From NCBI GenBank assembly GCA_029098225.1, contig JAQXNX010000010.1, positions 248,001-312,000 on the forward strand: 64,000 nt of DNA, in the 5' to 3' direction. Origin of the DNA: Spirochaetales bacterium. Lineage in GTDB: Bacteria > Spirochaetota > Spirochaetia > Treponematales > Treponemataceae. The translations under genes were made by a program, and so were the position numbers. Under the pieces are notes generated by a model. That model was not told the origin of the DNA, did not search any database, and worked only from the letters and a program-made list of their open reading frames with translations. Within the stretch, counting starts at the first letter, position 1, and each line of letters begins with the position of its first letter. Below, in pieces: positions 1 to 64,000 of the stretch.

Positions 1-902
1 TCATCTTCGTAGGTAACATCTGTTACAGAATGTTCCGTCATAATTCTGTTGGCGCCGCTAAAATACCATGCTCCAGCCGTAGTTTCGTTTGCCCATGTTC
101 TGCCGTAAAATGGAAGCCCCATTATTAATTTTTTTTCTGGAATGGAATTTTGTGCATATTCTGCAACTTTTTTACAAAAATCAATCGAGGCAATTGCACC
201 TGGAGCACTTCCTGACCAGTGTTCATCATAAGCCATTACAAAAACTCTATCGCAGTATTTTGCAATTTCGGCATAAGGGTAAATATCGTCAGAAAGCAAT
301 CTAAAGCGGGCAGGCACACAAACACTGAACCATTTTTTTTCGCCGAGCATATAACGCAAATCAGAAATGAAATTTATGAAATTCTTTTTGTCTCTTGCGG
401 GAACAAGTTCAAAGTCTATTTGAACTCCGTCGTAAGCTTGTCCGGCTTTTACAATATCTTTTAAAAGTTTTGATCTTATTCCAAAATCTGGATCAAGAAT
501 AAAATGAGTTAAAGTTCTGCTGTCGCATACAACTACAAGATGACATCTTGCGTTTCCAACCTTTAATTTTGAACGGGTAGGAATACTTGTTAATTCACCG
601 TAGGAATTAATTTCTGCAGAAAAATAGCATACATCGGTAACCGGCATAGACGAATTAAATTCGCTTTCGCGGCCAGCCATTACATAGCCCCAGCTTTCTT
701 TTACTTCTACAGGATTACCTTCCGGAATTTTTAATTTATATTGAGGTTCTAAAGGTTTTTCGATAATTTCTTCGTCTGGTTTTATAGCAAATTCCACATT
801 TTCATTAGGAATTTCTTCTATATCTTGTTTTCCTTTTGCAAATAATGGAGAAAATGAAAAAATAAAAAATATAAGACCATTTATAAAAAGTATTTTTTTC
901 AT
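1..902 (-). CDS. GH18-like secreted glycosidase, truncated by window edge
   Basis: This open frame starts at the ATG at 902 and runs off the left edge, so only about 300 N-terminal residues are visible. It opens with a signal peptide (MKKILFINGLIFF, ending near LFAKG), then a low-complexity acidic linker, then a TIM-barrel-like domain. The key motif is DGVQIDFE, the DxxDxDxE-type strand of glycoside hydrolase family 18, whose last Glu would be the catalytic acid. Later strands VFVMAYDEHWSG and LIMGLPFYGRTW also fit GH18 proteins of the YaaH/spore-cortex type, which act on peptidoglycan or chitin-like glycans. The substrate here is inferred only. A -10-like GATAAT lies six bases before the ATG with no Shine-Dalgarno. 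The C-terminal part is not in the window. Confidence 0.8.
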   Translation of the reverse strand, partial: MKKILFINGLIFFIFSFSPLFAKGKQDIEEIPNENVEFAIKPDEEIIEKPLEPQYKLKIPEGNPVEVKESWGYVMAGRESEFNSSMPVTDVCYFSAEINSYGELTSIPTRSKLKVGNARCHLVVVCDSRTLTHFILDPDFGIRSKLLKDIVKAGQAYDGVQIDFELVPARDKKNFINFISDLRYMLGEKKWFSVCVPARFRLLSDDIYPYAEIAKYCDRVFVMAYDEHWSGSAPGAIASIDFCKKVAEYAQNSIPEKKLIMGLPFYGRTWANETTAGAWYFSGANRIMTEHSVTDVTYED

Positions 903-959
903 AAAATAATTATCGGAAGGAATTATATTTTTCAAAAGACAGAAAAAAACAGATTCTGT

Positions 960-2525
960 TTATAATTCAATTATTTTATACATTGGATCTTCATTCGGGC
1001 ATAATTGAAGAATATGCTTTTCGCATTCAAGAAATTCCGTTTCATCATGTGTAACATGAAGCATTGTTGTTTTTCCTGAATTGCCGATATGATTCATTAA
1101 CGAAAGAATTTTTTCCCGATGAGCTTCATCCAGACCATGACAAGGTTCATCTAAAATTAAAATAAGCGGATTTTTAACAACGGCTCGCAAAATTAAAACG
1201 GCTCTCTGTTCTCCATAGCTTAAATTTCTAAATGATTCATTTTCTCGTCCTTCAAAATTTCCAAAAGAAAGCCATTTCCTGGCTGTTGAAATTTGAGTTT
1301 CGGTTGCTTTTTCATATAAGCCTATTGAATCATAAAAGCCGCTTATAACAACATCTTGTAAAGAAATTCCACCAATCATTCTGTATTCAACATGAATCCG
1401 GTAAGAAACAATTCCAAGATGTTTTTTTATATCCCAGATTGTCTCGCCGCTTCCGCGTTTAATTCCAAAAATATTAATGTCGTTTGAATAAACCTGTTTG
1501 TTGTCTCCGGTAATTAATTCAAGAAATGTTGTTTTTCCGCTTCCGTTTGGTCCTTTAATAAGGTAATGTTCGCCTTTTAAAAGCTGCCATGAAAGATTTC
1601 GCAAAACATGATTGTCGCCCCAGCCAACATTTACATTATTCATTTTTACAAGAATATCAGAAGCTTCGGGAGAGATTGTTCCGTTTTCTGAATTTGTGCC
1701 TGCAGTTGAATTTGCAGCTGAAGATGATATTGGTTGAGGAGCGGAATTTGCTGCTTCAGCTGAAATTTCATTTAAAAATTCTTTGTCTTTGTTTTTTTGT
1801 GATTCTGATTGAGTAGATTTTTTTTCTGAAAGTATTTTTTCATATTCAAATTTTGTTCCACAAAAGGAAACTTCGCCGTTTGTAAATTCAATAACATTTG
1901 TGATTGTAGAAGGAATTTCCTGATAGCGTTCTGCACAAAATATTAAATGTGGAAATGAAGAGGAATTAAGATTTTCAAAAAATTTTATGATTATCTGGCG
2001 GCTTTCAACGTCAAGTCCGTCAAAAGGATTAGAAACAATCAGATATTTTTTATTTGCATATAAAGCTCTTGCAAGCATCATTCTGCGGATTTCTCCTGTG
2101 GACATATATTTTAAACCACGATCCAGAATTTTTTGTACGCCACATAGCTTTACAGCTGAAGCTTCTTCCAGTAATGATGCTTCTTTTAAAATTTTTTCTT
2201 TGTTATCTATTCCTGAAATTATTAATGCTTTTTCGCTCGAAGAAAAAAAATCTTTTTTCAGGTTAGGATAAATTCCCTGAAGAATGTAAATTCTTCCGGT
2301 GCGGCCTATATCAACACCATTTTCTGTAAATTCACTTTCATCATTTTCGCGTTCGTGCTGAATAAGGCTGGCTGCTTTTTCTAAAGAAACAGTTTCACAA
2401 TCTTTTGAAAAATAAGCTTCGAGTTCGGAAAGGAATTTTTCTTTACCTGAGCCGTTTTTTCCTATTAGTAAATAGAATTTATTTTGATTTAAATTTTTTG
2501 CAAAATCTTCGATGGTAAAATTCAT
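960..2525 (-). CDS. Twin-domain ABC ATPase, ModF-like
   Basis: The 521-residue protein has two ABC cassettes and no membrane segments. The N-terminal cassette has an altered Walker A (GKNGSGKE, Glu in place of Ser/Thr) and an altered Walker B (YLIVSNPFDG, no Asp-Glu), although its signature MSTGEIRR is kept. The C-terminal cassette is canonical: GPNGSGKTT near residue 330, signature LSYGEQRA, Walker B LILILDEPCHGLD. An Ala/Ser-rich linker joins them. This layout matches the ModF/PhrA type of soluble double ATPases, whose exact role is poorly known. The first site probably binds but does not hydrolyse ATP. No permease gene is adjacent, so a transport role is unproven. A promoter lies directly upstream. 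Confidence 0.8.
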   Translation of the reverse strand: MNFTIEDFAKNLNQNKFYLLIGKNGSGKEKFLSELEAYFSKDCETVSLEKAASLIQHERENDESEFTENGVDIGRTGRIYILQGIYPNLKKDFFSSSEKALIISGIDNKEKILKEASLLEEASAVKLCGVQKILDRGLKYMSTGEIRRMMLARALYANKKYLIVSNPFDGLDVESRQIIIKFFENLNSSSFPHLIFCAERYQEIPSTITNVIEFTNGEVSFCGTKFEYEKILSEKKSTQSESQKNKDKEFLNEISAEAANSAPQPISSSAANSTAGTNSENGTISPEASDILVKMNNVNVGWGDNHVLRNLSWQLLKGEHYLIKGPNGSGKTTFLELITGDNKQVYSNDINIFGIKRGSGETIWDIKKHLGIVSYRIHVEYRMIGGISLQDVVISGFYDSIGLYEKATETQISTARKWLSFGNFEGRENESFRNLSYGEQRAVLILRAVVKNPLILILDEPCHGLDEAHREKILSLMNHIGNSGKTTMLHVTHDETEFLECEKHILQLCPNEDPMYKIIEL

Positions 2526-2532
2526 ATTAGGA

Positions 2533-2560
2533 ATTATAATGATTTATTTTTTTGTGTAAA
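2533..2560 (-). promoter_or_regulatory. Candidate leaderless promoter of the twin ABC ATPase
   Basis: On the minus strand TTTACA (2555-2560) and TATAAT (2533-2538) are 16 bases apart. The -10 box ends seven bases before the ATG at 2525, so the transcript would begin at or next to the start codon. No Shine-Dalgarno is present in the seven-base gap. Confidence 0.6.
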
Positions 2561-2563
2561 TAA

Positions 2564-2690
2564 GCGTTAGCGCTGGGAGCACCGCCGCCAGGCGAAGACC
2601 GGAGCGAGCCAGGGGCGAGTGAGGACTTTGAGCGTTAGCGAAGTGCGGACATAGCGACCGGCGCTTGCGACGGGAACGCTCAAAGCTGTA
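2564..2690. repeat. GC-rich intergenic repeat with long stem-loop
   Basis: This stretch is strikingly GC-rich against AT-rich flanks. It carries GCGTTAGCG twice (2564-2572 and 2632-2640), a motif that recurs twice at 63.6-63.7 kb. A perfect 11-base inverted repeat, CTTTGAGCGTT (2626-2636) and AACGCTCAAAG (2675-2685), would fold into a stem with a structured GC-rich loop. It lies between divergent genes and has no convincing reading frame. I take it as a dispersed palindromic element rather than a gene; a structured RNA is a lesser possibility. Confidence 0.55.
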
Positions 2691-2709
2691 AGACAATTTT
2701 TATAACAAC

Positions 2710-2738
2710 TTTTCAAATGATATTTATTTTGATATAGT
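2710..2738 (+). promoter_or_regulatory. Candidate leaderless promoter of the YchJ-like gene
   Basis: TTTTCA (2710-2715) and TATAGT (2733-2738) are separated by 17 bases. The -10 box ends six bases before the ATG at 2745 and no Shine-Dalgarno precedes that ATG, so a leaderless message is predicted. Confidence 0.5.
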
Positions 2739-2744
2739 ATAAAC

Positions 2745-3242
2745 ATGAGTACAAATAACGATTTATGTCCTTGCGGTTCAGGGAAAAAATATGGCGAATG
2801 CTGTGAACCGATTATTCGTGGAACAATTAAAGCTCCAACTGCAGAAGCTTGTATGCGCGCACGCTACACTTCTTATGTAAAACATGAAATTGATTTCATT
2901 ATCAGCTCTTGTGAAGAAGGTGATGGAATTGCCGAAATTGACAGAAAGGCAACAGAAGACTGGAGTCGTGAATCTCAGTGGAACGGATTAAGAATCCTTC
3001 GTACAGAAAAGGGCGAAAAAGACGACGAACAGATTGTAGAATTTGAAGCAGATTATACATTGCATCAGATGCACGATGTTCATCATGAAATTTCTTTATT
3101 CAAAAATATTAACGGTGACTGGAAATATGTTGCTGGAAATGTAATTCCTACTACAGTAAAACGTGTTGGCGCAAAGGTTGGAAGAAATGATCCTTGTCCA
3201 TGCGGAAGTGGTAAGAAATACAAGCAGTGCTGTGGACGCTAA
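2745..3242 (+). CDS. YchJ-like protein with two SEC-C motifs
   Basis: The 165-residue protein has a cysteine-rich SEC-C zinc motif at each end: [13 protein letters not shown] near residues 8-20 and [13 protein letters not shown] at the C-terminus. Between them is the conserved YchJ/UPF0225 middle domain ([15 protein letters not shown]). SEC-C motifs bind zinc and, in SecA, contact SecB or ribosomes; the role of stand-alone YchJ proteins is not established. The gene is followed without any gap by the SpoU methylase, whose ATG comes straight after this TAA, so the two are likely co-translated. Confidence 0.88.
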
Positions 3243-4037
3243 ATGATTATTACAGGTTTTCATTCCATACAGGAAAAAATCCGCTCTGTAAATGCTTCTT
3301 CAGAAAAGAATGCTGCAGGCGGATTTTCTATTTATTTTAGCAAACCTGGACCACGTATTAAAAAAATTCTTGAAGAAGCAAAAGAAGCAGGAATTTTCTG
3401 TGAAAAAGTTCAGGATGAAAAACTTGATAAGCTGGTTTCTTCTCTTAATGAAGCTTTGAGGGATCACCGAGGAATTGTTCTGGAAATTAAAGAAAATGCT
3501 TCTTCTGGAAAAAATCAGGCAGGTCAGAATATTGTTGATTTTGATGCCTGGTGCAAAACTTTTGATTCAACAAAACGTGTTACAGTTGTAATTTTAGATA
3601 GGGTAACAGATCCTCACAATGTGGGTGCAATAATAAGAAGCTGCGATCAGTTTGGAATTTCTCTTGTAATTATTCCAGAGCATAAGGCTGCAAGTGATAT
3701 TGCAGAAAATGAAGTTATTGCAAGGGCAAGTGCAGGTTCAAGTGCATGGGTACCGGTTGCTATTGTAAATAATCTTTGTAATGCTGTAGAAAAATTAAAA
3801 GAAAAAGGATTCTGGGTTTATGGTGCAGATGCTGGTGGAGAATCCTGCAAAAAAATAGAGTTTTCAGAAAAGACTGTAATTGTAATGGGAAGCGAAGGAA
3901 CAGGAATTGCCAGTCTTTTAAAAAAACAATGTGATCAGATTGTTTCTATTCCAACCTGCGGAAAAATAGACAGCCTTAATGTTTCTGTGGCAGCCGGAAT
4001 TCTTCTTTACGAAATTTCTACAAGGCATATTTCATAG
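3243..4037 (+). CDS. rlmB: SpoU/TrmH-family RNA 2'-O-methyltransferase
   Basis: All three SpoU motifs are present: motif 1 DPHNVGAIIRSCDQFG (about residue 125), motif 2 VMGSEGTGI (about 215), and motif 3 IPTCGKIDSLNVSVA (about 235-250), which build the knotted S-adenosylmethionine site. The N-terminal third resembles the substrate-binding domain of RlmB, which methylates G2251 of 23S rRNA, and the length (264 residues) fits RlmB. A different rRNA or tRNA target among SpoU enzymes cannot be excluded. The ATG abuts the stop codon of the YchJ-like gene, implying coupling. Confidence 0.85.
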   Translation: MIITGFHSIQEKIRSVNASSEKNAAGGFSIYFSKPGPRIKKILEEAKEAGIFCEKVQDEKLDKLVSSLNEALRDHRGIVLEIKENASSGKNQAGQNIVDFDAWCKTFDSTKRVTVVILDRVTDPHNVGAIIRSCDQFGISLVIIPEHKAASDIAENEVIARASAGSSAWVPVAIVNNLCNAVEKLKEKGFWVYGADAGGESCKKIEFSEKTVIVMGSEGTGIASLLKKQCDQIVSIPTCGKIDSLNVSVAAGILLYEISTRHIS

Positions 4038-4064
4038 AATTCAATAGAATTTATCTCGACAAAA

Positions 4065-4092
4065 TTGACAAAAAATGTCATTATGTTAATAG
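4065..4092 (+). promoter_or_regulatory. Candidate promoter of the HlyIII-like gene
   Basis: A perfect TTGACA (4065-4070) is followed after 16 bases by TAATAG (4087-4092). TGACA/TGTCA form a short inverted repeat overlapping the -35 box. The gene starts at 4119 with an SD (GAGAGG), so this transcript would have an ordinary short leader. Confidence 0.45.
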
Positions 4093-4118
4093 ATATTATT
4101 AAAAAATGAGAGGTTTTT

Positions 4119-5021
4119 ATGTCCAGACAAGATGATATTGCTGCAAAGGCAGTTAGAAAATCAACACTAAAATCGCTTAAAGCAAAAAAACATGGCCGAC
4201 TTGTTCAGCTTAAAAAAGATTATGAACAGGCTGTTAGAGAAATTAATATTCAATACGATGAAGATCCAGAGCGTTTAAAGGCAAAATATGCTGCTGAAGA
4301 TTATGCAAAAACAGAAAAGGCAAAAAAACGGGCTCAGAAAAAAATTGAAATTGAACGAAAAATTATTGAAAACTCAAAGAAAATTCGTCCTTTAACTTTG
4401 GCAGAAGAAATTTCAAGTTCAATTGTTCAGGGAATAGGAGTTTCTCTTTTTATAGCAGGAACTGCGGTTCTTGATACAATTGCTGTTGGAAATTTAAAAA
4501 GCTGGGTAAATATAACAACTGTTTTCTATACTTTGTTTGGTGCTGCAATGATTTTAATGTATTTATTCTCTTTGCTGCAGCATTCAATTACAAATATTAC
4601 TGCTAAAACAGTTTTCAACAGACTATCGCATGTATGGACTTTCCTTATTATTGGATTTGGATATTCAGTTTATGCAATTACAAAAATTGAAGGGCTTAAA
4701 GGCTGGATTTTGTTTGGAATTGTCTGGAGTATTGTTCTTATAGGAATTCTTTTTTATTCAATTGCCGGTCGCAAGCATGAAAAGCTTAATATAATTTTAT
4801 GTATTCTTGCAGGTTTTTCGGGAATATTTGTAGCAAATAATCTTTATGATGCTTTGTCTACACAGAGTTTTACAATGCTCATTCTTGCCGGAGTATTCTA
4901 CTTAATCGGAATTGTGTTCTACAGTTTAAGAAAAGTAAAATTTATGCATCTTATAGGCAATATTTCAATGCTTATTGGAAGTGTATTTGTATTCTTCTCT
5001 CTTTTCTTTATTGGAATGTAA
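4119..5021 (+). CDS. HlyIII/PAQR-family membrane protein with coiled-coil head
   Basis: The 300-residue protein has a highly charged Lys/Glu/Arg-rich N-terminal stretch of about 95 residues, predicted to be helical or coiled coil and cytoplasmic. About seven membrane helices follow. The membrane part begins AEEISSSIVQGIGVSLF, the hallmark opening of hemolysin III/YqfA proteins, and has His residues in the expected places (LFSLLQHS, NRLSHVW and, near the C-terminus, FMHLIGN), which in PAQR proteins form a metal site. The long N-terminal extension is unusual for the family. Function is unknown; some relatives are linked to membrane-fluidity control. An SD (GAGAGG) precedes the ATG. Confidence 0.7.
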   Translation: MSRQDDIAAKAVRKSTLKSLKAKKHGRLVQLKKDYEQAVREINIQYDEDPERLKAKYAAEDYAKTEKAKKRAQKKIEIERKIIENSKKIRPLTLAEEISSSIVQGIGVSLFIAGTAVLDTIAVGNLKSWVNITTVFYTLFGAAMILMYLFSLLQHSITNITAKTVFNRLSHVWTFLIIGFGYSVYAITKIEGLKGWILFGIVWSIVLIGILFYSIAGRKHEKLNIILCILAGFSGIFVANNLYDALSTQSFTMLILAGVFYLIGIVFYSLRKVKFMHLIGNISMLIGSVFVFFSLFFIGM

Positions 5022-5053
5022 GTAAGGTTTGCTAAAGCAACCTGAGCAAAAAT

Positions 5054-5743
5054 ATGAGCGAGCGTTGTTACAGATGTTTTAAACCAAAATCTGCCTGTTT
5101 ATGCAGTTATACTAAAGAAATTGATTGCGGAATAAAATTTGTTTTATTAATGCATCAAAAAGAAGCAAAACGGCAGAGAACTGGTACAGGACATATCGCT
5201 CATATTTCTCTTAAAGATTCAGAAATATTAGTTGGCTTTGAATTTGAGCATAACGAACGTCTTCGGTCGCTTTTAAAAGACGAAAAATATTTTCCTGTTC
5301 TGCTTTATCCTGGGGAAGACGCCTGGACTGCTAAAAAAGAAGGCTTTTCGCAGGTTCTTAAAGGAAAAACTCTTCTTGTAATTATTCTTGATTCTACCTG
5401 GTTTTGTGCCAGAAAATTAATTGAACATAATGAATTTTTATTAAAATTGCCAAGATTTTCTTTTTATGGCGATTACCGTTCTATTTTTACATTTAAGCAT
5501 GAACCACGCCCGGAGTATATTTCTACGGTAGAATCCTGCTATTATTTAATAAAGGAAATGCAGGCTCAGGGCTTATGCGAAAATTCAGTTGATCCGGAGC
5601 CTATGATGAATGCTTTTAAACAGATGATAAAGTTTCAGCTGCAGGCAGAAAATGAACGTATTCTTGGAATTCGACCGAACAGTCATGATTATGATGCAAA
5701 ATACAACAAGTTACGGGAAATTCCTCAATTTACAACTGAATAA
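5054..5743 (+). CDS. DTW-domain protein (tRNA aminocarboxypropyltransferase family)
   Basis: The 229-residue protein opens with a zinc-ribbon-like CYRCFKPKSACLC and has MHQKEAKRQRTGTGHI, the counterpart of the HPxE...T motif. The diagnostic site reads ILDSTWFCARKL, with Ser in place of the Asp-Thr-Trp first threonine context. These are the features of the DTW/TapT family, which transfers the 3-amino-3-carboxypropyl group from SAM to uridine in tRNA (acp3U). The exact tRNA position is not deducible. The frame ends just before the shikimate kinase gene, and its 3' end contains that gene's promoter. Confidence 0.82.
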   Translation: MSERCYRCFKPKSACLCSYTKEIDCGIKFVLLMHQKEAKRQRTGTGHIAHISLKDSEILVGFEFEHNERLRSLLKDEKYFPVLLYPGEDAWTAKKEGFSQVLKGKTLLVIILDSTWFCARKLIEHNEFLLKLPRFSFYGDYRSIFTFKHEPRPEYISTVESCYYLIKEMQAQGLCENSVDPEPMMNAFKQMIKFQLQAENERILGIRPNSHDYDAKYNKLREIPQFTTE

Positions 5744-5757
5744 TATTAATATATAAT
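5729..5757 (+). promoter_or_regulatory. Candidate leaderless promoter of aroK
   Basis: TTTACA (5729-5734) and a perfect TATAAT (5752-5757) are exactly 17 bases apart. The -10 box ends seven bases before the ATG at 5765 with no SD between, so the mRNA should start at the ATG. The -35 box lies inside the end of the DTW gene. Confidence 0.65.
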
Positions 5758-5764
5758 TTTTAGT

Positions 5765-6337
5765 ATGGAAGGCTTAAATAATTCTATAGTCCTTATGGGC
5801 TGTAAACATTGTGGAAAAACTACTCATGGAAAAGCTCTTGCAAATGAGCTGAAGGTTGATTTTTTTGATACAGATGATGTTATTGCTCAAATGGTTGGAA
5901 TGTCTGTGCGCGATTATTATCGTACAAATGGTGCAGCTGCCTTTATGGAAGCCGAAGAAGCTGCCTGTGATAAAATTATAAACGAAAATATTGATAAAAA
6001 AATTGTAGTTTCTACCGGCGGTGGAATTTGTGATAATCCTCCTGCAATAACAAAGCTTCGGGTTTTTCAGAAATTTGTTTTTTTAAGACTGGATATTGAA
6101 TATTCTGTAGCCAGAGTCTGTTCAAAAATAGAAATGATTAATCCCGGGCAGTTTATAAATGCACCTGCGTACATTCTTGCAGAAAATCCAAAGTCTATGC
6201 AGCAGGTTAATGAAATCCTTACAAATAAATATACTCAACGTTATGCGCAGTATGAGGCTCTGGCAGATATAATTGTTGATATAAAAAATGCTTCGATTGA
6301 GGAAAATTTTAATTTAATAAAAACAGCTTTATTGTAA
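5765..6337 (+). CDS. aroK: Shikimate kinase
   Basis: The 190-residue protein phosphorylates shikimate in the chorismate pathway. It has a P-loop GCKHCGKTTHG (residues 12-22), the shikimate-binding DTDDVI (about 37) and the conserved STGGGI (about 81), followed by the LID/RxxxY-like region near RYAQY. Length is slightly above the usual 170-180. Two Cys/His residues in the P-loop are unusual but leave the GxxxxGKT pattern intact. No other aro genes are adjacent. Confidence 0.9.
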   Translation: MEGLNNSIVLMGCKHCGKTTHGKALANELKVDFFDTDDVIAQMVGMSVRDYYRTNGAAAFMEAEEAACDKIINENIDKKIVVSTGGGICDNPPAITKLRVFQKFVFLRLDIEYSVARVCSKIEMINPGQFINAPAYILAENPKSMQQVNEILTNKYTQRYAQYEALADIIVDIKNASIEENFNLIKTALL

Positions 6338-6341
6338 GCGT

Positions 6342-7391
6342 CTATTTTTGTGAGGGAGAAAGATTCATAACGAGTCTTTCGCAAAGATCTTCATAAGAAA
6401 TTCCAATTGCACGTGCTTCCTGAGGAAGAAGGCTGTTAGGTGTCATTCCCGGAAGGTTATTAGCTTCCAGACAGTAAAATTTATTGTCTTTATCTGAAAG
6501 AATAAAATCTACACGTGAATAATTTCCAAGCCTAAGTAAATTATGAACTTTTAAAGCAAGGTTTTGAGCTTCTTCTGTTTTTTCTTTAGAAAGGGGAGCC
6601 GGACAAATTTCTTCTGTGGCATTATCCTGATATTTATTTTTGTAATCATAGAATCCCTGTTTTGGACGGATTTCTATAATCGGCAATGCTTTTCCTTCAA
6701 GAATACCAATAGAAAATTCGCGGCCCGAAACCATTTTTTCTATAAGACAGATATCTTCGTATTTTGTAGAATAATCAATTGCTGCTTTCCATTCAGAATC
6801 GTTATGAACAAGCGAAACTCCACAGCTGGAACCACATCCGGTTGGTTTTACTGCACAAGGAAATCCAATTTCTTTTTTAACTTTTTCAACAGAATCTTTT
6901 TTAGGATCAAAAAGAAGCCAGTCTGCAGTTGGAATTCCATATTGAACAAAAAGCGTTTTGCTAATATTTTTGTCCATTGCAAGAGCACTTCCAAAATAAT
7001 TTGAACCAGTATACGGAACATTTATACAATCCAGCACAGCCTGAAGTCTTCCGTTTTCGCTCATGCCTCCGTGTCCGCCAATGAACACTGCATCTGCCAT
7101 TTTACATATTTCTAGAACTCCAGGACCAATAAGCTCGCGTCTACCGTCATTAGCTGCAATAATTGCTTCTAAATCAGGTTCATTTTCTGGAATTTTATAA
7201 GAAAAAGTTTTTCCCGAATTCTTAGAAACAAAAATGCTTTTTAATTCTGTATTTTCTGGAATTCCGATATATATATCTACAAAAGCAACTTCGTGTCCTT
7301 TAGAAAGAAGTGCATTAGAAATAAGACTTGCTGAACATAGAGAAACATCTCTTTCTGGACTGATTCCGCCTGCTAAAACTACAATTTTCAT
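6342..7391 (-). CDS. ddl: D-alanine--D-alanine ligase
   Basis: The 349-residue ATP-grasp enzyme makes the D-Ala-D-Ala dipeptide for peptidoglycan. Visible motifs are GGISPERDVSL (residues 7-17), HGGMSENGRLQ, the ATP-grasp stretch PCAVKPTGCGSSCGV, SGREFSIGIL, and the metal/phosphate region CLEANNLPGMTPNSLLP near the C-terminus. It converges on aroK with four bases between stop codons. Upstream lie a canonical promoter and an SD (AAAGGGA). Confidence 0.93.
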   Translation of the reverse strand: MKIVVLAGGISPERDVSLCSASLISNALLSKGHEVAFVDIYIGIPENTELKSIFVSKNSGKTFSYKIPENEPDLEAIIAANDGRRELIGPGVLEICKMADAVFIGGHGGMSENGRLQAVLDCINVPYTGSNYFGSALAMDKNISKTLFVQYGIPTADWLLFDPKKDSVEKVKKEIGFPCAVKPTGCGSSCGVSLVHNDSEWKAAIDYSTKYEDICLIEKMVSGREFSIGILEGKALPIIEIRPKQGFYDYKNKYQDNATEEICPAPLSKEKTEEAQNLALKVHNLLRLGNYSRVDFILSDKDNKFYCLEANNLPGMTPNSLLPQEARAIGISYEDLCERLVMNLSPSQK

Positions 7392-7417
7392 TTTTTATCC
7401 CTTTATAATGATTTAAA

Positions 7418-7446
7418 ATTATAAATAAAATAAAAATTTAAGACAA
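7418..7446 (-). promoter_or_regulatory. Promoter of ddl
   Basis: On the minus strand TTGTCT (7441-7446) and TATAAT (7418-7423) are 17 bases apart. Transcription would start near 7411, giving a leader of about 20 bases that holds the SD. This ordinary leader contrasts with the leaderless folA promoter facing the other way. Confidence 0.65.
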
Positions 7447-7493
7447 GAATAATTTTTCGCGCCAATCAGTTAATTAGGGAAAAAGAACAAAAT

Positions 7494-7522
7494 TTGCCAT
7501 TTTAAATAAAAACCGACATAAT
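7494..7522 (+). promoter_or_regulatory. Candidate leaderless promoter of folA
   Basis: TTGCCA (7494-7499) and CATAAT (7517-7522) are 17 bases apart; the -10 box ends six bases before the ATG at 7529. The gap is A-rich with no SD, so transcription should start at the ATG itself. Confidence 0.6.
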
Positions 7523-7528
7523 AAAAAT

Positions 7529-8029
7529 ATGACAGGTTTAATAGTCGCACGTTCTTTAAATAATGTAATTGGAAAAAATGGTCAGATTCCCTGGAAAATT
7601 GATGGAGAACAAAAACAATTTAAAGAACTTACAACAGGAAATATAGTAATTATGGGGCGAAAAACCTTTGAAGAAATAGGTCATGCGCTTCCTGGGAGAA
7701 CAACAATTGTTGTTTCCTGTTCAAAAAAATTTAAAGATGAAGGTTTGTATACTGCATGTTCTGTAGAAGAAGCTGTGCAAATGGCGGAAAAAATTGTACA
7801 GGAAAGTGCAGATAATAAAAATATCTTTTTTGCCGGTGGCTATAATATTTATAAAGCGGCAATTGCTTTTGTAGATATAATGTATATAACGGAAATTCAA
7901 ACAATAATAGAAGACGGAGATGTTTTTTTCCCGGATTTTAATAAAGAAGATTTTGAAATAACTGAATCCGGCTCAGGTGGAACAGATATTAAATATTTAA
8001 GAAAAATATATAAACGCCGCAAATTTTAG
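7529..8029 (+). CDS. folA: Dihydrofolate reductase
   Basis: The 166-residue enzyme reduces dihydrofolate with NADPH. The start is typical (LIVARSLNNVIGKNGQIPW), followed by IVIMGRKTFEEIG (NADPH-binding GR(K)T), LPGRTTIVVS and FFAGGYNIY. The usual acidic active-site residue sits in the W-K-I-D-G-E segment, within the expected range. Length fits chromosomal DHFRs. It stands alone between ddl (divergent) and slyD (convergent). Confidence 0.93.
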   Translation: MTGLIVARSLNNVIGKNGQIPWKIDGEQKQFKELTTGNIVIMGRKTFEEIGHALPGRTTIVVSCSKKFKDEGLYTACSVEEAVQMAEKIVQESADNKNIFFAGGYNIYKAAIAFVDIMYITEIQTIIEDGDVFFPDFNKEDFEITESGSGGTDIKYLRKIYKRRKF

Positions 8030-8050
8030 TTTATCAAGCTTTCAATTATT

Positions 8051-8611
8051 TTAAGATTCGCTGCAGTTGTTGTTACAGTCGCCGCATTCTCCGCAACTGC
8101 TTTCACAGTCGCCACCGCAGCCACCGCCACAATTTCCACCGCATCCGCCTCCGCAGCATGAAGGAGGATTTAGTTCTTCTTCAGTTGCATCGCGAACATT
8201 CATAACTTCTACATCAAAATGCAAATTTTTACCAGCTAATTCATGATTCGCATCTATTTTAATTTTGTCGTCTTTTATTTCTGTAATGTGAACAATAGCT
8301 GGTCCAGATTGAGTCATAGCCTGAAACTGCATTCCAATTTCAAGCTGCATGTCTGTATCAAACTGATCGCGAGTAACTTCTACTACAAGCTGCGGATTAT
8401 ATTCTCCATAGCCGTCTTTTGGCGCAATAATTGTAGAAAATTTATCGCCGGCAGTTTTTCCTTCCAGTTGAGCTTCTAATCCGGGAATTAAATAACCGCG
8501 TCCATGAACATAAGATAAAGGTTCAGACTCTCGACTGGAATCTATAAGATTTCCTTCATCATCTTTTAAAGTATAGTGAATTGAGACAAATTTATTATTT
8601 TCGATTTTCAT
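8051..8611 (-). CDS. slyD: SlyD-like FKBP peptidyl-prolyl isomerase
   Basis: The 186-residue protein has an FKBP domain with an inserted flap as in SlyD (VSIHYTLKDDEGNLIDSS, YVHGRGYLIPGLEAQLEGKTAGDK, then PQLVVEVTRDQF). The last 37 residues form a tail of Cys and Gly (PPSCCGGGCGGNCGGGCGG and on) in place of the His-rich tail of E. coli SlyD. The tail should bind nickel, zinc or other soft metals. Its ATG overlaps the stop of the NFU gene by one base, so the two are coupled. Confidence 0.88.
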   Translation of the reverse strand: MKIENNKFVSIHYTLKDDEGNLIDSSRESEPLSYVHGRGYLIPGLEAQLEGKTAGDKFSTIIAPKDGYGEYNPQLVVEVTRDQFDTDMQLEIGMQFQAMTQSGPAIVHITEIKDDKIKIDANHELAGKNLHFDVEVMNVRDATEEELNPPSCCGGGCGGNCGGGCGGDCESSCGECGDCNNNCSES

Positions 8612-8880
8612 TAAAACTGTGTTCCTTCGGCGTTATTTGGAGCATTATCCTGAATTACTTCATTGATTTCCGGGCAAGCATCTTTAAGATAGCGTTCAAC
8701 ACCCATTTTAAGTGTCATAACTGCCATAGGACAGCCGCCACAAGCTCCTGTAAGATTTAAATGAACATTATACATATCATCAATGCAGACAAATTCCATG
8801 TCGCCGCCATCTGCCTGAAGCATAGGTCTGAACATATCCAAAGCTTCTAAAACTCTTTTCTGTAATTCTTCGTCTACCAT
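8611..8880 (-). CDS. NFU-type Fe-S scaffold protein
   Basis: The 89-residue protein is a stand-alone NifU C-terminal domain. It has the MLQADGGDMEFV start of the fold and the cluster-binding CxxC in GACGGCPMAVMTLK. Such proteins hold and pass on [4Fe-4S] clusters. Translation is coupled by a one-base overlap to the Cys-rich SlyD gene, so the pair may serve metal handling. An SD (AGGGAGAA) precedes the start. Confidence 0.9.
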   Translation of the reverse strand: MVDEELQKRVLEALDMFRPMLQADGGDMEFVCIDDMYNVHLNLTGACGGCPMAVMTLKMGVERYLKDACPEINEVIQDNAPNNAEGTQF

Positions 8881-9015
8881 TTTATTCTCCCTGAAATTGT
8901 CTATTCACAACGCACTTTTGCGCATTAATGAAAAAATTTACGCGAATTTCTGATTTTTTAAACTTACTGAATTTTTATTATAAATTCTATTAAAATAATC
9001 AAAAATCTTTTAAAA

Positions 9016-10746
9016 TTATCCTAATTCATCAACTTTTCTGTGCAGATTGATAAGTTGAATATGTAAGAAATGATCAACAGCATTTTTTTCCAGAATGCCG
9101 ACAGGTTCATTTTCTGAATCTACTATAGGAAGAGCATCTACATCATATTTGTCAAATAACTCATAGGCCTCCGGAAGAGTTGTAGAAGGTTTGCAAACGG
9201 CAATAGGTTTATCCATAACGTCCATAGCAAGCATAGATTCTGCAAAATCTCCAATCTGCATAACTTCTTTTAAATGATTTAGCGAAATAATTCCTGCAAG
9301 AGTTCCGTCTGTAGGATTTTTTACTACATAATTTAAATTAGGATTTCGCGAAAAACTATTCAAAATAGAAAAGAGAGTATCATTTTCGCTTACAATTGCC
9401 GGAGAATCATAATTACAGATTTTTTGATTTTGGATAACTATGTCTGTAACTCGAGAATTCTTTTTAATATCATCAATGGTAATATTCAAGCCGCATTCGC
9501 CAGCTTTTGTTACGCCGATTTTTACAAAAATAGGTCCAACAAGCTGAACAATAAAGGTAGTTGCTGTAATTATTAAAAGAATTTCCGGTCCAATTGAATT
9601 TGCAAAATCATTTCCAGCTGCTATAGAAAGTCCGATTGCAACTCCAGCCTGACTTAAGAGACAGAATGGAAGATATTTCTGAACGCTTTTTGGTGCTTTT
9701 GTAATCCAGGCTCCAAAAGTTGCTCCAATTGCTTTTCCAAAGGTTCTTCCCAAAACATAAATAATTGCAATAATTCCTAAGAATGGGGTAATTATCCAGA
9801 TATTTAATTTTGCGCCAACAAGTACAAAGAATAAAACATAAATTGGAGGTGTATATTTTGCAACAAGAGCAAAAATATTATTAACTTTAGCCGGAGCAAA
9901 ATTTACAATTACAAAACCAATGCTCATTGCAGCAAGAATATTATCAAAATTAAAAATCTGAGTAATTCCTGTACAAAGGAAGAGACAGCCTAAAGAAAAA
10001 GAAAGTGCACGACTATCAGAATTTAAAACTCCACGAAGAATAAGGATAAGTACAAAGCCAAAAGCTGCGCCAATAGCTATTGAACCAAAAATATCACGGG
10101 CTATATTTAAAAGCTGAATTCCAAAAGGAAGAGAATTTCCACCGATTAATGGTCTTACAATTGTAGAAGCAATTGTATAAAGAATAAGGGCAACAGCATC
10201 ATCCATTGCAACTATTCCATACACTGTAGTTGTTAAAGGTCCTTTTGTTCTGTATTCAACAAGAACATCAGTTGTTGCCGCAGGTGCAGTTGCTGAACAG
10301 ATTGCCCCAAGAACTAAACCTAAAGAAACTGCGTGAACAAAATTTTTTGTAACTATATATACTACAATTGAAATAAGTGAACCGACGATAATTGCAGGAG
10401 TAATTGCTTCAAAAAGAAGAATGCTTACAAACTGCTTTCCATATTTTTTTATTGTTGAGAATTTTAATTCTGCACCAACAAGAAAACCAATAAAAGATAA
10501 TGCGACTGTACTGACAGGATCAAGTGCAGAAATAACCTGTGGTTCAAGAATATGCATTCCGGACGATCCGATTATTATTCCAATTACAATATAACCAACT
10601 ACCTGAGGAATCTTTAATTTCTGAAAAAGCCATCCGCCAAAGGCACCCGCAAAAATAATAATCCCCAAAAGTAAAACAAACTGGGATGTGTGAATTGCCG
10701 AAAAATGAAGAGCGCCCGGCAAAAGCGTTGCAAAAGGATTATTCAT
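9016..10746 (-). CDS. CPA2/Kef-type cation-proton antiporter with CBS domains
   Basis: The 576-residue protein has a short N-terminus and about 12 membrane helices in the Na+/H+ exchanger fold (VVGYIVIGIIIGSSGM, VLGAICSATAPAATTDVL, GIVAMDDAVALILY). The region after residue 430 is soluble and carries two CBS repeats (SPAIVSENDTLFSILNSF and KPIAVCKPSTTLPEAYELF), which commonly bind adenine nucleotides. The DD-like pair in the sixth helix (AMDDAV) fits an electrogenic or Asp-dependent exchanger. No Kef TrkA-N domain is present. Its promoter lies within the end of the transglycosylase gene. Confidence 0.85.
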   Translation of the reverse strand: MNNPFATLLPGALHFSAIHTSQFVLLLGIIIFAGAFGGWLFQKLKIPQVVGYIVIGIIIGSSGMHILEPQVISALDPVSTVALSFIGFLVGAELKFSTIKKYGKQFVSILLFEAITPAIIVGSLISIVVYIVTKNFVHAVSLGLVLGAICSATAPAATTDVLVEYRTKGPLTTTVYGIVAMDDAVALILYTIASTIVRPLIGGNSLPFGIQLLNIARDIFGSIAIGAAFGFVLILILRGVLNSDSRALSFSLGCLFLCTGITQIFNFDNILAAMSIGFVIVNFAPAKVNNIFALVAKYTPPIYVLFFVLVGAKLNIWIITPFLGIIAIIYVLGRTFGKAIGATFGAWITKAPKSVQKYLPFCLLSQAGVAIGLSIAAGNDFANSIGPEILLIITATTFIVQLVGPIFVKIGVTKAGECGLNITIDDIKKNSRVTDIVIQNQKICNYDSPAIVSENDTLFSILNSFSRNPNLNYVVKNPTDGTLAGIISLNHLKEVMQIGDFAESMLAMDVMDKPIAVCKPSTTLPEAYELFDKYDVDALPIVDSENEPVGILEKNAVDHFLHIQLINLHRKVDELG

Positions 10747-10751
10747 AAGGC

Positions 10752-12914
10752 TTAATATAGCAGATTTTCTATAATTTGTGCAAAGGCTGTATTGTCTTTA
10801 TAAAGCCATTCATACATTGCAGAAGCAGCTACCAGTTTTCTTCCGTATTCACGAGTTTCTGTATAAGGAAGAGTTTCTAAAAATAAATCCTGCGGCATAT
10901 TGCTTTTTTTACCAAAGGCTTCTGTTGTTGTCTGAAGCCATCTTCTTACTCTTGTTATTCCTGCATTGTAAGAAAAGAAGCCCTGTAAAATTGAACCGTC
11001 GCAGCGTCTGATTAAACTGCTTAAATAATAGGTTCCGAATTTTATATTTGTAGAAGCATCTGTAAGTGAATAATCAGAAACTTTAAGGCTGGTTGCAATA
11101 TCGCTGGCTGTAAATTCCATAAGCTGGCAAAGTCCAACAGCGCCTGCAGAGCTTTTTATTTTTGGATCAAAAAAACTTTCACTTCTTGTAAGTGCATACA
11201 TGATTGAAGGATTTAATTCGTAAAGTGCTGAATTTTTTTCTATTTCATCATAATAATCCTGAGGATAAACTAACTGAAGTTCTTCTCTGGTAAAATTTTC
11301 TGTTTTAAGGTTTGCAGCTTTTGCAGCTATGCGCAATGACTGCTGGTAATAAACTTCGTCCGAAGCTGCACATCTTTTTAAAAAGTCAGAAAGATAAAAT
11401 AAAACCTGTGAATCCAGTGAAATACTATTAGAAGACGAAATGCGCTGAAATTCTGGATAAATTAATTCTGGTAATCCGAAAGCTACATAGCCTTCCATTA
11501 AAAGTTTTGCAGAATTTTTTGCAGAATCATCAGCTTCTTTTTTTTCATTCCTGCTATATGGTTTTAAAAGAACACTTTCTAATTCATCATCCTGCAATTT
11601 CAGGCTGTAGGCTGCAAGCAGTTTATAATACCAGGAACTTCCGGAATTTAAGGCGCGGGTCATTGCCTGTTTATAAATATCCTGTTTAGAAACATTTTCC
11701 GGAGGAGTTGCAAGTCCTTCTTCCAAAAGTCTTGCATAAATGTAAGCATATTCACTAACAGATTCATCTGTTGCCTTGCCGTCTATTTCTGTATAGATTC
11801 TGTAAAAATCATTCCAGCGTCCGGCAGTGAGTAAAGAAGAAACCAGACTTTCAAAAAAATCATCAAAATATGCGGCATCGGTCCATTGCTCGCTGTAAAT
11901 GCCAATGCTTTCTATAATTGTATCTACAGAATGACTAAGAGATTCAGAAATTAAATACCAGAGGGCATTGTCTTTTTTAAATGTGTCGTCTGTGGAATTA
12001 AAGGCTTTTTCAAAACAGGTTTTTGCCTGATTATAATAAAGAGAATTATTGCTGAATAATCTTCCGGCATAAAACCAGAAATAATATTCACATTCTGTTC
12101 CGGAATATTTTTGTGCCTGTTCTGCAAAGAAATTTGCGTTTGGAATGTAATCAACACTTCCGTATAAAAAAGATTTTCCTGCATCTGAAATTAACTGAGG
12201 TAATAAAGGAAGTTCATTATTTTCAAAATATCCAAAAAGTTCTTCGGCTTTAGAAGCTGTGTAAGTATAATTTCTTTTATAAAGCTCAATTCTATAGTTC
12301 AGAGCAAAATCTTGTGGAGTATAAGAAATTTCTTCTGTGCTGTTAAAGTCTGGATGATCATATGAATCGCGGTAAAATTGATAATGTTCCGTAGAAATTG
12401 CGCGCGAAGTAAACCATTCAAAAACTTCTTTTTCAAGAGAATCAATTTGCTTTTCGCTAAGAACCTGCATTCTTATTTTTATGCTTTTGTTTTCATCATT
12501 TTGTAAATCTAAATTTTCTGAATTTGTTAAAACTAAATTTGACTCTTTTGCAAGATAAAATTGATTTAATGCTATATAAAGAACTTCGGAATAAAATTCC
12601 TGATTATCTTTGTAAGAGGCTAATAATTTTTGTGCTGCGGAGTTTTTTTCGGGAATGCTGCCAAAAAAGCATAATTGTTCAGCGCTTCTTTCTGCAGCGT
12701 AGAGACTTCCTTTTTTTGAACAGTTTATAAATTTCTGACGGGCTTCTTTTTCTTTGCCTTCTTCAAGAAATCTTAAGCCTACAAAATAATCTGAATCTAT
12801 TCCGAATTTTTTTTGTAAATCTGATTTTGCTGAACAGCTCTGAATAAAAAGAGTAAAAATTATAAGGAAAGAACATATATTAAGCGAATTTTTAAATTTT
12901 TCCACAATTTTCAC
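10752..12914 (-). CDS. Lytic murein transglycosylase, probable lipoprotein
   Basis: The 720-residue protein begins at a GTG with a signal peptide ending in FTLFIQSCSAK, a plausible spirochetal lipobox with Cys near residue 27. A long alpha-helical superhelix of TPR-like repeats fills the middle, as in Slt70. The C-terminal SLT domain has the catalytic Glu in ALTRSESFFDP, then AGAVGLCQLM, and FFSYNAGITRV before the end. It cleaves the MurNAc-GlcNAc bond to form anhydro-MurNAc. It is followed upstream by the LysM protein and GH3 enzyme in the same direction, which makes a wall-turnover group. Confidence 0.9.
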   Translation of the reverse strand: MKIVEKFKNSLNICSFLIIFTLFIQSCSAKSDLQKKFGIDSDYFVGLRFLEEGKEKEARQKFINCSKKGSLYAAERSAEQLCFFGSIPEKNSAAQKLLASYKDNQEFYSEVLYIALNQFYLAKESNLVLTNSENLDLQNDENKSIKIRMQVLSEKQIDSLEKEVFEWFTSRAISTEHYQFYRDSYDHPDFNSTEEISYTPQDFALNYRIELYKRNYTYTASKAEELFGYFENNELPLLPQLISDAGKSFLYGSVDYIPNANFFAEQAQKYSGTECEYYFWFYAGRLFSNNSLYYNQAKTCFEKAFNSTDDTFKKDNALWYLISESLSHSVDTIIESIGIYSEQWTDAAYFDDFFESLVSSLLTAGRWNDFYRIYTEIDGKATDESVSEYAYIYARLLEEGLATPPENVSKQDIYKQAMTRALNSGSSWYYKLLAAYSLKLQDDELESVLLKPYSRNEKKEADDSAKNSAKLLMEGYVAFGLPELIYPEFQRISSSNSISLDSQVLFYLSDFLKRCAASDEVYYQQSLRIAAKAANLKTENFTREELQLVYPQDYYDEIEKNSALYELNPSIMYALTRSESFFDPKIKSSAGAVGLCQLMEFTASDIATSLKVSDYSLTDASTNIKFGTYYLSSLIRRCDGSILQGFFSYNAGITRVRRWLQTTTEAFGKKSNMPQDLFLETLPYTETREYGRKLVAASAMYEWLYKDNTAFAQIIENLLY
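10754..10783 (-). promoter_or_regulatory. Candidate leaderless promoter of the antiporter
   Basis: On the minus strand TTGCAC (10778-10783) and TATATT (10754-10759) are 18 bases apart. The -10 box ends seven bases before the ATG at 10746; the gap AAGCCTT has no SD. It overlaps the end of the upstream transglycosylase gene. Confidence 0.45.
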
Positions 12915-12924
12915 TCTATTTTAA

Positions 12925-14577
12925 TTATTCAGCAGGAATAATAATTGTTGTTCCTGAAATAATATAATCAGGATTTTTTATTCCATTGTAGCGTGCAATA
13001 TATTTGTAACGCCAAGGATTTTTATAGTAAGTATCGGCAATGTCCCAGAGAGTATCGCCCCATTTAATTTTGTAAGAAATATTTTTAGGCTTTTCTACAA
13101 CTGGAGCAGGTGGCTCAGGAATTACTTCTTCTGCTTTTTCTATAATTACAATTTCGTCTTCTTTTGCCTGAGGAACCGGTTCAACTTTTGGCTCTACAAC
13201 AGGTGGTTCTTCTTTTTCTATAACAGGAGGAACTTCTTCTTTTACAATTTGTTCTGTTTCTGTGTAATTCTTTTTTGTAATCAGATTATATTTTGAAGGA
13301 ATAATAAATAAAATAAGTGCTGTTGCAATTACACAGATTATTGCGCAGATAATACAGATTATAACAGGAACTTTTGTCTTTTTTCTTTGTTCTTCACTAT
13401 AATCAGAAGAATTACCGAGTTCTGTTTCTTTATCGTAAAGGCCTGTAAAACTTAGTCCTGAAGCTGGTGCCGGTGAATCATCAAAATCGGCAAAAATGTC
13501 TTCATCCTTATTCACTTTATCATCTCCTAAAGAAATATCATCAAAGCTAGGTAAATCGTCATCGCTGATTAATGGTTCATCAGAATTTTCTTCTGAAGAA
13601 GCTTCGTCTGATATTGTTGTATCTGCATTAAAAAGGTCATCTGAAACTGCAGTATCTTCTGTTGAAGCGAACATGTCATCTGCGGCTGCATCATTGTTTG
13701 CAGCAAATGTGTCATATGTGGTTGCATCGTCGTTTGCAACGATTGTGTCATCTGCAACAGTATCTTCGGTTGAAGCAAAAATGTCATCCTGAGCTGGAAT
13801 ATCATCGTCAGCGGCGGCGCTATCTGCAGTATTTGTAAGATCATCAAAGCCTGGTAAATCGTTTGCAGAAAATTCTTCTGTTGTGTCGCTGCCAGTTGTA
13901 TCTTCTGTTGAAGCGAACATGTCATCTGCGGCTGCATCATTGTTTGCAGCGAATGTGTCATCTGCAACAGTATCTTCGGTTGAAGCAAAAATGTCGTCCT
14001 GAGTGATTGTATCGTCTGTAGAAGCAATATCTTCGTTAGTTGCAAACATTTCGTCTTCAGCTCCATCTGGAGTAAAGGTAACATCTGCCTTGTCGTTTTC
14101 TTCTTTTTGTTTTCTCAATGCTTCTGCTGCAGCTAAAAGACCAGCACCTGCAACTGCAACACCTGCTGCTTTTGCAGCATTTTTAGATTCATCTGTGTTT
14201 GGAGAATCAGAAATTCCATATTCATCTGTTATCATACGTTCCTCTGCAGTTCTGGAAACCAGAGAAATTGTTGTTTTACTTTGAGATCCGGTTTCTGTAT
14301 CAACTATTTTTGCAGAAAGTTTATTTTCATCATCAATGGAAACTATAAAGGAAATATCCGGTTCACCGTTTGGATGTGCAATTAATCCGTTAATTTCTAA
14401 AGAATCAACATATTCAGCATCATCCATAGTGCATAATTCCGAACGGTATAAATCGACCATTACTTTTGTCTGATTATTATGAGCAGTAGTTAAATCTAAA
14501 GATTTTTCTGATGGCATGTTTTCCTGAAGAACTGGATAGAATGAACCGTCTGCAAGCTTTATTCCGATAGTTTTCAT
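12925..14577 (-). CDS. Hsp70-substrate-domain-like / transmembrane / LysM protein
   Basis: The ATG at 14577 is preferred to a TTG nine bases earlier because the SD AGAGG lies nine bases before it. Residues about 35-110 resemble the beta substrate-binding domain of Hsp70 (IVSIDDENKLSAKIVDTETG compares with the DnaK D-x-G-I-L-x-V-S-A-x-D-x-x-T-G stretch). Then comes a helical segment, about 220 acidic residues with imperfect repeats built on DDIFASTEDT and AANNDAAADDM, a membrane helix near residue 400, a Pro/Glu-rich spacer and a C-terminal LysM domain (YKIKWGDTLWDIADTYY). Topology puts the Hsp70-like part inside and LysM in the periplasm. I know of no tested function. Confidence 0.75.
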   Translation of the reverse strand: MKTIGIKLADGSFYPVLQENMPSEKSLDLTTAHNNQTKVMVDLYRSELCTMDDAEYVDSLEINGLIAHPNGEPDISFIVSIDDENKLSAKIVDTETGSQSKTTISLVSRTAEERMITDEYGISDSPNTDESKNAAKAAGVAVAGAGLLAAAEALRKQKEENDKADVTFTPDGAEDEMFATNEDIASTDDTITQDDIFASTEDTVADDTFAANNDAAADDMFASTEDTTGSDTTEEFSANDLPGFDDLTNTADSAAADDDIPAQDDIFASTEDTVADDTIVANDDATTYDTFAANNDAAADDMFASTEDTAVSDDLFNADTTISDEASSEENSDEPLISDDDLPSFDDISLGDDKVNKDEDIFADFDDSPAPASGLSFTGLYDKETELGNSSDYSEEQRKKTKVPVIICIICAIICVIATALILFIIPSKYNLITKKNYTETEQIVKEEVPPVIEKEEPPVVEPKVEPVPQAKEDEIVIIEKAEEVIPEPPAPVVEKPKNISYKIKWGDTLWDIADTYYKNPWRYKYIARYNGIKNPDYIISGTTIIIPAE

Positions 14578-14635
14578 TTTCTGCAACCTCTCTTAATTTT
14601 CGGCATAAATAACCGTTTTCACAATTAAAAAGTTT

Positions 14636-16306
14636 TTAAGGTCTTATTCCTTTAGGTTCATATTCACCAGCAAGTGCAGAAACCATAGCCTTTAAAGAAT
14701 AATCACAACGCCAACTATATCCTAAAAGAATAGTATCAGCCCAATTCAAATCTTTTGCAAGATCTGGATTCATTGTACATAATATAACAACTTTTTTCCC
14801 TGAATTTCTAAAATATTGTGCAATTTTTACATGATTTTCGCTGGAAACGCATAGGATAATTGTATCGTAACCTGCTGCAACAGGAGGAAGATTATCTAAA
14901 ACCCATTGAGTTTCGTTTGGTCCAGTTTCGTAAGAAAAACGGAATTCTCCTGCATCAGGGTATCTTTGTTTTGCAGCCTGAAAAAAACTGTTTAAAGAAC
15001 CCATCAGTAAAATTCGTTCTCCACTTGCATTAGATAAAGGCATTGAAGAACCTTTTTTTTCTATTGTAATTGAACGGCAGGCCTGCTCCAAAAAGAATTT
15101 TTCACCTTCCCGATTTGGAATTAATTTATCTACCAGCTCTTCATCCGGATAGATAGGAGCAGCATTTCCCGATTTGAAATAATCAAGTTTTGCTTTAATA
15201 ACTCTGTATGCAGCCTGTTTTACGCAATTGTGAAAATCTTCATCAATTGACATATTTTCCAGATTGCGTGTCCATAAAGCTTCATTTAATTTAGCAGTTG
15301 TTGAAGAAAGAATGATATCGTTGCCAGCTTCCAAAGCCATTTTAAATGCAGTAGACATTGCACCTGCATAAGTCGTTGCACCAACCATCATCATATCGTC
15401 TGTAATTATAATTCCATCAAAACCAAGCTGATTTCTTAGTAAATCTGTAAGAAAATATTTAGAAAGCGAAGCTGGTGCGCCCGAATTTTCAATCTGTGGA
15501 AAAGCAAGATGTCCTGACATAACTGCAGGAATTTTTTCTTTTATAAGATAAAGATATGGAATTAATTCACGGTTTTTGAAGGTTTCAAAATCTATATCAA
15601 TTTGTGGAAGATTTCCGTGAGAATCAAGATTTGTGTCTCCATGTCCGGGAAAATGCTTTACAGTTGGAATTACACCTGCTGCCATTGAACCGGAAGCAAA
15701 AGCTGCTCCAAGAATGCCTGCTTTTTCCGGGTCTTCTCCAAACGAACGTGTTCCAATAATTGTAGAATCGTGATTTGTAAATAAATCAACAGTCGGAGCA
15801 AAATTCATATTTATACCAAGCGCTTTAATTTCCATATTGATATAATATGAACTGTACCAGGCATCTGCGGGGTAACCTCCGGCACCAATTGCCATGTTTC
15901 CTGGTGTAATGGAAGTATCACCTTTTACATGTCTAATACTTCCGCCTTCCTGATCTGTTGCAACAAAAAGAGGAATTTTGAATCTGTTTGTAGAAGCACT
16001 TTCCTGAAGAGATTTTATGGATTTAGCAACAAGATGGATATCATCTGTATTCCAGCCGAAAACTTTTACACTTCCAAGTCCTCTGGAAACCCATTGATAT
16101 AAAAGCTCCGGAGGTTCTGCTCCAGCCCAACCAAACATAAAGGTTTGAGAAAGAAGTTCAGAATCGCTCATCTGATCTGTAATCATTTTTGCCAGCTGGT
16201 CAGAGGGGTAGTCGGACCAGAAGTCTATTTGCTGGGAATATAAACTGATTTTTCCAGATGCAAAAAAAATAATTCCTGCTGTTATAATTCCAAAAAACTT
16301 TTTCAT
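14636..16306 (-). CDS. GH3 beta-N-acetylhexosaminidase-type protein
   Basis: The 556-residue protein has a signal peptide (cleavage near SLYSQQ). The GH3 barrel shows ATDQEGGSIRHV, NFAPTVDL, the His/Asp motif KHFPGHGDTNLDSHG and the nucleophile region IITDDMMM, as in NagZ. About 150 residues follow as a second alpha/beta domain (the GH3_C-like part), which classical Gram-negative NagZ lacks but Firmicutes NagZ have. The likely role is removal of GlcNAc from muropeptides, here outside the cytoplasm. Its neighbours are a lytic transglycosylase and a LysM protein. Confidence 0.88.
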   Translation of the reverse strand: MKKFFGIITAGIIFFASGKISLYSQQIDFWSDYPSDQLAKMITDQMSDSELLSQTFMFGWAGAEPPELLYQWVSRGLGSVKVFGWNTDDIHLVAKSIKSLQESASTNRFKIPLFVATDQEGGSIRHVKGDTSITPGNMAIGAGGYPADAWYSSYYINMEIKALGINMNFAPTVDLFTNHDSTIIGTRSFGEDPEKAGILGAAFASGSMAAGVIPTVKHFPGHGDTNLDSHGNLPQIDIDFETFKNRELIPYLYLIKEKIPAVMSGHLAFPQIENSGAPASLSKYFLTDLLRNQLGFDGIIITDDMMMVGATTYAGAMSTAFKMALEAGNDIILSSTTAKLNEALWTRNLENMSIDEDFHNCVKQAAYRVIKAKLDYFKSGNAAPIYPDEELVDKLIPNREGEKFFLEQACRSITIEKKGSSMPLSNASGERILLMGSLNSFFQAAKQRYPDAGEFRFSYETGPNETQWVLDNLPPVAAGYDTIILCVSSENHVKIAQYFRNSGKKVVILCTMNPDLAKDLNWADTILLGYSWRCDYSLKAMVSALAGEYEPKGIRP

Positions 16307-16320
16307 GATATAATTCTTTT

Positions 16321-17238
16321 TTAATTTCTTATTCTTTCGCTGGCAATGTGTGCAGCAATAGCACCGTCAGAAACAGCTGTTACAACCTGACGGAATGGTT
16401 TGCTTCTTATATCGCCTGCTGCAAAAAGGCATGGAATGGAAGTTTCCATATTTTCATCTGTAATAATGTAGCCGCCTTCATCTTTAGGAAGCATTTCTAC
16501 AAGAGAAGTCTGTGGAAGCATTCCGGTAAAAATGAATACAGCATCGGTTGAAAGCTCTGACTTTTCTCCGGTTTTCACATTTTCTATTGTAACAGATTCA
16601 ACTTTTGCACTTCCATTAATAGATTTTACTACTGAATCGTAAACAGGTTTTACGCCGGAAGCAAGCATTTTATCTATTACAGCCTGCTGAGCTCTGAATT
16701 TGTCCCGGCGATGAATGATAGTAACATCTTTTGAAAGAGTAGAAAGATAAATTGCTTCACTGCAGGCAGAATCTCCGCCGCCAACAACAATTATTTTTTT
16801 ATTTCTAAAAAATGGTCCGTCGCAGGTTGCACAGTAAGAAACTCCTCTTCCTGTAAATTCCTTTTCTCCGGGAACTTCGAGGTTTCTGTGAATTGCACCT
16901 GTTGCGATACAAAGACATTTTGATTCAAACGAGTCCTTTTTTGTTTTAACGAGAAAATTCTCTCCCATTTTGTCTATAGAAATAACCTGTGCCTGAACAA
17001 CTTTAGCACCAAAAGCTTCAGCCTGTTTTTGCATATTCATGGTAAAGCTTGTACCATCGATTGCAGGAAATACTCCAGGATAGTTTTCTAAATCTGCAAT
17101 TTGAAGAACCTGTCCGCCAGCTCCTGCAACATCAATAACAAGAGTTGAAAGTCCGCCGCGTGCAGCATATTGAGCAGAAGCAAGCCCGGCAGGACCTGCA
17201 CCAATTACAACATAATCAAATTTCTCTGTATCACTCAT
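16321..17238 (-). CDS. trxB: Thioredoxin reductase
   Basis: The 305-residue flavoprotein reduces thioredoxin with NADPH. It has the FAD Rossmann motif VVIGAGPAGLASAQYAAR, the redox-active disulfide CATC in SYCATCDGPFF, the NADPH motif VVGGGDSACSEA and the C-terminal FAD motif FAAGDIRSKPFRQVVTA. Length is standard. No thioredoxin gene is adjacent. It is the last leftward gene before the strand switch at dnaA. Confidence 0.94.
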   Translation of the reverse strand: MSDTEKFDYVVIGAGPAGLASAQYAARGGLSTLVIDVAGAGGQVLQIADLENYPGVFPAIDGTSFTMNMQKQAEAFGAKVVQAQVISIDKMGENFLVKTKKDSFESKCLCIATGAIHRNLEVPGEKEFTGRGVSYCATCDGPFFRNKKIIVVGGGDSACSEAIYLSTLSKDVTIIHRRDKFRAQQAVIDKMLASGVKPVYDSVVKSINGSAKVESVTIENVKTGEKSELSTDAVFIFTGMLPQTSLVEMLPKDEGGYIITDENMETSIPCLFAAGDIRSKPFRQVVTAVSDGAIAAHIASERIRN

Positions 17239-17434
17239 ATTTTAAGTTTATCAAATTTCGGAATAAGTAGGAAGAGTTTAAAACTTGACAGAGTTTAAAA
17301 TAATACTTGCTGGGTTTTGAGTGCGCTCGCTGAAAAACGCAAATTTATTTCATTTTAAAATTATATTTTCTATGAGTGATTTTTTTATAAATTTGACTTG
17401 AAGAAATTTTCTAAGTGAGTGATAATACTAAAAT
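17239..17434. other. Intergenic region at the strand switch upstream of dnaA
   Basis: This AT-rich stretch separates leftward trxB from rightward dnaA. It contains the dnaA promoter at its right end and the T/A-rich run near 17375-17390. I found no perfect TTATCCACA box, only weak partial matches, so the origin is inferred from gene order and the strand switch rather than from boxes. Confidence 0.4.
17398..17426 (+). promoter_or_regulatory. Candidate near-leaderless promoter of dnaA
   Basis: TTGAAG (17398-17403) and GATAAT (17421-17426) are 17 bases apart. The -10 box ends eight bases before the ATG at 17435 and no SD is present. Confidence 0.5.
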
Positions 17435-18859
17435 ATGTCAGAAAAAATGTATGAAGAAGCATGGAACTATACAATGGAAATGCTTCATAACGAGTATAAA
17501 AGTCAGAATAAAGAAAAAGAATTTGTTTTCCGCTTCAATATGAAATATGTTGAAGAAACTATGGATTCTATAACTGTTTCTGTTTCTTCTCAATTTTTAA
17601 AAGACATGATGGAAAAATATAAAAGTTTTGAAATTGTTCAGGAAAAATTGAGGGAAGTTACTGGACAAGCTGACATTAAATTAAATTGCATAATTTCTGA
17701 TGAAGCTGGAAAAACGGTTGAGCATTCAGTTGTAGAGCCGGTAGAAAAAAAGCGAAATGATGAACGAACAGAATCAGAAAAAAATTCTGTTACAAAAATT
17801 CAACCGGAAGTAAAGGAAAAAGGAAAGCATTCAACGCTTGACGAAAAATTTACCTTTGAATCCTTTATTGCAGGCGAAAACAGCAATTTTGCATATAATG
17901 CTTCTATAGTTGCAGCAAAGGAACCAGGAAAAAAATATAATCCGCTTTTGCTTTATGGTGGTTCTGGGCTTGGAAAAACACACCTTATGCAGGCAATCGG
18001 AAATTATATTCATAAAAATAATCCCGAAAAATTAAAAATCTGCTATGTTTCGGCTGAAAATTTTACGAATGAATTTATTCTTTCTACAAAAGAAAAAACA
18101 ACAACAGCTTTTAAAAATAAATACAGAAATCTTGATGTTCTTCTGCTGGATGATATTCATTTTTTGCAGGGAAAAGAAGCAACTCAGGAAGAATTATTTT
18201 ATACCTTCGAAGCTCTTTCTCAAAAAAAGGCACAGATGGTTTTTACCTGCGACCGTAAGCTTAGAGAAATAAAAGAAATGACAGAACGTCTTGTAAGCAG
18301 AATTGGAAGCGGAATGATTATAGACCTTCAGCCTCCAAATTATGAAACAAGAGTGGCAATTCTTCAGAAAAAACTTGATATTCTTGGTAAGCAGTTAAAG
18401 CTGGAAGTTGTTGAATATATTGCAAAATCAATAGAAAGTAATGTGCGTGAACTTGAAACTGGTCTTATAAAGGTTTTAGGTTATATGGATTTAATAGGCG
18501 AAGAGCCTTCTCTGGAAGTTGTAAAAAAATTACTTCAGGATTTAATCAGCACAAATGCAGACAGCAATATTTCTCTTGATGCAATTGTTAAAGTAATTGC
18601 AGATAACTATCAAATTTCTGTTTCGGATTTAAAAGGCAAAAAAAGAGACAAAAAATTTGCGCTTCCAAGGCAAATTGCAGTATATCTTTCGCGTGAGCTT
18701 ACAGAAATTACATATACAGAACTTGCTCAGGAATTTGGAAAAGATCATTCAACAATGATGCATTCTTACGAAAAAATTGAAGGTCTTATAAAAACAGATC
18801 CTTCAATGTCTTCTAAAATTCAGATTTTTAAGCGCGAAATAAAAGAATACAAAAAATAA
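17435..18859 (+). CDS. dnaA: Chromosomal replication initiator DnaA
   Basis: The 474-residue protein starts replication by binding DnaA boxes and melting origin DNA. It has an N-terminal DnaB-contact domain, a charged linker (about 90-140), the AAA+ domain with Walker A GGSGLGKTHL and Walker B LLLDDIHFL, and the C-terminal DNA-binding domain IV with the signature FGKDHSTMMHSYEKI. The start MSEKMYEEAW matches the usual N-terminus. The mRNA may be leaderless. The adjoining dnaN, recF and DUF721 genes give the classical origin order. Confidence 0.97.
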   Translation: MSEKMYEEAWNYTMEMLHNEYKSQNKEKEFVFRFNMKYVEETMDSITVSVSSQFLKDMMEKYKSFEIVQEKLREVTGQADIKLNCIISDEAGKTVEHSVVEPVEKKRNDERTESEKNSVTKIQPEVKEKGKHSTLDEKFTFESFIAGENSNFAYNASIVAAKEPGKKYNPLLLYGGSGLGKTHLMQAIGNYIHKNNPEKLKICYVSAENFTNEFILSTKEKTTTAFKNKYRNLDVLLLDDIHFLQGKEATQEELFYTFEALSQKKAQMVFTCDRKLREIKEMTERLVSRIGSGMIIDLQPPNYETRVAILQKKLDILGKQLKLEVVEYIAKSIESNVRELETGLIKVLGYMDLIGEEPSLEVVKKLLQDLISTNADSNISLDAIVKVIADNYQISVSDLKGKKRDKKFALPRQIAVYLSRELTEITYTELAQEFGKDHSTMMHSYEKIEGLIKTDPSMSSKIQIFKREIKEYKK

Positions 18860-18989
18860 AAGCCTGTTAACTGTTAAATTGAAAATGCATTTTACTCTTG
18901 TGGAAGATTGCGAATTCTTCTATTGAAAAATCGATTATATTCTTATACAATTATATTGAAGTAAAATTCAATAAAAAGGCTGGTGAATT
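18860..18989. other. dnaA-dnaN intergenic region, possible oriC
   Basis: This 130-base AT-rich gap holds one weak DnaA-box match in reverse orientation (TGTGGAAGA at 18899-18907, seven of nine) and a TTATACAAT partial match further on. No tandem array is seen. It ends in the SD (GGTGA) of dnaN. An origin here or just upstream of dnaA is plausible but unproven. Confidence 0.3.
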
Positions 18990-20114
18990 ATGAAATTTAC
19001 ATTTGATCGCGATTCAATGGTAAAAGAGATTTCTATTGCACAGGAAATCATAACAAATAAAAGTCCAATTTCAATACTTTCTAATATTCTGATTATTGCA
19101 GAAAACAATATGCTTACTATTAAGGCAACCGATTCTACCTTAAAATTTACAACTACAATTCCTGTAGATATTCAGGAACCGGGAAGAACAACAATTTACT
19201 GCGATAAGTTTATGAGTATTTTGTCTTCACTTCCTTCCGGAGATATTGAATTCATTCAGGAAGACATAGAAGTTACAATCAAGCCTATTTCTAAACGCTT
19301 TACTGCAAAGCTTAAGAGTCAGACAAGTGATAAATTCCCAGAAATTGGAACAAGCGAAAATGTTCCTTTCTTTGATATTTCATCAAAAGATTTTAAAGAA
19401 ATGATTAAAGAAACTATTTTTGCTGTTTCTTCAGATCATAACCGCTATTTTATGACTGGTGTATATTTTGTAAAAGAAGGCGATATTCTTACAATGGTTG
19501 CAACTGATGGACGCCGTCTTTCATGCGAAACAAAAAATATTGTTAATATTCCAGATTTCCAGCCTGCAATTATTCCTACAAAAATTCTTTCCTGCGTATT
19601 AAAAAATGCTCCGGAAGAAGGAAATATTCAGATTGCCGTAGTTGATAAATCTGTATTTGTAAAATTTGCAAATGTTGAATTCTCTTCTGTATTAATTGAC
19701 GGTCAGTTCCCTAATTATAAAAAAGTTATTCCGGAAAACCTTGAACAGTCAATTATGGTTAATAAAGCAGATCTTGAAGCTGCCCTTAAACGTACAACAA
19801 TTATGGCAGAAAAAAATGTTAATAGAATCATCTTTAGAATTACTGATGGTGAATTAAAGCTTATTACTCCAGAAACAGAATCTGGTACAGCAGAAGAAAC
19901 AATTCCTTGTCGTTATGCCGGCGAGCCTATTAATCTTGCCTTGAACTATGTATATGTTTCTGAACCATTAAAGGTTATAGATTCAGAAAACATTGTTTTT
20001 GAATTTTCTGCAAATAAAGAAGATGGCGAAGATGCAAATATTACAAAGGCTTTAATTATTCGTGGAGAACCTGCAAAAGATTATATCCATGTAGTAATGC
20101 CATTAACTAACTAA
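18990..20114 (+). CDS. dnaN: DNA polymerase III sliding clamp (beta)
   Basis: The 374-residue ring subunit tethers the polymerase to DNA. The three repeated clamp domains are recognisable: MKFTFDRDSMVKEISIAQ at the start, VATDGRRLSCE in the middle, and the C-terminal VVMPLTN, close to the family's usual PMR/L ending. Length is typical. It sits between dnaA and recF, and its SD overlaps GGTGAATT. Confidence 0.96.
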   Translation: MKFTFDRDSMVKEISIAQEIITNKSPISILSNILIIAENNMLTIKATDSTLKFTTTIPVDIQEPGRTTIYCDKFMSILSSLPSGDIEFIQEDIEVTIKPISKRFTAKLKSQTSDKFPEIGTSENVPFFDISSKDFKEMIKETIFAVSSDHNRYFMTGVYFVKEGDILTMVATDGRRLSCETKNIVNIPDFQPAIIPTKILSCVLKNAPEEGNIQIAVVDKSVFVKFANVEFSSVLIDGQFPNYKKVIPENLEQSIMVNKADLEAALKRTTIMAEKNVNRIIFRITDGELKLITPETESGTAEETIPCRYAGEPINLALNYVYVSEPLKVIDSENIVFEFSANKEDGEDANITKALIIRGEPAKDYIHVVMPLTN

Positions 20115-20123
20115 TTATTGCGA

Positions 20124-20161
20124 GCCAGATTGCAGAGCTTTATAGTTATTTGCAGTCTGGC
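20124..20161 (+). other. Inverted repeat between dnaN and recF
   Basis: GCCAGATTGCA (20124-20134) and TGCAGTCTGGC (20151-20161) pair in ten of eleven positions around a 16-base AT-rich loop. No T-run follows, so it is a poor terminator. The 3' arm runs straight into GGGGGC just before the TTG start of recF, so the stem could hide or expose recF's ribosome site. Confidence 0.5.
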
Positions 20162-20175
20162 GGGGGCGCATTACT

Positions 20176-21273
20176 TTGCCTTTTTTGTATCAGACATTTT
20201 ATAATTTCAGGAATCTTAAAAACGATACAATTGATCTTTCTTCAAAGGAAGTGTTTTTTGTTGGAGAAAATGGTCAGGGTAAAAGTAATATTCTTGAATC
20301 GCTTTATTATTCTTCCTATGGAATTTCCTTTAGAACTCATGTAGATGCCCAGATTATAAAAAACGGTGAGCAGAATTTTAGTTTAAATTGTTTATTTCAG
20401 CGGGAATCTGATACTCAAAAAGTTACTATAATTTTTGATAATAATAAAAAGCGCATTGAAAAAAACGGAAAGAAAGTTCAGGATAGAAAAGAAATAATTA
20501 ATACAATTCCCTGCATTCTTTTTTGTCATGACGATTTAAGATTTGCAACTGGAGAACCTGAAGCAAGGAGATTCTTTTTTGACCAGTCACTTTCGTTATT
20601 TGATTCATGTTATCTTGATGATTTAAGAAATTATAAAAAGGTTTTAAAATCACGCAACCTGCTTTTAAAAAATCATGAATACGAAATGCTTGATGCTTAT
20701 GATTCTCAGCTGGCTAAATATGGAAGAATTGTCTGTGAACGAAGAAAAAAGGTAATTTTTCAGTTTAATCAGGTTTTTGGAAAAATCTATGAAGAAATAA
20801 CTGGAATTAATGATTTGAAAATTTCTTATCATTCTTCGTGGAAGGCTTCAGAAGATGAAACGGCTATTCCGGATGAAAACGAAATTATACAGCAGCTTAT
20901 GGCGCGGCGCGATAAAGATAAATTCATGGAAACAACCATAACAGGTCCGCACCGCGATAGAATAGATTTTGTAAGGAATCATCATCTTTTTGTTCCTACG
21001 GCTTCTACCGGGCAGTGCCGATTAATTTCTCTTTTACTCCGGGTTGCTCAGGCAGTCTGCTATACAAGAGTTACAGGTTTAAAACCTGTTTTATTAATGG
21101 ATGATGTATTGCTGGAACTTGATCCTGATAAGCGCGCAAAACTTACGGCAATGCTTCCTGAATATGATCAGCTTTTCTGCACATTTTTGCCCGGCGAGCC
21201 GTATGAACGGTACATGCATGATGTTACAAAAGTTTATGATATAAGAGGTGGAGAATGGACTCTTCGAAAATAA
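20176..21273 (+). CDS. recF: DNA replication/repair protein RecF
   Basis: The 365-residue SMC-like ATPase loads RecA at gaps. It has Walker A VGENGQGKSNILE near residue 33, the signature region ASTGQCRLISLLLRVAQ and Walker B PVLLMDDVLLELD. The family's RecF/SMC arrangement is complete. The start is a TTG, chosen because the N-terminus aligns with RecF (FYNFRNL); the G-rich stretch before it may be its ribosome site. The last 19 bases overlap the DUF721 gene. Confidence 0.95.
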   Translation: MPFLYQTFYNFRNLKNDTIDLSSKEVFFVGENGQGKSNILESLYYSSYGISFRTHVDAQIIKNGEQNFSLNCLFQRESDTQKVTIIFDNNKKRIEKNGKKVQDRKEIINTIPCILFCHDDLRFATGEPEARRFFFDQSLSLFDSCYLDDLRNYKKVLKSRNLLLKNHEYEMLDAYDSQLAKYGRIVCERRKKVIFQFNQVFGKIYEEITGINDLKISYHSSWKASEDETAIPDENEIIQQLMARRDKDKFMETTITGPHRDRIDFVRNHHLFVPTASTGQCRLISLLLRVAQAVCYTRVTGLKPVLLMDDVLLELDPDKRAKLTAMLPEYDQLFCTFLPGEPYERYMHDVTKVYDIRGGEWTLRK

Positions 21274-21860
21274 TTTCCAGCAAAGATATGATGAAAAGCT
21301 TTGGCGGATTTTCTGTAAACGCGAATTCTTTGGGAGAAGAAAAAAACATATTTACTATCTGGAAAAAAGTTGTTCTTGGAATTCATTCTTATAAGAATGA
21401 AAGCGAAAATAATGAAAAACGAATGCCTATTGGAGAAAGGCTTGCAGGAAATACTCGCGTTGTAGATTTAAAGAACGGAACTCTTCTTGTAGAAACAGAT
21501 CATCCGGGATGGATTCAGTATTTGAATATGTATAAAAAATTTATTCTTCGTGGAATAAATATGTATCTTCCGGAGCTTAAGGTAAAGAATCTTGCCTTCA
21601 GGACTTCTGGTTCATCATTTACTTTAAATGGAGAAAAAACCGAAGCTTATGATGCTTCTGTAAAAAAAGCACGTGATGAAATGCTTGCAAAAATGGAAGA
21701 AACAGAAAAAGAAATCGAAAAGCTTTTTCCTCAAAAAGCAGGAGAAGCTTCTTCTGGCGGAAATGGAGTAAAACCAAAGAAAAATCCGCTTCCACCGGAG
21801 CTGCTTGTTAAATTAGAAAACATACGTCAAACTATGTTGACCAATTCAGAAAATAAATGA
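21255..21860 (+). CDS. DUF721/DciA-like protein
   Basis: The 201-residue protein has the DUF721 core (FTIWKKVVLG, then NGTLLVETDHPGWIQYL) and a C-terminal charged tail. DciA-type proteins in this family help load the replicative helicase, and the gene often follows recF as here. The start overlaps recF by 19 bases, so the two are translationally coupled. DciA function in this organism is inferred from family and place only. Confidence 0.75.
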   Translation: MDSSKIISSKDMMKSFGGFSVNANSLGEEKNIFTIWKKVVLGIHSYKNESENNEKRMPIGERLAGNTRVVDLKNGTLLVETDHPGWIQYLNMYKKFILRGINMYLPELKVKNLAFRTSGSSFTLNGEKTEAYDASVKKARDEMLAKMEETEKEIEKLFPQKAGEASSGGNGVKPKKNPLPPELLVKLENIRQTMLTNSENK

Positions 21861-21968
21861 TATATTTATAGCCACTTTCATTAATATTTCTCGCATTGTT
21901 GTTATGCGCAATGAATGTCGGGTTTTTAAATTTTGAAAATTATTATAAATATATAAGGAGTACGTTCT

Positions 21969-22124
21969 ATGAAAAGAACATATCAACCAAGTAAAGTAAA
22001 AAGAAACCGAAAATTTGGATTCCGTGCCAGAATGGCTACAAAAGGTGGACGCAAAGTTCTCGCAAGAAGAAGAGCTAAGGGAAGAGCAAAACTTAGCGTT
22101 GCTGACGAAAATAAAAAGTATTAA
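21969..22124 (+). CDS. rpmH: Ribosomal protein L34
   Basis: This 51-residue basic protein starts [20 protein letters not shown], the L34 signature, and continues with the conserved [19 protein letters not shown] segment. It is just ahead of rnpA, the standard order. An SD AAGGAG lies eight bases before the ATG. Confidence 0.96.
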
Positions 22125-22133
22125 TTTTTAGGG

Positions 22134-22496
22134 ATGGCAACAGAATTATTAACGACAGGATCATTTAATCGTAAAGAGCGAATAAAAAATCCTGCCGATT
22201 TTAAATATCTGTTTAAAAACGGAAATAAAGTAAGTATTCCGGGAGCAAAGCTGTTTTATGCAGAAAATAATCTTGGAATAAACCGTGTTGGTTTTCCTTT
22301 GAATCGTGGATACGGTAACGCTGTTCAAAGGAACTTATCAAAAAGATACAGCCGGGAAGTCTATCGTTTAATTAAATCACATCTGAACACTGGATATGAT
22401 ATGTTGTTTTTAATCTATCCTGGAAATGATTCGTTCAACTCGCGATGTGAGCAAATTCGTTTATTATGCCAGAAGGCAGGTTTAATTGAGGAATGA
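22134..22496 (+). CDS. rnpA: Ribonuclease P protein component
   Basis: The 120-residue basic protein assists the RNase P RNA in 5' tRNA processing. It has the RNR-type motif GNAVQRNLSKRYSREVYR near residues 60-80 and the expected F-x-x-LF N-terminal region (ADFKYLFKNG). Nine bases separate rpmH and rnpA. The sequence lacks a strong SD; coupling to rpmH is likely. Confidence 0.92.
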   Translation: MATELLTTGSFNRKERIKNPADFKYLFKNGNKVSIPGAKLFYAENNLGINRVGFPLNRGYGNAVQRNLSKRYSREVYRLIKSHLNTGYDMLFLIYPGNDSFNSRCEQIRLLCQKAGLIEE

Positions 22497-22499
22497 ATT

Positions 22500-22766
22500 A
22501 TGAATCTTGATGAGGGATTTCATAAATTTTCCATTTGGAACTCTATCAGGAATTTTATTATTAAATTTCTGTGTTTCTTAATTAGAATTTACCAGATTTG
22601 TATTTCTCCGTTGTTTCCAAATACATGCAGGTTTACACCCACTTGTTCTGCATATGCTGTGGAAGCAATAAAAAAATATGGTCCAGTAAAAGGTTGTCTG
22701 CTGGCAGCAAAGCGAATTTTAAGATGCAATCCGTATTGTAAAGGCGGATACGACCCTGTGCCTTAG
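22500..22766 (+). CDS. yidD: Membrane protein insertion factor YidD
   Basis: The 88-residue protein has an N-terminal amphipathic helix and the YidD core [20 protein letters not shown] followed by [17 protein letters not shown]. It assists YidC-dependent membrane insertion. It begins three bases after rnpA ends and is followed by yidC. Confidence 0.94.
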
Positions 22767-22783
22767 CCAATAGGAGAAAAAAA

Positions 22784-24595
22784 TTGAATAAAAACACAGT
22801 CTGGTTTATTATCATTTCAACACTGATTATAATTGGTTCTTATCTTATTATACCAATGATATTTCCATCACTTAAAATGACACCAGTTTCTTCTGGAAAA
22901 GAAATTGCGGAAACCAAAGAAACTAAAGAAGAATCTGCAGTTAATACAGAGCTTGCAGAATTCAGTGTTTTTGATGAAAATTCAGAAAATGCTGATGAAG
23001 CAGCTGAAGAAAAAGAAGTTCTTACAGAACAGACTTTTACTGTAAATACAAATGTTGCAGAAATTGTTCTTACAAATAAAGGTGGAGATATTATAAGCTT
23101 TAAGTTGAATAAGCATTATGATATGGAAACTGATGATGGCGTACAGCTTGCAGATAACGTAAATAAAGCAAACCGTGCGTGTGCACTTTCATTAGGAAAG
23201 GCAGACAATTCTATTACAGACAAAATTTTTGCTGTAGAAAAAATAGATGATTACACTTATCTTTTTAAACAGAATCTGATGATTAATGGCAGAAAAGTTA
23301 TGGTTGGTAAAAAATATACTTTTATGCCGGATGAATATGTTTTCAAATTAGAGGTTCTTTTCCATGACAGCGAAGGCCGCGGAATAGATTTTGACGGAAC
23401 ATCTTATACACTCCGTACATCTCCTCAGATAGGTCCGCATTATTATGCAAAACGCGACAAATACGAAAATCGTACATTCCTTGCATTTAATGGCAAAAAG
23501 ACAAAAAAAATTATGGTTGGAACCAATCAGTTCAATAAATATGATAAAAATGCAATCTGGACAGGAATTGCAGGAAAATATTTTATAGAAATTGTAATTC
23601 CTTCAAAACCAGAAATTGTAAATTCATATTATTATTCTTCAAAAGTAGAAGTAAATGATTATGCAAATGCACAGAGCTTTATAGAAAGAAAAGCATTTAC
23701 AGGAAGCGACATTCAGGATTCATATTTTATTTATTATGGTCCAAGAAATGATGAAGATTTAAAGCGTTATAATGTTGCAGATAAAAACGGATGGTCACTC
23801 AGCGGATATCGTTTAAATGAAGGCTTGCAGACTTATGACTGGCTTAAATGGCTTGAATCAATTCTTAAATTTTTCCTTGAACAGATTCATAAAGTTGTTC
23901 GTAACTGGGGTGTTGCAATTATTATTCTTACACTCATTCTTAGAGTTTTATTATTCCCACTTTCTAAAAAGCAGTCTATGGGAACTCTTAAAATGCAGGA
24001 ATTGCAGCCAAAGCTTCAGGCAATTCAGGCTAAATACAAAGATGATCAGCAGAAACTCCAGATAGAAACACAAAAGCTTTATAAACAGGCCGGATACAAT
24101 CCTGCAAGCGGATGTCTTCCAATGATAATTCAAATGATGATTTTGTTTGCAATGTTTGATATGTTCAACAATTATTTTGAATTCCGTGGTGCAGAATTTA
24201 TTCCGGGATGGATTCCTGATTTGTCTCGTGGTGATCATATTGCTACATTAAAATTTACAATTCCTTTACTTAGAACAGAAGAAGTTCGTTTATTGCCAAT
24301 AATTTATGTAATTACTCAGCTTCTTTATGGTAAATTTACACAAAACGGTGGTATGACAACTGGTTCTAATCAGACTAAGATGACTATGAAGTTTATGACT
24401 TATGGTATGCCGCTTATATTCTTCTTCATTTTCTATAGTGCTCCGGCTGGTCTTATTCTTTACTGGACAGTAAGTAATCTTTTCCAGATGATTCAGCAGA
24501 TTATTATTAATAAAATGGTGAAGGCAAAGAAAGAGGAAATGGCATCAAATCAGCCACAACAGAAGGTAATTCCTCCTAAAGGAAAGAGAAAGTAA
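22784..24595 (+). CDS. yidC: Membrane protein insertase YidC
   Basis: The 603-residue protein starts at a TTG with an SD (AGGAGA). An N-terminal signal-anchor helix is followed by a large periplasmic beta-sandwich domain (residues about 80-350), typical of Gram-negative-type YidC, then the conserved C-terminal membrane core (VAIIILTLILRVLLFPLSKKQ, ASGCLPMIIQMMILFAMFDMF, PLIFFFIFYSAPAGLILYWTVSNLFQ). The basic tail may touch ribosomes. It inserts and folds inner-membrane proteins. Confidence 0.96.
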   Translation: MNKNTVWFIIISTLIIIGSYLIIPMIFPSLKMTPVSSGKEIAETKETKEESAVNTELAEFSVFDENSENADEAAEEKEVLTEQTFTVNTNVAEIVLTNKGGDIISFKLNKHYDMETDDGVQLADNVNKANRACALSLGKADNSITDKIFAVEKIDDYTYLFKQNLMINGRKVMVGKKYTFMPDEYVFKLEVLFHDSEGRGIDFDGTSYTLRTSPQIGPHYYAKRDKYENRTFLAFNGKKTKKIMVGTNQFNKYDKNAIWTGIAGKYFIEIVIPSKPEIVNSYYYSSKVEVNDYANAQSFIERKAFTGSDIQDSYFIYYGPRNDEDLKRYNVADKNGWSLSGYRLNEGLQTYDWLKWLESILKFFLEQIHKVVRNWGVAIIILTLILRVLLFPLSKKQSMGTLKMQELQPKLQAIQAKYKDDQQKLQIETQKLYKQAGYNPASGCLPMIIQMMILFAMFDMFNNYFEFRGAEFIPGWIPDLSRGDHIATLKFTIPLLRTEEVRLLPIIYVITQLLYGKFTQNGGMTTGSNQTKMTMKFMTYGMPLIFFFIFYSAPAGLILYWTVSNLFQMIQQIIINKMVKAKKEEMASNQPQQKVIPPKGKRK

Positions 24596-24662
24596 AATCA
24601 GCCCGAACAGGTTTAATGATTAATAATTAAGAAGAAATGCCGTAGAGGCTAAGGAGTATAAA

Positions 24663-25355
24663 ATGACATACGAATTTGAAGGTAAAACAGAAAAAGAAGC
24701 TATTGAACTTGCAGCAAACGAACTTGGACTTGAAAGAGATCAGTTTGATGTAGAAATTCTTGAAACTCAGAAAAAATCAATTTTTTCTAAGGGATATGTA
24801 AAAATCCGCATTCACACATTAGATGATGAAGGCAGCTTTGGAAAGAAAAATATTGAAGAAAATCATTCACGAATTGTAGTTGATCCACTTCCACAGGGAG
24901 AATTCGAACAGAAGCTGATAGAATTTATTTCTAACATTGTAGAAAAAATGGGTTACAGCGTAAAAGTAGAAGTTTCTTACAGAGAAGATAAAAAGCTTGG
25001 AATTAGAATGGATTCTCCAAATTCTTCAATTCTTATTGGAAGAAAAGGAAAGAATCTTGATGCTCTTCAGCTTCTTGCAAATATTTACGCAGGCCGTCTT
25101 GGACATGAAGAAGTACGTGTAATTCTTGATACAGAGAACTATAGAATCCGCAGAGAAGAATCTTTAGTTCGTCTTGCTTACAATACAGCAGATAAGGTTC
25201 GTTCAACAAAACGTTCAATCTTGCTTGAACCAATGAATCCTTTTGAAAGAAGACTTATTCACACAACTTTAAATGATATTCCAGATGTAGAAACAAAGAG
25301 TGAAGGCGAAGGTCTTTTTAAGCAGGTTAGAGTTATTTATAAAGGAATCCGCTAG
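24663..25355 (+). CDS. jag: Jag/KhpB-type RNA-binding protein
   Basis: The 230-residue protein has the N-terminal Jag domain (TYEFEGKTEKEAIELAANELG), a KH-type region (SSILIGRKGKNLDALQLLANI), and a C-terminal R3H domain (ERRLIHTTLNDIPDVETKSEGEG). It binds RNA and, in other bacteria, couples to cell-wall elongation and division control. The position after yidC is the usual one, and an SD (AAGGAG) is present. Confidence 0.92.
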   Translation: MTYEFEGKTEKEAIELAANELGLERDQFDVEILETQKKSIFSKGYVKIRIHTLDDEGSFGKKNIEENHSRIVVDPLPQGEFEQKLIEFISNIVEKMGYSVKVEVSYREDKKLGIRMDSPNSSILIGRKGKNLDALQLLANIYAGRLGHEEVRVILDTENYRIRREESLVRLAYNTADKVRSTKRSILLEPMNPFERRLIHTTLNDIPDVETKSEGEGLFKQVRVIYKGIR

Positions 25356-25375
25356 AATCGGGTAGAAAAAGAATT

Positions 25376-25399
25376 CTGCCGGCTGAAATTTTCCGGCAG
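25376..25399. terminator. Hairpin after jag
   Basis: CTGCCGG (25376-25382) and CCGGCAG (25393-25399) form a perfect seven-base stem with outer GAAT/ATTC near-pairing. A T-rich stretch follows but no strict U-run, so it may be a weak or non-canonical terminator closing the origin operon. Confidence 0.5.
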
Positions 25400-25466
25400 A
25401 TTCAATTTCGTAACATCTATTATTATTTTTTGTTTTAATGGATGTTATGTAAAGCGGAGGACTTTT

Positions 25467-26273
25467 GTGAAAAAAAATTATAAAAATTTTTTTATTTTTG
25501 GTTTATTACTTACCGGTTTTTCTTTTGTTCATGCACAGTCTGATATGTTAAAAAATTTAGTGCCTTCTAATCTATACAATGAATTAATTACAAACGGAAA
25601 AGTCACAGAGTACCGTGATGATGGTTCTATGACTTTAAAATATCTTCCCGAAACTGACTATTCTAAAATTATTAAAGATGGAATGGTAGAAAAGGCAAAA
25701 AAAAATTATCCGTTTACTTTTGAAGGTCTTTATTATGCAAAAAAAACTGATTTGCTGAATAATAGTAATGCTAAGGATTCAGATTTAACAATTGATGATG
25801 TTTCCAGAGTTTGTCGTTCTGTTTCTAAAATGCAGGGAATGACATATTATTCAACAACAAAAAAGAAGGTTAGAGTTTTGTATGATAAAGCTTATATGGT
25901 AAAAGCCGAAAACAGCAATGAAAAAATTGAAGATCAGAATACTGGAAATGCGGATGGTCAAATTTCTTATTGTATGCAGGACGATGCTTCATTTGGTGTA
26001 AATCATTATAAGCTTACTTATTATCAGAATGAAAATACACTGCTTTGTGAATTCTGTATTACAGATACTATGGGCTTAGGACCATTTAAGGCAATCTATC
26101 CGGATAAAATGAAAATTTATATTCTTGTCGTAGATTGCGGAGAAGATCTGCTTCTTTATCTTTGTACAGATTTAGACAGTGTAAAATTTCCTGGAATAAA
26201 AAATCAGATAACAGATTCTATGACAACAAGAATGGATGCTGTTTACGAATGGTTTTATAAGCAGTTTTATTAA
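25467..26273 (+). CDS. Secreted hypothetical protein
   Basis: The 268-residue protein starts at a GTG with a strong SD (GCGGAGG). The N-terminal signal peptide is clear (KKNYKNFFIFGLLLTGFSFVHAQS). The rest is a single mature domain with scattered aromatic and charged residues and no motif I recognise. It resembles treponemal secreted proteins of unknown function (a DUF6675-like assignment is only a guess). It is co-transcribed with the immunophilin gene, which starts 14 bases after its stop. Confidence 0.7.
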   Translation: MKKNYKNFFIFGLLLTGFSFVHAQSDMLKNLVPSNLYNELITNGKVTEYRDDGSMTLKYLPETDYSKIIKDGMVEKAKKNYPFTFEGLYYAKKTDLLNNSNAKDSDLTIDDVSRVCRSVSKMQGMTYYSTTKKKVRVLYDKAYMVKAENSNEKIEDQNTGNADGQISYCMQDDASFGVNHYKLTYYQNENTLLCEFCITDTMGLGPFKAIYPDKMKIYILVVDCGEDLLLYLCTDLDSVKFPGIKNQITDSMTTRMDAVYEWFYKQFY

Positions 26274-26287
26274 TGCGGAGGAAAAAA

Positions 26288-27340
26288 TTGAAAATGTATT
26301 TTAAAAGAATCGCAGGAATTTTAGCCTGCTGTTTATTTCTTTCGGTAAATTTATTTGCTGAATCAAAAAATAATAATTTAAAGGGGAATCCAAAGATGAG
26401 TGCTATTGAAGGAAAAGAAGGTCTTTTTGCTGTTCTCGAAACAGAAAAGGGAACAATAATTTTAGAGCTTTTTTATAAAAAGACACCTATGACTGTTTCA
26501 AATTTTGTTGGTCTAGCAGAAGGTACATTGGATGCAGCTGGCGGAAAGCCATTTTATAACGGATTAAAATTCCATCGTGTAATTTCAAGTTTTATGATTC
26601 AGGGTGGAGATCCAAGAGGAAACGGAACTGGTGGTCCAGGTTATAAATTTCCGGATGAATTTGTAGACGGATTAGTTTTTGATCGTCCTGGAAAGCTTGC
26701 TATGGCAAATTCTGGTGAAGATACAAACGGAAGTCAGTTCTTTATTACTCATGTTCCAACAGACTGGTTAAACTATAAGCATACTATTTTTGGAGAAGTT
26801 GTAAGCGGTCAGGAAGTTGTAAATAAAGTTGCTCAGAATGATACAATTAAGTCTCTTACTATTGTTCGTCAGGGAAAAGATGCAGAAGCATTTAAAGTAA
26901 CTCAGTCAAGCTTTAATAAACTTGTTGCAGAACAGAAAATAATCAATAAGGAAAAGAAAGAAAAAGAATTTGCTAAGCTTGTTGAAGGTTGCAAAAAAAG
27001 TTCAAGTGGAATCTATTATAAAATTCTTAAAGAGGGAACAGGTCCTGTTTGCGGAAAAGGCAAAAAGGCAACTGTAGAATATCAGGGTTATCTTGTAAAT
27101 GGAACACTTTTTGACTATTCTAGAGGTTTTAATCCTCAGGGTCATGAACCTTTAGAATTCCTTACGGCAGGCGGTCAGATGATTCCTGGTTTTGATGAGA
27201 TGGTTCAGGAAATGAAGTTGAATGAAACAAGAACAATAATAATTCCACCTGAACTTGCTTATGGTTCTTATGGTGTTCCACAGGCAGGAATTCCTGGTGG
27301 CGCATATATTTGTTTTGATGTAAAATTAATTAAATTCTAA
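26288..27340 (+). CDS. Secreted cyclophilin-FKBP dual PPIase
   Basis: The TTG at 26288 is preferred to an ATG at 26273 because the SD GCGGAGG lies between them at the proper distance. After a signal peptide (ending LFAES) comes a cyclophilin domain (FYNGLKFHRVISSFMIQGGDP, GSQFFITH), then a helical linker, then an FKBP domain (GKGKKATVEYQGYLVNG, GGQMIPGFDEMV, ELAYGSYGVPQAGIPGG). Both active sites look intact. Cyclophilin-then-FKBP fusions are the CFBP type, which I recall from treponemes. It probably folds exported proteins. Confidence 0.92.
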   Translation: MKMYFKRIAGILACCLFLSVNLFAESKNNNLKGNPKMSAIEGKEGLFAVLETEKGTIILELFYKKTPMTVSNFVGLAEGTLDAAGGKPFYNGLKFHRVISSFMIQGGDPRGNGTGGPGYKFPDEFVDGLVFDRPGKLAMANSGEDTNGSQFFITHVPTDWLNYKHTIFGEVVSGQEVVNKVAQNDTIKSLTIVRQGKDAEAFKVTQSSFNKLVAEQKIINKEKKEKEFAKLVEGCKKSSSGIYYKILKEGTGPVCGKGKKATVEYQGYLVNGTLFDYSRGFNPQGHEPLEFLTAGGQMIPGFDEMVQEMKLNETRTIIIPPELAYGSYGVPQAGIPGGAYICFDVKLIKF

Positions 27341-27345
27341 ACTTA

Positions 27346-27370
27346 TTCAGCCTGCATAAAGCAGGCTGAA
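27346..27370 (+). terminator. Hairpin after the PPIase gene
   Basis: TTCAGCCTGC (27346-27355) and GCAGGCTGAA (27361-27370) form a perfect ten-base stem with a five-base loop, followed by an AT-rich stretch. A Rho-independent-type terminator or processing hairpin is likely. Confidence 0.65.
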
Positions 27371-27395
27371 ATTATAATAAGAAAGAGGCATAAAA

Positions 27396-28184
27396 ATGAA
27401 AATCGGTTGTATTGGAACAGGAGCAATGGGCGGTGCTATTATGCGCTCAGTTTGCAAAAAATATGATGTAAAAAATATTTTTGTTACTGATAAGAATCTT
27501 GAAGCCGCAAAGAAATTTGCTCAGGAAACAGGTGCAAATGTTGTTAATTCAAATAAAGAAATTCTTTCAGCCGATTACATTTTTCTTGCTGTAAAGCCTC
27601 AGTTTTTGGGAGAAGTTTTTTCTGAAATTGCAGATAATATTTCTGAAAAGTCCGTAATTATTTCTATGGCTGCCGGCGTAAAAATAGAAAAGCTTCAGGC
27701 GTTTGCACCAAAAGCCCGCTTTGTAAGAATGATGCCAAACGTTTGTGCTCAGATTGGCGAAGCAATGACAGCAATTACTTATTACGAAAATATTAAAGAA
27801 GACGAAGTAGAAACTGTAAAGGAAATTTTGAATTGCGCCGGAAAGGTAGAAGTTGTTCAGGAAAAGCTTATGGATTGTGTAACTGCAGTAAGCGGTTCGG
27901 GTCCTGCATTTGTATTTATGTTTATTGAAGCCATGGCAGATGCTGCTGTTCGCTGTGGAATGCCAAGAAATCAGGCTTATACTTATGCCGCACAGACAGT
28001 TTATGGTTCAAGCGGAATGGTTTTGGAAAGTGGAAAACATCCTGCGGTTTTAAAAGATATGGTTTGTTCTCCTGCAGGAACAACAATAGAAGGTGTTGCA
28101 GCTTTAGAAAGCAACGGTTTTAGGAATTCAATAATTGAGGCAGTTACTGCTGCCTGTAAAAAATCTATTGAATTAGGAAAATAG
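27396..28184 (+). CDS. proC: Pyrroline-5-carboxylate reductase
   Basis: The 262-residue enzyme makes L-proline. It has a Rossmann start KIGCIGTGAMGGAIM, the conserved VSGSGPAFVFMFIEAMADAAVRCG, and the C-terminal SPAGTTIEGVAALES. Length is normal. An SD (AGAGGC) lies before the ATG. No other proline genes are adjacent. Confidence 0.95.
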   Translation: MKIGCIGTGAMGGAIMRSVCKKYDVKNIFVTDKNLEAAKKFAQETGANVVNSNKEILSADYIFLAVKPQFLGEVFSEIADNISEKSVIISMAAGVKIEKLQAFAPKARFVRMMPNVCAQIGEAMTAITYYENIKEDEVETVKEILNCAGKVEVVQEKLMDCVTAVSGSGPAFVFMFIEAMADAAVRCGMPRNQAYTYAAQTVYGSSGMVLESGKHPAVLKDMVCSPAGTTIEGVAALESNGFRNSIIEAVTAACKKSIELGK

Positions 28185-28201
28185 TTTTTTAGAACAGTAT
28201 T

Positions 28202-29443
28202 TTGCCAAGTATTAGAAATTCTGGACATGCAGATTTGCCTCTTCATACTGGTGTTGTTCCAAGATGGCTTGCAGACAGAATGATGGTGCTTGGTACTCTA
28301 ATTACAGAATCGCTTATAGATAACTTTGGTGTAGATGAAGTTCTAACAAGGATAAGTGATCCCTTATGGTTCCAGTCGTTTGGAGCCGTAATGGGAATGG
28401 ACTGGCATAGTTCCGGAATTACGACAAGTGTAATGTATGCCTTAAAAAGAGGGCTGAATCCACGTGCTAAAGAGCTTGGAATTTATATCTGTGGTGGACG
28501 TGGAAAATATTCACGAATGACTCCCGGTGAGCTTCTTGAAATAGCTGATCAGGAAAATCTGAATGGAGATGAGCTTGTTAGAACAAGTAAGCTTGTTGCA
28601 AAAGTAGATAATAATGCCGTTCAGGATGGATTTCAGTTATATCAGCATAATTTTATTTTAACAAAAACTGGAAATTGGGCCGTTGTTCAGCAGGGAATGA
28701 ATACTGCCGAAAAGAAAGCCAGGCGATATCACTGGTGTTCAACTAACGTTCGGTCGTTTATAGAAGAACCTCATACAGCTGTAGTAGGCGACAATAAAGG
28801 CAAAATTTTAAATTTAACAGATTCTAAAGCTGAGGATTCACGATCTTCAATTCTAGAGATGAGTCGTGAAAATCCTGACAGAGTTATTAAAGAAATTATA
28901 CAAATAGGAAAACCTGCCAGTCAGACTTTATTTTTACAGGGAGAATTATTTGGTGAATTAGAAAATAAGGGCCGTTCGATAGTTATGCCTTCTCATCATG
29001 AAGTTCTTGAACAGGATGTAGATTTAAAACGCTTGGGAGGTGTACTAGCTGCGGCCTATGAAAGCCAACCTGAAAATTTTGAAGAATTAATGCTTACTCC
29101 TGGTTTAGGACCAAGAACTTTACAGTCTCTTGCTTTGGTAAGCGAAGTAATTTATGGCACACCAAGCCGATTTAATGATCCTGCCAGATTTAGTTTTGCG
29201 CATGGAGGAAAAGATGGACATCCGTTTCCTGTTCCTCTAAAAATTTATGATGAATCTATCAGGATTTTGCATGAAAGTATAGAAAAATCAAAATTGGGAT
29301 TTAAAGATAAATCTGAATGCATTAAACGCCTGCATACAACTGCATTACATATTGAACAGAACTGTTCTCCAGAAGTAGATTTTAATGCTGCTATCAAATA
29401 CGAAAGAGAGCATTCCAAAGACTGGGATGGAAAAACTGTATGA
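28202..29443 (+). CDS. DUF763 family protein
   Basis: The 413-residue protein begins at a TTG giving SGHADLPLHTGVVPRWLADRM, which matches the DUF763 N-terminus, so this start is preferred. Conserved segments include GMDWHSSGITTSV, GGRGKYSRMTP, and NWAVVQQGMN, then SRFNDPARFSFAHGGKDGHPFPVP. The family is often found near repair or helicase genes in archaea and bacteria; its biochemical function is not known to me. It overlaps the next gene by four bases (ATGA). Confidence 0.85.
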   Translation: MPSIRNSGHADLPLHTGVVPRWLADRMMVLGTLITESLIDNFGVDEVLTRISDPLWFQSFGAVMGMDWHSSGITTSVMYALKRGLNPRAKELGIYICGGRGKYSRMTPGELLEIADQENLNGDELVRTSKLVAKVDNNAVQDGFQLYQHNFILTKTGNWAVVQQGMNTAEKKARRYHWCSTNVRSFIEEPHTAVVGDNKGKILNLTDSKAEDSRSSILEMSRENPDRVIKEIIQIGKPASQTLFLQGELFGELENKGRSIVMPSHHEVLEQDVDLKRLGGVLAAAYESQPENFEELMLTPGLGPRTLQSLALVSEVIYGTPSRFNDPARFSFAHGGKDGHPFPVPLKIYDESIRILHESIEKSKLGFKDKSECIKRLHTTALHIEQNCSPEVDFNAAIKYEREHSKDWDGKTV

Positions 29444-30303
29444 AAAATTTATTTTCAAAAATTTCAAGAAAAAATGTTTTTCCAATTATTCTTATTGTTC
29501 TTGGAATTTTATGCATCGTTTATGATGCAATTTTGATTCTTATAAATCCTGGAACCTTCTGGGATAATTTTTTTTCTTTTACTCACATCTGGATATTCTT
29601 TGGTTTAGTACTGATTTTTCTTTCTTTTTATAAAATTAAAAAAGGATTCTGGATTTTTGAAAAAATGAAACGTTGGTTTAAGCTAACTATCGTTAGTTTG
29701 TTTTCTTTGTTATTTGTCATTTCACTTTTAAATTTATTTTTTATACTTACTCCAAAAACTAATCGAATTGATGAGTCAGCAGATTATGTAATTTTACTTG
29801 GCGGTGGAATAGATAAAGATGGAAATTTACCGTCTTCCGTTTTATCAAGGGTGGAAAAAGCTGCAGAGTATTTAACAATTCATCAGGAATGTGTTTGTGT
29901 AGTGACAGGCGGAACATTAAAATGGCTTCCTTATCCTGAAGCTCCTGCTATTAAAAATCATTTGATTAAAAAAGGAATAGCTTCAGATAGAATTTTGATT
30001 GAAGATAAAGCACAAGATACAATTCAAAATCTTGAATTTAGTTGCAGGCTTATTTCTGAAACATTTGAAATTCCTTTACAGGAAGTTCTGGAATCAAAAG
30101 TTGTAATTGTTACAAGCAGATTTCATTTACGAAGGGCAGAGCGACTTGCAAAACGGATTGGTTATAAAAATATAAAAGGGCTTGGTTCAAAATGTCCGGC
30201 AGTATATATTCTGCATAATTATTTTAGAGAAATTTGTGCCTATGTTAAATTGAATGCGAGAATTATATTCACCGGAAAGCCGGAAAATATTCTTATTCAG
30301 TAG
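29440..30303 (+). CDS. DUF218/YdcF-like membrane protein
   Basis: The 287-residue protein has three N-terminal membrane helices (about residues 15-35, 45-65, 85-105) and then a DUF218 domain: DYVILLGGGIDKDG, VSRVEKAAEYLTIH, CVCVVTGGTLKW, EDKAQDTIQNLEFSC, and VIVTSRFHLRRAERLA. Family members ElyC and SanA affect envelope integrity. The start overlaps the DUF763 stop by ATGA, so translation is coupled. It converges with the next gene, overlapping by eleven bases. Confidence 0.82.
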   Translation: MKNLFSKISRKNVFPIILIVLGILCIVYDAILILINPGTFWDNFFSFTHIWIFFGLVLIFLSFYKIKKGFWIFEKMKRWFKLTIVSLFSLLFVISLLNLFFILTPKTNRIDESADYVILLGGGIDKDGNLPSSVLSRVEKAAEYLTIHQECVCVVTGGTLKWLPYPEAPAIKNHLIKKGIASDRILIEDKAQDTIQNLEFSCRLISETFEIPLQEVLESKVVIVTSRFHLRRAERLAKRIGYKNIKGLGSKCPAVYILHNYFREICAYVKLNARIIFTGKPENILIQ

Positions 30304-31261
30304 AATCTACTTCACCAACAAAAGTTCCACGCCAGGTTCCAATAATATAATTCTTATCATCATTATACATTGTAAAATCGGAAACATAATCATATGTAAA
30401 TTCTTTTATAGGTTTAAGAGTTTTCATATCATATAAAATGGAAAGGCTCGGAATATTATCATACTCTGTATTTGAAGTTTCTGGATCGCATTGTTTTCCA
30501 TAATTAATAAATAGATATTCTTCATTTGGAGAGACCCAGAAATCAGAAAAGAATTCGGTCACAGATTTTGATGGTGGAATTTTAAAAGAATCAATTTCTT
30601 TAAAATCCTTATCGCAAACTATAATTTTATCTGCACGTACATCATACCAGAAGTTATGTTCTTTACATAAAGAAGGATGATGTGGTACACAGGATGGAAG
30701 ATGAGTTGTAAAAGTTTGTGCAGTTGTATATTTAAAATGTTCTTTATCAAGAAATTTTTCGTCCGGGATTGCAACCTGAACAATTCCAGGACTGTTTCCA
30801 AAACGTTCAGCCATAAAGCGGTAAATTCTATTGCTGAAAGGATCATATTGAATATATGCACATCTTTCTAAAATTTTAGAATCATCCAGAATTGAATGTG
30901 TTTTTGCAGCACAATCAAAAAGCATTACTTTTCCATTCCAGTCAAGATCAACTATGCGTGAACTGTCAGAAGTAAAATACATCAGTTCTCCTTGTGACTT
31001 TTCCATTCTGTCCATGCAAATTTCTTCACCGGTTTTTGCATTGATAAGTGCTATTTCTCCAATTGTACTTTTAGCCGCAATTAATGAATTATCTGGCGAA
31101 ATTGTAACCATATCAATATTCTTTACAGATTTAGTTTTAAGAAGAAGTTTTTTTGTTATCAGGCTGTTAACATAAACCGTATTACGGCTCATTGTAATAA
31201 GAAGAGATTCATCATTGCTTACAAAGCCAGAATATCCGGAGAATTTTTTGTCTTTTTTCAT
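30293..31261 (-). CDS. Hypothetical beta-propeller-like protein
   Basis: The 322-residue protein shows repeated short strands of WD40/YVTN type (LLITMSRNTVYVNSL, VTISPDNSLIAAKSTIGEIALINAKTGEE, YFTSDSSRIVDLDWNGKVMLFDC, FWVSPNEEYLFINY). No catalytic motif and no signal peptide are visible. A scaffold or binding role is possible but unsupported. An SD (GAGGAA) precedes the ATG, and a TTGACA-type -35 overlaps the stop of the upstream isomerase gene. Confidence 0.65.
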   Translation of the reverse strand: MKKDKKFSGYSGFVSNDESLLITMSRNTVYVNSLITKKLLLKTKSVKNIDMVTISPDNSLIAAKSTIGEIALINAKTGEEICMDRMEKSQGELMYFTSDSSRIVDLDWNGKVMLFDCAAKTHSILDDSKILERCAYIQYDPFSNRIYRFMAERFGNSPGIVQVAIPDEKFLDKEHFKYTTAQTFTTHLPSCVPHHPSLCKEHNFWYDVRADKIIVCDKDFKEIDSFKIPPSKSVTEFFSDFWVSPNEEYLFINYGKQCDPETSNTEYDNIPSLSILYDMKTLKPIKEFTYDYVSDFTMYNDDKNYIIGTWRGTFVGEVDSTE

Positions 31262-31321
31262 TTTTCCTCACATTTTTAAATTATATTATTTTATATAATA
31301 CAACCTTTTTTTTAGTTTTTG

Positions 31322-32149
31322 TCAATGCAAATTATTAATTCGTAAATATTCCACGGACTTTTCCAGTGCTGCGATTGTTTTTGTTTCTAAAACACATCTG
31401 GCATTACGTTCTTTTGCAAGCTGTAATCGTTCCGGTAAATTTATTTCTCCATCACCCAGTGCCAGATGATTTTTGGGAGGAACTTCGCTTCCGTCGTGGA
31501 TATGAAAATGAATAAGATGATTTACATTCTGCATTATAAATGGAACATCTTTTTCGCCGACAGCTTTTGAATGTCCTATATCCCAGGTAAGAGCAAAACA
31601 AGATTTTTCCAGCAGAAATTCAATGGATTTTTTTTCATAATCTTTAAAGCCGTCTGTGTTTTCTATAACAATTTTAATGTCTGAATTTCCAATCCATTTT
31701 TCACATAAATCCCGGAATTTTGCGAAGGCATTCATGTATGTTTTAAAATCGCGTTCATACATCTGTACTTTTTTATCTGGGAGTGTAATAAAAATTCCGT
31801 GATGCATATGCATATTAATTGTGAGCGGCTGAGTTTCATCGCCATATTTATTGCGAAGAGAAATAAGTTTTTTTGCTGCTTCAATTGTTCGTCGGACAGT
31901 TTCTAAATAAGCATTGGAAACAAGAGAATTAAAATCAGCAATATTAAGGTTTTCATCCAGATGAATTGTATAATAAATTTTTGCATTCTCTGCAGCTTCA
32001 ATCAAAAACTCTGATTTTTCAAGTTCTTCAAGCTGATATTCCGGAAAATTCATATTAAGCTCAATGAAGTTCAATCCAAGCCGGTTGCACAGTTCAATAT
32101 TTTCTTTAAGAGATTTATTTTCGATTAAGGTTGGCATTCCAAATTGCAT
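31322..32149 (-). CDS. Sugar-phosphate isomerase/epimerase-like TIM barrel
   Basis: The 275-residue protein fits the xylose-isomerase-like AP endonuclease 2 fold: NFIELNMNFPE, INMHMHHGIFI, IVIENTDGF, TWDIGHSKAVGEKD and HFHIHDGSEVPP with metal-binding His/Glu/Asp. Such proteins isomerise or epimerise sugars or act on AP sites. The substrate is unknown. It is followed downstream by the propeller protein. Confidence 0.8.
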   Translation of the reverse strand: MQFGMPTLIENKSLKENIELCNRLGLNFIELNMNFPEYQLEELEKSEFLIEAAENAKIYYTIHLDENLNIADFNSLVSNAYLETVRRTIEAAKKLISLRNKYGDETQPLTINMHMHHGIFITLPDKKVQMYERDFKTYMNAFAKFRDLCEKWIGNSDIKIVIENTDGFKDYEKKSIEFLLEKSCFALTWDIGHSKAVGEKDVPFIMQNVNHLIHFHIHDGSEVPPKNHLALGDGEINLPERLQLAKERNARCVLETKTIAALEKSVEYLRINNLH

Positions 32150-32175
32150 TGTGAATTTTCTCTTTATTAAAATAG

Positions 32176-32301
32176 TTATATATTTTTTGAAAAATTGTTT
32201 CTAATAAATTGTTCAACTTCTATTTCTTCTTCTTTTGAATTAAAGCAATGTCTTGGAATTAAAATAGCCTTTTGAGAAGAAATGAAAATTGCAATTATCA
32301 T
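32176..32301 (-). pseudogene. Short fragment resembling the C-terminus of YcxB-like proteins
   Basis: A 41-residue frame starts MIIAIFISSQKAILIPRHCF with an SD (AGAGGAAAA) and ends NNFSKNI. The pattern I-F-I-S-x-x-x-A-I-L-I-P-x-R-x-F, then S-x-E-E-E, is the end of YcxB-like membrane proteins. The membrane part that should precede it is missing, so it is probably a relic, although its good SD leaves room for a small protein. Confidence 0.45.
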
Positions 32302-32401
32302 TTTTCCTCTTTGATATTCTGTAGAATATCTGAAAAAATTATAACACAAAATTTATTATTTGGATAATTATAGTTTTTGAATCCAATTAAGAAAAGTTTG
32401 A

Positions 32402-34090
32402 TTATAGTTTTGAATAATATTCTTCGAGTTTTGGGCGCGCTGCAATATAATATTTTTTTAGCTTATTGTCAAAATGTTTTCCAAAACTTTCCATCATGAT
32501 ATTGTTTGCTTTTTCAAAACTCATGCTTTCTTTATAAACACGTTTACTTACAAGAGCATCATATACATCTGCAATAGCCATAATGCGAGCTTCCAAAGGA
32601 ATTTCTTCTCCTTTTAGTCCTTCTGGATAGCCCGAACCATCCCAGCGCTCATGATGATAGTGAGCAACATTTTCTGCAAGGATTCCGAATGCCTGATCTG
32701 TATCTTTTAATATTTCGTGAACTATTCGGGCGCCTTCTGCAGCATGAATTTTCATTTTTTCAAATTCTTCAGCTGTAAAACGTCCAGGCTTGCGCAAAAC
32801 TGCATCATCGACTGCAATTTTTCCAAGGTCGTGCATAGGGGCTGCTTTTATTAAATTATTGCCGAATTTTTCAGTAAGTTTAAGGCTGTTATCGCCAGAA
32901 TCATTTTGAATTTCATCAATCAGGAACTGTACTATTTTGCTTGTGCGCTTGATATGACCTCCTGTTGAATTATCACGGCTTTCTACCATAGTGGCCATTC
33001 CAATTATCAGGTTATCATGCATTTCAATAATATGCCTTGTTTTTTCCGAAACTTCAGTTTTTAATTTGTCATTAAATTTATTAAGCAAAGAAATGTATTT
33101 ACGGTTTTTTGTGTCATCCTGCATGTAAAGAATATAGCCAAGGTTATTTCGACCATCAAAAAGTCTGCTGATATCAATCTGATAAATTTGCTTTCCAAAT
33201 TTTTTTATAAAGGTGTTCTTTTTTGAATCAACAACGTAGGTGCGTATTTTTTCTATAATTTCATTATTCAGTTCTGAATTCTGTGGAACATAATTATCAA
33301 CCTTTAATTTTCCCAGTTCCGGATAAATTTCTTTTGCAATCTGATTACTTCCAAGATAACGAAATTTTTCATCAAAGGAAGCAAAACCTGTTTTTCCATT
33401 TGCAGAAATTGTTTCTATGGCAGTTTCCGTTACATCATAGAGAATTATTCTTCGGCTAATCATAAGCATTACGACCTGACCAAGAACGTATGATAAAGGA
33501 ATTAAATCAACATCAACTTTTAATAATTTTCCTGCAAAAAACGATAGTACAGATATGGATTCACAGGCAACCATATAGCGCAGGTTATGTCTAGAAACAT
33601 CATTTTTTTTACAGAATGCATATAAAGTTGCGCTGATTGTAATTATCATATAAATGAATATTTGAATGTAATATAGTGTATGTACTAATCCATATTTTTT
33701 ATACAAAACTAATTGATTATCTATTATCTCTCCAGAAATTTCTTTATAGAAAAAAGATGATGAACCAATTGTAAGAGAGGAAATAAAGAAAAAGGTAGAA
33801 ATTCCAAACAAAATAAGTCTTATAGATTTTTTAATATTCAGATTACACAGATTAAAAATTGTGTACATAATAAAAATATGAAGAAATATTCCCAGATATG
33901 AAATTTTTATACCGATAATTGCTTCTGGTACTGTAGTAGAGAGGATTATTATATAATAGCCTAAATTTACAATAGGAATGAATGCAAAATTTAATGTAAG
34001 AAAAACGGAAAATCTTTTTCTCCAGATTATTGCATAAATTCCTGTCAGCAATACAGAAAATGCAAAAATAATGGCATAATAAAGCTTCAT
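32402..34090 (-). CDS. Membrane-bound HD-GYP c-di-GMP phosphodiesterase
   Basis: The 562-residue protein has seven or so N-terminal membrane helices resembling the 7TM histidine-kinase input domain. A PAS-like part (about 230-320) and a coiled helix follow, then an HD-GYP domain: HDLGKIAVDDAVLRKPGRF, HAAEGARIV, HHERWDGSGYPEGL, ADVYDALVSKRVYK. The HD and GYP residues are intact, so c-di-GMP hydrolysis to pGpG or GMP is expected. It is divergent from a GGDEF-EAL gene. Confidence 0.93.
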   Translation of the reverse strand: MKLYYAIIFAFSVLLTGIYAIIWRKRFSVFLTLNFAFIPIVNLGYYIIILSTTVPEAIIGIKISYLGIFLHIFIMYTIFNLCNLNIKKSIRLILFGISTFFFISSLTIGSSSFFYKEISGEIIDNQLVLYKKYGLVHTLYYIQIFIYMIITISATLYAFCKKNDVSRHNLRYMVACESISVLSFFAGKLLKVDVDLIPLSYVLGQVVMLMISRRIILYDVTETAIETISANGKTGFASFDEKFRYLGSNQIAKEIYPELGKLKVDNYVPQNSELNNEIIEKIRTYVVDSKKNTFIKKFGKQIYQIDISRLFDGRNNLGYILYMQDDTKNRKYISLLNKFNDKLKTEVSEKTRHIIEMHDNLIIGMATMVESRDNSTGGHIKRTSKIVQFLIDEIQNDSGDNSLKLTEKFGNNLIKAAPMHDLGKIAVDDAVLRKPGRFTAEEFEKMKIHAAEGARIVHEILKDTDQAFGILAENVAHYHHERWDGSGYPEGLKGEEIPLEARIMAIADVYDALVSKRVYKESMSFEKANNIMMESFGKHFDNKLKKYYIAARPKLEEYYSKL

Positions 34091-34098
34091 ATAAAAAT

Positions 34099-34127
34099 AT
34101 TATAAATGAGAATTTCTTAGTTGTTAA
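34099..34127 (-). promoter_or_regulatory. Candidate leaderless promoter of the HD-GYP gene
   Basis: On the minus strand TTAACA (34122-34127) and TATAAT (34099-34104) are exactly 17 bases apart. The -10 box ends eight bases before the ATG at 34090, with no SD in between. Confidence 0.6.
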
Positions 34128-34237
34128 GTTCAAATAAAAATCAAAATTTAAAATTGTAAATTAGTTTTTCTGATATGAAGCTTTTTATCTTAAATTTAAA
34201 ACTAGGCGACCGGAATTATTTATGTTATCATAAAAAT

Positions 34238-36034
34238 ATGTTTATAAATAAACTCAATCAGTTATATAAACCAAAACGACTTCTCTATTATGTAGATGCA
34301 ACTTCAGAAGAGATTCAGAAATTTTATTTGGGTTGTGTTCCAGAAAATATTGCAAAGTATTCTAATGCTTTTGGAACATACGATTATCCTGGAGTTTTTT
34401 TTATAAAAGGACTTGAAAAGGAAGTAATTGGAATTGAGTACAGATTAAATGATTCTCGTGTTAAATATCCGGAAAATCTGAAAACTGTTTTGCTTGATGA
34501 ATCTTTTTTTTATTCTGTAGAAATTGATGACGATGTAGAAATAAATTTTCATTTTATAAAAAATCTTTTTTCAGAAATTGCAAAGGAAGATAATGCCCAT
34601 AGACCATACAGTGATTTAAGTATAAAAGAAGATGCAAAAGTTATAAGTGTTTTTCATGGTTATAAAAAGAACAGACTTTTATATGAATGGAAGCTTTACA
34701 ACGATAAGGCAATTCATGTTATTAATGATGATTATTCTAAGTTTGAAAAAGAAACACTTTATAAATTAGCATTTACAGATTTAATTACCGGTAATTATAA
34801 CTGGAATCATCTGGAGGCTTTTCTTGAAGTTCCTTTTGATAAAGGAATTGCTGATTATGCTTTTGCACATTTTGATATTAAAGAATTTCGTGTAATAAAC
34901 GAAGCATATGGACACATAGCTGCAAATAAGGTTTTGAGTAACATTGTAAAAGCAATGAATGAATCTGATTTTGTTTATACAAGCGGACGTTGTCATAACG
35001 ATAATTTTGCAATGCTTATAAAAGATATGCCTGAGGATGAGCTGATAAATAAACTCAAAAATTTTTTTGAAAAGCTTTCTGTTTTGGAAGAAGATCCGAA
35101 TTATAAAATTTATTATAAATGTGGTGTTGTTCCAATGCAACGTGCAATGCTTTCGGGGAATCGTGTAGCAGATGCTGCAAAAATGGCACAGGCTCTATGT
35201 ACAAATCAAAAGCAGACTGAAATTGTTATTTATACCGATAAAATGCATGAAAATCTTTCCTGGGGAAATTATATAAAAGCTTATGTAGAAACTGCAATTG
35301 AACAGGATGAATTTGTAGTTTATCTTCAGCCTAAGTTTGATATTTCAAAAAATGTGATTAAAGGTGCCGAAGCATTAATACGCTGGAACTATAAAAATAA
35401 AGAATTTTTGCCGCCATATCGATTTATTCCATTTTTTGAAAAAGATGGTTCAATTGCAAAAATAGATGATATAGTTTTAAAAAAAGTCTGTGAAGCTTTT
35501 GCAAAATGGAAAAAAGAGGGCAGTCCACTTTATCCGATTTCTGTAAATCTTTCGAGAAGTCGTTTATATAATGAAAATCTTATTGAAAATCTTGTGAGCA
35601 TTATTGATTATTATGAAGTAGATCACAAGCTGATTGATTTTGAACTTACAGAAAGTGCAACTTATGACAATATGGAGCATATGCTCAGTGTGCTGGAAGA
35701 ACTTAGAAGTCGTGGCTTTAAAATTTCTATGGATGATTTTGGAACAGGCTATTCTTCTCTTTCTCTTCTTACACAAATGCCTATTGATACACTCAAAATA
35801 GATAAAAGCTTTGTGGATACAGTTTCTGGCACTGATGAACGGAATGAAGATATTATAGTTTTGCGGCATATAATATCACTGGCTAAAGAACTTGGATTTG
35901 TCTGTCTTGCCGAAGGCGCAGAAAGTAAAAATCAGGTAGATCGTTTGCGTGATTTAGGCTGCGAAATAATTCAGGGATACTATTACAGTAAACCAATTCC
36001 GATTGAAGATTACGAAGAAAGATATCTTAAATAG
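34238..36034 (+). CDS. Degenerate-GGDEF plus EAL protein
   Basis: The ATG at 34238 is preferred to one at 34175; the upstream 21 residues look non-homologous, and a TATCAT box sits six bases before this ATG. The first 170 residues are an unassigned sensory part. The GGDEF domain is degenerate: the active loop reads RCHNDNF instead of GGDEF, so cyclase activity is unlikely. The EAL domain keeps GAEALIRW, DDFGTGYSSL, IDKSF and AEGAES, so it should hydrolyse c-di-GMP to pGpG. It is soluble, with no membrane helix. Confidence 0.88.
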   Translation: MFINKLNQLYKPKRLLYYVDATSEEIQKFYLGCVPENIAKYSNAFGTYDYPGVFFIKGLEKEVIGIEYRLNDSRVKYPENLKTVLLDESFFYSVEIDDDVEINFHFIKNLFSEIAKEDNAHRPYSDLSIKEDAKVISVFHGYKKNRLLYEWKLYNDKAIHVINDDYSKFEKETLYKLAFTDLITGNYNWNHLEAFLEVPFDKGIADYAFAHFDIKEFRVINEAYGHIAANKVLSNIVKAMNESDFVYTSGRCHNDNFAMLIKDMPEDELINKLKNFFEKLSVLEEDPNYKIYYKCGVVPMQRAMLSGNRVADAAKMAQALCTNQKQTEIVIYTDKMHENLSWGNYIKAYVETAIEQDEFVVYLQPKFDISKNVIKGAEALIRWNYKNKEFLPPYRFIPFFEKDGSIAKIDDIVLKKVCEAFAKWKKEGSPLYPISVNLSRSRLYNENLIENLVSIIDYYEVDHKLIDFELTESATYDNMEHMLSVLEELRSRGFKISMDDFGTGYSSLSLLTQMPIDTLKIDKSFVDTVSGTDERNEDIIVLRHIISLAKELGFVCLAEGAESKNQVDRLRDLGCEIIQGYYYSKPIPIEDYEERYLK

Positions 36035-36079
36035 ATTTGTTTTGAATTGGAGAAGGAAAAAATACTTCTTCTGAAAAAT

Positions 36080-36457
36080 TTATTTGTTTTCTTCTTTGAA
36101 CTTTTTTACCAGCTTCTTAATTGCTTTAAAAGATTCAGGGCTTATATCATGTTCTATTTTGCAGGCATCTTCAGAAGCAATAGAAGATTTTACACCAATC
36201 TGTTCAAAGAACTCTGAAAGAACTGTGTGGCGCTCATAAATGGTTTTTGCTATATCTGCACCTTTTGGAAGCAGTTTTACGGTCTGATCTGGTTCAATAG
36301 AAATATATTGTTCCTTTTCAAGATTATGGAGAGCAACACTAACTGATGGTCTGGAAAAATTCATTTCACGGGCAATATCAATAGAGCGTACGGCACCTTT
36401 CTTTGAAAGAACTAAAATTGTCTCAAGATACATTTCTGCAGATTCTTTTATAACCAT
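36080..36457 (-). CDS. DtxR/MntR-like metal-responsive repressor
   Basis: The 125-residue protein has a winged helix (SAEMYLETILVLSKKG, SIDIAREMNFSRPSVSVALHNLEKEQYI) and a dimerisation helix ending HTVLSEFFEQIGV with metal-site residues (ACKIEHDISPESF). It lacks the SH3-like third domain, as MntR does. It is the last gene of the feo group and probably binds the palindromes before feoA. It has its own promoter. Confidence 0.85.
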   Translation of the reverse strand: MVIKESAEMYLETILVLSKKGAVRSIDIAREMNFSRPSVSVALHNLEKEQYISIEPDQTVKLLPKGADIAKTIYERHTVLSEFFEQIGVKSSIASEDACKIEHDISPESFKAIKKLVKKFKEENK

Positions 36458-36476
36458 TTTTTTACCTCACAATTAA

Positions 36477-36505
36477 ATTATACAAGATGAGATAATTTAC
36501 TACAA
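36477..36505 (-). promoter_or_regulatory. Promoter of the DtxR-like gene
   Basis: On the minus strand TTGTAG (36500-36505) and TATAAT (36477-36482) are 17 bases apart. The leader of about 15 bases holds an SD (GTGAGG). It gives the regulator expression independent of the feo promoter. Confidence 0.6.
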
Positions 36506-36520
36506 GTATTAAAATTAAAC

Positions 36521-36718
36521 TTATTTTTCTTTATGTAAAGATTTTTGTTCTTTCAAAAATGAATTTACATGTTTATAACTTGCATTGCAGACATGACCAC
36601 AGGATCCGCAGTTGCCGCCACATGAGGGGTGGCGGCCGGAGCGTTTTGCTTTTATAAGAGAACGGATTACAAGTGCAATGACTAAGAGAAGAATAATACT
36701 GACTATAAATGTTCCCAT
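36521..36718 (-). CDS. FeoB-associated Cys-rich membrane protein
   Basis: The 65-residue protein has one membrane helix (FIVSIILLLVIALVIRSL) and a cytoplasmic cluster of cysteines (CGGNCGSCGHVC). This is the FeoB-associated small protein, common after feoB in Firmicutes and spirochetes. It is presumed to support iron passage or FeoB function. It sits between feoB and the DtxR-like gene. Confidence 0.85.
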   Translation of the reverse strand: MGTFIVSIILLLVIALVIRSLIKAKRSGRHPSCGGNCGSCGHVCNASYKHVNSFLKEQKSLHKEK

Positions 36719-36740
36719 AAATTATGGCTCCTTATATATA

Positions 36741-36801
36741 GATCCCCGGGTCAAGCCCGGGGATGACACCATTTGTCATTATCGGGCTTGACCCGATAAT
36801 C
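36741..36801. repeat. Pair of oppositely oriented palindromic elements
   Basis: Two 28-base elements lie head to head: 36741-36768 on the plus strand and 36774-36801 on the minus strand. Each reads GAT, seven-base stem, TCAAG loop, matching stem, ATGACA. The stems differ (CCCCGGG against TATCGGG) but the loop and flanks are the same. The right element reaches the feoB stop codon. The hairpins could end feoB transcription or protect the feo mRNA. Single copies occur at 50046-50071 and 57131-57156. Confidence 0.7.
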
Positions 36802-39152
36802 TATTTTACAATTTTTGCCTTGCGGAATAAAGCCCAGCCGAATACTGCAATAACTACAATTGCAAGAATAAAGCCGAAGATATTGCCGTTTCCGCTGAAC
36901 ATAGAACCAAGCTGGTAAACTACAAAGGATACTGCATAAGCAAAACCACATTCCCAGCCGATTGCAGCCCAGGTCCACTTTCTGTTGTTCATCTCACGCT
37001 TGATAGCACCGATTGCTGCAAAACAAGGAGCACACAAAAGGTTGAAAATAAGGAATGAAAGTCCTGCCGGATGGGTAAATGCTGCAGCAAGATTTGCCCA
37101 GGTTTCTTCTCCACCATAGAGAATACCCATTGTACCAACAATATTTTCCTTTGCAACAAGACCTGTAACAGAAGCAACAGCGGCCTGCCAGTTACCCCAG
37201 CCTACAGGAGCAAAAATCCATGCAATGCAGTTTCCGAGTTTTGCAAGAATAGAAGCATCAAGTTCATCTTCTGAAAGCATTCTGAATCCATCATCTGCCC
37301 AACCGAAGAATGATGTAAACCATACAACGATTGTAGAAAGAAGAATGATTGTTCCAGCCTTCTTGATGAATGACCAGCCACGTTCCCACATTGAACGCAT
37401 AACGTTTCCAAATGTAGGCCAGTGGTATGCAGGAAGTTCCATTACAAATGGAGCAACTTCACCCATGAAAGGCTTTGTCTTTTTAAGAATAATACCAGAA
37501 CAAATAATTGCTGCCATACCGATAAAGTAAGTACCCGCAGCAAGCCATGCGTTTCCACCGAAAATAGCACCAACAACAAGACCAATAAATGGAACCTTAG
37601 CACCACAAGGAATGAAGGTTGTTGTCATGATTGTCATACGGCGGTCGCGTTCATTTTCGATTGTACGACAAGCCATAATACCAGGAACACCACAACCTGT
37701 TCCAATAAGAACCGGAATAAATGATTTTCCGGAAAGTCCGAAGCGGCGGAAAATACGGTCAAGAATAAAGGCAATACGTGCCATGTAACCACAAGCTTCA
37801 AGGAAGGCAAGGAAGATAAAGAGAACCAGCATCTGTGGAACAAAGCCAAGAACTGCACCAACACCGGCAACAATACCGTCAAGAATCAAACCTTTGAGCC
37901 AGTCTGCACAGCCGATAGCATCAAGGCCGCTTTCAATGAGAGCTGGAATACCTGGTACCCATACGCCGTAATCAGCAGGATCAGGACCTTCTTCGCCATA
38001 CTTTTCAACCATTGCATTAGCTTCTGCTATTGCATCTTCTGTAATTTCGATTGGTTCAGAAACTTCCATTGTTTCGTCATCAACTGTTACATAAGTAACT
38101 TCGCCTGCTTCTGCAGCTTCGAGAATTGCAGCTGAATCGCCAAACTCCTCGGCAGCTTCTTCATAGGCCCCTGTACCAATTCCAAAGAGATGATATCCGT
38201 CACCAAAGAGTCCGTCGTTTGCCCAGTCTGTAGCAGCGGCACCAACAGTTACCATAGAAACATAGTAAACCAGCCACATAACTACTGCAAAAATAGGAAG
38301 GGCAAGCCAGCGGTTTGTAACTACGCGGTCAATCTTATCTGAAACACTGAGCTTTGTGCGGTTTTTCTTTGTTACGCACTTTTTGATGATTGATTCAATA
38401 TACTTGTAGCGTTCAGCTGTAATGATTGATTCGGAGTCATCATCAAGCTCTGCTTCACAAGATTTTATGTCTGCTTCAATATGTGAAAGTTTGTCAGAGC
38501 TAACACCAAGAGCTTTGATTACTTTTTCATCACGCTCAAAAAGTTTTACAGAATACCAGCGATGCTGTTCTTCCGGAAGGTCATGAACAACTGCTTCTTC
38601 GATGTGAGCAAGAGCATGTTCTACGCAGCCTTCAAAGCGGTGTTTATACATCATTGGTTTTTTATCTTTTGCCTTGTTTACAGCAACTTCTGCAGCTTCA
38701 ATACAACCTGTTCCTTTTAGGGCAGAAATTTCTACAACCGGGCAGCCAAGTTCTTCCTGCATTGCATCAATATGAATTTTGTCTCCGTTCTTTTTAACAA
38801 CATCCATCATGTTAACTGCAACTACCATTGGAATGCCAAGTTCTGCAAGCTGAGTTGTAAGATAGAGGTTTCGCTCAAGGTTAGTTCCATCAACAATATT
38901 CAAAATTGCATCAGGGCGTTCCTTTACAAGGTAGTCACGTGAAACAACTTCTTCAAGTGTATATGGAGAAAGAGAGTAGATACCAGGTAAATCCATAATT
39001 ACAACATCACCATTGTGACCTTTAAGCTTACCTTCTTTTTTTTCTACAGTTACTCCAGGCCAGTTTCCAACAAACTGATTTGAACCTGTAAGAGCATTAA
39101 AAAGTGTAGTTTTACCGGCATTAGGGTTTCCGGCTAAAGCGATTTTAATCAT
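36801..39152 (-). CDS. feoB: Ferrous iron transporter FeoB
   Basis: The 783-residue protein has an N-terminal G domain (GNPNAGKTTLFN, VIMDLPGIYSLSPYT, VAVNMMD) plus the GDI-like helical part, then a membrane core with the Gate motifs (CGVPGIMACRTIENERDRR, FIPCGAKVPFIGLVV). Between the first and second membrane helices there is an unusual acidic insert (about residues 320-395, rich in Glu/Asp/Ala). It imports Fe2+ across the inner membrane. The stop of feoA1 is one base before its ATG. Confidence 0.96.
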   Translation of the reverse strand: MIKIALAGNPNAGKTTLFNALTGSNQFVGNWPGVTVEKKEGKLKGHNGDVVIMDLPGIYSLSPYTLEEVVSRDYLVKERPDAILNIVDGTNLERNLYLTTQLAELGIPMVVAVNMMDVVKKNGDKIHIDAMQEELGCPVVEISALKGTGCIEAAEVAVNKAKDKKPMMYKHRFEGCVEHALAHIEEAVVHDLPEEQHRWYSVKLFERDEKVIKALGVSSDKLSHIEADIKSCEAELDDDSESIITAERYKYIESIIKKCVTKKNRTKLSVSDKIDRVVTNRWLALPIFAVVMWLVYYVSMVTVGAAATDWANDGLFGDGYHLFGIGTGAYEEAAEEFGDSAAILEAAEAGEVTYVTVDDETMEVSEPIEITEDAIAEANAMVEKYGEEGPDPADYGVWVPGIPALIESGLDAIGCADWLKGLILDGIVAGVGAVLGFVPQMLVLFIFLAFLEACGYMARIAFILDRIFRRFGLSGKSFIPVLIGTGCGVPGIMACRTIENERDRRMTIMTTTFIPCGAKVPFIGLVVGAIFGGNAWLAAGTYFIGMAAIICSGIILKKTKPFMGEVAPFVMELPAYHWPTFGNVMRSMWERGWSFIKKAGTIILLSTIVVWFTSFFGWADDGFRMLSEDELDASILAKLGNCIAWIFAPVGWGNWQAAVASVTGLVAKENIVGTMGILYGGEETWANLAAAFTHPAGLSFLIFNLLCAPCFAAIGAIKREMNNRKWTWAAIGWECGFAYAVSFVVYQLGSMFSGNGNIFGFILAIVVIAVFGWALFRKAKIVK

Positions 39153-39153
39153 T

Positions 39154-39372
39154 TTACTTTACCTCCACCATTTCTGCATCGGCTTTACGAACTGAAAGCT
39201 CGTAGCCTCGCACTGTAACTTCTACTGGGTCTCCAAGAGGTGCAACCTTACGTACGTAAATTTCTACGCCTTTAGTGATTCCCATGTCCATAATGCGGCG
39301 TTTTACCGCACCTTCGCCATTCAGTTTTACAACAGTAACTGTCTGGCCAGTTTTTGTTTCTTTGAGGGTCAT
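39154..39372 (-). CDS. feoA: FeoA domain protein 1
   Basis: The 72-residue SH3-like protein reads TVTVVKLNGEGAVKRRIMDMGITKGVEI and ends near YELSVRKADAEMVEV, as FeoA does. It likely interacts with FeoB at the membrane. Only one base separates its stop from the feoB start. A second FeoA gene lies 83 bases upstream. Confidence 0.92.
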   Translation of the reverse strand: MTLKETKTGQTVTVVKLNGEGAVKRRIMDMGITKGVEIYVRKVAPLGDPVEVTVRGYELSVRKADAEMVEVK

Positions 39373-39455
39373 ATTCTATATCTCCTATAAAATGTACATA
39401 ATTGAAACTGTAGATGAATTGTAATTAGTTGAGACTAACAATGGAGGAAAAAAAA

Positions 39456-39665
39456 TCAGACAATAATTTTCTGTGCCATTTCACGGCTGATGGCAACACG
39501 ACTTTCTTTTACTTGTACAATTATATTTCCACAGATTCGTGAAACAATAGAAACCTGTGCACCAGCTACAAATCCAAGATTTTCAAGAAAGCGTCGAATT
39601 TCTTCTTTTCCGTTGATTTTTTTGATTAGAAAAGATTCACCTTCAGATACCATATTTAACGGCAT
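39456..39665 (-). CDS. feoA: FeoA domain protein 2
   Basis: The 69-residue FeoA-like protein (EEIRRFLENLGFVAGAQVSIV, then ESRVAISREMAQKIIV) is the first gene after the feo promoter. It differs clearly from FeoA 1, so the two are not a recent duplication. The SD (ATAGGAGC) is part of a nested inverted repeat. Confidence 0.9.
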   Translation of the reverse strand: MPLNMVSEGESFLIKKINGKEEIRRFLENLGFVAGAQVSIVSRICGNIIVQVKESRVAISREMAQKIIV

Positions 39666-39684
39666 TTTTTTGCTCCTATAATAA

Positions 39685-39738
39685 GTTAGCTTTTACTAAC
39701 CATATTATTATTTTAGTTAGTAGGTGCTAACTTGTCAA
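39685..39738 (-). promoter_or_regulatory. feo promoter with two DtxR-type operators
   Basis: On the minus strand TTGACA (39733-39738) and TAAAAT (39710-39715) are exactly 17 bases apart. Two inverted repeats cover it: AGTTAG-N6-CTAACT (39715-39732) fills the spacer between -35 and -10, and GTTAG-N6-CTAAC (39685-39700) lies just downstream of the start. Their TTAG/CTAA halves fit the DtxR/MntR class. Repression by the DtxR-like protein of this operon is inferred. Confidence 0.75.
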
Positions 39739-39775
39739 TAGGAGCATTTTTTATAAAAAAATTATTAATTATTTC

Positions 39776-40459
39776 TTATAACTCGTTGCAAAATTTTAAC
39801 ACATCGGCTTGTGTATCGGCATGTGGGAAATCATCAAGTAATGGGCAAGGAATATGAGGTTCATAAGCTTTATTATGAAACCAGGTACACTGAATTGCAT
39901 TTATACCAAGGTCACGTGCTCCGGTAAGCTCATGTGAACCACCGTCGCCAACGTAAAGACATTCTTTGGGAGTGACTCCCAGAGATTGCATAGCCCTTTG
40001 ATAGATTTGTGGGTCTGGTTTTAGAAGGCCCTGCTCATAGGAAATCATTGCAGAATCAAAGAGAGGATAAAGCGGAGATAAAAGAATCATGTCGCGTTCA
40101 TCGGAAAAGGTATTTGTGATGAGTCCGATTTTGAAATCTTTTTCGCGTAGAGTTTTAAGAAGCCAGATTGACTCGGGTGGAATATTGTTGAAGGTGTCGC
40201 TAAGAGCTTCGCGTCTTTTGCGGCAAATCATCTGGACATTGGCATCAGAATAAGCGCCGAGTTTTTTGAGAGTTATAGCGAGACCTTCTTCCATAGAATA
40301 TTTTCCAAGAGTGCGGTCTTTTTCTGTTTCGTGCCAGCATTTACGAAAGGCTTCGATTGGCTGGCTCAGGTCAGCGGCAATATGCTCACTAAAATATGTT
40401 CTACCCGTGAAGAGTGTTACGAGAGTTTCAAACATGTCAAAAATTACTGCTTTAATCAT
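39776..40459 (-). CDS. HAD-superfamily hydrolase
   Basis: The 227-residue protein has HAD motif I FDMFETLVTLF, where the second catalytic Asp is replaced by Glu (D-M-F-E), motif II LITNTFSD, motif III lysine LLKPDPQIYQRA and motif IV YVGDGGSHELTGARDLG. Many HAD phosphatases keep Asp at the second place; the Glu may lower or change activity. The substrate is unknown. It stands alone, divergent from the accessory zone. Confidence 0.82.
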   Translation of the reverse strand: MIKAVIFDMFETLVTLFTGRTYFSEHIAADLSQPIEAFRKCWHETEKDRTLGKYSMEEGLAITLKKLGAYSDANVQMICRKRREALSDTFNNIPPESIWLLKTLREKDFKIGLITNTFSDERDMILLSPLYPLFDSAMISYEQGLLKPDPQIYQRAMQSLGVTPKECLYVGDGGSHELTGARDLGINAIQCTWFHNKAYEPHIPCPLLDDFPHADTQADVLKFCNEL

Positions 40460-40577
40460 AAGTACGCTCCTTTTTATAAAACTGTTATCCTTCTATTCAC
40501 TGATGAAAAAAAATGCATGGCACCACGGAAATTTTTTATATTCATATATTCTTTAATATGTTACCATATTTTTGAAA

Positions 40578-40874
40578 ATGTTTGGAAGTAGTATCAGCTA
40601 TTTGACAATTGATCTTATCAAAATATGGAAAACCGAAGTGCAGAGGACAAAAAGGCTGACATTTAAATTCATCAAAACTTATATGCAGTATCTTAAAGAG
40701 CGTTATCCGAATGCATGCAGCATGGATCTGATTAATGAGATAGCGGCAGATCCAGCTGAAATCAGAGGACTCAAGGAAGAAGCCTCGCTGGTAGATTCCA
40801 ATTGTGATTTAAAACACTTTACTTTAAAATATATAAAAGCTTTTTCAGAGCGTTACAAAAATGAAAGTGTGTAA
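40578..40874 (+). CDS. Small hypothetical protein at the edge of the accessory zone
   Basis: A 98-residue frame starting at the ATG at 40578 (an in-frame TTG lies at 40572). The sequence is Lys/Glu-rich and probably all helical (KLTFKFIKTYMQYLKERYP-like pattern, then DLINEIAADPAEIRGLKEEA). I do not recognise it. No SD is clear. The stop overlaps the region before the GNAT gene, with the frames spaced closely, so it may be real and co-transcribed. Confidence 0.5.
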   Translation: MFGSSISYLTIDLIKIWKTEVQRTKRLTFKFIKTYMQYLKERYPNACSMDLINEIAADPAEIRGLKEEASLVDSNCDLKHFTLKYIKAFSERYKNESV

Positions 40875-40887
40875 AAAGAGGAAACAG

Positions 40888-41430
40888 ATGGAGCTGCAAA
40901 CAGAAAGATTAATTTTACGCGAATACACAATGGATGATTTTGATGCTTTATATGAAATCATGTCCGATGCAGAAACCATGCAGCACTATCCTGCCCCATT
41001 TGACGAGGCAAGGACCCGCCGCTGGATTGAATGGAATCTGGAAAATTATCAGAAGTATGGCTGGGGACTTTGGGCAGTTGTTCTGAAAGAAACCGGTGAG
41101 TTTATCGGGGACTGCGGAATTACGCTGCAAAATATTGACGGCGAGCTTCTCCCGGAAATCGGCTATCACATTCACAAAAAATACTGGCGCCGTGGTTTTG
41201 CAAAAGAAGCAGCACGTGCAGTCCGTGACTGGGTTTTTGAAAACACAAATTACAACACGATTTATTCTTACATGAAATATACAAATGTAGCTTCTTATTC
41301 AACGGCGCTTGCAAACGGTATGAAAAAGGTGAAGGAATATCCTGACCCAAAAAATGAAATTTCTTATGCCTATGCAATTACCCGTAGTGAATGGAAAGAA
41401 TTAAAAAATCAGAATGAGACAGCAAAGTAG
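40888..41430 (+). CDS. GNAT acetyltransferase, RimJ/RimL type
   Basis: The ATG at 40888 is preferred to one at 40861 because of the SD AGAGGA. The 180-residue protein starts LQTERLILREYTMDDFDALYEIMSD, typical for RimJ/RimL-like ribosomal or general N-acetyltransferases. The acetyl-CoA site reads HKKYWRRGFAKEAARAV. The substrate is unknown. It is the first of several GNATs in this zone. Confidence 0.85.
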   Translation: MELQTERLILREYTMDDFDALYEIMSDAETMQHYPAPFDEARTRRWIEWNLENYQKYGWGLWAVVLKETGEFIGDCGITLQNIDGELLPEIGYHIHKKYWRRGFAKEAARAVRDWVFENTNYNTIYSYMKYTNVASYSTALANGMKKVKEYPDPKNEISYAYAITRSEWKELKNQNETAK

Positions 41431-41445
41431 TCCAGGGACAATGGA

Positions 41446-42651
41446 ATGGAAACAATTTCAAAAGAAGAAGCAAGAAATTTTCTCGTAAATTATCAGGGGT
41501 TGAATGGGGCAGAAAAACGTAAGGGCTCGGAAGGAGTTCTGGATTATTTTAATAAAGTCCGATGCGTTCAGTTTGACCCGCTTGATGTTGTTGGTCGTAA
41601 TGCAGATTTAGTTTTACAGTCTCGTATAACTAACTATCGTTCGGAAGTTTTACAAAACCTGCTTTACAAAGATCGCTCCCTTTACGACGCTGCAGACAAA
41701 ATGATTTCCATTATCCCGACACAAGATTATCCTTCAATGGCAAGAATCAGGCAGAAAACTGTAGAGCAGTTAAAGGGAATTTTGGCCTGGAGAAAATCGC
41801 TTGCGGCTCTGGATTTGCTTGGTGAGATAAAAGAATATATCAGCAAAAACGGCCCGCTGCCAGCAAGTAAAATAAAGATAGGTCAGAGTGTAGATTCCGG
41901 CCCCTGGGGACACAAAAAACTTTCCAGCGCGGCTCTGGATTATCTTTATCACTCTGGCGTTCTTGGAATAAGCAGTAAGCAGAAAAATCATAAGGTTTAT
42001 GATCTGGCTCAAAGACTTTTCCCACCGTCAATCCTGAATGCGGCAGACCCTTTTAAAAACGACATGGATTTTGCCCGCTGGTATCTTAAGCGCCGGATAG
42101 GTGCTGTTGGCCTTGTCTGGAATAAAAACGGAGGAACCTGGCTTGGCTTTTATGTCTCTGATAAAAAACTACAGACTCAAATAATCAGCGAGCTTGTTGC
42201 TTCCGGCGAACTTTTAGAACTGGCAATAGAAGATTCAAAAGAAAAGTTTTATATTCGCTCAGAAGATGCCGACATGCTTGGTAAACCCGCCCGCAAAAAT
42301 ATCGCTCAATTCATAGCTCCGCTGGACAATCTTATCTGGGACCGTGGCCTTATAGAAGAGCTTTTTGATTTTTCTTATTCCTGGGAAGTTTACACTCCAG
42401 CTGCAAAAAGAAAGTTTGGTTATTATGTTCTTCCTGTGCTTTATAAAAATCAGTTTGTTGCCCGCTTTGAGCCCGAGCCCAATCGCGGTAAAAATCCTCT
42501 GCAAATCAAAAACTGGTGGTGGGAACCGGGAGTCGAAATAAATGATCAGATGCGCGACGTCATAGAAAATGCTTTTATCCGCTTTAGTAATTTTCTTGAA
42601 ATTGATATGATGGAAGAAAAATACTGGAAGACAAAACTTCAGTTATCATAA
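41446..42651 (+). CDS. YcaQ-like winged-helix DNA glycosylase (HTH_42)
   Basis: The 401-residue protein is a YcaQ/AlkX-type member of the HTH_42 family. The key site is VQFDPLDVVGRNADLVLQSR, with the QxD catalytic motif at about residues 38-40. Three winged-helix modules follow, e.g. KNGPLPASKIKIGQ. YcaQ removes bulky N7 adducts and interstrand crosslinks; AlkZ relatives unhook antibiotic-made crosslinks. It follows the GNAT after 15 bases. Confidence 0.8.
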   Translation: METISKEEARNFLVNYQGLNGAEKRKGSEGVLDYFNKVRCVQFDPLDVVGRNADLVLQSRITNYRSEVLQNLLYKDRSLYDAADKMISIIPTQDYPSMARIRQKTVEQLKGILAWRKSLAALDLLGEIKEYISKNGPLPASKIKIGQSVDSGPWGHKKLSSAALDYLYHSGVLGISSKQKNHKVYDLAQRLFPPSILNAADPFKNDMDFARWYLKRRIGAVGLVWNKNGGTWLGFYVSDKKLQTQIISELVASGELLELAIEDSKEKFYIRSEDADMLGKPARKNIAQFIAPLDNLIWDRGLIEELFDFSYSWEVYTPAAKRKFGYYVLPVLYKNQFVARFEPEPNRGKNPLQIKNWWWEPGVEINDQMRDVIENAFIRFSNFLEIDMMEEKYWKTKLQLS

Positions 42652-42659
42652 GGAAAAAA

Positions 42660-43178
42660 ATGAATAGCAATTTAATAATCCGCGAAGCAAAAATTTCGGA
42701 TGCAAAAAGACTTGTTGAAATTTATGCTCATTTCGTGAAAAATACCGCAGTTTCTTTTGAATATAAGGTTCCGACAGTTGAAGAGTTTGAAGAAAGAATC
42801 CGTCATATTACGGAAAAATATCCATACATTGTCTGTTTGAAAAGCGACAAGATTGTGGGCTATGCTTATGCAAGTGCCTATAGTTCAAGAGAGGCTTATG
42901 ACTGGACGGCGACTTCTTCAATTTACGTTGATAAAGAATTCCACAGACAGGGTGTTGGCTCCCTGCTTTACAAAGAACTTGAAGAGCGATTGCGAAAACA
43001 GGGAATTGTAAATCTTCTTGCAGGCGTTGCTTATATAGAAACTGAAGATAAATATTTGACAAAGGACAGTTTTTATTTTCATACAAAAATGGGTTATGAA
43101 AAGGTAGCCCGCCTGAAAGGTGTCGGAAAAAAGTTTGACAACTGGTATGATTTACTCTGGCTGCAGAAAAAGCTGTAG
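42660..43178 (+). CDS. Phosphinothricin-acetyltransferase-like GNAT
   Basis: The 172-residue protein begins LIIREAKISDAKRLVEIY and continues VSFEYKVPTVEEFEERI, a strong match to the PAT/MddA family that acetylates phosphinothricin, methionine sulfone or related amines. The acetyl-CoA loop is DKEFHRQGVGSLLYKELE and the family's C-terminal W-x-D-L-L-W-L ending is present. It starts eight bases after the YcaQ-like gene, suggesting co-transcription. Confidence 0.87.
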   Translation: MNSNLIIREAKISDAKRLVEIYAHFVKNTAVSFEYKVPTVEEFEERIRHITEKYPYIVCLKSDKIVGYAYASAYSSREAYDWTATSSIYVDKEFHRQGVGSLLYKELEERLRKQGIVNLLAGVAYIETEDKYLTKDSFYFHTKMGYEKVARLKGVGKKFDNWYDLLWLQKKL

Positions 43179-43985
43179 AGGAAAAAATATAGCCTGCATT
43201 ATTTTTTGCAGGATAATTAAGTCGTTCCAGAATTATTGATTTATCATCAAATCCCTGGGCTTTGATTGTAAGCTTTGTCTGCCCTTTTTCATAACCGGAA
43301 CGCAAAACTGCACAGGCGTGTCCTTTGTATGTAACAGTTTTGTTATCTGTATAATCTTCATCAGTTATAGGATTTCCTGAGCCAAAGCCTGCAAGCCTTG
43401 CTACTCCCTCTGTATTTGCAATAATATTGATTTCTGCATCCAGAACAAGTTGTCCCCGTTCGTCAAGAATGTCAATCATTTCTGATTCGGGAAATTTTCT
43501 GAGCCAAGAATTACACGTTCTGGAAACATTTCATGGTCTTTTTCGTACTGGTCTTCCATGTACTTGTAGCCTACAATGTCCAGGCCGTTGGTAAAGGCTT
43601 CTGTTGTCTTTTCCCAAAGATTTTCATAAACTCCGATATTTACATTCTGTGCCTGGTACTGACCTCTGGCAAGCTTATCGTCAAGACCGCTCCAGAGAGA
43701 ACAGATTCCGTTGCTTACAGGCCGGCTGGCGTCCAGCTCTTTGATAGTTCGGACTCCAAAAAGGATTTCAGCTTCGTCTGCAGGCAAATCATCTTTTTCT
43801 TCAAGACGGGTCCGGTATTCGCCCTGACTTTTTACAGTGGCCTTAGAATTGGCAGCAACATAAATTGAAGTCTTTGCGTTAGCTGCGATAAAGTCCCAGC
43901 CCTGTATACCAGCGGGAATTACTTGTCGAACCAGTGTTAAGGTTTATGGTAATTCTATTTTCCTCGCCAGTCCTCGGGAATAAAA
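43179..43985 (-). pseudogene. Decayed GH2 beta-galactosidase-type gene
   Basis: Pieces of a glycoside hydrolase family 2 enzyme lie in different minus-strand frames. Near 43880-43950 one frame reads NSRWYTGLGLYRS, the GH2 sugar-binding hallmark, and then stops. At 43476-43787 another frame reads ELDASRPVSNGICSLWSG and DIVGYKYMEDQYEKDH followed by RVILGSENFP, which is catalytic-domain sequence. At about 43190-43479 a third reads the GH2 C-terminal domain (LDERGQLVLDAEINI, FGSGNPITDEDYTD). Hundreds of residues between them are missing, so it has suffered deletions and frameshifts. Confidence 0.75.
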
Positions 43986-44033
43986 AAAAATTTTGTATAA
44001 TTGCAGATTCTGCCATTTCAAGATTAAAAACAC

Positions 44034-44062
44034 TTGCAAAAGCAGTCTTTATGCAATATAGT
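44034..44062 (+). promoter_or_regulatory. Promoter of the PPOX-MarR operon
   Basis: TTGCAA (44034-44039) and TATAGT (44057-44062) are exactly 17 bases apart. The -10 box lies inside the palindromic operator at 44056-44079. An SD (AGGAG) precedes the ATG at 44095. Confidence 0.65.
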
Positions 44063-44079
44063 TTGTATACAAACTATAT
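44056..44079. promoter_or_regulatory. Perfect 24-base palindrome, probable MarR operator
   Basis: Each half reads ATATAGTTTGTA; all twelve pairs match with no spacer. It covers the -10 box and transcription start, so bound repressor would block polymerase. The MarR-type gene two positions downstream in the same operon is the natural binder and would thus regulate itself. Confidence 0.75.
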
Positions 44080-44094
44080 ATCAGGAGTGATGAT

Positions 44095-44616
44095 ATGAAT
44101 ATTAGAGATGTTGTTAAAATAATCCAGTCCTCAGAATGTGCACAGATTGCAACCTTTGGAAAAGAAGAAACTGAAGGCTTCCCGGAAATCCGAGCACTTT
44201 TGAATCTTGCTAATCCTAAGAAATATCCAAAGCTTAAAGACAAGGCAATTTCTGTGGATGGAGAAACGCTCACAATCTATTTTACGACAAACACTTCTTC
44301 ACGAAAGGTTCGTCAGCTTCGTGAAAATAATAAAGTTTGTCTTTATTTTGTTCTTCCAAAAAAGTTTAAAGGTGTTTCTGCAATCGGTACAATCGAAGAA
44401 GTTACCGATCAAAAAGTAAAGGAAGATTTCTGGCAGACAGGCTGGTTTATTTATTATCACAAGGGACCTACAGATCCGGATTACACAATCCTTAAGTTTA
44501 CAACTAAATTTATGCATTGCTGGGGTGGCGGAAAAATTCATAATTTTGGCCAGCCGGTAAATCCTGTAAACCCGGAAAATACGGCAAACCTGGAAAATAC
44601 TGACAATAAGGCCTAG
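44095..44616 (+). CDS. Pyridoxamine 5'-phosphate oxidase-like (PPOX) protein
   Basis: The 173-residue protein has a split-barrel FMN-binding fold of the general-stress/PPOX type: CAQIATFGKEETEGFPEIRALLN and TIYFTTNTSSRKVRQLRENNKVCLYFVLP. Such proteins bind flavin or act as reductases; a substrate cannot be given. The Asn/Pro-rich C-terminal tail looks repetitive (PVNPVNPENTANLENTDNK). It is the first gene of an operon with a MarR regulator and a broken HAD gene. Confidence 0.82.
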   Translation: MNIRDVVKIIQSSECAQIATFGKEETEGFPEIRALLNLANPKKYPKLKDKAISVDGETLTIYFTTNTSSRKVRQLRENNKVCLYFVLPKKFKGVSAIGTIEEVTDQKVKEDFWQTGWFIYYHKGPTDPDYTILKFTTKFMHCWGGGKIHNFGQPVNPVNPENTANLENTDNKA

Positions 44617-44626
44617 GAGACGGCAG

Positions 44627-45076
44627 ATGAAAAATGGTCGTACGGAAGGTGGAACTCTTATTTCACAAATACATCAGGTTAGCCAGCGAGTCTGGTATGA
44701 TGTTCTGAGCCGCAATGGTTTGGAAGATTTAGCGGGGGCGCGTGGTCGTGTGATTTTTGCTTTATGGAATGAAGACAATATTCCCATCAAAAAGCTGGTA
44801 GAAAAAACAAGCCTTGATAAAGCAACCCTTACAGGAATAATCGACCGCCTGGAACGAGACGGCTATGTTAAGCGCACTCCAAGCCCGGACGACAAACGCG
44901 CCACGCTAATTTCCCGAACCGGCAAAGATGAAATTTTCAAATCAAAAATTCCTGAAGCCTCTGACCAGCAGAATAAACTTTTCTACAAGGGTTTCTCCAC
45001 CAGCGAAATTAAAGAGTTTGAAGAATATCTAAAACGCATACTTCAGAATTGCAAGGAAGCGGAGGCAGGTGAGTGA
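44627..45076 (+). CDS. MarR-family transcriptional repressor
   Basis: The 149-residue winged-helix protein has ARGRVIFALWNEDNIPIKKLVEKTSLDKATLTGIIDRLERDGYVKRT with the DKR wing (SPDDKRATLISRTGKD) and helical dimer arms. It follows the PPOX gene and an SD (AGGAGA). It likely binds the palindrome at 44056-44079. The ligand is unknown. Its stop overlaps the GTG of the next frame (GTGA). Confidence 0.9.
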   Translation: MKNGRTEGGTLISQIHQVSQRVWYDVLSRNGLEDLAGARGRVIFALWNEDNIPIKKLVEKTSLDKATLTGIIDRLERDGYVKRTPSPDDKRATLISRTGKDEIFKSKIPEASDQQNKLFYKGFSTSEIKEFEEYLKRILQNCKEAEAGE

Positions 45077-45349
45077 AAGTTTTATTTTTTGATGTAGGCT
45101 ACACACTTGTAAATGAAGACGCTGTCTGGAAAGCACGCTGCCTGGATCAGGCTCAAACAGACGAAGCACCGACAGTAGTCAAAACGCTATCAAAAAAATA
45201 CGAGCTTGGAATAATTGCAAATCAGCTGGATGGATTGAAAGAACGTCTGGATTAAACAGGGCTTTGGTGCCCTTCAGAATCCCTTGTCAAAATCAGAAGA
45301 ACCAGACTACACTATAAACAATCTAACTGAGCTTTTGAAGATTTTTTAA
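45073..45349 (+). pseudogene. Broken HAD hydrolase gene
   Basis: A GTG-started frame overlapping the MarR stop reads KVLFFDVGYTLVNEDAVWKARC, with HAD motif I, then ELGIIANQLDGLKERL before a stop at 45255. A shifted frame then ends SEEPDYTINNLTELLKIF, the typical HAD C-terminus. The middle (the cap domain and motif III lysine region) is missing. It is a deletion-and-frameshift relic of a full HAD gene. Confidence 0.75.
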
Positions 45350-45366
45350 TTATAGAAAAGGGAAAA

Positions 45367-45492
45367 ATGATTACCATAAGTCAAGCAAAAAAAGAAGCTT
45401 TTGACGCTCTGGAAAGACTTTATACTGAACTTGAAGAGGGAAACAGTCAGTACGAATCTGCGCTTCTTCGAACGCAACGGTTTATCTCTTAA
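45367..45492 (+). CDS. Small hypothetical frame, possibly a fragment
   Basis: A 41-residue frame MITISQAKKEAFDALERLY... with an SD (GGGAAA). The helical, acidic sequence matches nothing I know. It lies between the broken HAD gene and the APH-fold kinase, so it may be a leftover of a longer gene. Confidence 0.35.
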   Translation: MITISQAKKEAFDALERLYTELEEGNSQYESALLRTQRFIS

Positions 45493-45530
45493 AATGTTTA
45501 CGATAGAATGTGATTTATAGTAGAAAAGTA

Positions 45531-46532
45531 ATGGAAACGAACATCAAAAAATTATTTAAGCAATATTCTCTTGGTGAAATTATTCTTCCCATTTTACCTG
45601 TCTCCGGCGGCCTTATGCACAAAATGTATAAGGCAGAGACGGGCTCGGGCACTTTTGCTGTGAAAGTCTTGAACCGGGAAATTATGAAAAGACCTGATGC
45701 GGCAAATAATTATGCGCGTGCAGAAAAGCTTGAATGTCTTTTGGAGGCAGAAGGACTTCCTCTTGTTCCGGCCATTTCTTTTGACGGCAAAAAAATGCTT
45801 GAGCTTGACGGAGACTTTTTTTATATCTTTAAGTGGCAGGAAGGAAGCATTACAGACTGGGATGCAATTTCAAAAGAACAGTGCTTTATTGCAGGGGAAC
45901 TCCTTGGCCGCATTCATAAAATAGATGCGCAGAATGTGGAGGCTCAGGCTCCCGAAGAATGCAACATTGATTTTGAGTCTTACATAAAAGCCGCAAAAGA
46001 AAAATACCCGGGCTCAAAGCTTGCCACTCTTCTTTCAGAAAACCTTTCTCTTTTGCAAAGTGCCCAAGCCAGCCTAAATCAGGCCCGCAAGAATCTTCCT
46101 GCAATGAAGGCAATCACAGATGACGATATGGATCCCAAAAATGTGATGTGGTATAAGGGTCAGCCTCACATCATAGACCTGGAGTGTCTTGATTATGGGA
46201 ACCCTCTTTCTTCCTGCCTCAATCTTGCCCTGCAGTGGAGCGGAACTCTAAATCAGAATTTCAAAAAAGAAAATCTTGCAGCTTTTTATGAAGGTTACTT
46301 CAAAGCCTACGACAACGGTTTTCGTTCTTACGATGAACTTTTTGGAATTGCTTACAGCTGGCTTGAGTGGCTGGAATATAATATCAGAAGGGCCCTGGGG
46401 CAGGAAGCTGCAAGCCCTGAAGAAATCGCCCTTGGTCAGCAGGAAGTCCAAAATACAATTGAGCGAATAAAGTATCTGAATCAGATAGAGAAAGAGGTCT
46501 GCGGTTGTCTTAAAAAATTATTCCTTTTTTGA
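45531..46532 (+). CDS. Aminoglycoside-phosphotransferase-fold kinase
   Basis: The ATG at 45531 is chosen over an upstream GTG at 45510. The 333-residue protein has an APH/choline-kinase fold: TFAVKVLN (ATP lysine), the catalytic-loop region AITDDDMDPKNVMWYKGQP and PHIIDLECLDYGNP (the metal-binding IDxE). In classical APH enzymes the loop reads HGDLxxxN; here the H is replaced and D-x-D-P-K-N is kept. The substrate is unknown and need not be an antibiotic. It overlaps the convergent membrane gene by 15 bases. Confidence 0.8.
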   Translation: METNIKKLFKQYSLGEIILPILPVSGGLMHKMYKAETGSGTFAVKVLNREIMKRPDAANNYARAEKLECLLEAEGLPLVPAISFDGKKMLELDGDFFYIFKWQEGSITDWDAISKEQCFIAGELLGRIHKIDAQNVEAQAPEECNIDFESYIKAAKEKYPGSKLATLLSENLSLLQSAQASLNQARKNLPAMKAITDDDMDPKNVMWYKGQPHIIDLECLDYGNPLSSCLNLALQWSGTLNQNFKKENLAAFYEGYFKAYDNGFRSYDELFGIAYSWLEWLEYNIRRALGQEAASPEEIALGQQEVQNTIERIKYLNQIEKEVCGCLKKLFLF

Positions 46533-47171
46533 TTTTGCTGCTCTCAAAAACACTCCCAGCATCAGCATGTAGCACACAGTTTTTGGCAGCATGAGCATTC
46601 CAAGCATTGGGAGAAGGGGCGCAAAAATTGCTACAGGGATGTAGAAAAGGAAGGAGAGACTAACATAAAGCCACATTCTTTTGAAGAGTGGGTTTTCCCC
46701 GCGGGTCTTGAAGTAGATAATCACAATCAAAAATCCAATTGCAATAAACGGAATGTTTCTGAGGCAGCCCCAGTGAACAGAGCCTTCTCCTGTGAACCAC
46801 TTGTTTCCCGGCAGGAGACAAATTAAAATACGGCAAACAGTTAGGAGCCACAAACAAATCATCATCTTTTTTTTCTTACCTTCTTCCCAAGTAAAGAGCT
46901 TTGTGTGCAGGAAAAAAATCAGCAGATAAAAGAAGGTCATTGTGATTGACGTAACAAGCTTGCCAAGTCCAAGCCAGGCTGTAAAATCAGCTTCAATAAA
47001 ATAGTTGAGAATCCGCGGTACAAGATGGCAGGCATCACCGATGCCAAGAATAAAAGCTGCACTTCCCAAGAGATTTTCAATAGTATTCCGTCGTTTGACG
47101 AGAATCACAATTCCGGAAATTATCGCAAACAAAAGATAAATAATGTCAAAAGTTGATTCGCCGTATTTCAT
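46518..47171 (-). CDS. Membrane protein of unknown function
   Basis: The 217-residue protein has about six or seven membrane helices (IIYLLFAIISGIVILV, TSITMTFFYLLIFFLH, MICLWLLTVCRILICLL, IPFIAIGFLIVIIYF and others). Conserved-looking loop residues are GDACHLVPRIL and VHWGCLRNIPF. I recognise no family. It is convergent with the APH-fold gene. An SD (GGAGG) precedes the ATG. Confidence 0.65.
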   Translation of the reverse strand: MKYGESTFDIIYLLFAIISGIVILVKRRNTIENLLGSAAFILGIGDACHLVPRILNYFIEADFTAWLGLGKLVTSITMTFFYLLIFFLHTKLFTWEEGKKKKMMICLWLLTVCRILICLLPGNKWFTGEGSVHWGCLRNIPFIAIGFLIVIIYFKTRGENPLFKRMWLYVSLSFLFYIPVAIFAPLLPMLGMLMLPKTVCYMLMLGVFLRAAKSKKE

Positions 47172-47262
47172 AAAGACCTCCAGAAATATTTTAATGCATA
47201 GCCAAAGAGTTATAAAGAAAAACTTAATGGAATAATTGTAGTCTCTGTGTTATCATAAAAAT

Positions 47263-47754
47263 ATGGAACTTTGGGATGCTTACAATTCTAACTTTGAAAA
47301 AATCGAAGGAATAACTTTAATCCGCGAAAAAGAAGATGAAATTCCGGAAGGTCTTTATCACATTGTAGTTCATATACTTGTAAAGCACACAGACGGAACT
47401 TATCTTTTGATGAAGCGGGATCCGAACAAACCAGCCTGGCCGGGTTTCTGGGAAGCTACAGCAGGCGGATCTGTCTTGCAGGGAGAAAGTGCTTTAGAAG
47501 GTTCTCTAAGGGAACTTCGTGAAGAAACTGGAATTGTGGCTGAGTCTCTGAAAGAGCTTGACCGGTCTTTAGGAAAAACTAGTATCCATTACCGCTACCT
47601 TTGTGTAACTGACTGTGCAAAAGATTCCATAAAGCTTCAGGAAGGCGAAACCTGTGATTATCGCTGGGTAAGTGCCTGTGAACTGTTAGACATGCAAGAG
47701 TCCGAGCTCCTTGGTGGTCAGATGAAAAAGTATATCAATAAAGTATGCTTATGA
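47263..47754 (+). CDS. Nudix hydrolase
   Basis: The 163-residue protein has the Nudix box GGSVLQGESALEGSLRELREETGI (G-x5-E-x7-REUxEExG). The stretch EIPEGLYHIVVHILVKHTDGTYLLMKRDPNKPAWPGFWE puts it near isopentenyl-diphosphate-isomerase-like or ADP-ribose-type Nudix enzymes. It cleaves a nucleoside diphosphate linked to an unknown moiety. No SD is visible; TATCAT lies six bases before the ATG, so it may be leaderless. Confidence 0.87.
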   Translation: MELWDAYNSNFEKIEGITLIREKEDEIPEGLYHIVVHILVKHTDGTYLLMKRDPNKPAWPGFWEATAGGSVLQGESALEGSLRELREETGIVAESLKELDRSLGKTSIHYRYLCVTDCAKDSIKLQEGETCDYRWVSACELLDMQESELLGGQMKKYINKVCL

Positions 47755-48047
47755 AATTTATAGATTTAGATATTTATTGGAAACGAATTTTTGAATTAAG
47801 CTGGCAATGCAATCTATTTGCGAAGGTAGCAAAGCAATCGCGGCTTTACTCCTTGATGAAGTGGAATTCATAATTTTGTAATTGCCTGCAAGGATGATTA
47901 TGGTGGAGCAATGGAGCTTGCAAAATACAACAAATTATTGCAAAGAAGATTTTTGCAAACGGCTGGTTTAAAATAAAAAAGCCATCTGAATATACGGCAG
48001 GACAGATCTTCGATGAATTATCAAAAATAATTCAAGAAATGAAATAA
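47755..48047 (+). pseudogene. Frameshifted gene relic of unknown family
   Basis: Between the Nudix and MFS genes, frames change within a few dozen codons. Pieces read NFVIACKDDYGGAMELAKYNKLL and then, after a shift, IFANGWFKIKKPSEYTAGQIFDELSKI with a stop at 48047. They look like one former protein with frameshifts. I cannot name the family. Confidence 0.5.
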
Positions 48048-48062
48048 AAAAAGGATGAACAT

Positions 48063-49280
48063 TTGATTACCATGGCAGAAGAAAAAAGAAAGTCTGCGAC
48101 TTCAAAACCAAACTACAAAAAAACTCTACGCGCCTGCTACTTAGGCTTCATCACTCAGGCGATTGCCGCAAACTTTGCACCCCTGATTTTCTTAAAGCTT
48201 CATAATGATTATCAGATTCCGCTTGGCATGATTGCCCTTATTCCAACGGCCTTCTTTTTTACTCAGCTGATTGTTGATATTTTCTGCGCCAAGTTTGTCG
48301 ATAAAATCGGCTATCGTACAAGCATTGTTGCATCGGAAATTTTTTCTGCGGTTGGTCTTGTTGCCCTGGCTTTTTTGCCGGAGCTTCTACCGTCTGCCTT
48401 TGCGGGCATTATGATTAGCGTTGTGCTTTATGCAATTGGAAGCGGCCTGATAGAAGTTCTATGCTCTCCGATAGTAGAAGCCTGTCCTTTTGAAAACAAA
48501 GAAAAAACTATGAGCCTGCTTCACAGTTTTTACTGCTGGGGCTGGCTCGGCGTTACTGTAATTTCCAGTCTGCTTTTTACAGCCTTTGGAATTGATAACT
48601 GGAAGTACGTTGCCTGCTTCTGGGCTCTGATTCCTCTTTACAACATTTATAACTTCGCAACCTGCCCGATTGAAAAGCTTGTTGATTCGGGCAAAGGTAT
48701 GACTATTCTGCAGCTTTTTAAGTCGCCGCTTTTCTGGGTGGCTGTTGTGCTTATGGTTTGTTCTGGGGCCAGCGAACTTTCTATGGCTCAGTGGGCTTCG
48801 GCCTTTGTTGAGTCAGGGCTCGGCTTGTCCAAGACTGTCTGCGACCTTGCGGGGCCTTGTCTTTTTGCTGTGACTATGGGAATCTGCCGTGTCTTCTACG
48901 GCAAGTTTGGCGAGAAGGTTGAGCTTACAAAATTTATGATTGGCTCAGGCGTGCTTTGTCTTATCTGTTATATCATGGCGTCTCTGTCGCATAATGCGGT
49001 GGTGGCGCTTGCGGGCTGCGTGCTCTGCGGATTTTCTGTAGGCATTATGTGGCCGGGAACATTGAGCATTTCTTCAAAAAAAATCCCGACCGGAGGAACT
49101 GCAATGTTCGCTCTGCTGGCAATGGCGGGAGATTTGGGCGGCTCAATTGGCCCAAGTGCAGTTGGTATGATTTCTCAGAAAGCCGGTGACAATTTGCAGC
49201 AGGGACTTTTCTTCGGCGGAATCTTCCCGGTTTTGCTGGTAGTTTTCCTGATTATCTTGAAATTCATGAAGCGACGCTAA
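48063..49280 (+). CDS. MFS transporter
   Basis: The 405-residue protein has twelve membrane helices and the MFS motif A variant FVDKIGYRTSIVASE in the loop after helix 2. The second half shows FGEKVELTKFM in the matching place. It resembles fucose/sugar-type MFS carriers, e.g. FAPLIFLKLHNDYQIPLG, but the substrate is unknown. The TTG at 48063 is chosen since the SD AAGGA is at the right distance; an ATG nine bases further is the alternative. Confidence 0.85.
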   Translation: MITMAEEKRKSATSKPNYKKTLRACYLGFITQAIAANFAPLIFLKLHNDYQIPLGMIALIPTAFFFTQLIVDIFCAKFVDKIGYRTSIVASEIFSAVGLVALAFLPELLPSAFAGIMISVVLYAIGSGLIEVLCSPIVEACPFENKEKTMSLLHSFYCWGWLGVTVISSLLFTAFGIDNWKYVACFWALIPLYNIYNFATCPIEKLVDSGKGMTILQLFKSPLFWVAVVLMVCSGASELSMAQWASAFVESGLGLSKTVCDLAGPCLFAVTMGICRVFYGKFGEKVELTKFMIGSGVLCLICYIMASLSHNAVVALAGCVLCGFSVGIMWPGTLSISSKKIPTGGTAMFALLAMAGDLGGSIGPSAVGMISQKAGDNLQQGLFFGGIFPVLLVVFLIILKFMKRR

Positions 49281-49301
49281 CGTGAAGCTTCAGGAGGAAG
49301 T

Positions 49302-49805
49302 ATGAAGAAGCTGATTGTATTTATTTTACCGTTACTCTTGCTTACACATAATCTTTCTGCCAGCGATAAGGATAGTTTTCTTGATCATTTGGGATTTATG
49401 CCCTGGCCGATTTTATCGCTTTCAAGCGGTAGTCCAGAATTTCTCGCTGCAGATGTCGGAATAGATTTATTCTTTTTATCGTTGGGAGGCAACGGTTCGG
49501 AAAGTTCCCTAGGAACCTATGTGCAGTTCAGTCCGTCTATATCAAGTGATAATTCATTTTTTAGATTTTCAACAGGATTTGCAATGGGGATTATGGGGCT
49601 GCTTGAATTCCGCGGTGGCATTGGTTATGGCTTTATGAAAGATGGGAGTGATTTTCTCCATACATATTTTTACGAATTCGCTGCCCGTATAATAATAATT
49701 CAATGTAAAATAATTACTGAAAGTCCTATAAAACCTGATAATCTCGTAAAATATTATAATAATCGATACAATCCTGTAAAATTTCAAATCGGAATATCAA
49801 TTTGA
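49302..49805 (+). CDS. Small secreted hypothetical protein
   Basis: The 167-residue protein has a signal peptide (KKLIVFILPLLLLTHNLSAS). The remainder is rich in Gly, Ser and aromatic residues in alternating patterns and ends in FQIGISI, which fits a small outer-membrane barrel or a periplasmic lipocalin-like fold. An SD (AGGAGG) precedes the ATG. It may be co-transcribed with the MFS gene (21 bases apart). Confidence 0.6.
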   Translation: MKKLIVFILPLLLLTHNLSASDKDSFLDHLGFMPWPILSLSSGSPEFLAADVGIDLFFLSLGGNGSESSLGTYVQFSPSISSDNSFFRFSTGFAMGIMGLLEFRGGIGYGFMKDGSDFLHTYFYEFAARIIIIQCKIITESPIKPDNLVKYYNNRYNPVKFQIGISI

Positions 49806-49976
49806 TTTTGCTGCTTTTTAAAATGTCGTTTGCCACATCATTGACTAACTTGCCGTATTTTGTTATGAATAAAATATATTTAATATAAAAGGAGGTTGAG
49901 ATAAGATTTATGATTTTAATGACTAACAATTCGACCTCCGCTATTCACGCCTAGAAGCGGCACAAAGCCGTAGAAT

Positions 49977-49993
49977 CCGGGGATTTGCCCCGG
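49977..49993. terminator. GC-rich hairpin after the secreted protein
   Basis: CCGGGG (49977-49982), ATTTG loop, CCCCGG (49988-49993), then CACTTTTCTTGTT. This is a plausible terminator for the MFS group. The rest of 49806-50113 holds no frame I can support. Confidence 0.55.
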
Positions 49994-50027
49994 CACTTTT
50001 CTTGTTCTGAAAGCGGAGCTGCATTGG

Positions 50028-50087
50028 ATAAAGAGCTTCCGAAACTGTCATTCTGAACTTGTTTCAGAATCTGCCTGTGCTCTTTAT
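50028..50087. repeat. Nested hairpin enclosing a palindromic element
   Basis: A perfect outer stem ATAAAGAGC (50028-50036) and GCTCTTTAT (50079-50087) encloses a member of the GAT-stem-CAAG-stem-ATGACA family in reverse orientation (50046-50071), whose stem is TTCTGAA/TTCAGAA with a CTTGT loop. The structure lies 27 bases before the rsgA start. Confidence 0.6.
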
Positions 50088-50113
50088 TAATTCTAGCATT
50101 CAGGAAATTCAAA

Positions 50114-51136
50114 TTGAAAACAAATAATATTATTACTGCGCGCGTATCCTGCGTGCAGAAGAATCTTTATACTCTGCTGCCTTGTGCAGAGGATGGCGAA
50201 GTTGCCCTTCCCGAAATAACTGGCAAACTCAAAGGAAAATTTTACAACCTTGGACTCGAGCCGCCTGTTGTGGGAGACTATGTAAAAGTCTTCACCAACG
50301 AATACGGCGATGCTTTGATTGACCAAGTACTTCCCCGTAAAACTGTCTTTAAGCGACCGAATCGCAGCGGCCACTCAGAAGCCTATGTGAAAAATCTGTT
50401 AGAGGAGACTATCGTTTCTAATTTTGATTATGTCTTTATTGTGACTTCACTTAATCAGGATTACAGCGAAAACAGAATTGCGCGATATGTTTCTATTACG
50501 TTCAACACCGGTGCCAAGCCTGTAGTGATTTTATCCAAGGCAGATTTGTGCGACGACGTGGAACTTAAGGTGGAAATTACAAAGGCTGTGTGTGATAAGG
50601 CAGATGTGATTGCAATCAGCTCGCTCACGGGCTATGGGCTTGAAGGGCTGCAGCAATATCTTCAGAAGGATAAGACAATTGCGATTGTTGGTTCTTCCGG
50701 TGTCGGCAAATCTACCCTGCTCAATACTTTGAACGGCGCAGATTTGATGAAGGTAAATGCAATTCGCAACGAGGATGGAAAGGGCCGCCACACCACAACT
50801 TACCGCCAGCTCTTCCGGCTGCAAAACGGCGTCTGGATTATGGACACTCCGGGTCTGCGAGAAATTGGCGTGCTGGATATGGAAGAAGGAATTGATGAAA
50901 CTTTTTCTGATGTAGTTGCCCTCTTTGACCAGTGCAAGTTTAACGACTGTTCACACACAAGCGAGCCGGGCTGTGCAGTCAAGAAGGCGCTGGAAGAAGG
51001 CACACTGAGTGAAGAGAGATGGAATACTTATCTTCAGCTTCACACCGAAAACGAATGGGGTAAGGCAAAGATGATGCAGATTGCAAAGTTTACCCGCGAG
51101 TATCAGAAAAACAGATACAGCGGGTGGGATATTTAG
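50114..51136 (+). CDS. rsgA: Ribosome small-subunit GTPase RsgA
   Basis: The 340-residue protein is a circularly permuted GTPase that matures 30S subunits. It has an N-terminal OB fold, then G4 ILSKADLC before G1 GSSGVGKSTLLN and G3 MDTPGLREIG, and a C-terminal zinc site (CKFNDCSHTSEPGC). A TTG start with AGGA ten bases before it is used. The gene lies inside the accessory zone rather than with other ribosome genes. Confidence 0.94.
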   Translation: MKTNNIITARVSCVQKNLYTLLPCAEDGEVALPEITGKLKGKFYNLGLEPPVVGDYVKVFTNEYGDALIDQVLPRKTVFKRPNRSGHSEAYVKNLLEETIVSNFDYVFIVTSLNQDYSENRIARYVSITFNTGAKPVVILSKADLCDDVELKVEITKAVCDKADVIAISSLTGYGLEGLQQYLQKDKTIAIVGSSGVGKSTLLNTLNGADLMKVNAIRNEDGKGRHTTTYRQLFRLQNGVWIMDTPGLREIGVLDMEEGIDETFSDVVALFDQCKFNDCSHTSEPGCAVKKALEEGTLSEERWNTYLQLHTENEWGKAKMMQIAKFTREYQKNRYSGWDI

Positions 51137-51144
51137 GAGATAAA

Positions 51145-51699
51145 ATGAAAACTTCAACAAAACCTAAGATGGCAATTAGAAACATTGTAGTTCTGTCCTA
51201 TGACCAAAAGTGGCAGCAGGATTTTTTGGATATTAAAAAGGAACTGGTGGCGGCGCTTGGAATGGTACCAGAACAGAGGTCTCTCGTTCTGGCAATCGAA
51301 CACGTTGGAAGCACTTCGGTTCCGGGCCTTTCTGCAAAACCAATTATTGATATTGATGTTGTGGTAAGGGCGGGCGATGTCCAGGCGGCAATCCAGGCAC
51401 TGGCGGTCATAGGCTACAATCACGAAGGAAATCTTGGAATCCCCGGACGCGAAGCTTTTGGTTATTCCGGAAAGGAACATTTACGGGAACACCATTTGTA
51501 TCTGTGCCCGGAGGATTCGCCGGAACTCAAGCGACATCTTGCATTCAGAGATTATTTGCGGACTCATCCTCAGGCAGTAGAAGAATACAGCCGCACAAAA
51601 CTTGAAGCAGCAAAGCTTTTTCCTCACGATATCGACGGCTATATAAATCACAAGTCGCCGGTGATTGAAAAGATTTATAAAGAGCTTGGAATAGATTAA
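51145..51699 (+). CDS. GrpB/UPF0157 family protein
   Basis: The ATG at 51145 follows the SD AGGAG; an upstream GTG at 51124 is less likely. The 184-residue protein has AIEHVGSTSVPGLSAKPIIDIDVVV, the nucleotidyltransferase-like hallmark of GrpB proteins, and SGKEHLREHHLYLCPEDSPELKRHLAFRDYLR. Biochemical function is unknown. It is nine bases after rsgA. Confidence 0.88.
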   Translation: MKTSTKPKMAIRNIVVLSYDQKWQQDFLDIKKELVAALGMVPEQRSLVLAIEHVGSTSVPGLSAKPIIDIDVVVRAGDVQAAIQALAVIGYNHEGNLGIPGREAFGYSGKEHLREHHLYLCPEDSPELKRHLAFRDYLRTHPQAVEEYSRTKLEAAKLFPHDIDGYINHKSPVIEKIYKELGID

Positions 51700-51800
51700 A
51701 ACTCTACTCAAAATTCTACTCCAATAAACCAGCCGTCGGGTTACAAAGCTGTACCTCTGTGCTAAGATAAAATCACAAAGCACTGGCCGGTGTAAGAAGC

Positions 51801-51825
51801 GGTGGTTGAGCCTGTCGAAACCACC
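51801..51825. repeat. Palindrome before the HTH-FliM gene
   Basis: GGTGGTT (51801-51807) and AACCACC (51819-51825) form a stem around GAGCCTGTCGA. The sequence matches a short palindrome dispersed in many bacterial genomes (TTTCGACAGGCTCAA). It ends three bases before the SD of the HTH-FliM gene, so the hairpin could affect its translation. Confidence 0.55.
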
Positions 51826-51838
51826 ACAGGAGGTTACT

Positions 51839-53191
51839 ATGAACGCAGAAAAAACTGGAATTTTAATTTACGACCTGCGCACACGAAAAGGGCTTACTCA
51901 AAAAGAGCTGGCCGAAAAATGTAATGTGAGCGACAAGGCGGTTTCTAAATGGGAACGCGGCGAAGGCTGTCCTGATGTTACGGTGCTGCCAAAACTGGCC
52001 GAGGTTTTTGGAATTGAAGTGGATTCGCTGATGAAGGGTGAAATACCTTTTAGTCAGGATGTGAGCGGAAAGAATATTAAGGATTATAATTTTCGTCAGC
52101 CGGACCGCTACCCTAAATATATGCAGCGTGAGCTTTGGATGATGGGCGAGGATATTTGCCAGGTGCTGAACAGGGAATGTACTTCCATTTTGAATGAGCG
52201 CTGTGAGTTCTGGCGGGAGTCGGTTGACCAGCTTACCAACAGGGAGTTTCTTGCTTCTATTCCACAGAAGTGTTTCTTTTATGATTTTGATTATACAAAT
52301 GTGCAGACCGGCGGCTTTACAGTTGAGGTTGATCCTCAGCTTGCAAAGGCTTTGATGAAACAGGATACTGCTTCTCATGATCAGATTACAGATTTTGATC
52401 TGACTGTTTTCCGCGATTATTTTTTAAGGCTGATTGTTGAAGTTATTTACAAAAATGTGGAGCAGCAGACAGGAGGAACTGTTAGTCTTGATAAACAATG
52501 CCCGCTGGAAAAAGCAAGGCTGGCTGCAACTGCAAACAATTCCCGCCAGGAAGAAAACCGCATGCTTTTGCTTTTGACTCTTAAGGGAAAGCTTGGCAAG
52601 GCAGAAGGCTACATCAATATTCAGTTTAGTGATGTCCTGCTTGAACAGCTTTTAATGAAGGGATATTTTAGCGATGGTTCTGGCAACGGGGCTGGCGCTG
52701 GTGGTGAAAATGGCAGCCGGGGTTCCCGCATAAAGTTTCAGAATCTTTCTAACATCAAAAAGCGCGAAGAGCCCGACAATGTCTTTATTGAGTTTGGCCG
52801 CTTCCGCCCGGAAAATGTTTCTCTTGAACCCGGCACAATTTTGATTCTTGATAAAAAAGAAACAGAGGGGCTCAATGTTGTTTTTGAAAATCGTGTAATC
52901 CATACAGGAAAAACAGTTGCTATCGACGAAAACTTTGGCATTGAAATTGCAGAAACCACCCAGCTTGGTGAAATTATTTATGACGAGGCCGACTATCTTT
53001 CGGTTCAGCTTGGAAGCACATCACTTACAAAACAGGAAATTGCAGCCTTGCATCAGGGCTCCTACATCATCTTAAAACAGCGGGCCGGCGAAATGACACA
53101 AATCCTTCGCGCCGGAAAACTTGTGGCCCTTGGCGAAATCTGTATTGCGGACGATACTTTTGCAATCCGCGTGGTTGAGGTGAAGAAGTAA
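51839..53191 (+). CDS. XRE-type HTH fused to a FliM-like motor-switch protein
   Basis: The ATG at 51839 follows a strong SD (AGGAGG). Residues 6-62 are an XRE HTH (RTRKGLTQKELAEKCNVSDK, WERGEGCPDVTVLPKLAEVF). From residue 80 the sequence matches FliM: YNFRQPDRYPKYMQREL, then ESVDQLTNREFLASIP near 128-142, and LLLLTLKGKLGKAEGYINI near 243. The last part has two SpoA modules (about 312-372 and 386-447), as in FliM/FliN. So a DNA-binding head sits on a full motor-switch body. No flagellar genes are near. Its function is unknown and might link gene control to a switch-like complex. Confidence 0.85.
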   Translation: MNAEKTGILIYDLRTRKGLTQKELAEKCNVSDKAVSKWERGEGCPDVTVLPKLAEVFGIEVDSLMKGEIPFSQDVSGKNIKDYNFRQPDRYPKYMQRELWMMGEDICQVLNRECTSILNERCEFWRESVDQLTNREFLASIPQKCFFYDFDYTNVQTGGFTVEVDPQLAKALMKQDTASHDQITDFDLTVFRDYFLRLIVEVIYKNVEQQTGGTVSLDKQCPLEKARLAATANNSRQEENRMLLLLTLKGKLGKAEGYINIQFSDVLLEQLLMKGYFSDGSGNGAGAGGENGSRGSRIKFQNLSNIKKREEPDNVFIEFGRFRPENVSLEPGTILILDKKETEGLNVVFENRVIHTGKTVAIDENFGIEIAETTQLGEIIYDEADYLSVQLGSTSLTKQEIAALHQGSYIILKQRAGEMTQILRAGKLVALGEICIADDTFAIRVVEVKK

Positions 53192-53193
53192 GA

Positions 53194-53340
53194 TTAAGGA
53201 GGGGGAAGTCTCCCCCCGCTCTTATCGGAAATCCGTTAAAAAACGAGCCGAACAGGGTCGTTTTAGGATTCTCCGACAAATTGCGCGCAGACAGGCTATG
53301 CCTGGATGCCCCCCTCTGCGGGCTCAAACGCCGCCCGCAA
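53194..53340. repeat. GC-rich repeat element, copy 1
   Basis: It begins with a 23-base block (53194-53216, TTAAGGAGGGGGAAGTC then TCCCCC) that is an exact reverse complement of 60659-60681; the block itself folds as GGGGGA/TCCCCC. Then comes CCGTTAAAAAACGA with a hairpin closed by TCGTTTTAGGA, and CCCCCTCTGCGGG. Related pieces, partly in other orientation, make up the 60.5-kb element. It may also end transcription of the HTH-FliM gene. Confidence 0.6.
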
Positions 53341-53349
53341 CGCCTGCTT

Positions 53350-53730
53350 TCATTCCTTATACAGTTTAAGTTCCGGAAAGTAGCCCTGAATAAACTTAAA
53401 ATGATTATCGCGGGTCCATAGAGGAATATCGTATTTCATTGCAGTAAAAGCTATGAGAGCATCGGAAAGAGGAAGGTTCAAGCCTTTGGAACGGAGTGTC
53501 TGCAGAATAAAGCCGGTGCCTTCCCAGTCGTAGTCGTCGGTGAGAACCTTGTCAAAAGTTTTAAACGCTTTAAGGTAGTCATCAAGCTCTTCTTCCGAGC
53601 GGGCGCCGTGTAATATTTCGGTGCGGACAACTCCACAAAGAGCAATCGGCATGGTATCGATTTTTTTGGCAAGTTCAGATTCTCTTGAATGAAAATAATC
53701 AATCATAATGTTAGTGTCAGCTAAAATCAT
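53350..53730 (-). CDS. PIN-domain toxin, VapC type
   Basis: The 126-residue protein starts MILADTNIMIDYFHS with the first acidic residue of the PIN site, then CGVVRTEILHGA, LPLSDALIAFTAMKYDIPLWTRDNHF with the further acidic residues. It should be a Mg2+-dependent RNase. It overlaps the antitoxin by four bases and follows it, the usual order. Confidence 0.9.
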   Translation of the reverse strand: MILADTNIMIDYFHSRESELAKKIDTMPIALCGVVRTEILHGARSEEELDDYLKAFKTFDKVLTDDYDWEGTGFILQTLRSKGLNLPLSDALIAFTAMKYDIPLWTRDNHFKFIQGYFPELKLYKE

Positions 53731-54119
53731 CCAAGCCTCCTCAAATTCTTGACGGCTTCTTCATCAATGTCTAAGGGGCCAATTTCATCCATAACAAGTT
53801 TGCGGTCCAGCTTTCTTGTTGCCGGAATCGGTGGCGTAACATTCTGTCTGATTTTCTGAATAAAGGCTTTGCGTCTGGCTTCTTCTTCCAGTGTCTGTTC
53901 AATTTTTATCGGGTGTGAAGCAAGGTTCACAAATCGATCATATTCTTCCACAGTAATCATTACGCATTCAGGCACATTATTTTTTACAATAACGCGCACC
54001 CCATCTTCCTTAACTTCGTCAATTATTTTTCCGGCTTCACCCTTGTTCAGGCGGCTGATTGGAACAAATGCATGAATGAGTTTTGCCGCACTAACATTAT
54101 CATAATTTGGAATTGCCAT
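53727..54119 (-). CDS. Phd/YefM-type antitoxin with long C-terminus
   Basis: The ATG at 54119 is preferred to one at 54128 because the SD AAGGA is eight bases before it. The 130-residue protein has the Phd/YefM N-terminus (AAKLIHAFVPISRLNKGEAGKIIDEV, VIVKNNVPECVMITVEEYDRF). The C-terminal 50 residues are longer than usual and rich in charge; they probably bind and block the PIN toxin. A promoter and inverted repeat precede the gene. Confidence 0.85.
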   Translation of the reverse strand: MAIPNYDNVSAAKLIHAFVPISRLNKGEAGKIIDEVKEDGVRVIVKNNVPECVMITVEEYDRFVNLASHPIKIEQTLEEEARRKAFIQKIRQNVTPPIPATRKLDRKLVMDEIGPLDIDEEAVKNLRRLG

Positions 54120-54140
54120 AGGAGCCATCCTTCTCGATAA

Positions 54141-54186
54141 AAATATCTATATATTTAATGATAAATCAGTGGGCTTGATATGTCAA
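54141..54186 (-). promoter_or_regulatory. Promoter and operator of the toxin-antitoxin pair
   Basis: On the minus strand TTGACA (54181-54186) and TATCAT (54158-54163) are 17 bases apart. Just downstream AAATAT (54141-54146) and ATATTT (54151-54156) form an inverted repeat around the start point. Autoregulation by the antitoxin is expected for Phd-type systems but not shown. Confidence 0.6.
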
Positions 54187-54241
54187 TAAAAATGCCGGAT
54201 GCGTCGGTCGTGTCGTGCAAACCGGGCTTTGAATCAAAGTA

Positions 54242-54270
54242 TTATCAAAATGAACTTTGCATGCTAATAT
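54242..54270 (+). promoter_or_regulatory. Candidate leaderless promoter of the MBL gene
   Basis: TTATCA (54242-54247) and TAATAT (54265-54270) are 17 bases apart. The -10 box ends six bases before the ATG at 54277, with no SD between. Confidence 0.4.
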
Positions 54271-54276
54271 AAAATC

Positions 54277-54966
54277 ATGGAAAATCAAATTATCAAAATC
54301 ACTGAGGACACTTACAGAATAGAAGACGGCGGCGTAAGATTTTATGTATTCTGCGGCAAAGAAAAAGCGGCGGTTATAGACTCCGGAATGAATACGCCGA
54401 ACGCAAAGGAACTTGTTCAAAGTATCACAAGCCTGCCGCTGGTTCTCATCAACACTCATGCAGACCCCGATCATATTTCGGGCAACAGCTCTTTTGACAC
54501 AATTTACATGAGCCCTGCAGAAGAAGAAAATTACAGGGAACGTGGTGGCACAGGCAGTTTTATTCCTATCAAAGAAGGTGATGTGATTGAGCTTGGTGGC
54601 AGAAGTCTTTTTGTAATTGATATTCCTGGACACACTCCGGGAAGCATTGCTCTGCTTGATGAAAAGAACCGCATCCTTGTCAGCGGTGACAGCATTTCTA
54701 ACAGCAATATTTTTATGTTTGGAAAATTCCGCGATTTGACTTTGTATGTAAAAAGTCTTGAACATCTTAAGGCCTGGGATGGAAAATATGATGAAGTTTA
54801 CCCTATGCACGGAGACTTCCCGCAAAAGCCCGAACAGCTTGAAAAACTTCTCCAGGGTGCCCGTGAAATTCTTGAAGGCAAAGCCAGTGCGACTCCGGTT
54901 GAAATATTTGGCAACAAGGTAATGCTTTATAAGTTTTCTTATGCAGGATTTTTGTGTGAGAAGTAA
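54277..54966 (+). CDS. Metallo-beta-lactamase-fold hydrolase
   Basis: The 229-residue protein has the MBL metal site NTHADPDHISG (one His of HxHxDH replaced by Asp), the GHTPGSIALLD region, VSGDSI and the final MHGD. Such a site suits glyoxalase-II-like hydrolases. The substrate is unknown. No SD is visible and a leaderless promoter is predicted. Confidence 0.88.
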   Translation: MENQIIKITEDTYRIEDGGVRFYVFCGKEKAAVIDSGMNTPNAKELVQSITSLPLVLINTHADPDHISGNSSFDTIYMSPAEEENYRERGGTGSFIPIKEGDVIELGGRSLFVIDIPGHTPGSIALLDEKNRILVSGDSISNSNIFMFGKFRDLTLYVKSLEHLKAWDGKYDEVYPMHGDFPQKPEQLEKLLQGAREILEGKASATPVEIFGNKVMLYKFSYAGFLCEK

Positions 54967-54999
54967 AGGTTGTAAGAAAAGGTTCTCAAATAGATATTT

Positions 55000-55932
55000 A
55001 TGATTTTAAATACCGGTCAGCGCACGGACATTCCGGCTTTCTTCCCCGAGTGGCTTGCAAACAGAATCAGGGAAGGGTATGTACTTGTAAGAAATCCTTA
55101 TAATCCGAGCCTTGTCACACGCTACGAAATTAATCCCCAGGTGGTGGATGCAATTGGTTTTTGTACAAAAAATCCTGCGCCCTTTTTTCCTTACCTTGAA
55201 CTCGTAAAAGATTTTGGTCAGTTCTGGTATGTTACGATTACGCCCTATGGAAAGGATATTGAGCCCGGGGTGCCGGAGAAGTCTGAGGTTATTGAAGCGT
55301 TTAAATATTTGTCGCGCGCGGTTGGGGCCGAGGCTTGCGGCTGGCGTTACGATCCTATTTTTATTGATTCAAAATATACTGTTGATTTTCACTTGCGGGC
55401 TTTTGAAAAAATGGCGAGTGCGCTCGAAGGTTTTACAAAAATTGTTGTTATCAGCTTTATTGATTTGTATGAAAAAGTGAAGCGCAATTTTCCGACGGTG
55501 CGGGAAGTTAGCCCGAAGGATAAACTATTCCTGGGGCGAGCCATTATTAAAATTGCCGCTGACCACGGAATGCTTGTAAAGCCCTGTGGCGAAGGAGATT
55601 TTCTTGCACCATATGGTGCAGACTGCGGCGGCTGTATGACTATTCGCGACTACGAAAGGGCAATCGGTAAGAAGCTCAAGGTACCCAATTACAAACCCTC
55701 ACGAAAAGAATGTGCCTGCTATCTTTCTGCAGATATCGGAGCTTACGACACCTGCCGTCACTATTGCAAATACTGCTATGCAAACAATGACTTAGCCCAG
55801 GTTGCAAAAAATCAAAAGCTCCACGACCCGGCATCTCCCTTCCTTATTGGAGGCAGCCTGCCGGGTGATAAGCTTCATATCGCGGAACAAAAATCCTGGG
55901 TGGATAATCAGCTGGAGCTGGGGTTTGAGTAA
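55000..55932 (+). CDS. DUF1848 family protein with C-terminal cysteine cluster
   Basis: The 310-residue protein fits DUF1848: SGQRTDIPAFF-like start (TGQRTDIPAFFPEWLANRIREGYVLVRNP), then the C-terminal CRHYCKYCYAN cluster resembling a radical-SAM-like CxxxCxxC, plus CGGCMTIRDY and CACYLS upstream. It likely binds an Fe-S cluster and SAM. The reaction is unknown. The gene lies 33 bases after the MBL gene. Confidence 0.85.
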   Translation: MILNTGQRTDIPAFFPEWLANRIREGYVLVRNPYNPSLVTRYEINPQVVDAIGFCTKNPAPFFPYLELVKDFGQFWYVTITPYGKDIEPGVPEKSEVIEAFKYLSRAVGAEACGWRYDPIFIDSKYTVDFHLRAFEKMASALEGFTKIVVISFIDLYEKVKRNFPTVREVSPKDKLFLGRAIIKIAADHGMLVKPCGEGDFLAPYGADCGGCMTIRDYERAIGKKLKVPNYKPSRKECACYLSADIGAYDTCRHYCKYCYANNDLAQVAKNQKLHDPASPFLIGGSLPGDKLHIAEQKSWVDNQLELGFE

Positions 55933-55955
55933 AACAAGCCCCAGTTGACAGAGGT

Positions 55956-57092
55956 TTACAATATTTTCTTCAACGCTTCCTCGCCGCACCAGTTCCTGAT
56001 TTTTTCTTCAAGTTCTTTTATGCGGCGGTCACCGTCTTCTTTTGTGTAAAGCTTCATATTCAAAATGCCCTTTTCGTCATAGGCATTCAGAAGGTCTTTA
56101 CGCTCAAGCTCGGCTGCGCAGAAATCGACATAATCATAAATCAGCTTTTTGAGTGCGGCAAAATCTTCGCGGGCGACTTTGACATCTTCTGCACGTCCGG
56201 ACTTTAATTCACCGCAAATCTTAAAGGCATACAAATCTTTTACAAAGCCCTGACAGAATGGCTTCATTGTTTTGTCCTTGCAGATTGCAAAAATTATGTT
56301 CAAAGCCCATTCGCAATAACTGGCCGCCAGTTCAGGCTTGTTCCAGAAATAAGTTTCTGCGGAATACACAAACTCCTTGTTGAAGGGCAGGCACATGAGC
56401 TGAGAATTATTGTGCTGGGCCTTAAGCTGTGCCTCTACGCCATTTTCAAAACCTTCAAGCTTTGCAAGAATACTTTCCTTGAGCATGTTAGATTTTATGC
56501 TTGGAAGTTTTGCAATATGCTCGCGGGCTTTTTCGTATTCCTTGCAGTGAATATAAATCCAGGAAAGGGCAAAGTGAGTTTTTTCAACAAAATCTTCTTC
56601 TTTGCAGTAGCGGATAACCTGAACAGATTTTTTCAAAGCTTCGTCAAAATATTTGTCGTAAGTTTCATTCATGCCTTTTTTGTATTCGCCGAATGGATCG
56701 ATATTGCGGCTTAAGTTTGCAACACTCTGAACAAAGTTCATGTAGATTTCAAAGTTCAAGGGATTTGCCTCACATTCAGAAAGAAGATATTCGCAGGCTT
56801 CCAGAGCTCCCTTTTTCTTGTCAATCTGACTGCGCAGTTCGCGGAATTTTACATGAACCTTTGCGGCCGTCACTGCATCATAATTTCCCTGCTCAAGACC
56901 AAAAAGCGCATCAGTTGAAATATTGAGTACTTTTGCAAGCGGAACAATCTGCGCAGTATCCGGCAGGCCCGCGTCGCTTTCCCATTTGCTCACAGCCTGA
57001 GAAGTTACAAAGAGCTGGCCCGCAAGTTCTTCTTGTGTGAGCCCCAGCTGCTTTCTGTAGTATTTGATGTTTGAACCAATTGAGTTTTTCAT
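55956..57092 (-). CDS. XRE-family regulator with TPR-like C-terminus
   Basis: The ATG at 57092 follows an SD (AAGGAGA); 17 further upstream codons are rejected. The 378-residue protein has an XRE HTH (YRKQLGLTQEELAGQLFVTSQAVSKWESDAGLPDTAQIVPLAKVL) and then a long helical, TPR-like region (YEKAREHIAKLPSIK, FKICGELKSGRAEDVKVAREDF). This architecture is common in Firmicutes sensors. The target is unknown. It shares the convergent 3' border with DUF1848. Confidence 0.85.
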   Translation of the reverse strand: MKNSIGSNIKYYRKQLGLTQEELAGQLFVTSQAVSKWESDAGLPDTAQIVPLAKVLNISTDALFGLEQGNYDAVTAAKVHVKFRELRSQIDKKKGALEACEYLLSECEANPLNFEIYMNFVQSVANLSRNIDPFGEYKKGMNETYDKYFDEALKKSVQVIRYCKEEDFVEKTHFALSWIYIHCKEYEKAREHIAKLPSIKSNMLKESILAKLEGFENGVEAQLKAQHNNSQLMCLPFNKEFVYSAETYFWNKPELAASYCEWALNIIFAICKDKTMKPFCQGFVKDLYAFKICGELKSGRAEDVKVAREDFAALKKLIYDYVDFCAAELERKDLLNAYDEKGILNMKLYTKEDGDRRIKELEEKIRNWCGEEALKKIL

Positions 57093-57130
57093 TTTGTTTC
57101 TCCTTGTGTTCCGGCAAGCTTGATTTATGA

Positions 57131-57156
57131 GACCCTGAAACAAGTTCAGGGTGACA
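57131..57156 (+). repeat. Palindromic element, CAAG-loop family
   Basis: This 26-base element has the form GA-CCCTGAA-ACAAG-TTCAGGG-TGACA. Compared with the copy at 50046-50071 (reverse), the two outer stem bases change from TT/AA to CC/GG, which keeps pairing. It lies between the XRE regulator and the methyltransferase pair. Confidence 0.65.
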
Positions 57157-57342
57157 GGACAGAAAGTTGCCGGTCTTTAATTCCGCGCGGTAATTGTATA
57201 TTAGCAGATGTCAGAAGAAAATCCTAACAATTTATTTTTGGAAATGACTCAACGGAAAGTTGAAAATACAGAAGAAAATCTGTTAGTATAATATTGAGAT
57301 AAACGAAGTTTGTGATTACGCAAGGTTTGTTGGGATTAAAAA

Positions 57343-58248
57343 ATGACAGATTTTGAAAAAGTAAAAAACTACTACAGCCATTTTGATGAAAAAAACAGAC
57401 TCAGAAATGATAACAGCGGCAAGCTTGAGTTTTTAATGACTATGAGGATTCTGGAGAAATATTTGCCGCCGGTGCAGGGGGCTGATGGGACGGATGGAAG
57501 TGAGTCTTTGGTGGAGGGGTTGATTTGTGTTCGTAGTGGTGGGGCTGAATCTGCAGAAGGAGTTTCAATCCTCGACCTTGGTGGCGGGGCCGGGGTTTAT
57601 TCTTTCCCACTAGCTAAAAAAGGATACAAGGTAACTCTTGCTGATCTTTCTGAAACTTTGTTAGCGCAGGCTAATAAACAGAAGCAAGAAGATAATATTC
57701 AGAATCTGATTTCCTGCGACCAGGTGAATGCGACAGACCTGAGCTGCTACAAGAACCAGTCTTTTGATGTAGTTTTGCTTTTTGGCCCTCTTTATCATTT
57801 TACAGAAAAAATTGAACGTGAAAAATGTATCAACGAAGTTTGCCACGTTCTTAAAAAGGGCGGAAAAGTTTTTGCAAGCTTTATCCCACATCTGTCGGGA
57901 AGTATCGCCCTTGTTCAAAGATTCTGCTGGAGTCCTGATCAGGTTGATATCAATACTCTGGAAGAATGTTTTGCATCCGGCAAATTTAAAAATCTTTCTG
58001 ACAAAGGCTTTCAGGAAGGCTACTATCCGGCTTCTGAAGAAATCGAAAATCTCTTTAACGCAAATGGTTTTGAAAAAATCCTGCTGCGTTCTATCCGTGG
58101 TTTTGGTTATGAAAAAGAAGATGTGATTTTCAAATTCAAAAACAAAAATGTCTTTTCAAAAATCCTGGACTTGATTGATTCCACTGCGGAAGATAAATCA
58201 TTAATCGAAATGTGCGGACACGCATTGTATGTGGGAGTTAAAAAATGA
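57343..58248 (+). CDS. SAM-dependent methyltransferase 1
   Basis: The 301-residue protein has a class I Rossmann fold: ILDLGGGAGVYSFPLAKKGYKVTLADLSETLL (motif I and the acidic residue after strand 2), then SFDVVLLFGPLYHFTE and NEVCHVLKKGGKVFAS. A variable stretch before motif I (about residues 45-70) is rich in Gly/Ser/Asp and looks like an insertion. The substrate is unknown. It overlaps the next methyltransferase by ATGA. Confidence 0.85.
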   Translation: MTDFEKVKNYYSHFDEKNRLRNDNSGKLEFLMTMRILEKYLPPVQGADGTDGSESLVEGLICVRSGGAESAEGVSILDLGGGAGVYSFPLAKKGYKVTLADLSETLLAQANKQKQEDNIQNLISCDQVNATDLSCYKNQSFDVVLLFGPLYHFTEKIEREKCINEVCHVLKKGGKVFASFIPHLSGSIALVQRFCWSPDQVDINTLEECFASGKFKNLSDKGFQEGYYPASEEIENLFNANGFEKILLRSIRGFGYEKEDVIFKFKNKNVFSKILDLIDSTAEDKSLIEMCGHALYVGVKK

Positions 58249-59030
58249 GTACAATTAATAATCAGAAAAATGTAAAAGAACAGTACGCCAACGCTGGCAA
58301 TTTGAATACCCGCATTTCGATTCATCAAAAATATTCTACAAATAAAATGGGCTTCGGCAACTGGATATTTTCTAATTATAAAATCTCGCAGGGCATGAAG
58401 GTTCTTGAACTTGGCTGCGGAACCGGCGATATGTGGAAGGGGCAGGAGGATTTAATCAAGACTTGTGACAGACTTGTTCTATCTGATTTTTCTGAGGGTA
58501 TGCTGGAAAATGCAAAAGCAAACCTCGGAGACTGCGCCGGCCTTGAATACCGCGTGATTGATATTCAGAGCATTCCTTTTGATGATGAAACTTTTGACGT
58601 CGTGATTGCAAATATGATGCTCTATCATGTGCCGGATATTAATCGCGGACTGTCCGAAGTTCAGCGTGTTTTGAAAAAGGGTGGTGCTTTTTACTGCGCA
58701 ACTTTTGGCGAGCACGGAATTATGGAATTTCTTTGCAAGGCTTTGAATACTTATGGCGTTGAAGATAATGCCAATAAAAACTTTACACTTCAAAACGGAG
58801 AAGAAATTCTTGAACCGTTTTTTTCTGACATCCAGAGATTGAACTATGAAGATTCTCTCGCAGTGACAAGTATTGATGATCTGGTTGAATATATTTATTC
58901 GCTTTCCAGCATGACAAGATTGAGCTCTGTTCCAAAGGAAGAAATCTGCGAGGTGCTTGGGAAGTTTGTAGTGAATGGGGTTTTGAATGTTCCAAAGGAA
59001 TATGGAATGTTTTGCTGCAGGAAGGCTTAA
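58245..59030 (+). CDS. SAM-dependent methyltransferase 2
   Basis: The 261-residue protein has VLELGCGTGDMWKGQEDLIKTCDRLVLSDFSEGMLENA (motif I, acidic motif II), FDVVIANMMLYHVPDI and LKKGGAFYCATFGEHG, as in the UbiE/type-11 group. It shares a fold but little sequence with its neighbour, so the two are not recent duplicates. The four-base overlap implies translation coupling. The substrate is unknown. Confidence 0.88.
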   Translation: MSTINNQKNVKEQYANAGNLNTRISIHQKYSTNKMGFGNWIFSNYKISQGMKVLELGCGTGDMWKGQEDLIKTCDRLVLSDFSEGMLENAKANLGDCAGLEYRVIDIQSIPFDDETFDVVIANMMLYHVPDINRGLSEVQRVLKKGGAFYCATFGEHGIMEFLCKALNTYGVEDNANKNFTLQNGEEILEPFFSDIQRLNYEDSLAVTSIDDLVEYIYSLSSMTRLSSVPKEEICEVLGKFVVNGVLNVPKEYGMFCCRKA

Positions 59031-59067
59031 AGAATCAGATAATATAAAAAAATAGGGATAATAAAAA

Positions 59068-59559
59068 ATGAAAAAGCTTGAATTAAAAAATGATGATTTT
59101 CTTGGGTTTGTAAAACACCTGCGACATGCCTGCCGTGGAATTGTTGTGCATGAGGGCAAGGTTCTTTTAGGTTATGAAGAAAATAATAACAAGTATATTA
59201 TTCCCGGTGGTGGCCTTGAAGATGGCGAAACTTATGAGCAGTGTTGTGAGCGTGAACTTCTGGAAGAAACCGGAATGCAGGTTAGGGCAAAAGAAGAATA
59301 TCTGGAAATTGAAGAACTCTTTTTAGACTGGAACCATATCAATCATTATTTTGTCTGCGAGCTTATAAAAGACACCGGCAGTATAAATCTTACCAAAGCA
59401 GAAAAAGAGGCTGGCTGTACTTTTAAGTGGCTTACGATGGAAGAGGCTCTGAATATTTTTGGCCGATACGAAGAATATCATAAAACAAACATTGCTGATT
59501 TTGGCTTATATCGAAGGGAATATTTTGCATTAAAGGAATATAAAGCCCATGTCAGATAA
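59068..59559 (+). CDS. Nudix hydrolase
   Basis: The 163-residue protein has the Nudix box GGGLEDGETYEQCCERELLEETG followed by the second-half segments LDWNHINHYFVCELIKDTG and FKWLTMEEALNIFG. A nucleotide-type substrate is likely. It overlaps the adenosine-deaminase-like gene by eleven bases, suggesting a joint step in nucleoside handling. Confidence 0.88.
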   Translation: MKKLELKNDDFLGFVKHLRHACRGIVVHEGKVLLGYEENNNKYIIPGGGLEDGETYEQCCERELLEETGMQVRAKEEYLEIEELFLDWNHINHYFVCELIKDTGSINLTKAEKEAGCTFKWLTMEEALNIFGRYEEYHKTNIADFGLYRREYFALKEYKAHVR

Positions 59560-60499
59560 GTATTCAGAAGATTTTATAAAGGCACTAAAAAATCATGATA
59601 CAAATGTCCTCCTTACAATTCCAAAAAGTGATTTGCACAATCATCTTGGGCGGGGTTGCAGAAGGCAGTGGCTTTCGGAAAAACTTAATCACGAGTTTCC
59701 TCCGCCGCCTGAAAAGTTTGACGGGCTTATGGGAATGCAGAACTGGTATGTTGGCGCAATAAGAGATTATTGTCGGGCGCATGATGCTTTGAATATTCGC
59801 CGGGAAGGCTGTTTTGCCGAGGCCCAGCGTAATCATCTTGCACGCTTTGCACCGAGTTTTTCTGATACTGATATTGAAGATTTTGGCGGCGTAGAAAGCT
59901 TTGCAAAATATTGGGATAAGCTTCGTGAAAAATATTGCCCCGATGCAATTTATGAGCCGGAGCTTGCATTTGCTTCTTATGCTGATGTTGAGGCAGATGT
60001 AGAAAACGCAGAAAAGTATTTTTCAAGCGGATATTTTAAATCCATTGACGTTTGTTGCGGTGAAGGTTACAAGCCTTTTTCTGATTATATTCCCCTTTAC
60101 AAGGTTGCCGAGAAATATCACATAAAAAAACGCATGCATGTTGGAGAAAGCGGTTCTGCTGAAGATGTTGAAGCTGCAATTGAAACGCTTGGACTTGATG
60201 AAGTTCATCATGGAATAAATGCCGCTAATTCTCCGAAAGTTATGAAGATGCTTGCCGACAGACAGATTACTTTGAATGTGTGTCCTACCAGTAATATTAA
60301 GTTAGGATATGCTAACAACTACGCCGAGCATCCCATAAAAATCCTTGTAGAAAATGGAGTGCCTGTAACAATCAACACGGATGACCTTCTGGTTTTTGAC
60401 AGCCCGGTTGATCAGGAATATCTTAGATTATACGAGGCCGGAACTTTGACGGCAGAGCAGCTGGATCAGATTCGCTGTTGGGGAATTTACCGGGGGTGA
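59549..60499 (+). CDS. Adenosine-deaminase-family protein
   Basis: The 316-residue TIM-barrel protein has the metal motif SDLHNHLGRG near residue 28, the active-site RMHVGESGSAEDV (the HxGE of adenosine deaminases), NVCPTSNIKLGY and INTDDLLVFDS. All catalytic His, Glu and Asp positions are kept. Length is close to that of small bacterial ADAs. It may be an adenosine or adenine deaminase or a related nucleobase enzyme. It overlaps the Nudix gene. Confidence 0.87.
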   Translation: MSDKYSEDFIKALKNHDTNVLLTIPKSDLHNHLGRGCRRQWLSEKLNHEFPPPPEKFDGLMGMQNWYVGAIRDYCRAHDALNIRREGCFAEAQRNHLARFAPSFSDTDIEDFGGVESFAKYWDKLREKYCPDAIYEPELAFASYADVEADVENAEKYFSSGYFKSIDVCCGEGYKPFSDYIPLYKVAEKYHIKKRMHVGESGSAEDVEAAIETLGLDEVHHGINAANSPKVMKMLADRQITLNVCPTSNIKLGYANNYAEHPIKILVENGVPVTINTDDLLVFDSPVDQEYLRLYEAGTLTAEQLDQIRCWGIYRG

Positions 60500-60685
60500 G
60501 TAAGCCCGCTGGCGGGCGGTGATGGATAGCAAACCGTTAAGAAAATTGCGAATGCAATTTTTAGGTTTACTTTTTTTCCGTGGGGGAGTTGCGGGGGTGT
60601 CCCCCGCAGAGAGGGTAGCGGAAGCCACCGCAGGCGAAGCCGAGGAGGCTGGAGCGCAGGGGGAGACTTCCCCCTCCTTAAATCA
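60500..60685. repeat. GC-rich repeat element, copy 2
   Basis: The element holds GCCCGCTGGCGGGC (60505-60518), a hairpin AAAATTGC-GAAT-GCAATTTT within ACCGTTAAG...TTTTTAGG, a CCCCCGCAGAGAGGG piece and the block 60659-60681, which is the exact reverse complement of 53194-53216. The parts thus match copy 1 in mixed order and orientation. No gene is seen in the 258-base gap apart from this. Confidence 0.6.
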
Positions 60686-60758
60686 GACAAAACTTCGCAA
60701 GAAATGACAGGAAATATTTGGCGGGCGGATTTATACTTCTAATCGAAAGGACGGAAAA

Positions 60759-61652
60759 ATGGAGTGGATTAAGGTTATCAATGACGCGATTGAATTTATG
60801 GAAAAAAATCTAACGGAAGAGATTGGGCTTGTAGAGGTGGCTCGGAGTGTCAACATTTCGGCTTTTCATTTTCATCATGCTTTTACGATTATGACTGGGA
60901 TTACGCCGGCGGAGTATATTCGAAACAGGCGCCTTACTCTGGCCGGGCTTGAGCTTGCGGATGGCAGCAGCAAAATAATCGACCTTGCATTGAAATATGG
61001 ATACGAAACGCCCGAGAGCTTTACCAAGGCTTTTTCCCGCTTCCACGGATTTTCTCCCATGCAGGTGCGTAAGGGTAGCCCGCTCAAATCTATGAACCGT
61101 TACACTGTCCGAATCACGATTGATGGAGGAACGATTATGGAGTACAAAATCGAAAAATGGGATGCAGTGGATTTGTTAGTTCACGCTAAGGATTTTCATG
61201 CCGAGACCAGCGACCAGGAGATTCCGGCTTTCTGGGACGAGTATTTTTCTAATGAGGCCACTAAGAAGATTCCGGGTTATCTTGGAGTTTGTGCGCAGGG
61301 TAGCGGGCCTGGCGGGCTTGCGGATAAGAGCGATGTTTTCAAATATGGAATCGGCTGCCGTGCAAGTGAGATCGAAGGGCTGGTGGCCGCAGATTGTTCT
61401 GTGAATGCAGGCAAGCTTCCCGAGGGTTTTGAGATTATTCACATTCCGGCTTATACCTGGGCGGTTTTCAAATGTGTTGGTCCTGCGGGCGAGGCTATAA
61501 GCGAAGGCTGGGATAAGATTTACAAGGAGTGGCTTCCTTCTGCCGACTACGAGCGCATCCTCGACTACGATATTGAAAATTATCTTCCTGGCGATTCGTC
61601 TGCTGCAGATTACGTCTGCGAGATTTGTCTTCCGGTGAAGAAGAAGGGGTAG
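60759..61652 (+). CDS. AraC regulator with GyrI-like effector domain
   Basis: The 297-residue protein has an N-terminal AraC double HTH (NLTEEIGLVEVARSVNISAFHFHHAF, IIDLALKYGYETPESFTKAFSRFHGFSP) and, from about residue 125, a GyrI/SoxS-like effector-binding domain (YTVRITIDGGTIMEYKIEKWDAV, IIHIPAYTWAVFKCVGP). This is the Rob/BmrR-like design that senses small hydrophobic molecules. The target genes are not known. An SD (AAAGGA) precedes the ATG. Confidence 0.9.
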   Translation: MEWIKVINDAIEFMEKNLTEEIGLVEVARSVNISAFHFHHAFTIMTGITPAEYIRNRRLTLAGLELADGSSKIIDLALKYGYETPESFTKAFSRFHGFSPMQVRKGSPLKSMNRYTVRITIDGGTIMEYKIEKWDAVDLLVHAKDFHAETSDQEIPAFWDEYFSNEATKKIPGYLGVCAQGSGPGGLADKSDVFKYGIGCRASEIEGLVAADCSVNAGKLPEGFEIIHIPAYTWAVFKCVGPAGEAISEGWDKIYKEWLPSADYERILDYDIENYLPGDSSAADYVCEICLPVKKKG

Positions 61653-61743
61653 GGGGAGTTGACTGGGGATGTCTGGGGTAGCCTGAGAATGGCCGTGCAT
61701 ATCTGGGGTGCTCGGACATCCCCCGGTAATTCATCGATGGCTT

Positions 61744-62724
61744 CTATTGCGACCAGCGGTTGAAACGGACTCGTTCTTTCAAAGGCTTTTTGCTGGGTGC
61801 GTGGAAGTCGTCTTTTGCTTTTCCAACGGGAAGAATGCAGACTACATCGTATTCTTCCGGAACATTCAGAACAGCGGCAATTTTGTCGCAAATACGATCA
61901 TCGTCTGTAATGTGCCCTTCGTACCAACAGCTCTGATATCCCAGCTCGACGATGGCGAGAAGCATGTTTTCGATGGCGGCGGAATAATCCTGAACAGCAA
62001 AACACTTGTCCCTGTATGCATTTATCCTTCGGGTAAGGACAACAATCATGGCGGGCGCTGTCTGTGCGACCGGCGGGGCAAGTTGTGCTTTGATTTTATT
62101 CAGCATATCAGAATCGTTGACTATGATTAAATCCGTTGTCTGCTTGTTGCATCCTGAAGGCGCATCGAGGCCTGCTTTTGCGATTGTCAAAAGATCTTCT
62201 TCCGGAACGCTTTCCTGCAAAAATTCGCCACGGTAACTGTGACGGGTTGAAATCGTGTTGATTGCACTTTTGAGTGACATCACATAAATCTGGCAGGGAT
62301 TTACCTCGTCCCAATATTTTGGGAAAACTTCCAGTTCCTTAAAACCGAGACTTTGATAAAAGGCATTTGTAATATCGTAATCGGCATAGACTCCGGAGCG
62401 GACGGTCTTAACCTGAATGAACTCATATCCTTTTCTGGCAGCATAGTCTTTGGCGGCCGCAAAAAGTCTTCTTCCGATTCCTTTTCTGTGGCATTCCTTT
62501 CGGACTCCCATTACGGCAAGTTCCATTGTCGCTTTGCCGGTCTCTTTCAGGCAAAGAAAGCCCTGGTTTTCATCTCCGTTCATCGAAGCCCAGAAAGGCT
62601 GCTCCGCTGATTCACGGATGTACTTTTCTCTGCTTTCTTCCACCTCAAACCACTCGGGAAGTGCTTCCAGAATCTGTCTTGAAATCTTTCTGCGCTCGTC
62701 GGCGTCTTCAATAAATTTTATCAT
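61744..62724 (-). CDS. GNAT-nitroreductase fusion protein
   Basis: The 326-residue protein has a GNAT domain in residues 1-150 (acetyl-CoA loop VRKECHRKGIGRRLFAAAKDYA) and a nitroreductase-like domain from about residue 155 (TRHSYRGEFLQESVPEEDLLTIAKAGLDAPSGCNKQ, NMLLAIVELGYQSCWYEG, VCILPVGKAKDD). Both look complete, with the flavin-binding R-S-Y/S-x-R pattern altered to RHSYRGEF. No frameshift joins them. It is the last gene of the GC-rich zone and runs leftward, convergent with AraC. Confidence 0.88.
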   Translation of the reverse strand: MIKFIEDADERRKISRQILEALPEWFEVEESREKYIRESAEQPFWASMNGDENQGFLCLKETGKATMELAVMGVRKECHRKGIGRRLFAAAKDYAARKGYEFIQVKTVRSGVYADYDITNAFYQSLGFKELEVFPKYWDEVNPCQIYVMSLKSAINTISTRHSYRGEFLQESVPEEDLLTIAKAGLDAPSGCNKQTTDLIIVNDSDMLNKIKAQLAPPVAQTAPAMIVVLTRRINAYRDKCFAVQDYSAAIENMLLAIVELGYQSCWYEGHITDDDRICDKIAAVLNVPEEYDVVCILPVGKAKDDFHAPSKKPLKERVRFNRWSQ

Positions 62725-62840
62725 ATTCGTATTTTCATATTATAGGGTTTGTAATTTTTCTACAAGATTTTGTTTGGGATTTCAGTTACGGGAATTCGAC
62801 TTTAGACTTGTTATTGCGTGCTTGGTTTTGCAGCATAGTT

Positions 62841-63608
62841 TTATTTTATCATTATAGCCGTAAGCATTCTTTCTGTTTTTGATTTTGTTCTTCTGTACGA
62901 ACAAAATTTAAATCCTTTATGCTGAGAATGAAAGGTGCAAATGCCTGTTGAAAAAATATTCGATGCTAACACACCATTCTCTTCCAAAGTTACTCTTATT
63001 GCTTCTTCAAGGTTTAAAAGAAATTTTTCTTGATTTTTTGGGATGAAGATTTTTTGTAATTCCTGTGAGGAAAAACTTTTGGAAAATTCTTCAAAAACAT
63101 CTTGCCCAACTTCGTAGCATTCTTTGCAAATATGAGGACCAATTGCAACAAGCATATTTTCGCTCAAACATCCAAACTTACTTTTCATTTTTTGAATTGT
63201 AACTTCTGATATTTTTTTTACAGTTCCTTTCCAGCCGCTGTGAACCATTGCAATAACTTTTTTTATAGGATCGTAAAAATACACGGGAACACAGTCTGCT
63301 TCCACCGTACACAAAAGAAGATTTTTTTCATTTGTAATCAAGCCATCATAGGGCTGGCTTTCATCAACAGGGTGAAGAATTCCATCACCGCCATTTTGTC
63401 TGGTTACAATTTTAACAATATCTGTATGCGTCTGTTTTGATTTGACCATATCTTTAGGCGTAATTCCAAGCTGGTCGCTTAATGCCAGATAATTTTCACT
63501 AGCTTTTTTATCATCATAATTCCAGGCTGTGGTGTCGGAACTTGTATAAAGAGTTATTACACCGTCAGTTTTATCCAATTCCGTAATAGAAAAATATTTA
63601 ACAGACAT
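62841..63608 (-). CDS. pgeF: YfiH/PgeF-type polyphenol oxidase or purine nucleoside phosphorylase
   Basis: The 255-residue protein has VEADCVPVYFYDP, MVHSGWKGTVKKISE and GPHICKECYEVGQDV, the Cys/His metal site of the YfiH/LACC1 family. Such proteins cleave purine nucleosides and, as PgeF, prevent misincorporation in peptidoglycan. The SD is the TAAGGAGT part of the 31-base repeat immediately upstream. Confidence 0.88.
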   Translation of the reverse strand: MSVKYFSITELDKTDGVITLYTSSDTTAWNYDDKKASENYLALSDQLGITPKDMVKSKQTHTDIVKIVTRQNGGDGILHPVDESQPYDGLITNEKNLLLCTVEADCVPVYFYDPIKKVIAMVHSGWKGTVKKISEVTIQKMKSKFGCLSENMLVAIGPHICKECYEVGQDVFEEFSKSFSSQELQKIFIPKNQEKFLLNLEEAIRVTLEENGVLASNIFSTGICTFHSQHKGFKFCSYRRTKSKTERMLTAIMIK

Positions 63609-63612
63609 ATCT

Positions 63613-63754
63613 ACTCCTTAAACACCGCGTTAGCGGTCGCGCAAGGAAGCGCGAAAAAAGCAGCTTTTGCCGACGGCAAAAACTGCAAGAGAAAAAAGTA
63701 CAGGGAGGTACTTTTTTCACACAACTCCTTAAACACCGCGTTAGCGGTCGCGCA
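63613..63754. repeat. Direct repeat pair with a terminator hairpin between
   Basis: A 31-base sequence that starts ACTCCTTAAACACCGCG and holds GCGTTAGCGG occurs at 63613-63643 and again at 63724-63754, identical. Between them are two hairpins: GCAG-TTTTGCC/GGCAAAA-CTGC (about 63660-63686) and AAAAAAGTAC/GTACTTTTTT (63692-63701 and 63708-63717), the latter an excellent bidirectional terminator. On the minus strand each repeat ends in TTTAAGGAGT, an SD-like sequence; copy 1 provides the SD of pgeF. Confidence 0.7.
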
Positions 63755-63800
63755 GGGATTTGCGACTCTTTTTTATGCAATAATTTTATTCGATATTTCT

Positions 63801-64000
63801 TCAAGGAGCAACATTTAACTGAAAAAATCCGTGATGATTACAATATGCATAAATTTTTTTTACATGAGCACGTTTGAATCTTGCTTCTGCAGTCTGTTCA
63901 GGATAAAGCTTTTTAAATTGAATTCCCGAATCAGAAACCGCAGCAATAAATGAAATAAAATGTTCCTTTGTCATTGAATGATTCAGATAAACATAAAATT
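63801..64000 (-). CDS. Desulfoferrodoxin-like protein, C-terminal part only
   Basis: The frame enters from the right edge and ends at the stop at 63801-63803, so only the last 65 residues or so are visible. The sequence HSMTKEHFISFIAAVSD, then IYAYCNHHGFF near the end, matches the iron-site domain of desulfoferrodoxin/superoxide reductase (HPMTxEH and CNxHG, where Cys and His bind iron). It would reduce superoxide. The start, promoter and any N-terminal zinc-ribbon lie outside the window. Confidence 0.75.
   Translation of the reverse strand, partial: FYVYLNHSMTKEHFISFIAAVSDSGIQFKKLYPEQTAEARFKRAHVKKIYAYCNHHGFFQLNVAP

Follow-up and report, generated by a model that had tools for sequence, protein, structure and literature searches.

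At the head of a spirochete membrane protein sits a true Hsp70 substrate-binding domain (SBD), but the protein itself does not count as an Hsp70 chaperone: tests for the ATPase domain and the lid showed both to be absent. It is encoded in the window, a 64,000-nucleotide stretch of a Spirochaetales contig, immediately upstream of a lytic transglycosylase gene. There is about an even chance that the protein works as an ATP-independent, wall-anchored peptide clamp, the flagellar partner of this transglycosylase in placing or assembling periplasmic flagella. The flagellar link had escaped the preliminary description of this DNA; it lies in the membership of the transglycosylase in the BB0259 family, and in the absence of the SBD gene from genomes without flagellar genes.

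The reading frame at 12925-14577 on the minus strand is real. Its start is the ATG at 14577: a purine-rich GAGAGG lies upstream, and close homologues begin, like the window protein, with MKTIGI. A promoter and terminator scan gave the same counts as shuffled sequence. The features discussed below are as follows.

12925..14577, minus strand: whole gene of the SBD/acidic linker/transmembrane/LysM protein, 550 aa (frame, Pfam, homologues)
14260..14577, minus strand: Hsp70 substrate-binding beta domain by predicted fold, residues 1-106, eight strands (Pfam, PDB phmmer, AlphaFold2 and VIA)
14086..14142, minus strand: Ala/Gly-rich GLLAAAEAL segment, predicted helix 147-164 (AlphaFold2 model, sequence)
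13396..14085, minus strand: acidic, predicted disordered linker, residues 165-394, with ASTEDT/AADDMF repeats (composition, model)
13840..13857, minus strand: LPGFDD, a variant of the family's [ILV]PDF[DE] motif (motif enrichment in family linkers)
13537..13554, minus strand: LPSFDD, second copy of the motif variant (same enrichment)
13423..13443, minus strand: GLYDKET, conserved motif before the membrane helix (family motif count)
13303..13374, minus strand: predicted single transmembrane helix, residues 402-425, N-terminus predicted inside (AlphaFold2 helix, family charge bias)
13081..13302, minus strand: Pro/Glu-rich, putatively periplasmic spacer, residues 426-499 (sequence, model)
12934..13080, minus strand: C-terminal LysM domain, putatively peptidoglycan-binding, residues 500-548 (Pfam, pLDDT)
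10752..12914, minus strand: downstream gene for a flagellar-type lytic transglycosylase of the NF047373/BB0259 family (NCBIfam E 5.9e-189, adjacency)

The likeness of the head to an Hsp70 SBD, placed in the preliminary description at residues 35-110, holds by Pfam, phmmer and predicted fold; its extent does not, the domain running from about residue 1 to 106. The Pfam HSP70 model (PF00012) matches residues 3-105 (E 1.2e-8; 34 bits against a cut-off of 20.6), and this match covers positions 393-497 of the 599-position profile, which is the SBD part only. In phmmer searches of PDB chains, Hsp70 SBDs are matched at E 8.5e-9. The AlphaFold2 model of the domain, built from 31 homologues and of modest confidence (mean pLDDT 64), has eight strands, namely the SBD-beta set. 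The top matches to this model are all Hsp70 SBDs, both in Foldseek (E 5e-8) and in VIA (Z 14.2, rmsd 2.5, 110 residues); the AlphaFold check that had been proposed thus returns the fold that had been guessed. The remark that there is no ATPase domain is also borne out: no remnant of the actin-like N-terminal domain is found, the profile match starting only at position 393 and the protein opening at strand beta-1. The helical SBD-alpha lid is likewise missing; residues 107-146 are predicted to be mostly disordered, with only the short helix 147-164 behind them. An element similar to the GLLAAAEAL segment occurs in 38 of 97 homologues.

Two other matches touch on this fold. The PDB chain 6u42_5F, a ciliary doublet microtubule protein, matches the SBD model (Z 12.9, 13% identity, 105 residues) and is possibly another SBD in a motility organelle. 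The second PF00012 match in the window's genome (G000:C11:67545-67826, locus L002; profile 137-236) lies in a 347-aa frame and probably represents an actin-like protein such as MreB.

The distribution of the family was surveyed by searching 393 genomes across the phylum with a profile of 15 SBDs. The protein is present in all 79 genomes sampled from the window's family. In 78 of these the match has an E-value of at most 1e-31; the copy in the remaining one, the 1.1-Mb G114, is divergent and adjoins the transglycosylase. The SBD protein is further present in most flagellated members of the order, in many other Spirochaetia families and in a few families outside the class (f23, f36 and f49). The preliminary description had asked for a survey of spirochete homologues and had reckoned with a frame that breaks in related genomes; the frame is present in 51 of 59 relatives, and the architecture is kept through the order and beyond. 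When 46 SBDs are placed in a tree, those of the family all fall together behind a single branch (support 100/99), separate from housekeeping DnaK and from a second, flagellar-operon Hsp70, which shows that they have a single origin. Derivation from the flagellar-operon Hsp70 was considered and rejected, since the separation from both this protein and DnaK argues against any recent derivation. Several spirochetes have, in or near a flagellar gene cluster, a second short full-length Hsp70 of 498-558 aa (L208:12859-14532, plus strand; L209:3463-5130, minus; L167:13431-14924, minus). That of L208 comes after fliP-, flhA-, flhF- and flhG-like ORFs, and that of L209 is followed by a J-domain-like ORF; it may be a dedicated flagellar Hsp70. 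Searches of open-access papers turned up no description of the family, whether under the protein itself, the combination of an Hsp70 SBD and LysM, or BB0260 and TP numbers. TP0048, motility-linked in an interactome, was rejected as a member: it is annotated as a bactofilin.

Behind the head, the acidic and repetitive stretch that had been remarked on is indeed extreme in composition, with 70 Asp/Glu and 3 Lys/Arg in 230 residues and repeats such as ASTEDT; the full-length model has disorder at 164-377 and 379-394, and LysM at 500-547. Linkers across the family range from 32 to 664 residues, with medians of 31% Asp/Glu and 4% Lys/Arg. The one membrane helix and the LysM domain of the preliminary description are predicted at 402-425 and 500-548, respectively. 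With a Pfam match at 502-548 (E 3.7e-9; 36.8 bits against a cut-off of 20.9) and a pLDDT of 92-95 in the full-length model, the LysM domain is genuine by these measures and its binding to peptidoglycan putative. Lys and Arg are more frequent before the helix than after it across the family (3.6 vs 2.1), a bias consistent with an N-terminus inside, and the head would then lie in the cytoplasm and the LysM domain in the periplasm. A peptide-binding module inside that is joined to peptidoglycan binding outside, as first suggested, gains support from the architecture, this positive-inside bias and the conservation of the cleft, and independently from homologues with OmpA for LysM. The latter are two rare proteins (L215:4401-5360, plus strand, E 4e-10; L216:555-1544, minus strand, E 2e-9) with an SBD-like head, a transmembrane helix and a periplasmic OmpA domain, a second architecture on the same plan. 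In several families, SBD-transmembrane proteins with no LysM stand beside the transglycosylase (L170, L176, L180, L182 and L183). That the head is joined to peptidoglycan binders more than once speaks for 'head inside, wall outside' as the working plan.

Whether such a head still grips peptides is best judged from its cleft. Conservation was compared in 60 non-redundant SBDs between the remaining domain and 14 positions taken to be the DnaK substrate contacts; an E. coli DnaK segment also entered the test. The cleft is the more conserved (relative entropy 2.77 vs 1.81, permutation p 0.00035), with an excess that is marginal within strands 1-4 alone (p 0.038). The equivalents of I401, T428, Q433 and V436 are nearly fixed, that of Q433 being retained in 56 of the 60 SBDs; the A429 position carries either Val or Ala. 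Throughout the family, Ala takes the place of the arch residue M404 and Leu that of T403, and in the Borrelia homologue the cleft is degraded. These replacements, the missing lid and ATPase domain, and the substitution of OmpA for LysM or its outright loss would all suit a fold that has given up peptide binding and serves only as a structural or protein-protein module, in a passive link between membrane and wall near the flagella. The nearly fixed positions and the greater conservation of the cleft, marginal as this is within strands 1-4, speak against such a tether, which nevertheless keeps a sizeable minority share of the probability. Lidless SBDs bind peptides weakly and reversibly, which would fit a docking site better than a folding machine. 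In the preferred reading, that of a clamp, the cleft would bind a short segment, either from a flagellar or membrane client or from the protein's own linker.

The last of these candidates is suggested by a motif. In the family's linkers, [ILV]PDF[DE] is found 85 times against 1.1 expected from shuffles, and a GLYDKET-type motif lies near the membrane in 64 of 97 homologues against 2.3 expected, ratios that overstate significance, since neither repeats of a motif in the same protein nor its occurrences in related ones count as independent. The residues G379-D382 of the second motif are invariant in A3. Mimicry of the FtsZ C-terminal peptide by the LPDFD motif was rejected, since no such motif stands at the end of the FtsZ encoded in the window's genome. 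Conceivably, the SBD is capped by its own [ILV]PDF[DE] segment, with the acidic tail as a length- or tension-sensing tether and with opening by a competing client or by contact with the wall. DnaK disfavours acidic peptides, and this motif is acidic; in its strict form it is also confined to 48 of 103 members, with repeats within one protein that do not count independently. Its enrichment, its position directly after the SBD (position 1-9) in many order-level homologues, and the Leu-Pro peptides known as ligands of HscA and DnaK SBDs (by PDB titles ELPPVKIHC, pyrrhocoricin, oncocin and apidaecin) keep self-capping in view as an unlikely alternative to an external client of the clamp.

The neighbourhood of the gene points to the flagellum. 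The model matched by the downstream gene, NF047373, is entitled 'flagellar assembly lytic transglycosylase' and is named for BB0259. Borrelia depends on BB0259 for proper periplasmic flagella, and the enzyme is a binding partner of FlgJ (PMC8517470). At 72 of 83 usable loci, the transglycosylase gene lies downstream of the SBD gene on the same strand, at a distance of -130 to +142 bp (median gap 13 bp). Five further loci, where the distance is blurred only by the choice of start or by an N gap, bring the adjacent cases to about 77 of 83; the six that do not conform are L094, where the transglycosylase is 7.8 kb away, L169, L174, L175, L178 and L179. Family f10 has the SBD protein with no transglycosylase beside it; in the flagellated families f16 and f19, conversely, no SBD protein can be recognised next to the transglycosylase. 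Neither protein, therefore, strictly needs the other. Both neighbours named in the preliminary description, a lytic transglycosylase and a GH3 enzyme, are present in the window, but no GH3 gene turned up at the order-level loci that were inspected; farther out, the SBD gene has uppP- and ftsK-like neighbours. The ORF immediately before the transglycosylase in Borrelia-type genomes encodes 335 aa, with an acidic linker, a transmembrane helix and a weak match to the SBD (E 5e-5), and has no LysM; by gene order, it is BB0260. The SBD protein is not mentioned in PMC8517470 under the names BB0260 or BB0261.

Among the sampled genomes, the SBD protein occurs only together with flagellar genes (FliF or FlhA). 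In family f13, all 36 sampled genomes lack the SBD protein and a FliF match, and in five f3 genomes of the window's order (G043, G046, G049, G051 and G057) the SBD protein and FlhA are both absent, related genomes in which the loss may be a single event. G354 and G038, tried as counterexamples with the SBD protein and no FliF match, both have FlhA. The protein is not found in every flagellated member: f16, f19 and f30, flagellated by FliF, have no match at this sensitivity. Four of the five FlhA-less f3 genomes retain the transglycosylase, which implies a role for the enzyme beyond flagella there; it is of the long NF047373 type at L200, L201, L202 and L203. Its immediate neighbour in G046, G043 and G057 is the methyltransferase gene found next to the SBD gene in the flagellated relative G052. 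This pattern of loss indicates that it is the SBD protein, rather than the transglycosylase, that follows the flagellum. Lineage history explains part of the correlation; that it explains all of it, the protein being a general wall-growth or division factor that positions transglycosylase activity in elongation, is improbable, for while the enzyme persists in nonflagellate f3 genomes and uppP- and ftsK-like genes lie nearby, it is the SBD gene that vanishes with flagella in f3, and f13 lacks both genes.

In the clamp model, an Hsp70 SBD-beta, long separated from its ATPase and lid, would clamp peptides in the cytoplasm independently of ATP. The acidic tether and the membrane helix would link it to a periplasmic peptidoglycan module (LysM, OmpA in two homologues, none in others), and the protein, thus anchored to the wall, would mark or secure the site at which the wall is opened for the periplasmic flagellum, together with the adjacent transglycosylase, which it may recruit or contact. 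A more ambitious version, in which the SBD has been reused as an ATP-free, membrane-crossing clamp that couples a cytoplasmic flagellar client to the wall site and its perforating enzyme, and so acts as a positional switch in flagellum assembly, is tentative and holds perhaps half the likelihood of the plain clamp. The way in which spirochetes open their wall at the correct site is only partly understood, BB0259 being the known component. A conserved, unnamed protein that is encoded directly upstream and is absent from genomes without flagella makes a direct candidate for placing the transglycosylase. If true, this would be a clear case of an Hsp70 SBD at work with neither ATPase nor lid, and would reveal what the clamp can do outside the ATP cycle.

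Among known peptidoglycan-binding membrane proteins, FimV and MotB are analogues: these LysM- and OmpA-like proteins also combine one transmembrane helix, a periplasmic peptidoglycan-binding domain and a functional cytoplasmic part. The cytoplasmic head of the window protein differs in being an Hsp70 SBD, and the comparison is one of analogy, with no sequence relation claimed. With the BB0259 system (PMC8517470), the window shares the transglycosylase family of the adjacent gene, and Borrelia has a divergent SBD protein directly upstream; the Borrelia form, however, has no LysM, and the SBD protein is, as far as found, uncharacterised. With the SBD of Hsp70/DnaK, the window protein shares the eight-stranded fold, cleft residues and a sequence relationship, whereas it has no ATPase domain, interdomain linker or lid, is tethered to the membrane by prediction and belongs to a separate clade.

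Follow-up and report, generated by a model that had tools for sequence, protein, structure and literature searches.

Why would a DNA-binding head be joined to a whole body of FliM, a protein usually viewed as a fixed rotor part? The question is raised by a gene in the window analysed here (the whole stretch of 64,000 nucleotides from a Spirochaetales bacterium), which lies on the forward strand at 51839..53191, with its ATG at 51839, its stop codon at 53189–53191 and an AGGAGG at 51828–51833 ahead of the ATG. The encoded protein of 450 aa, called HTH-FliM here, consists of an XRE HTH, the middle domain of FliM and a pair of SpoA domains, and is a FliM-FliN fusion like SctQ behind a DNA-binding domain. 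The XRE (HTH_3) domain covers residues 10–62 (51866..52024; Pfam E 1.9e-16) and is followed by FSQDV at residues 71–75 (52049..52063), a remnant of the FliM N-terminal peptide LSQDEIDxLL. The FliM middle domain (PF02154) occupies residues 83–274 (52085..52660) and contains an MKQD loop at residues 173–183 (52355..52387, by alignment), replacing the GGxG loop with which canonical FliM contacts FliG. After a Gly-rich flexible linker (residues 280–310, 52676..52768, pLDDT <50) come a first, FliM-C like SpoA domain (residues ~313–373, 52775..52957) and a second, FliN-like one (residues 386–449, 52994..53185), all on the forward strand.

In domain searches, FliMN_C (Pfam) matched two stretches of the protein, the best at residues 387–448 (E 7.1e-19), and the second SpoA also scored 83.4 bits against the FliN model TIGR02480 of NCBIfam (cut-off 84.05). 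The first SpoA corresponds to the other FliMN_C stretch, to a FliY SpoA match at 325–372 and to a FliM::FliN fusion match at 311–450. PF02154 covers residues 83–272 at 25.5 bits (E 1.4e-5), below its 27-bit cut-off, and reaches 27.8 bits in the genome search. The curated models for the FliM equivalog (TIGR01397; 33.8 vs 219.6 bits) and for SctQ (21 vs 100.8 bits) are both missed. By sequence, the structures nearest to it in the PDB are those of FliN proteins and of the FliM middle domain from H. pylori. An AlphaFold2 model was built on a 28-row family alignment (pLDDT 80.7, pTM 0.50) and compared with the PDB (Z scores) and by Foldseek. It matches the FliM middle domain 4gc8 (Z 22.4, rmsd 2.4, 175 residues), the FliM(SpoA)::FliN fusion 4yxc (Z 15.2, 132 residues) and the P22 c2 HTH (Z 12.5, 65 residues). 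The structural search therefore recovers both the FliM and the SpoA fold after the HTH, and the XRE head and two SpoA modules proposed by a sequence-only reading of this DNA are confirmed. Its further statement that the protein follows FliM closely needs qualifying, since the identity is about 20–24% and the equivalog model is far missed. Helix 1 reads E104-D-I-C107 in the window protein (by eye), and C107 is nearly invariant across the family. The phosphatase active site of CheC, CheX and FliY has the pattern ExxN...P, which by eye the window protein does not show. No in-frame start 55–90 codons before the end, which could give a free SpoA2 product, is conserved in 21 genes or found in the window gene; the standalone SpoA2 pieces of G129 and G111 proved to be relics joined to a NUDIX gene.

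How much of the motor interface does this body retain? At the FliG-contact loop, two canonical FliM rows of the alignment read LFGGRG and LFGGTG, while GGxG is absent in all 30 HTH-FliM rows, where a short loop is found together with (M/L)KQ(D/N) or a close variant of it; it is also absent there in 15 of 15 other extra FliM rows. According to PMC4938800, the GGPG loop is immobilised upon FliG binding in simulations.

The second contact is with CheY. The linker behind the HTH was scored in 43 rows (40 distinct sequences, some rows being the same protein cut by the locus end), using a matrix trained on 14 canonical and extra peptides of the same genus. The FliM N-terminal peptide LSQxEIDALL binds CheY, and it reads LSQDEIDQLLTAI in the canonical protein at L001. 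A FliM-type peptide better than shuffles (p ≤0.01) was found in 10 of the 43 rows, two of them from broken copies, and part of the sister clade keeps it after the HTH, such as LTASEIEQLLHAI, ITKEETEALLKEM and LTEEEVQALLAAS. These rows are what speaks for a regulator in which CheY-P binds the linker peptide and the body and thereby alters DNA binding. However, several sister-clade linkers are no better than shuffles, and the peptide is missing from every window-type (S/T)QDV linker (p ≥0.17), the window protein itself having FSQDV alone; we regard such a regulator as improbable. Sensing of CheY-P is plausible only in sister-clade members that retain an EIDxLL-like peptide; in the window protein the peptide is deleted. 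When the window-type linker LSQDVSGKTIKIYDFKRPDRYS (L007) is set against LSQDEID...KKIKIYDFKRPDKFS, the peptide is cut out and both flanks are left, which we take to mean that the head was joined to a whole FliM-FliN protein and that the chemotaxis input was lost later in the window lineage.

The doubt whether two genes had been joined by an assembly error was answered by the family. The same chain occurs in many assemblies, including three copies in G076, a genome of about two contigs. In the loci examined there are 40 distinct family sequences, 36 of them full length (≥400 aa with a stop). The fusion is present in at least 26 of 146 genomes of the genus, broken and split copies counted, with up to three copies per genome. 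A profile search counted matches that start at the first position and reach position 349 or beyond. Such matches exist in 20 of 145 sampled genomes of the bacterial family, representing 3 of 20 genera, and the copies of two of these genomes (G014 and G104) hold stops. Among 392 phylum genomes it is full length in 12, all in those three genera, and two further matches are the HTH alone. Beyond the phylum, the range rests on an exact-peptide scan of genome contigs, in which the named records are Treponema, Treponemataceae and Spirochaetaceae MAGs, one labelled water deer omasum; the family may well occur more widely. No relative was found in viral contigs by exact peptide patterns, and among the matches listed for plasmids and phages the HTH part alone was covered.

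On the tree, the 30 HTH-FliM rows form one clade (support 98/94). With midpoint rooting, L042/L044 and L045 are the branches nearest to this clade, and the root separates it from canonical FliM and from most of the other extra FliM proteins; L038 and L045 are long branches. In the 28-row family alignment, 27 of 47 invariant columns fall in residues 1–67. In nine pairs, dN/dS is 0–0.16 for the HTH, 0.06–0.19 for the linker and FliM_M, and 0.04–0.12 for the SpoA pair. All parts are under purifying selection, with the HTH most constrained, and because dN/dS is low in every segment, both halves are kept in use. The dS values of the segments are very unequal between the window gene and L092 (0.38, 1.66 and 0.90), and such strong differences within one gene pair suggest recombination within the gene. 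The HTH, FliM_M and SpoA parts of the pair L052/L053 likewise differ greatly in synonymous divergence.

Broken copies were found in G104, G014 and G120. Relic C-terminal pieces joined into a NUDIX gene were also observed at L157 (G129:C26) and L158 (G111:C282), and a relative of that gene lies at 59068–59559 of the window. The sporadic presence, the broken copies and the relics suggest that the gene is dispensable. The same breakage and relics are what an artefact, either a chance join or a decaying pseudogene, would have in its favour, but with 36 distinct full-length sequences and purifying selection on every part, such an explanation has a practically negligible chance of being right.

The surroundings contain no obvious partner. 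Ten window neighbours were tested with Pfam, of which nine match (MFS, RsgA, GrpB, PIN, metallo-beta-lactamase fold, DUF1848, a second XRE, methyltransferase and NUDIX) and one has no match. No flagellar domain and no secretion domain was found among these ten, so the earlier observation of no flagellar gene nearby holds for them. The genome has a normal FliM (G000:C3) and FliG away from the gene. Across 35 loci, no neighbour within 7 kb is conserved beyond close-kin synteny and common families, and an operon partner was therefore rejected. The largest families near the gene, named by eye, are ABC transporters (9 loci) and histidine phosphatases (6 loci), and a same-strand gene starts within 100 nt downstream in 9 of 35 loci, the kinds mostly differing. 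An integron or repeat array was also rejected, for no clear repeat units surround the gene, and neither Rfam matches nor a tRNA were found in the window.

In contrast to the neighbours, the upstream region is conserved. An operator-like array at 51702..51745 (forward strand) contains CTCTAC at 51702–51707, TTCTAC at 51714–51719 and the conserved block GTCGGGTTACA at 51735–51745. It overlaps a possible promoter, placed by eye at 51740..51768 on the same strand, which has GTTACA at 51740–51745, a spacer of 17 bp and TAAGAT at 51763–51768, with TG one base before TAAGAT. Each hexamer agrees with the consensus at 4 of 6 positions (by eye). A sigma-70 consensus scan needing at least 9 of 12 positions called no promoter in the window; better -10s, e.g. 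TATACT, exist upstream of the gene in some relatives. In the leader, a short inverted repeat GGTGGTT...AACCACC (51802..51826, forward strand) was not seen at the same place in the leaders of relatives, and a leader hairpin was rejected as folding no better than shuffles. The repeat-like sequence GGTTGAGCCTGTCGAAACCACC occupies 51804–51825, and a near copy lies inverted upstream of L065 and L070.

Generally, genes of the family are preceded by an array of TCTAC half-sites ending in GTCGGGTKACA. Clades A (the window clade), B and C as well as L038 have TTCTAC-type copies followed 15–16 nt on by GTCGGGTKACA or a variant, and the element is common to clades whose proteins are only about 36–40% identical. 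The identity between 11 clade A and 10 clade C upstream regions is 0.55 over 50 positions, a figure raised by anchoring; without the ten anchored columns it is 0.47, which is fairer, vs 0.30 when shuffled (sd 1.7%, max 0.35). Further upstream of the element the two clades are 24–30% identical, and 45–48% around the likely -10. The pattern occurs once in the window and not in 100 shuffles. In 23 chosen regions there are 2.8 half-sites per upstream region vs 0.19 in shuffled sequences, mostly 12, 20–22 or 10 apart.

The element is closely tied to the gene. In 50 genomes, TCTACN{13,18}GTCGGRTKAC has 28 occurrences, of which 27 are ahead of an HTH-FliM gene (that of G136 runs off its contig) and one, in G197, is an orphan. 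It was found neither in 14 genomes without the gene nor in the reversed control, and in the window's own genome it is located solely at this gene. In the loci examined, 23 of 24 distinct sites have the ATG of the gene 72–201 nt past the site start. A similar picture was obtained with GTAGAATTCTACT in 30 genomes (13 of 15 places precede the gene, the remaining 2 lie inside unrelated coding sequence, and the reversed control gives 1) and with the tandem element of clade A in 20 genomes (15 of 15 exact matches precede the gene), whose inexact matches number 99 vs 244 in the control. With two mismatches allowed in nine genomes, 15 of 22 matches are at HTH-FliM genes and the other 7 all carry two mismatches, while the control has 33 matches; in the window's own genome, such a two-mismatch site precedes an SSB-like gene (named by eye). 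A one-mismatch site common to four genomes, inside an apparent methyl-accepting protein gene, was set aside as chance.

The tie has exceptions. The exact element is absent before the gene in 13 of 36 gene-bearing genomes. Substituted or shifted forms exist in nine of them (G034, G025, G133, G103, G191, G190, G153, G168 and G079), no TCTAC array was found before the genes of G176, G197 and G210, which are intact as far as the contigs reach, and G120 has a broken gene with its leader replaced and no array. The arrayless L145, L146 and L110 (G176, G197 and G210) belong to one genus and have another linker type, PPSCTTLATDYPD. Second copies without the exact element are G111:C127, G139:C25, G076:C1:2947707 and G228:C9. 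Promoter copies without a gene were observed at L135/L140 (G197:C39) and L165 (G228:C23), and the inexact G228 match looks like a relic of an HTH-FliM promoter.

This conserved, gene-tied element is a candidate site for specific binding of the HTH near the promoter. It might instead be bound by another factor, the HTH of this protein acting elsewhere: XRE-type HTH matches are numerous in these genomes, and three genomes have the gene without the array. Nevertheless, the exact element tracks the gene rather than the genome, and we give this explanation a slim chance.

The same distribution bears on a link with the motor. The body may dock on C-ring FliN/FliY, FliM or FliH through its SpoA domains while unassembled protein binds DNA, so that flagellar transcription or its own tracks the state of the motor. 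In a single chain, such a sensor would parallel the FlhG-FliM-FlrA loop, in which FlhG relays C-ring status to FlrA and contacts the FliM N-terminus, as described in a review (PMC12826062), and it would suit the FliM/FliN turnover reported in E. coli motors (PMC10128058). A full FliM-FliN body under purifying selection is in keeping with such a sensor. A FliG_C match exists in 37 of 37 genomes searched, and a FliM match (E <1e-79) in 31 of 37, the other six being 66–85% complete. On the other hand, the FliG-contact loop is missing, the N-terminal peptide is deleted in the window lineage, and inexact sites are not above control in the genomes scanned. Moreover, three 20-kb stretches of the window's own genome (around fliM, fliG and a second fliG-like gene) have no element match better than 4 mismatches. 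We consider this sensor unlikely. Titration by the motor with flagellar output, one of the functions suggested before, is weakened in the same way, because GGxG is missing in 30 rows and the exact element in its own genome stands at this gene alone.

The reading we prefer, tentatively and with slightly less than an even chance, is that HTH-FliM is a solitary, autoregulated transcription factor with an exapted rotor body. In a Treponemataceae ancestor, an XRE head would have been added ahead of an entire FliM-FliN fusion that still had its N-terminal peptide. The body would then have lost its rotor contacts, the GGxG loop family-wide and the CheY-binding peptide in the window lineage. Together, FliM_M and the two SpoA domains would form a compact oligomerising body, placing several HTHs along a series of TCTAC half-sites separated by roughly one or two turns of the helix; with this series just upstream of the gene's own promoter, the outcome would be cooperative autoregulation, most likely negative. 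A partner that binds the body, be it CheY-P (in the sister clade), a SpoA protein or some other protein, may change the DNA-bound state. Cooperative binding through the body is proposed because of the half-site spacing and because Spa33 complexes form elongated arrays in vitro (PMC4832279), and repression would agree with an array placed next to the likely -35. Part of a motor thus seems to have been turned into a self-controlling regulator. Among the options offered by the sequence-only reading, another use of the switch fold fits best.

Sole self-regulation would leave the output to the cell without an account, which counts against the autoregulator, as do the three genomes without the array, the promoter scan that called nothing in the window and the signs that the gene is dispensable. 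The cell may gain motor sensing, CheY-P input (in the sister clade) or dose control of a protein acting elsewhere; there may also be degenerate targets elsewhere in the genome. Dose control leads to an alternative rotor part, whose body acts at the motor or export gate, e.g. as a FliN/FliH decoy, while the HTH merely holds the dose. A single self-directed element would suit it, and the SpoA pair resembles 4yxc, a FliM::FliN fusion whose structure was determined together with FliH, but without the GGxG loop, and with a full-length member missing from 125 of 145 relatives searched, we hold such a part to be as doubtful as the CheY-P-responsive regulator. A one-piece switch from rotor to gene, with the body assembling on the half-sites in a rotor-like manner and occupancy governed by components of the motor or, for sister-clade members, by CheY-P, appears rather unlikely; if true, chemotaxis or motor state would write directly to a promoter. 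For the autoregulator, an element almost solely at its own gene offers a simple first test with one promoter and one protein. Behind the DNA-binding head, selection maintains a whole FliM body along with its built-in FliN, and the stepwise loss of motor contacts is visible across living clades. This makes it possible to ask directly which functions the switch fold can take on away from the motor, and whether subunits assembling as in a rotor are able to organise a regulator on DNA.

Compared with known systems, HTH-FliM shares with FliM the middle-domain fold, the SVDQLTxxEFLxSIP stretch and the SpoA behind it. It differs by an XRE head instead of the free N-terminal peptide, KQD in place of the GGxG FliG loop, an additional FliN-like SpoA, a score far under the equivalog cut-off and no flagellar gene among the neighbours tested. 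XRE regulators that carry other C-terminal domains are already known, and self-directed sites are common among XRE regulators; the HTH fold resembles those of SinR, P22 c2 and C.AhdI (Z 11.1, 12.5 and 11.2). SctQ is likewise known as a FliM-FliN fusion, and the open-licence literature searched gave no union of the two, in which a FliM body would be attached to an XRE regulator, in agreement with the earlier suspicion that the protein is undescribed. SctQ/Spa33/SpaO of the type III secretion ring also have two SpoA domains in one chain. Full-length Spa33 is the counterpart of a FliM-FliN fusion, and internal translation yields a free SpoA product according to PMC4832279, whereas HTH-FliM has a DNA-binding head, falls far below the SctQ cut-off, and lacks both a conserved internal start and a secretion domain in its ten neighbours.

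The extra FliM-SpoA-SpoA genes of the same genus (L043, L045 and L073) are also FliM-FliN fusions without GGxG. Unlike HTH-FliM, the extra FliM-SpoA-SpoA and FliG-like genes have no HTH, and most retain an EIDxLL-like peptide; some are located in islands with FliG_C proteins, and one is fused to UPF0227 and FliG (L045 710–3160, G058:C6; one chain of 816 aa with UPF0227 hydrolase, FliM, SpoA, FliG_M and FliG_C). For example, L071 (G104:C6:56500–76400) contains by Pfam a FliM-SpoA-SpoA protein with the EIDxLL peptide, FliG_C proteins, a type I restriction-modification fusion, a WYL regulator, DnaB_C-like proteins and an HNH protein, so that paralogues of rotor proteins lie within an island of defence-like character. 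Further contigs on which FliM and FliG_C matches occur together are G111:C299, G111:C228 and G058:C39, and the extra FliM proteins of L074, L049 and L077 (G058, G016 and G066) have two tandem EIDxLL-like peptides and, by alignment, a single SpoA. Finally, FlhG/FleN with FlrA/FleQ resembles HTH-FliM in that C-ring status is linked to transcription, as described in PMC12826062; that system relies on an ATPase in contact with FliM and with a separate regulator, whereas in HTH-FliM the rotor body and the DNA-binding domain are one chain.
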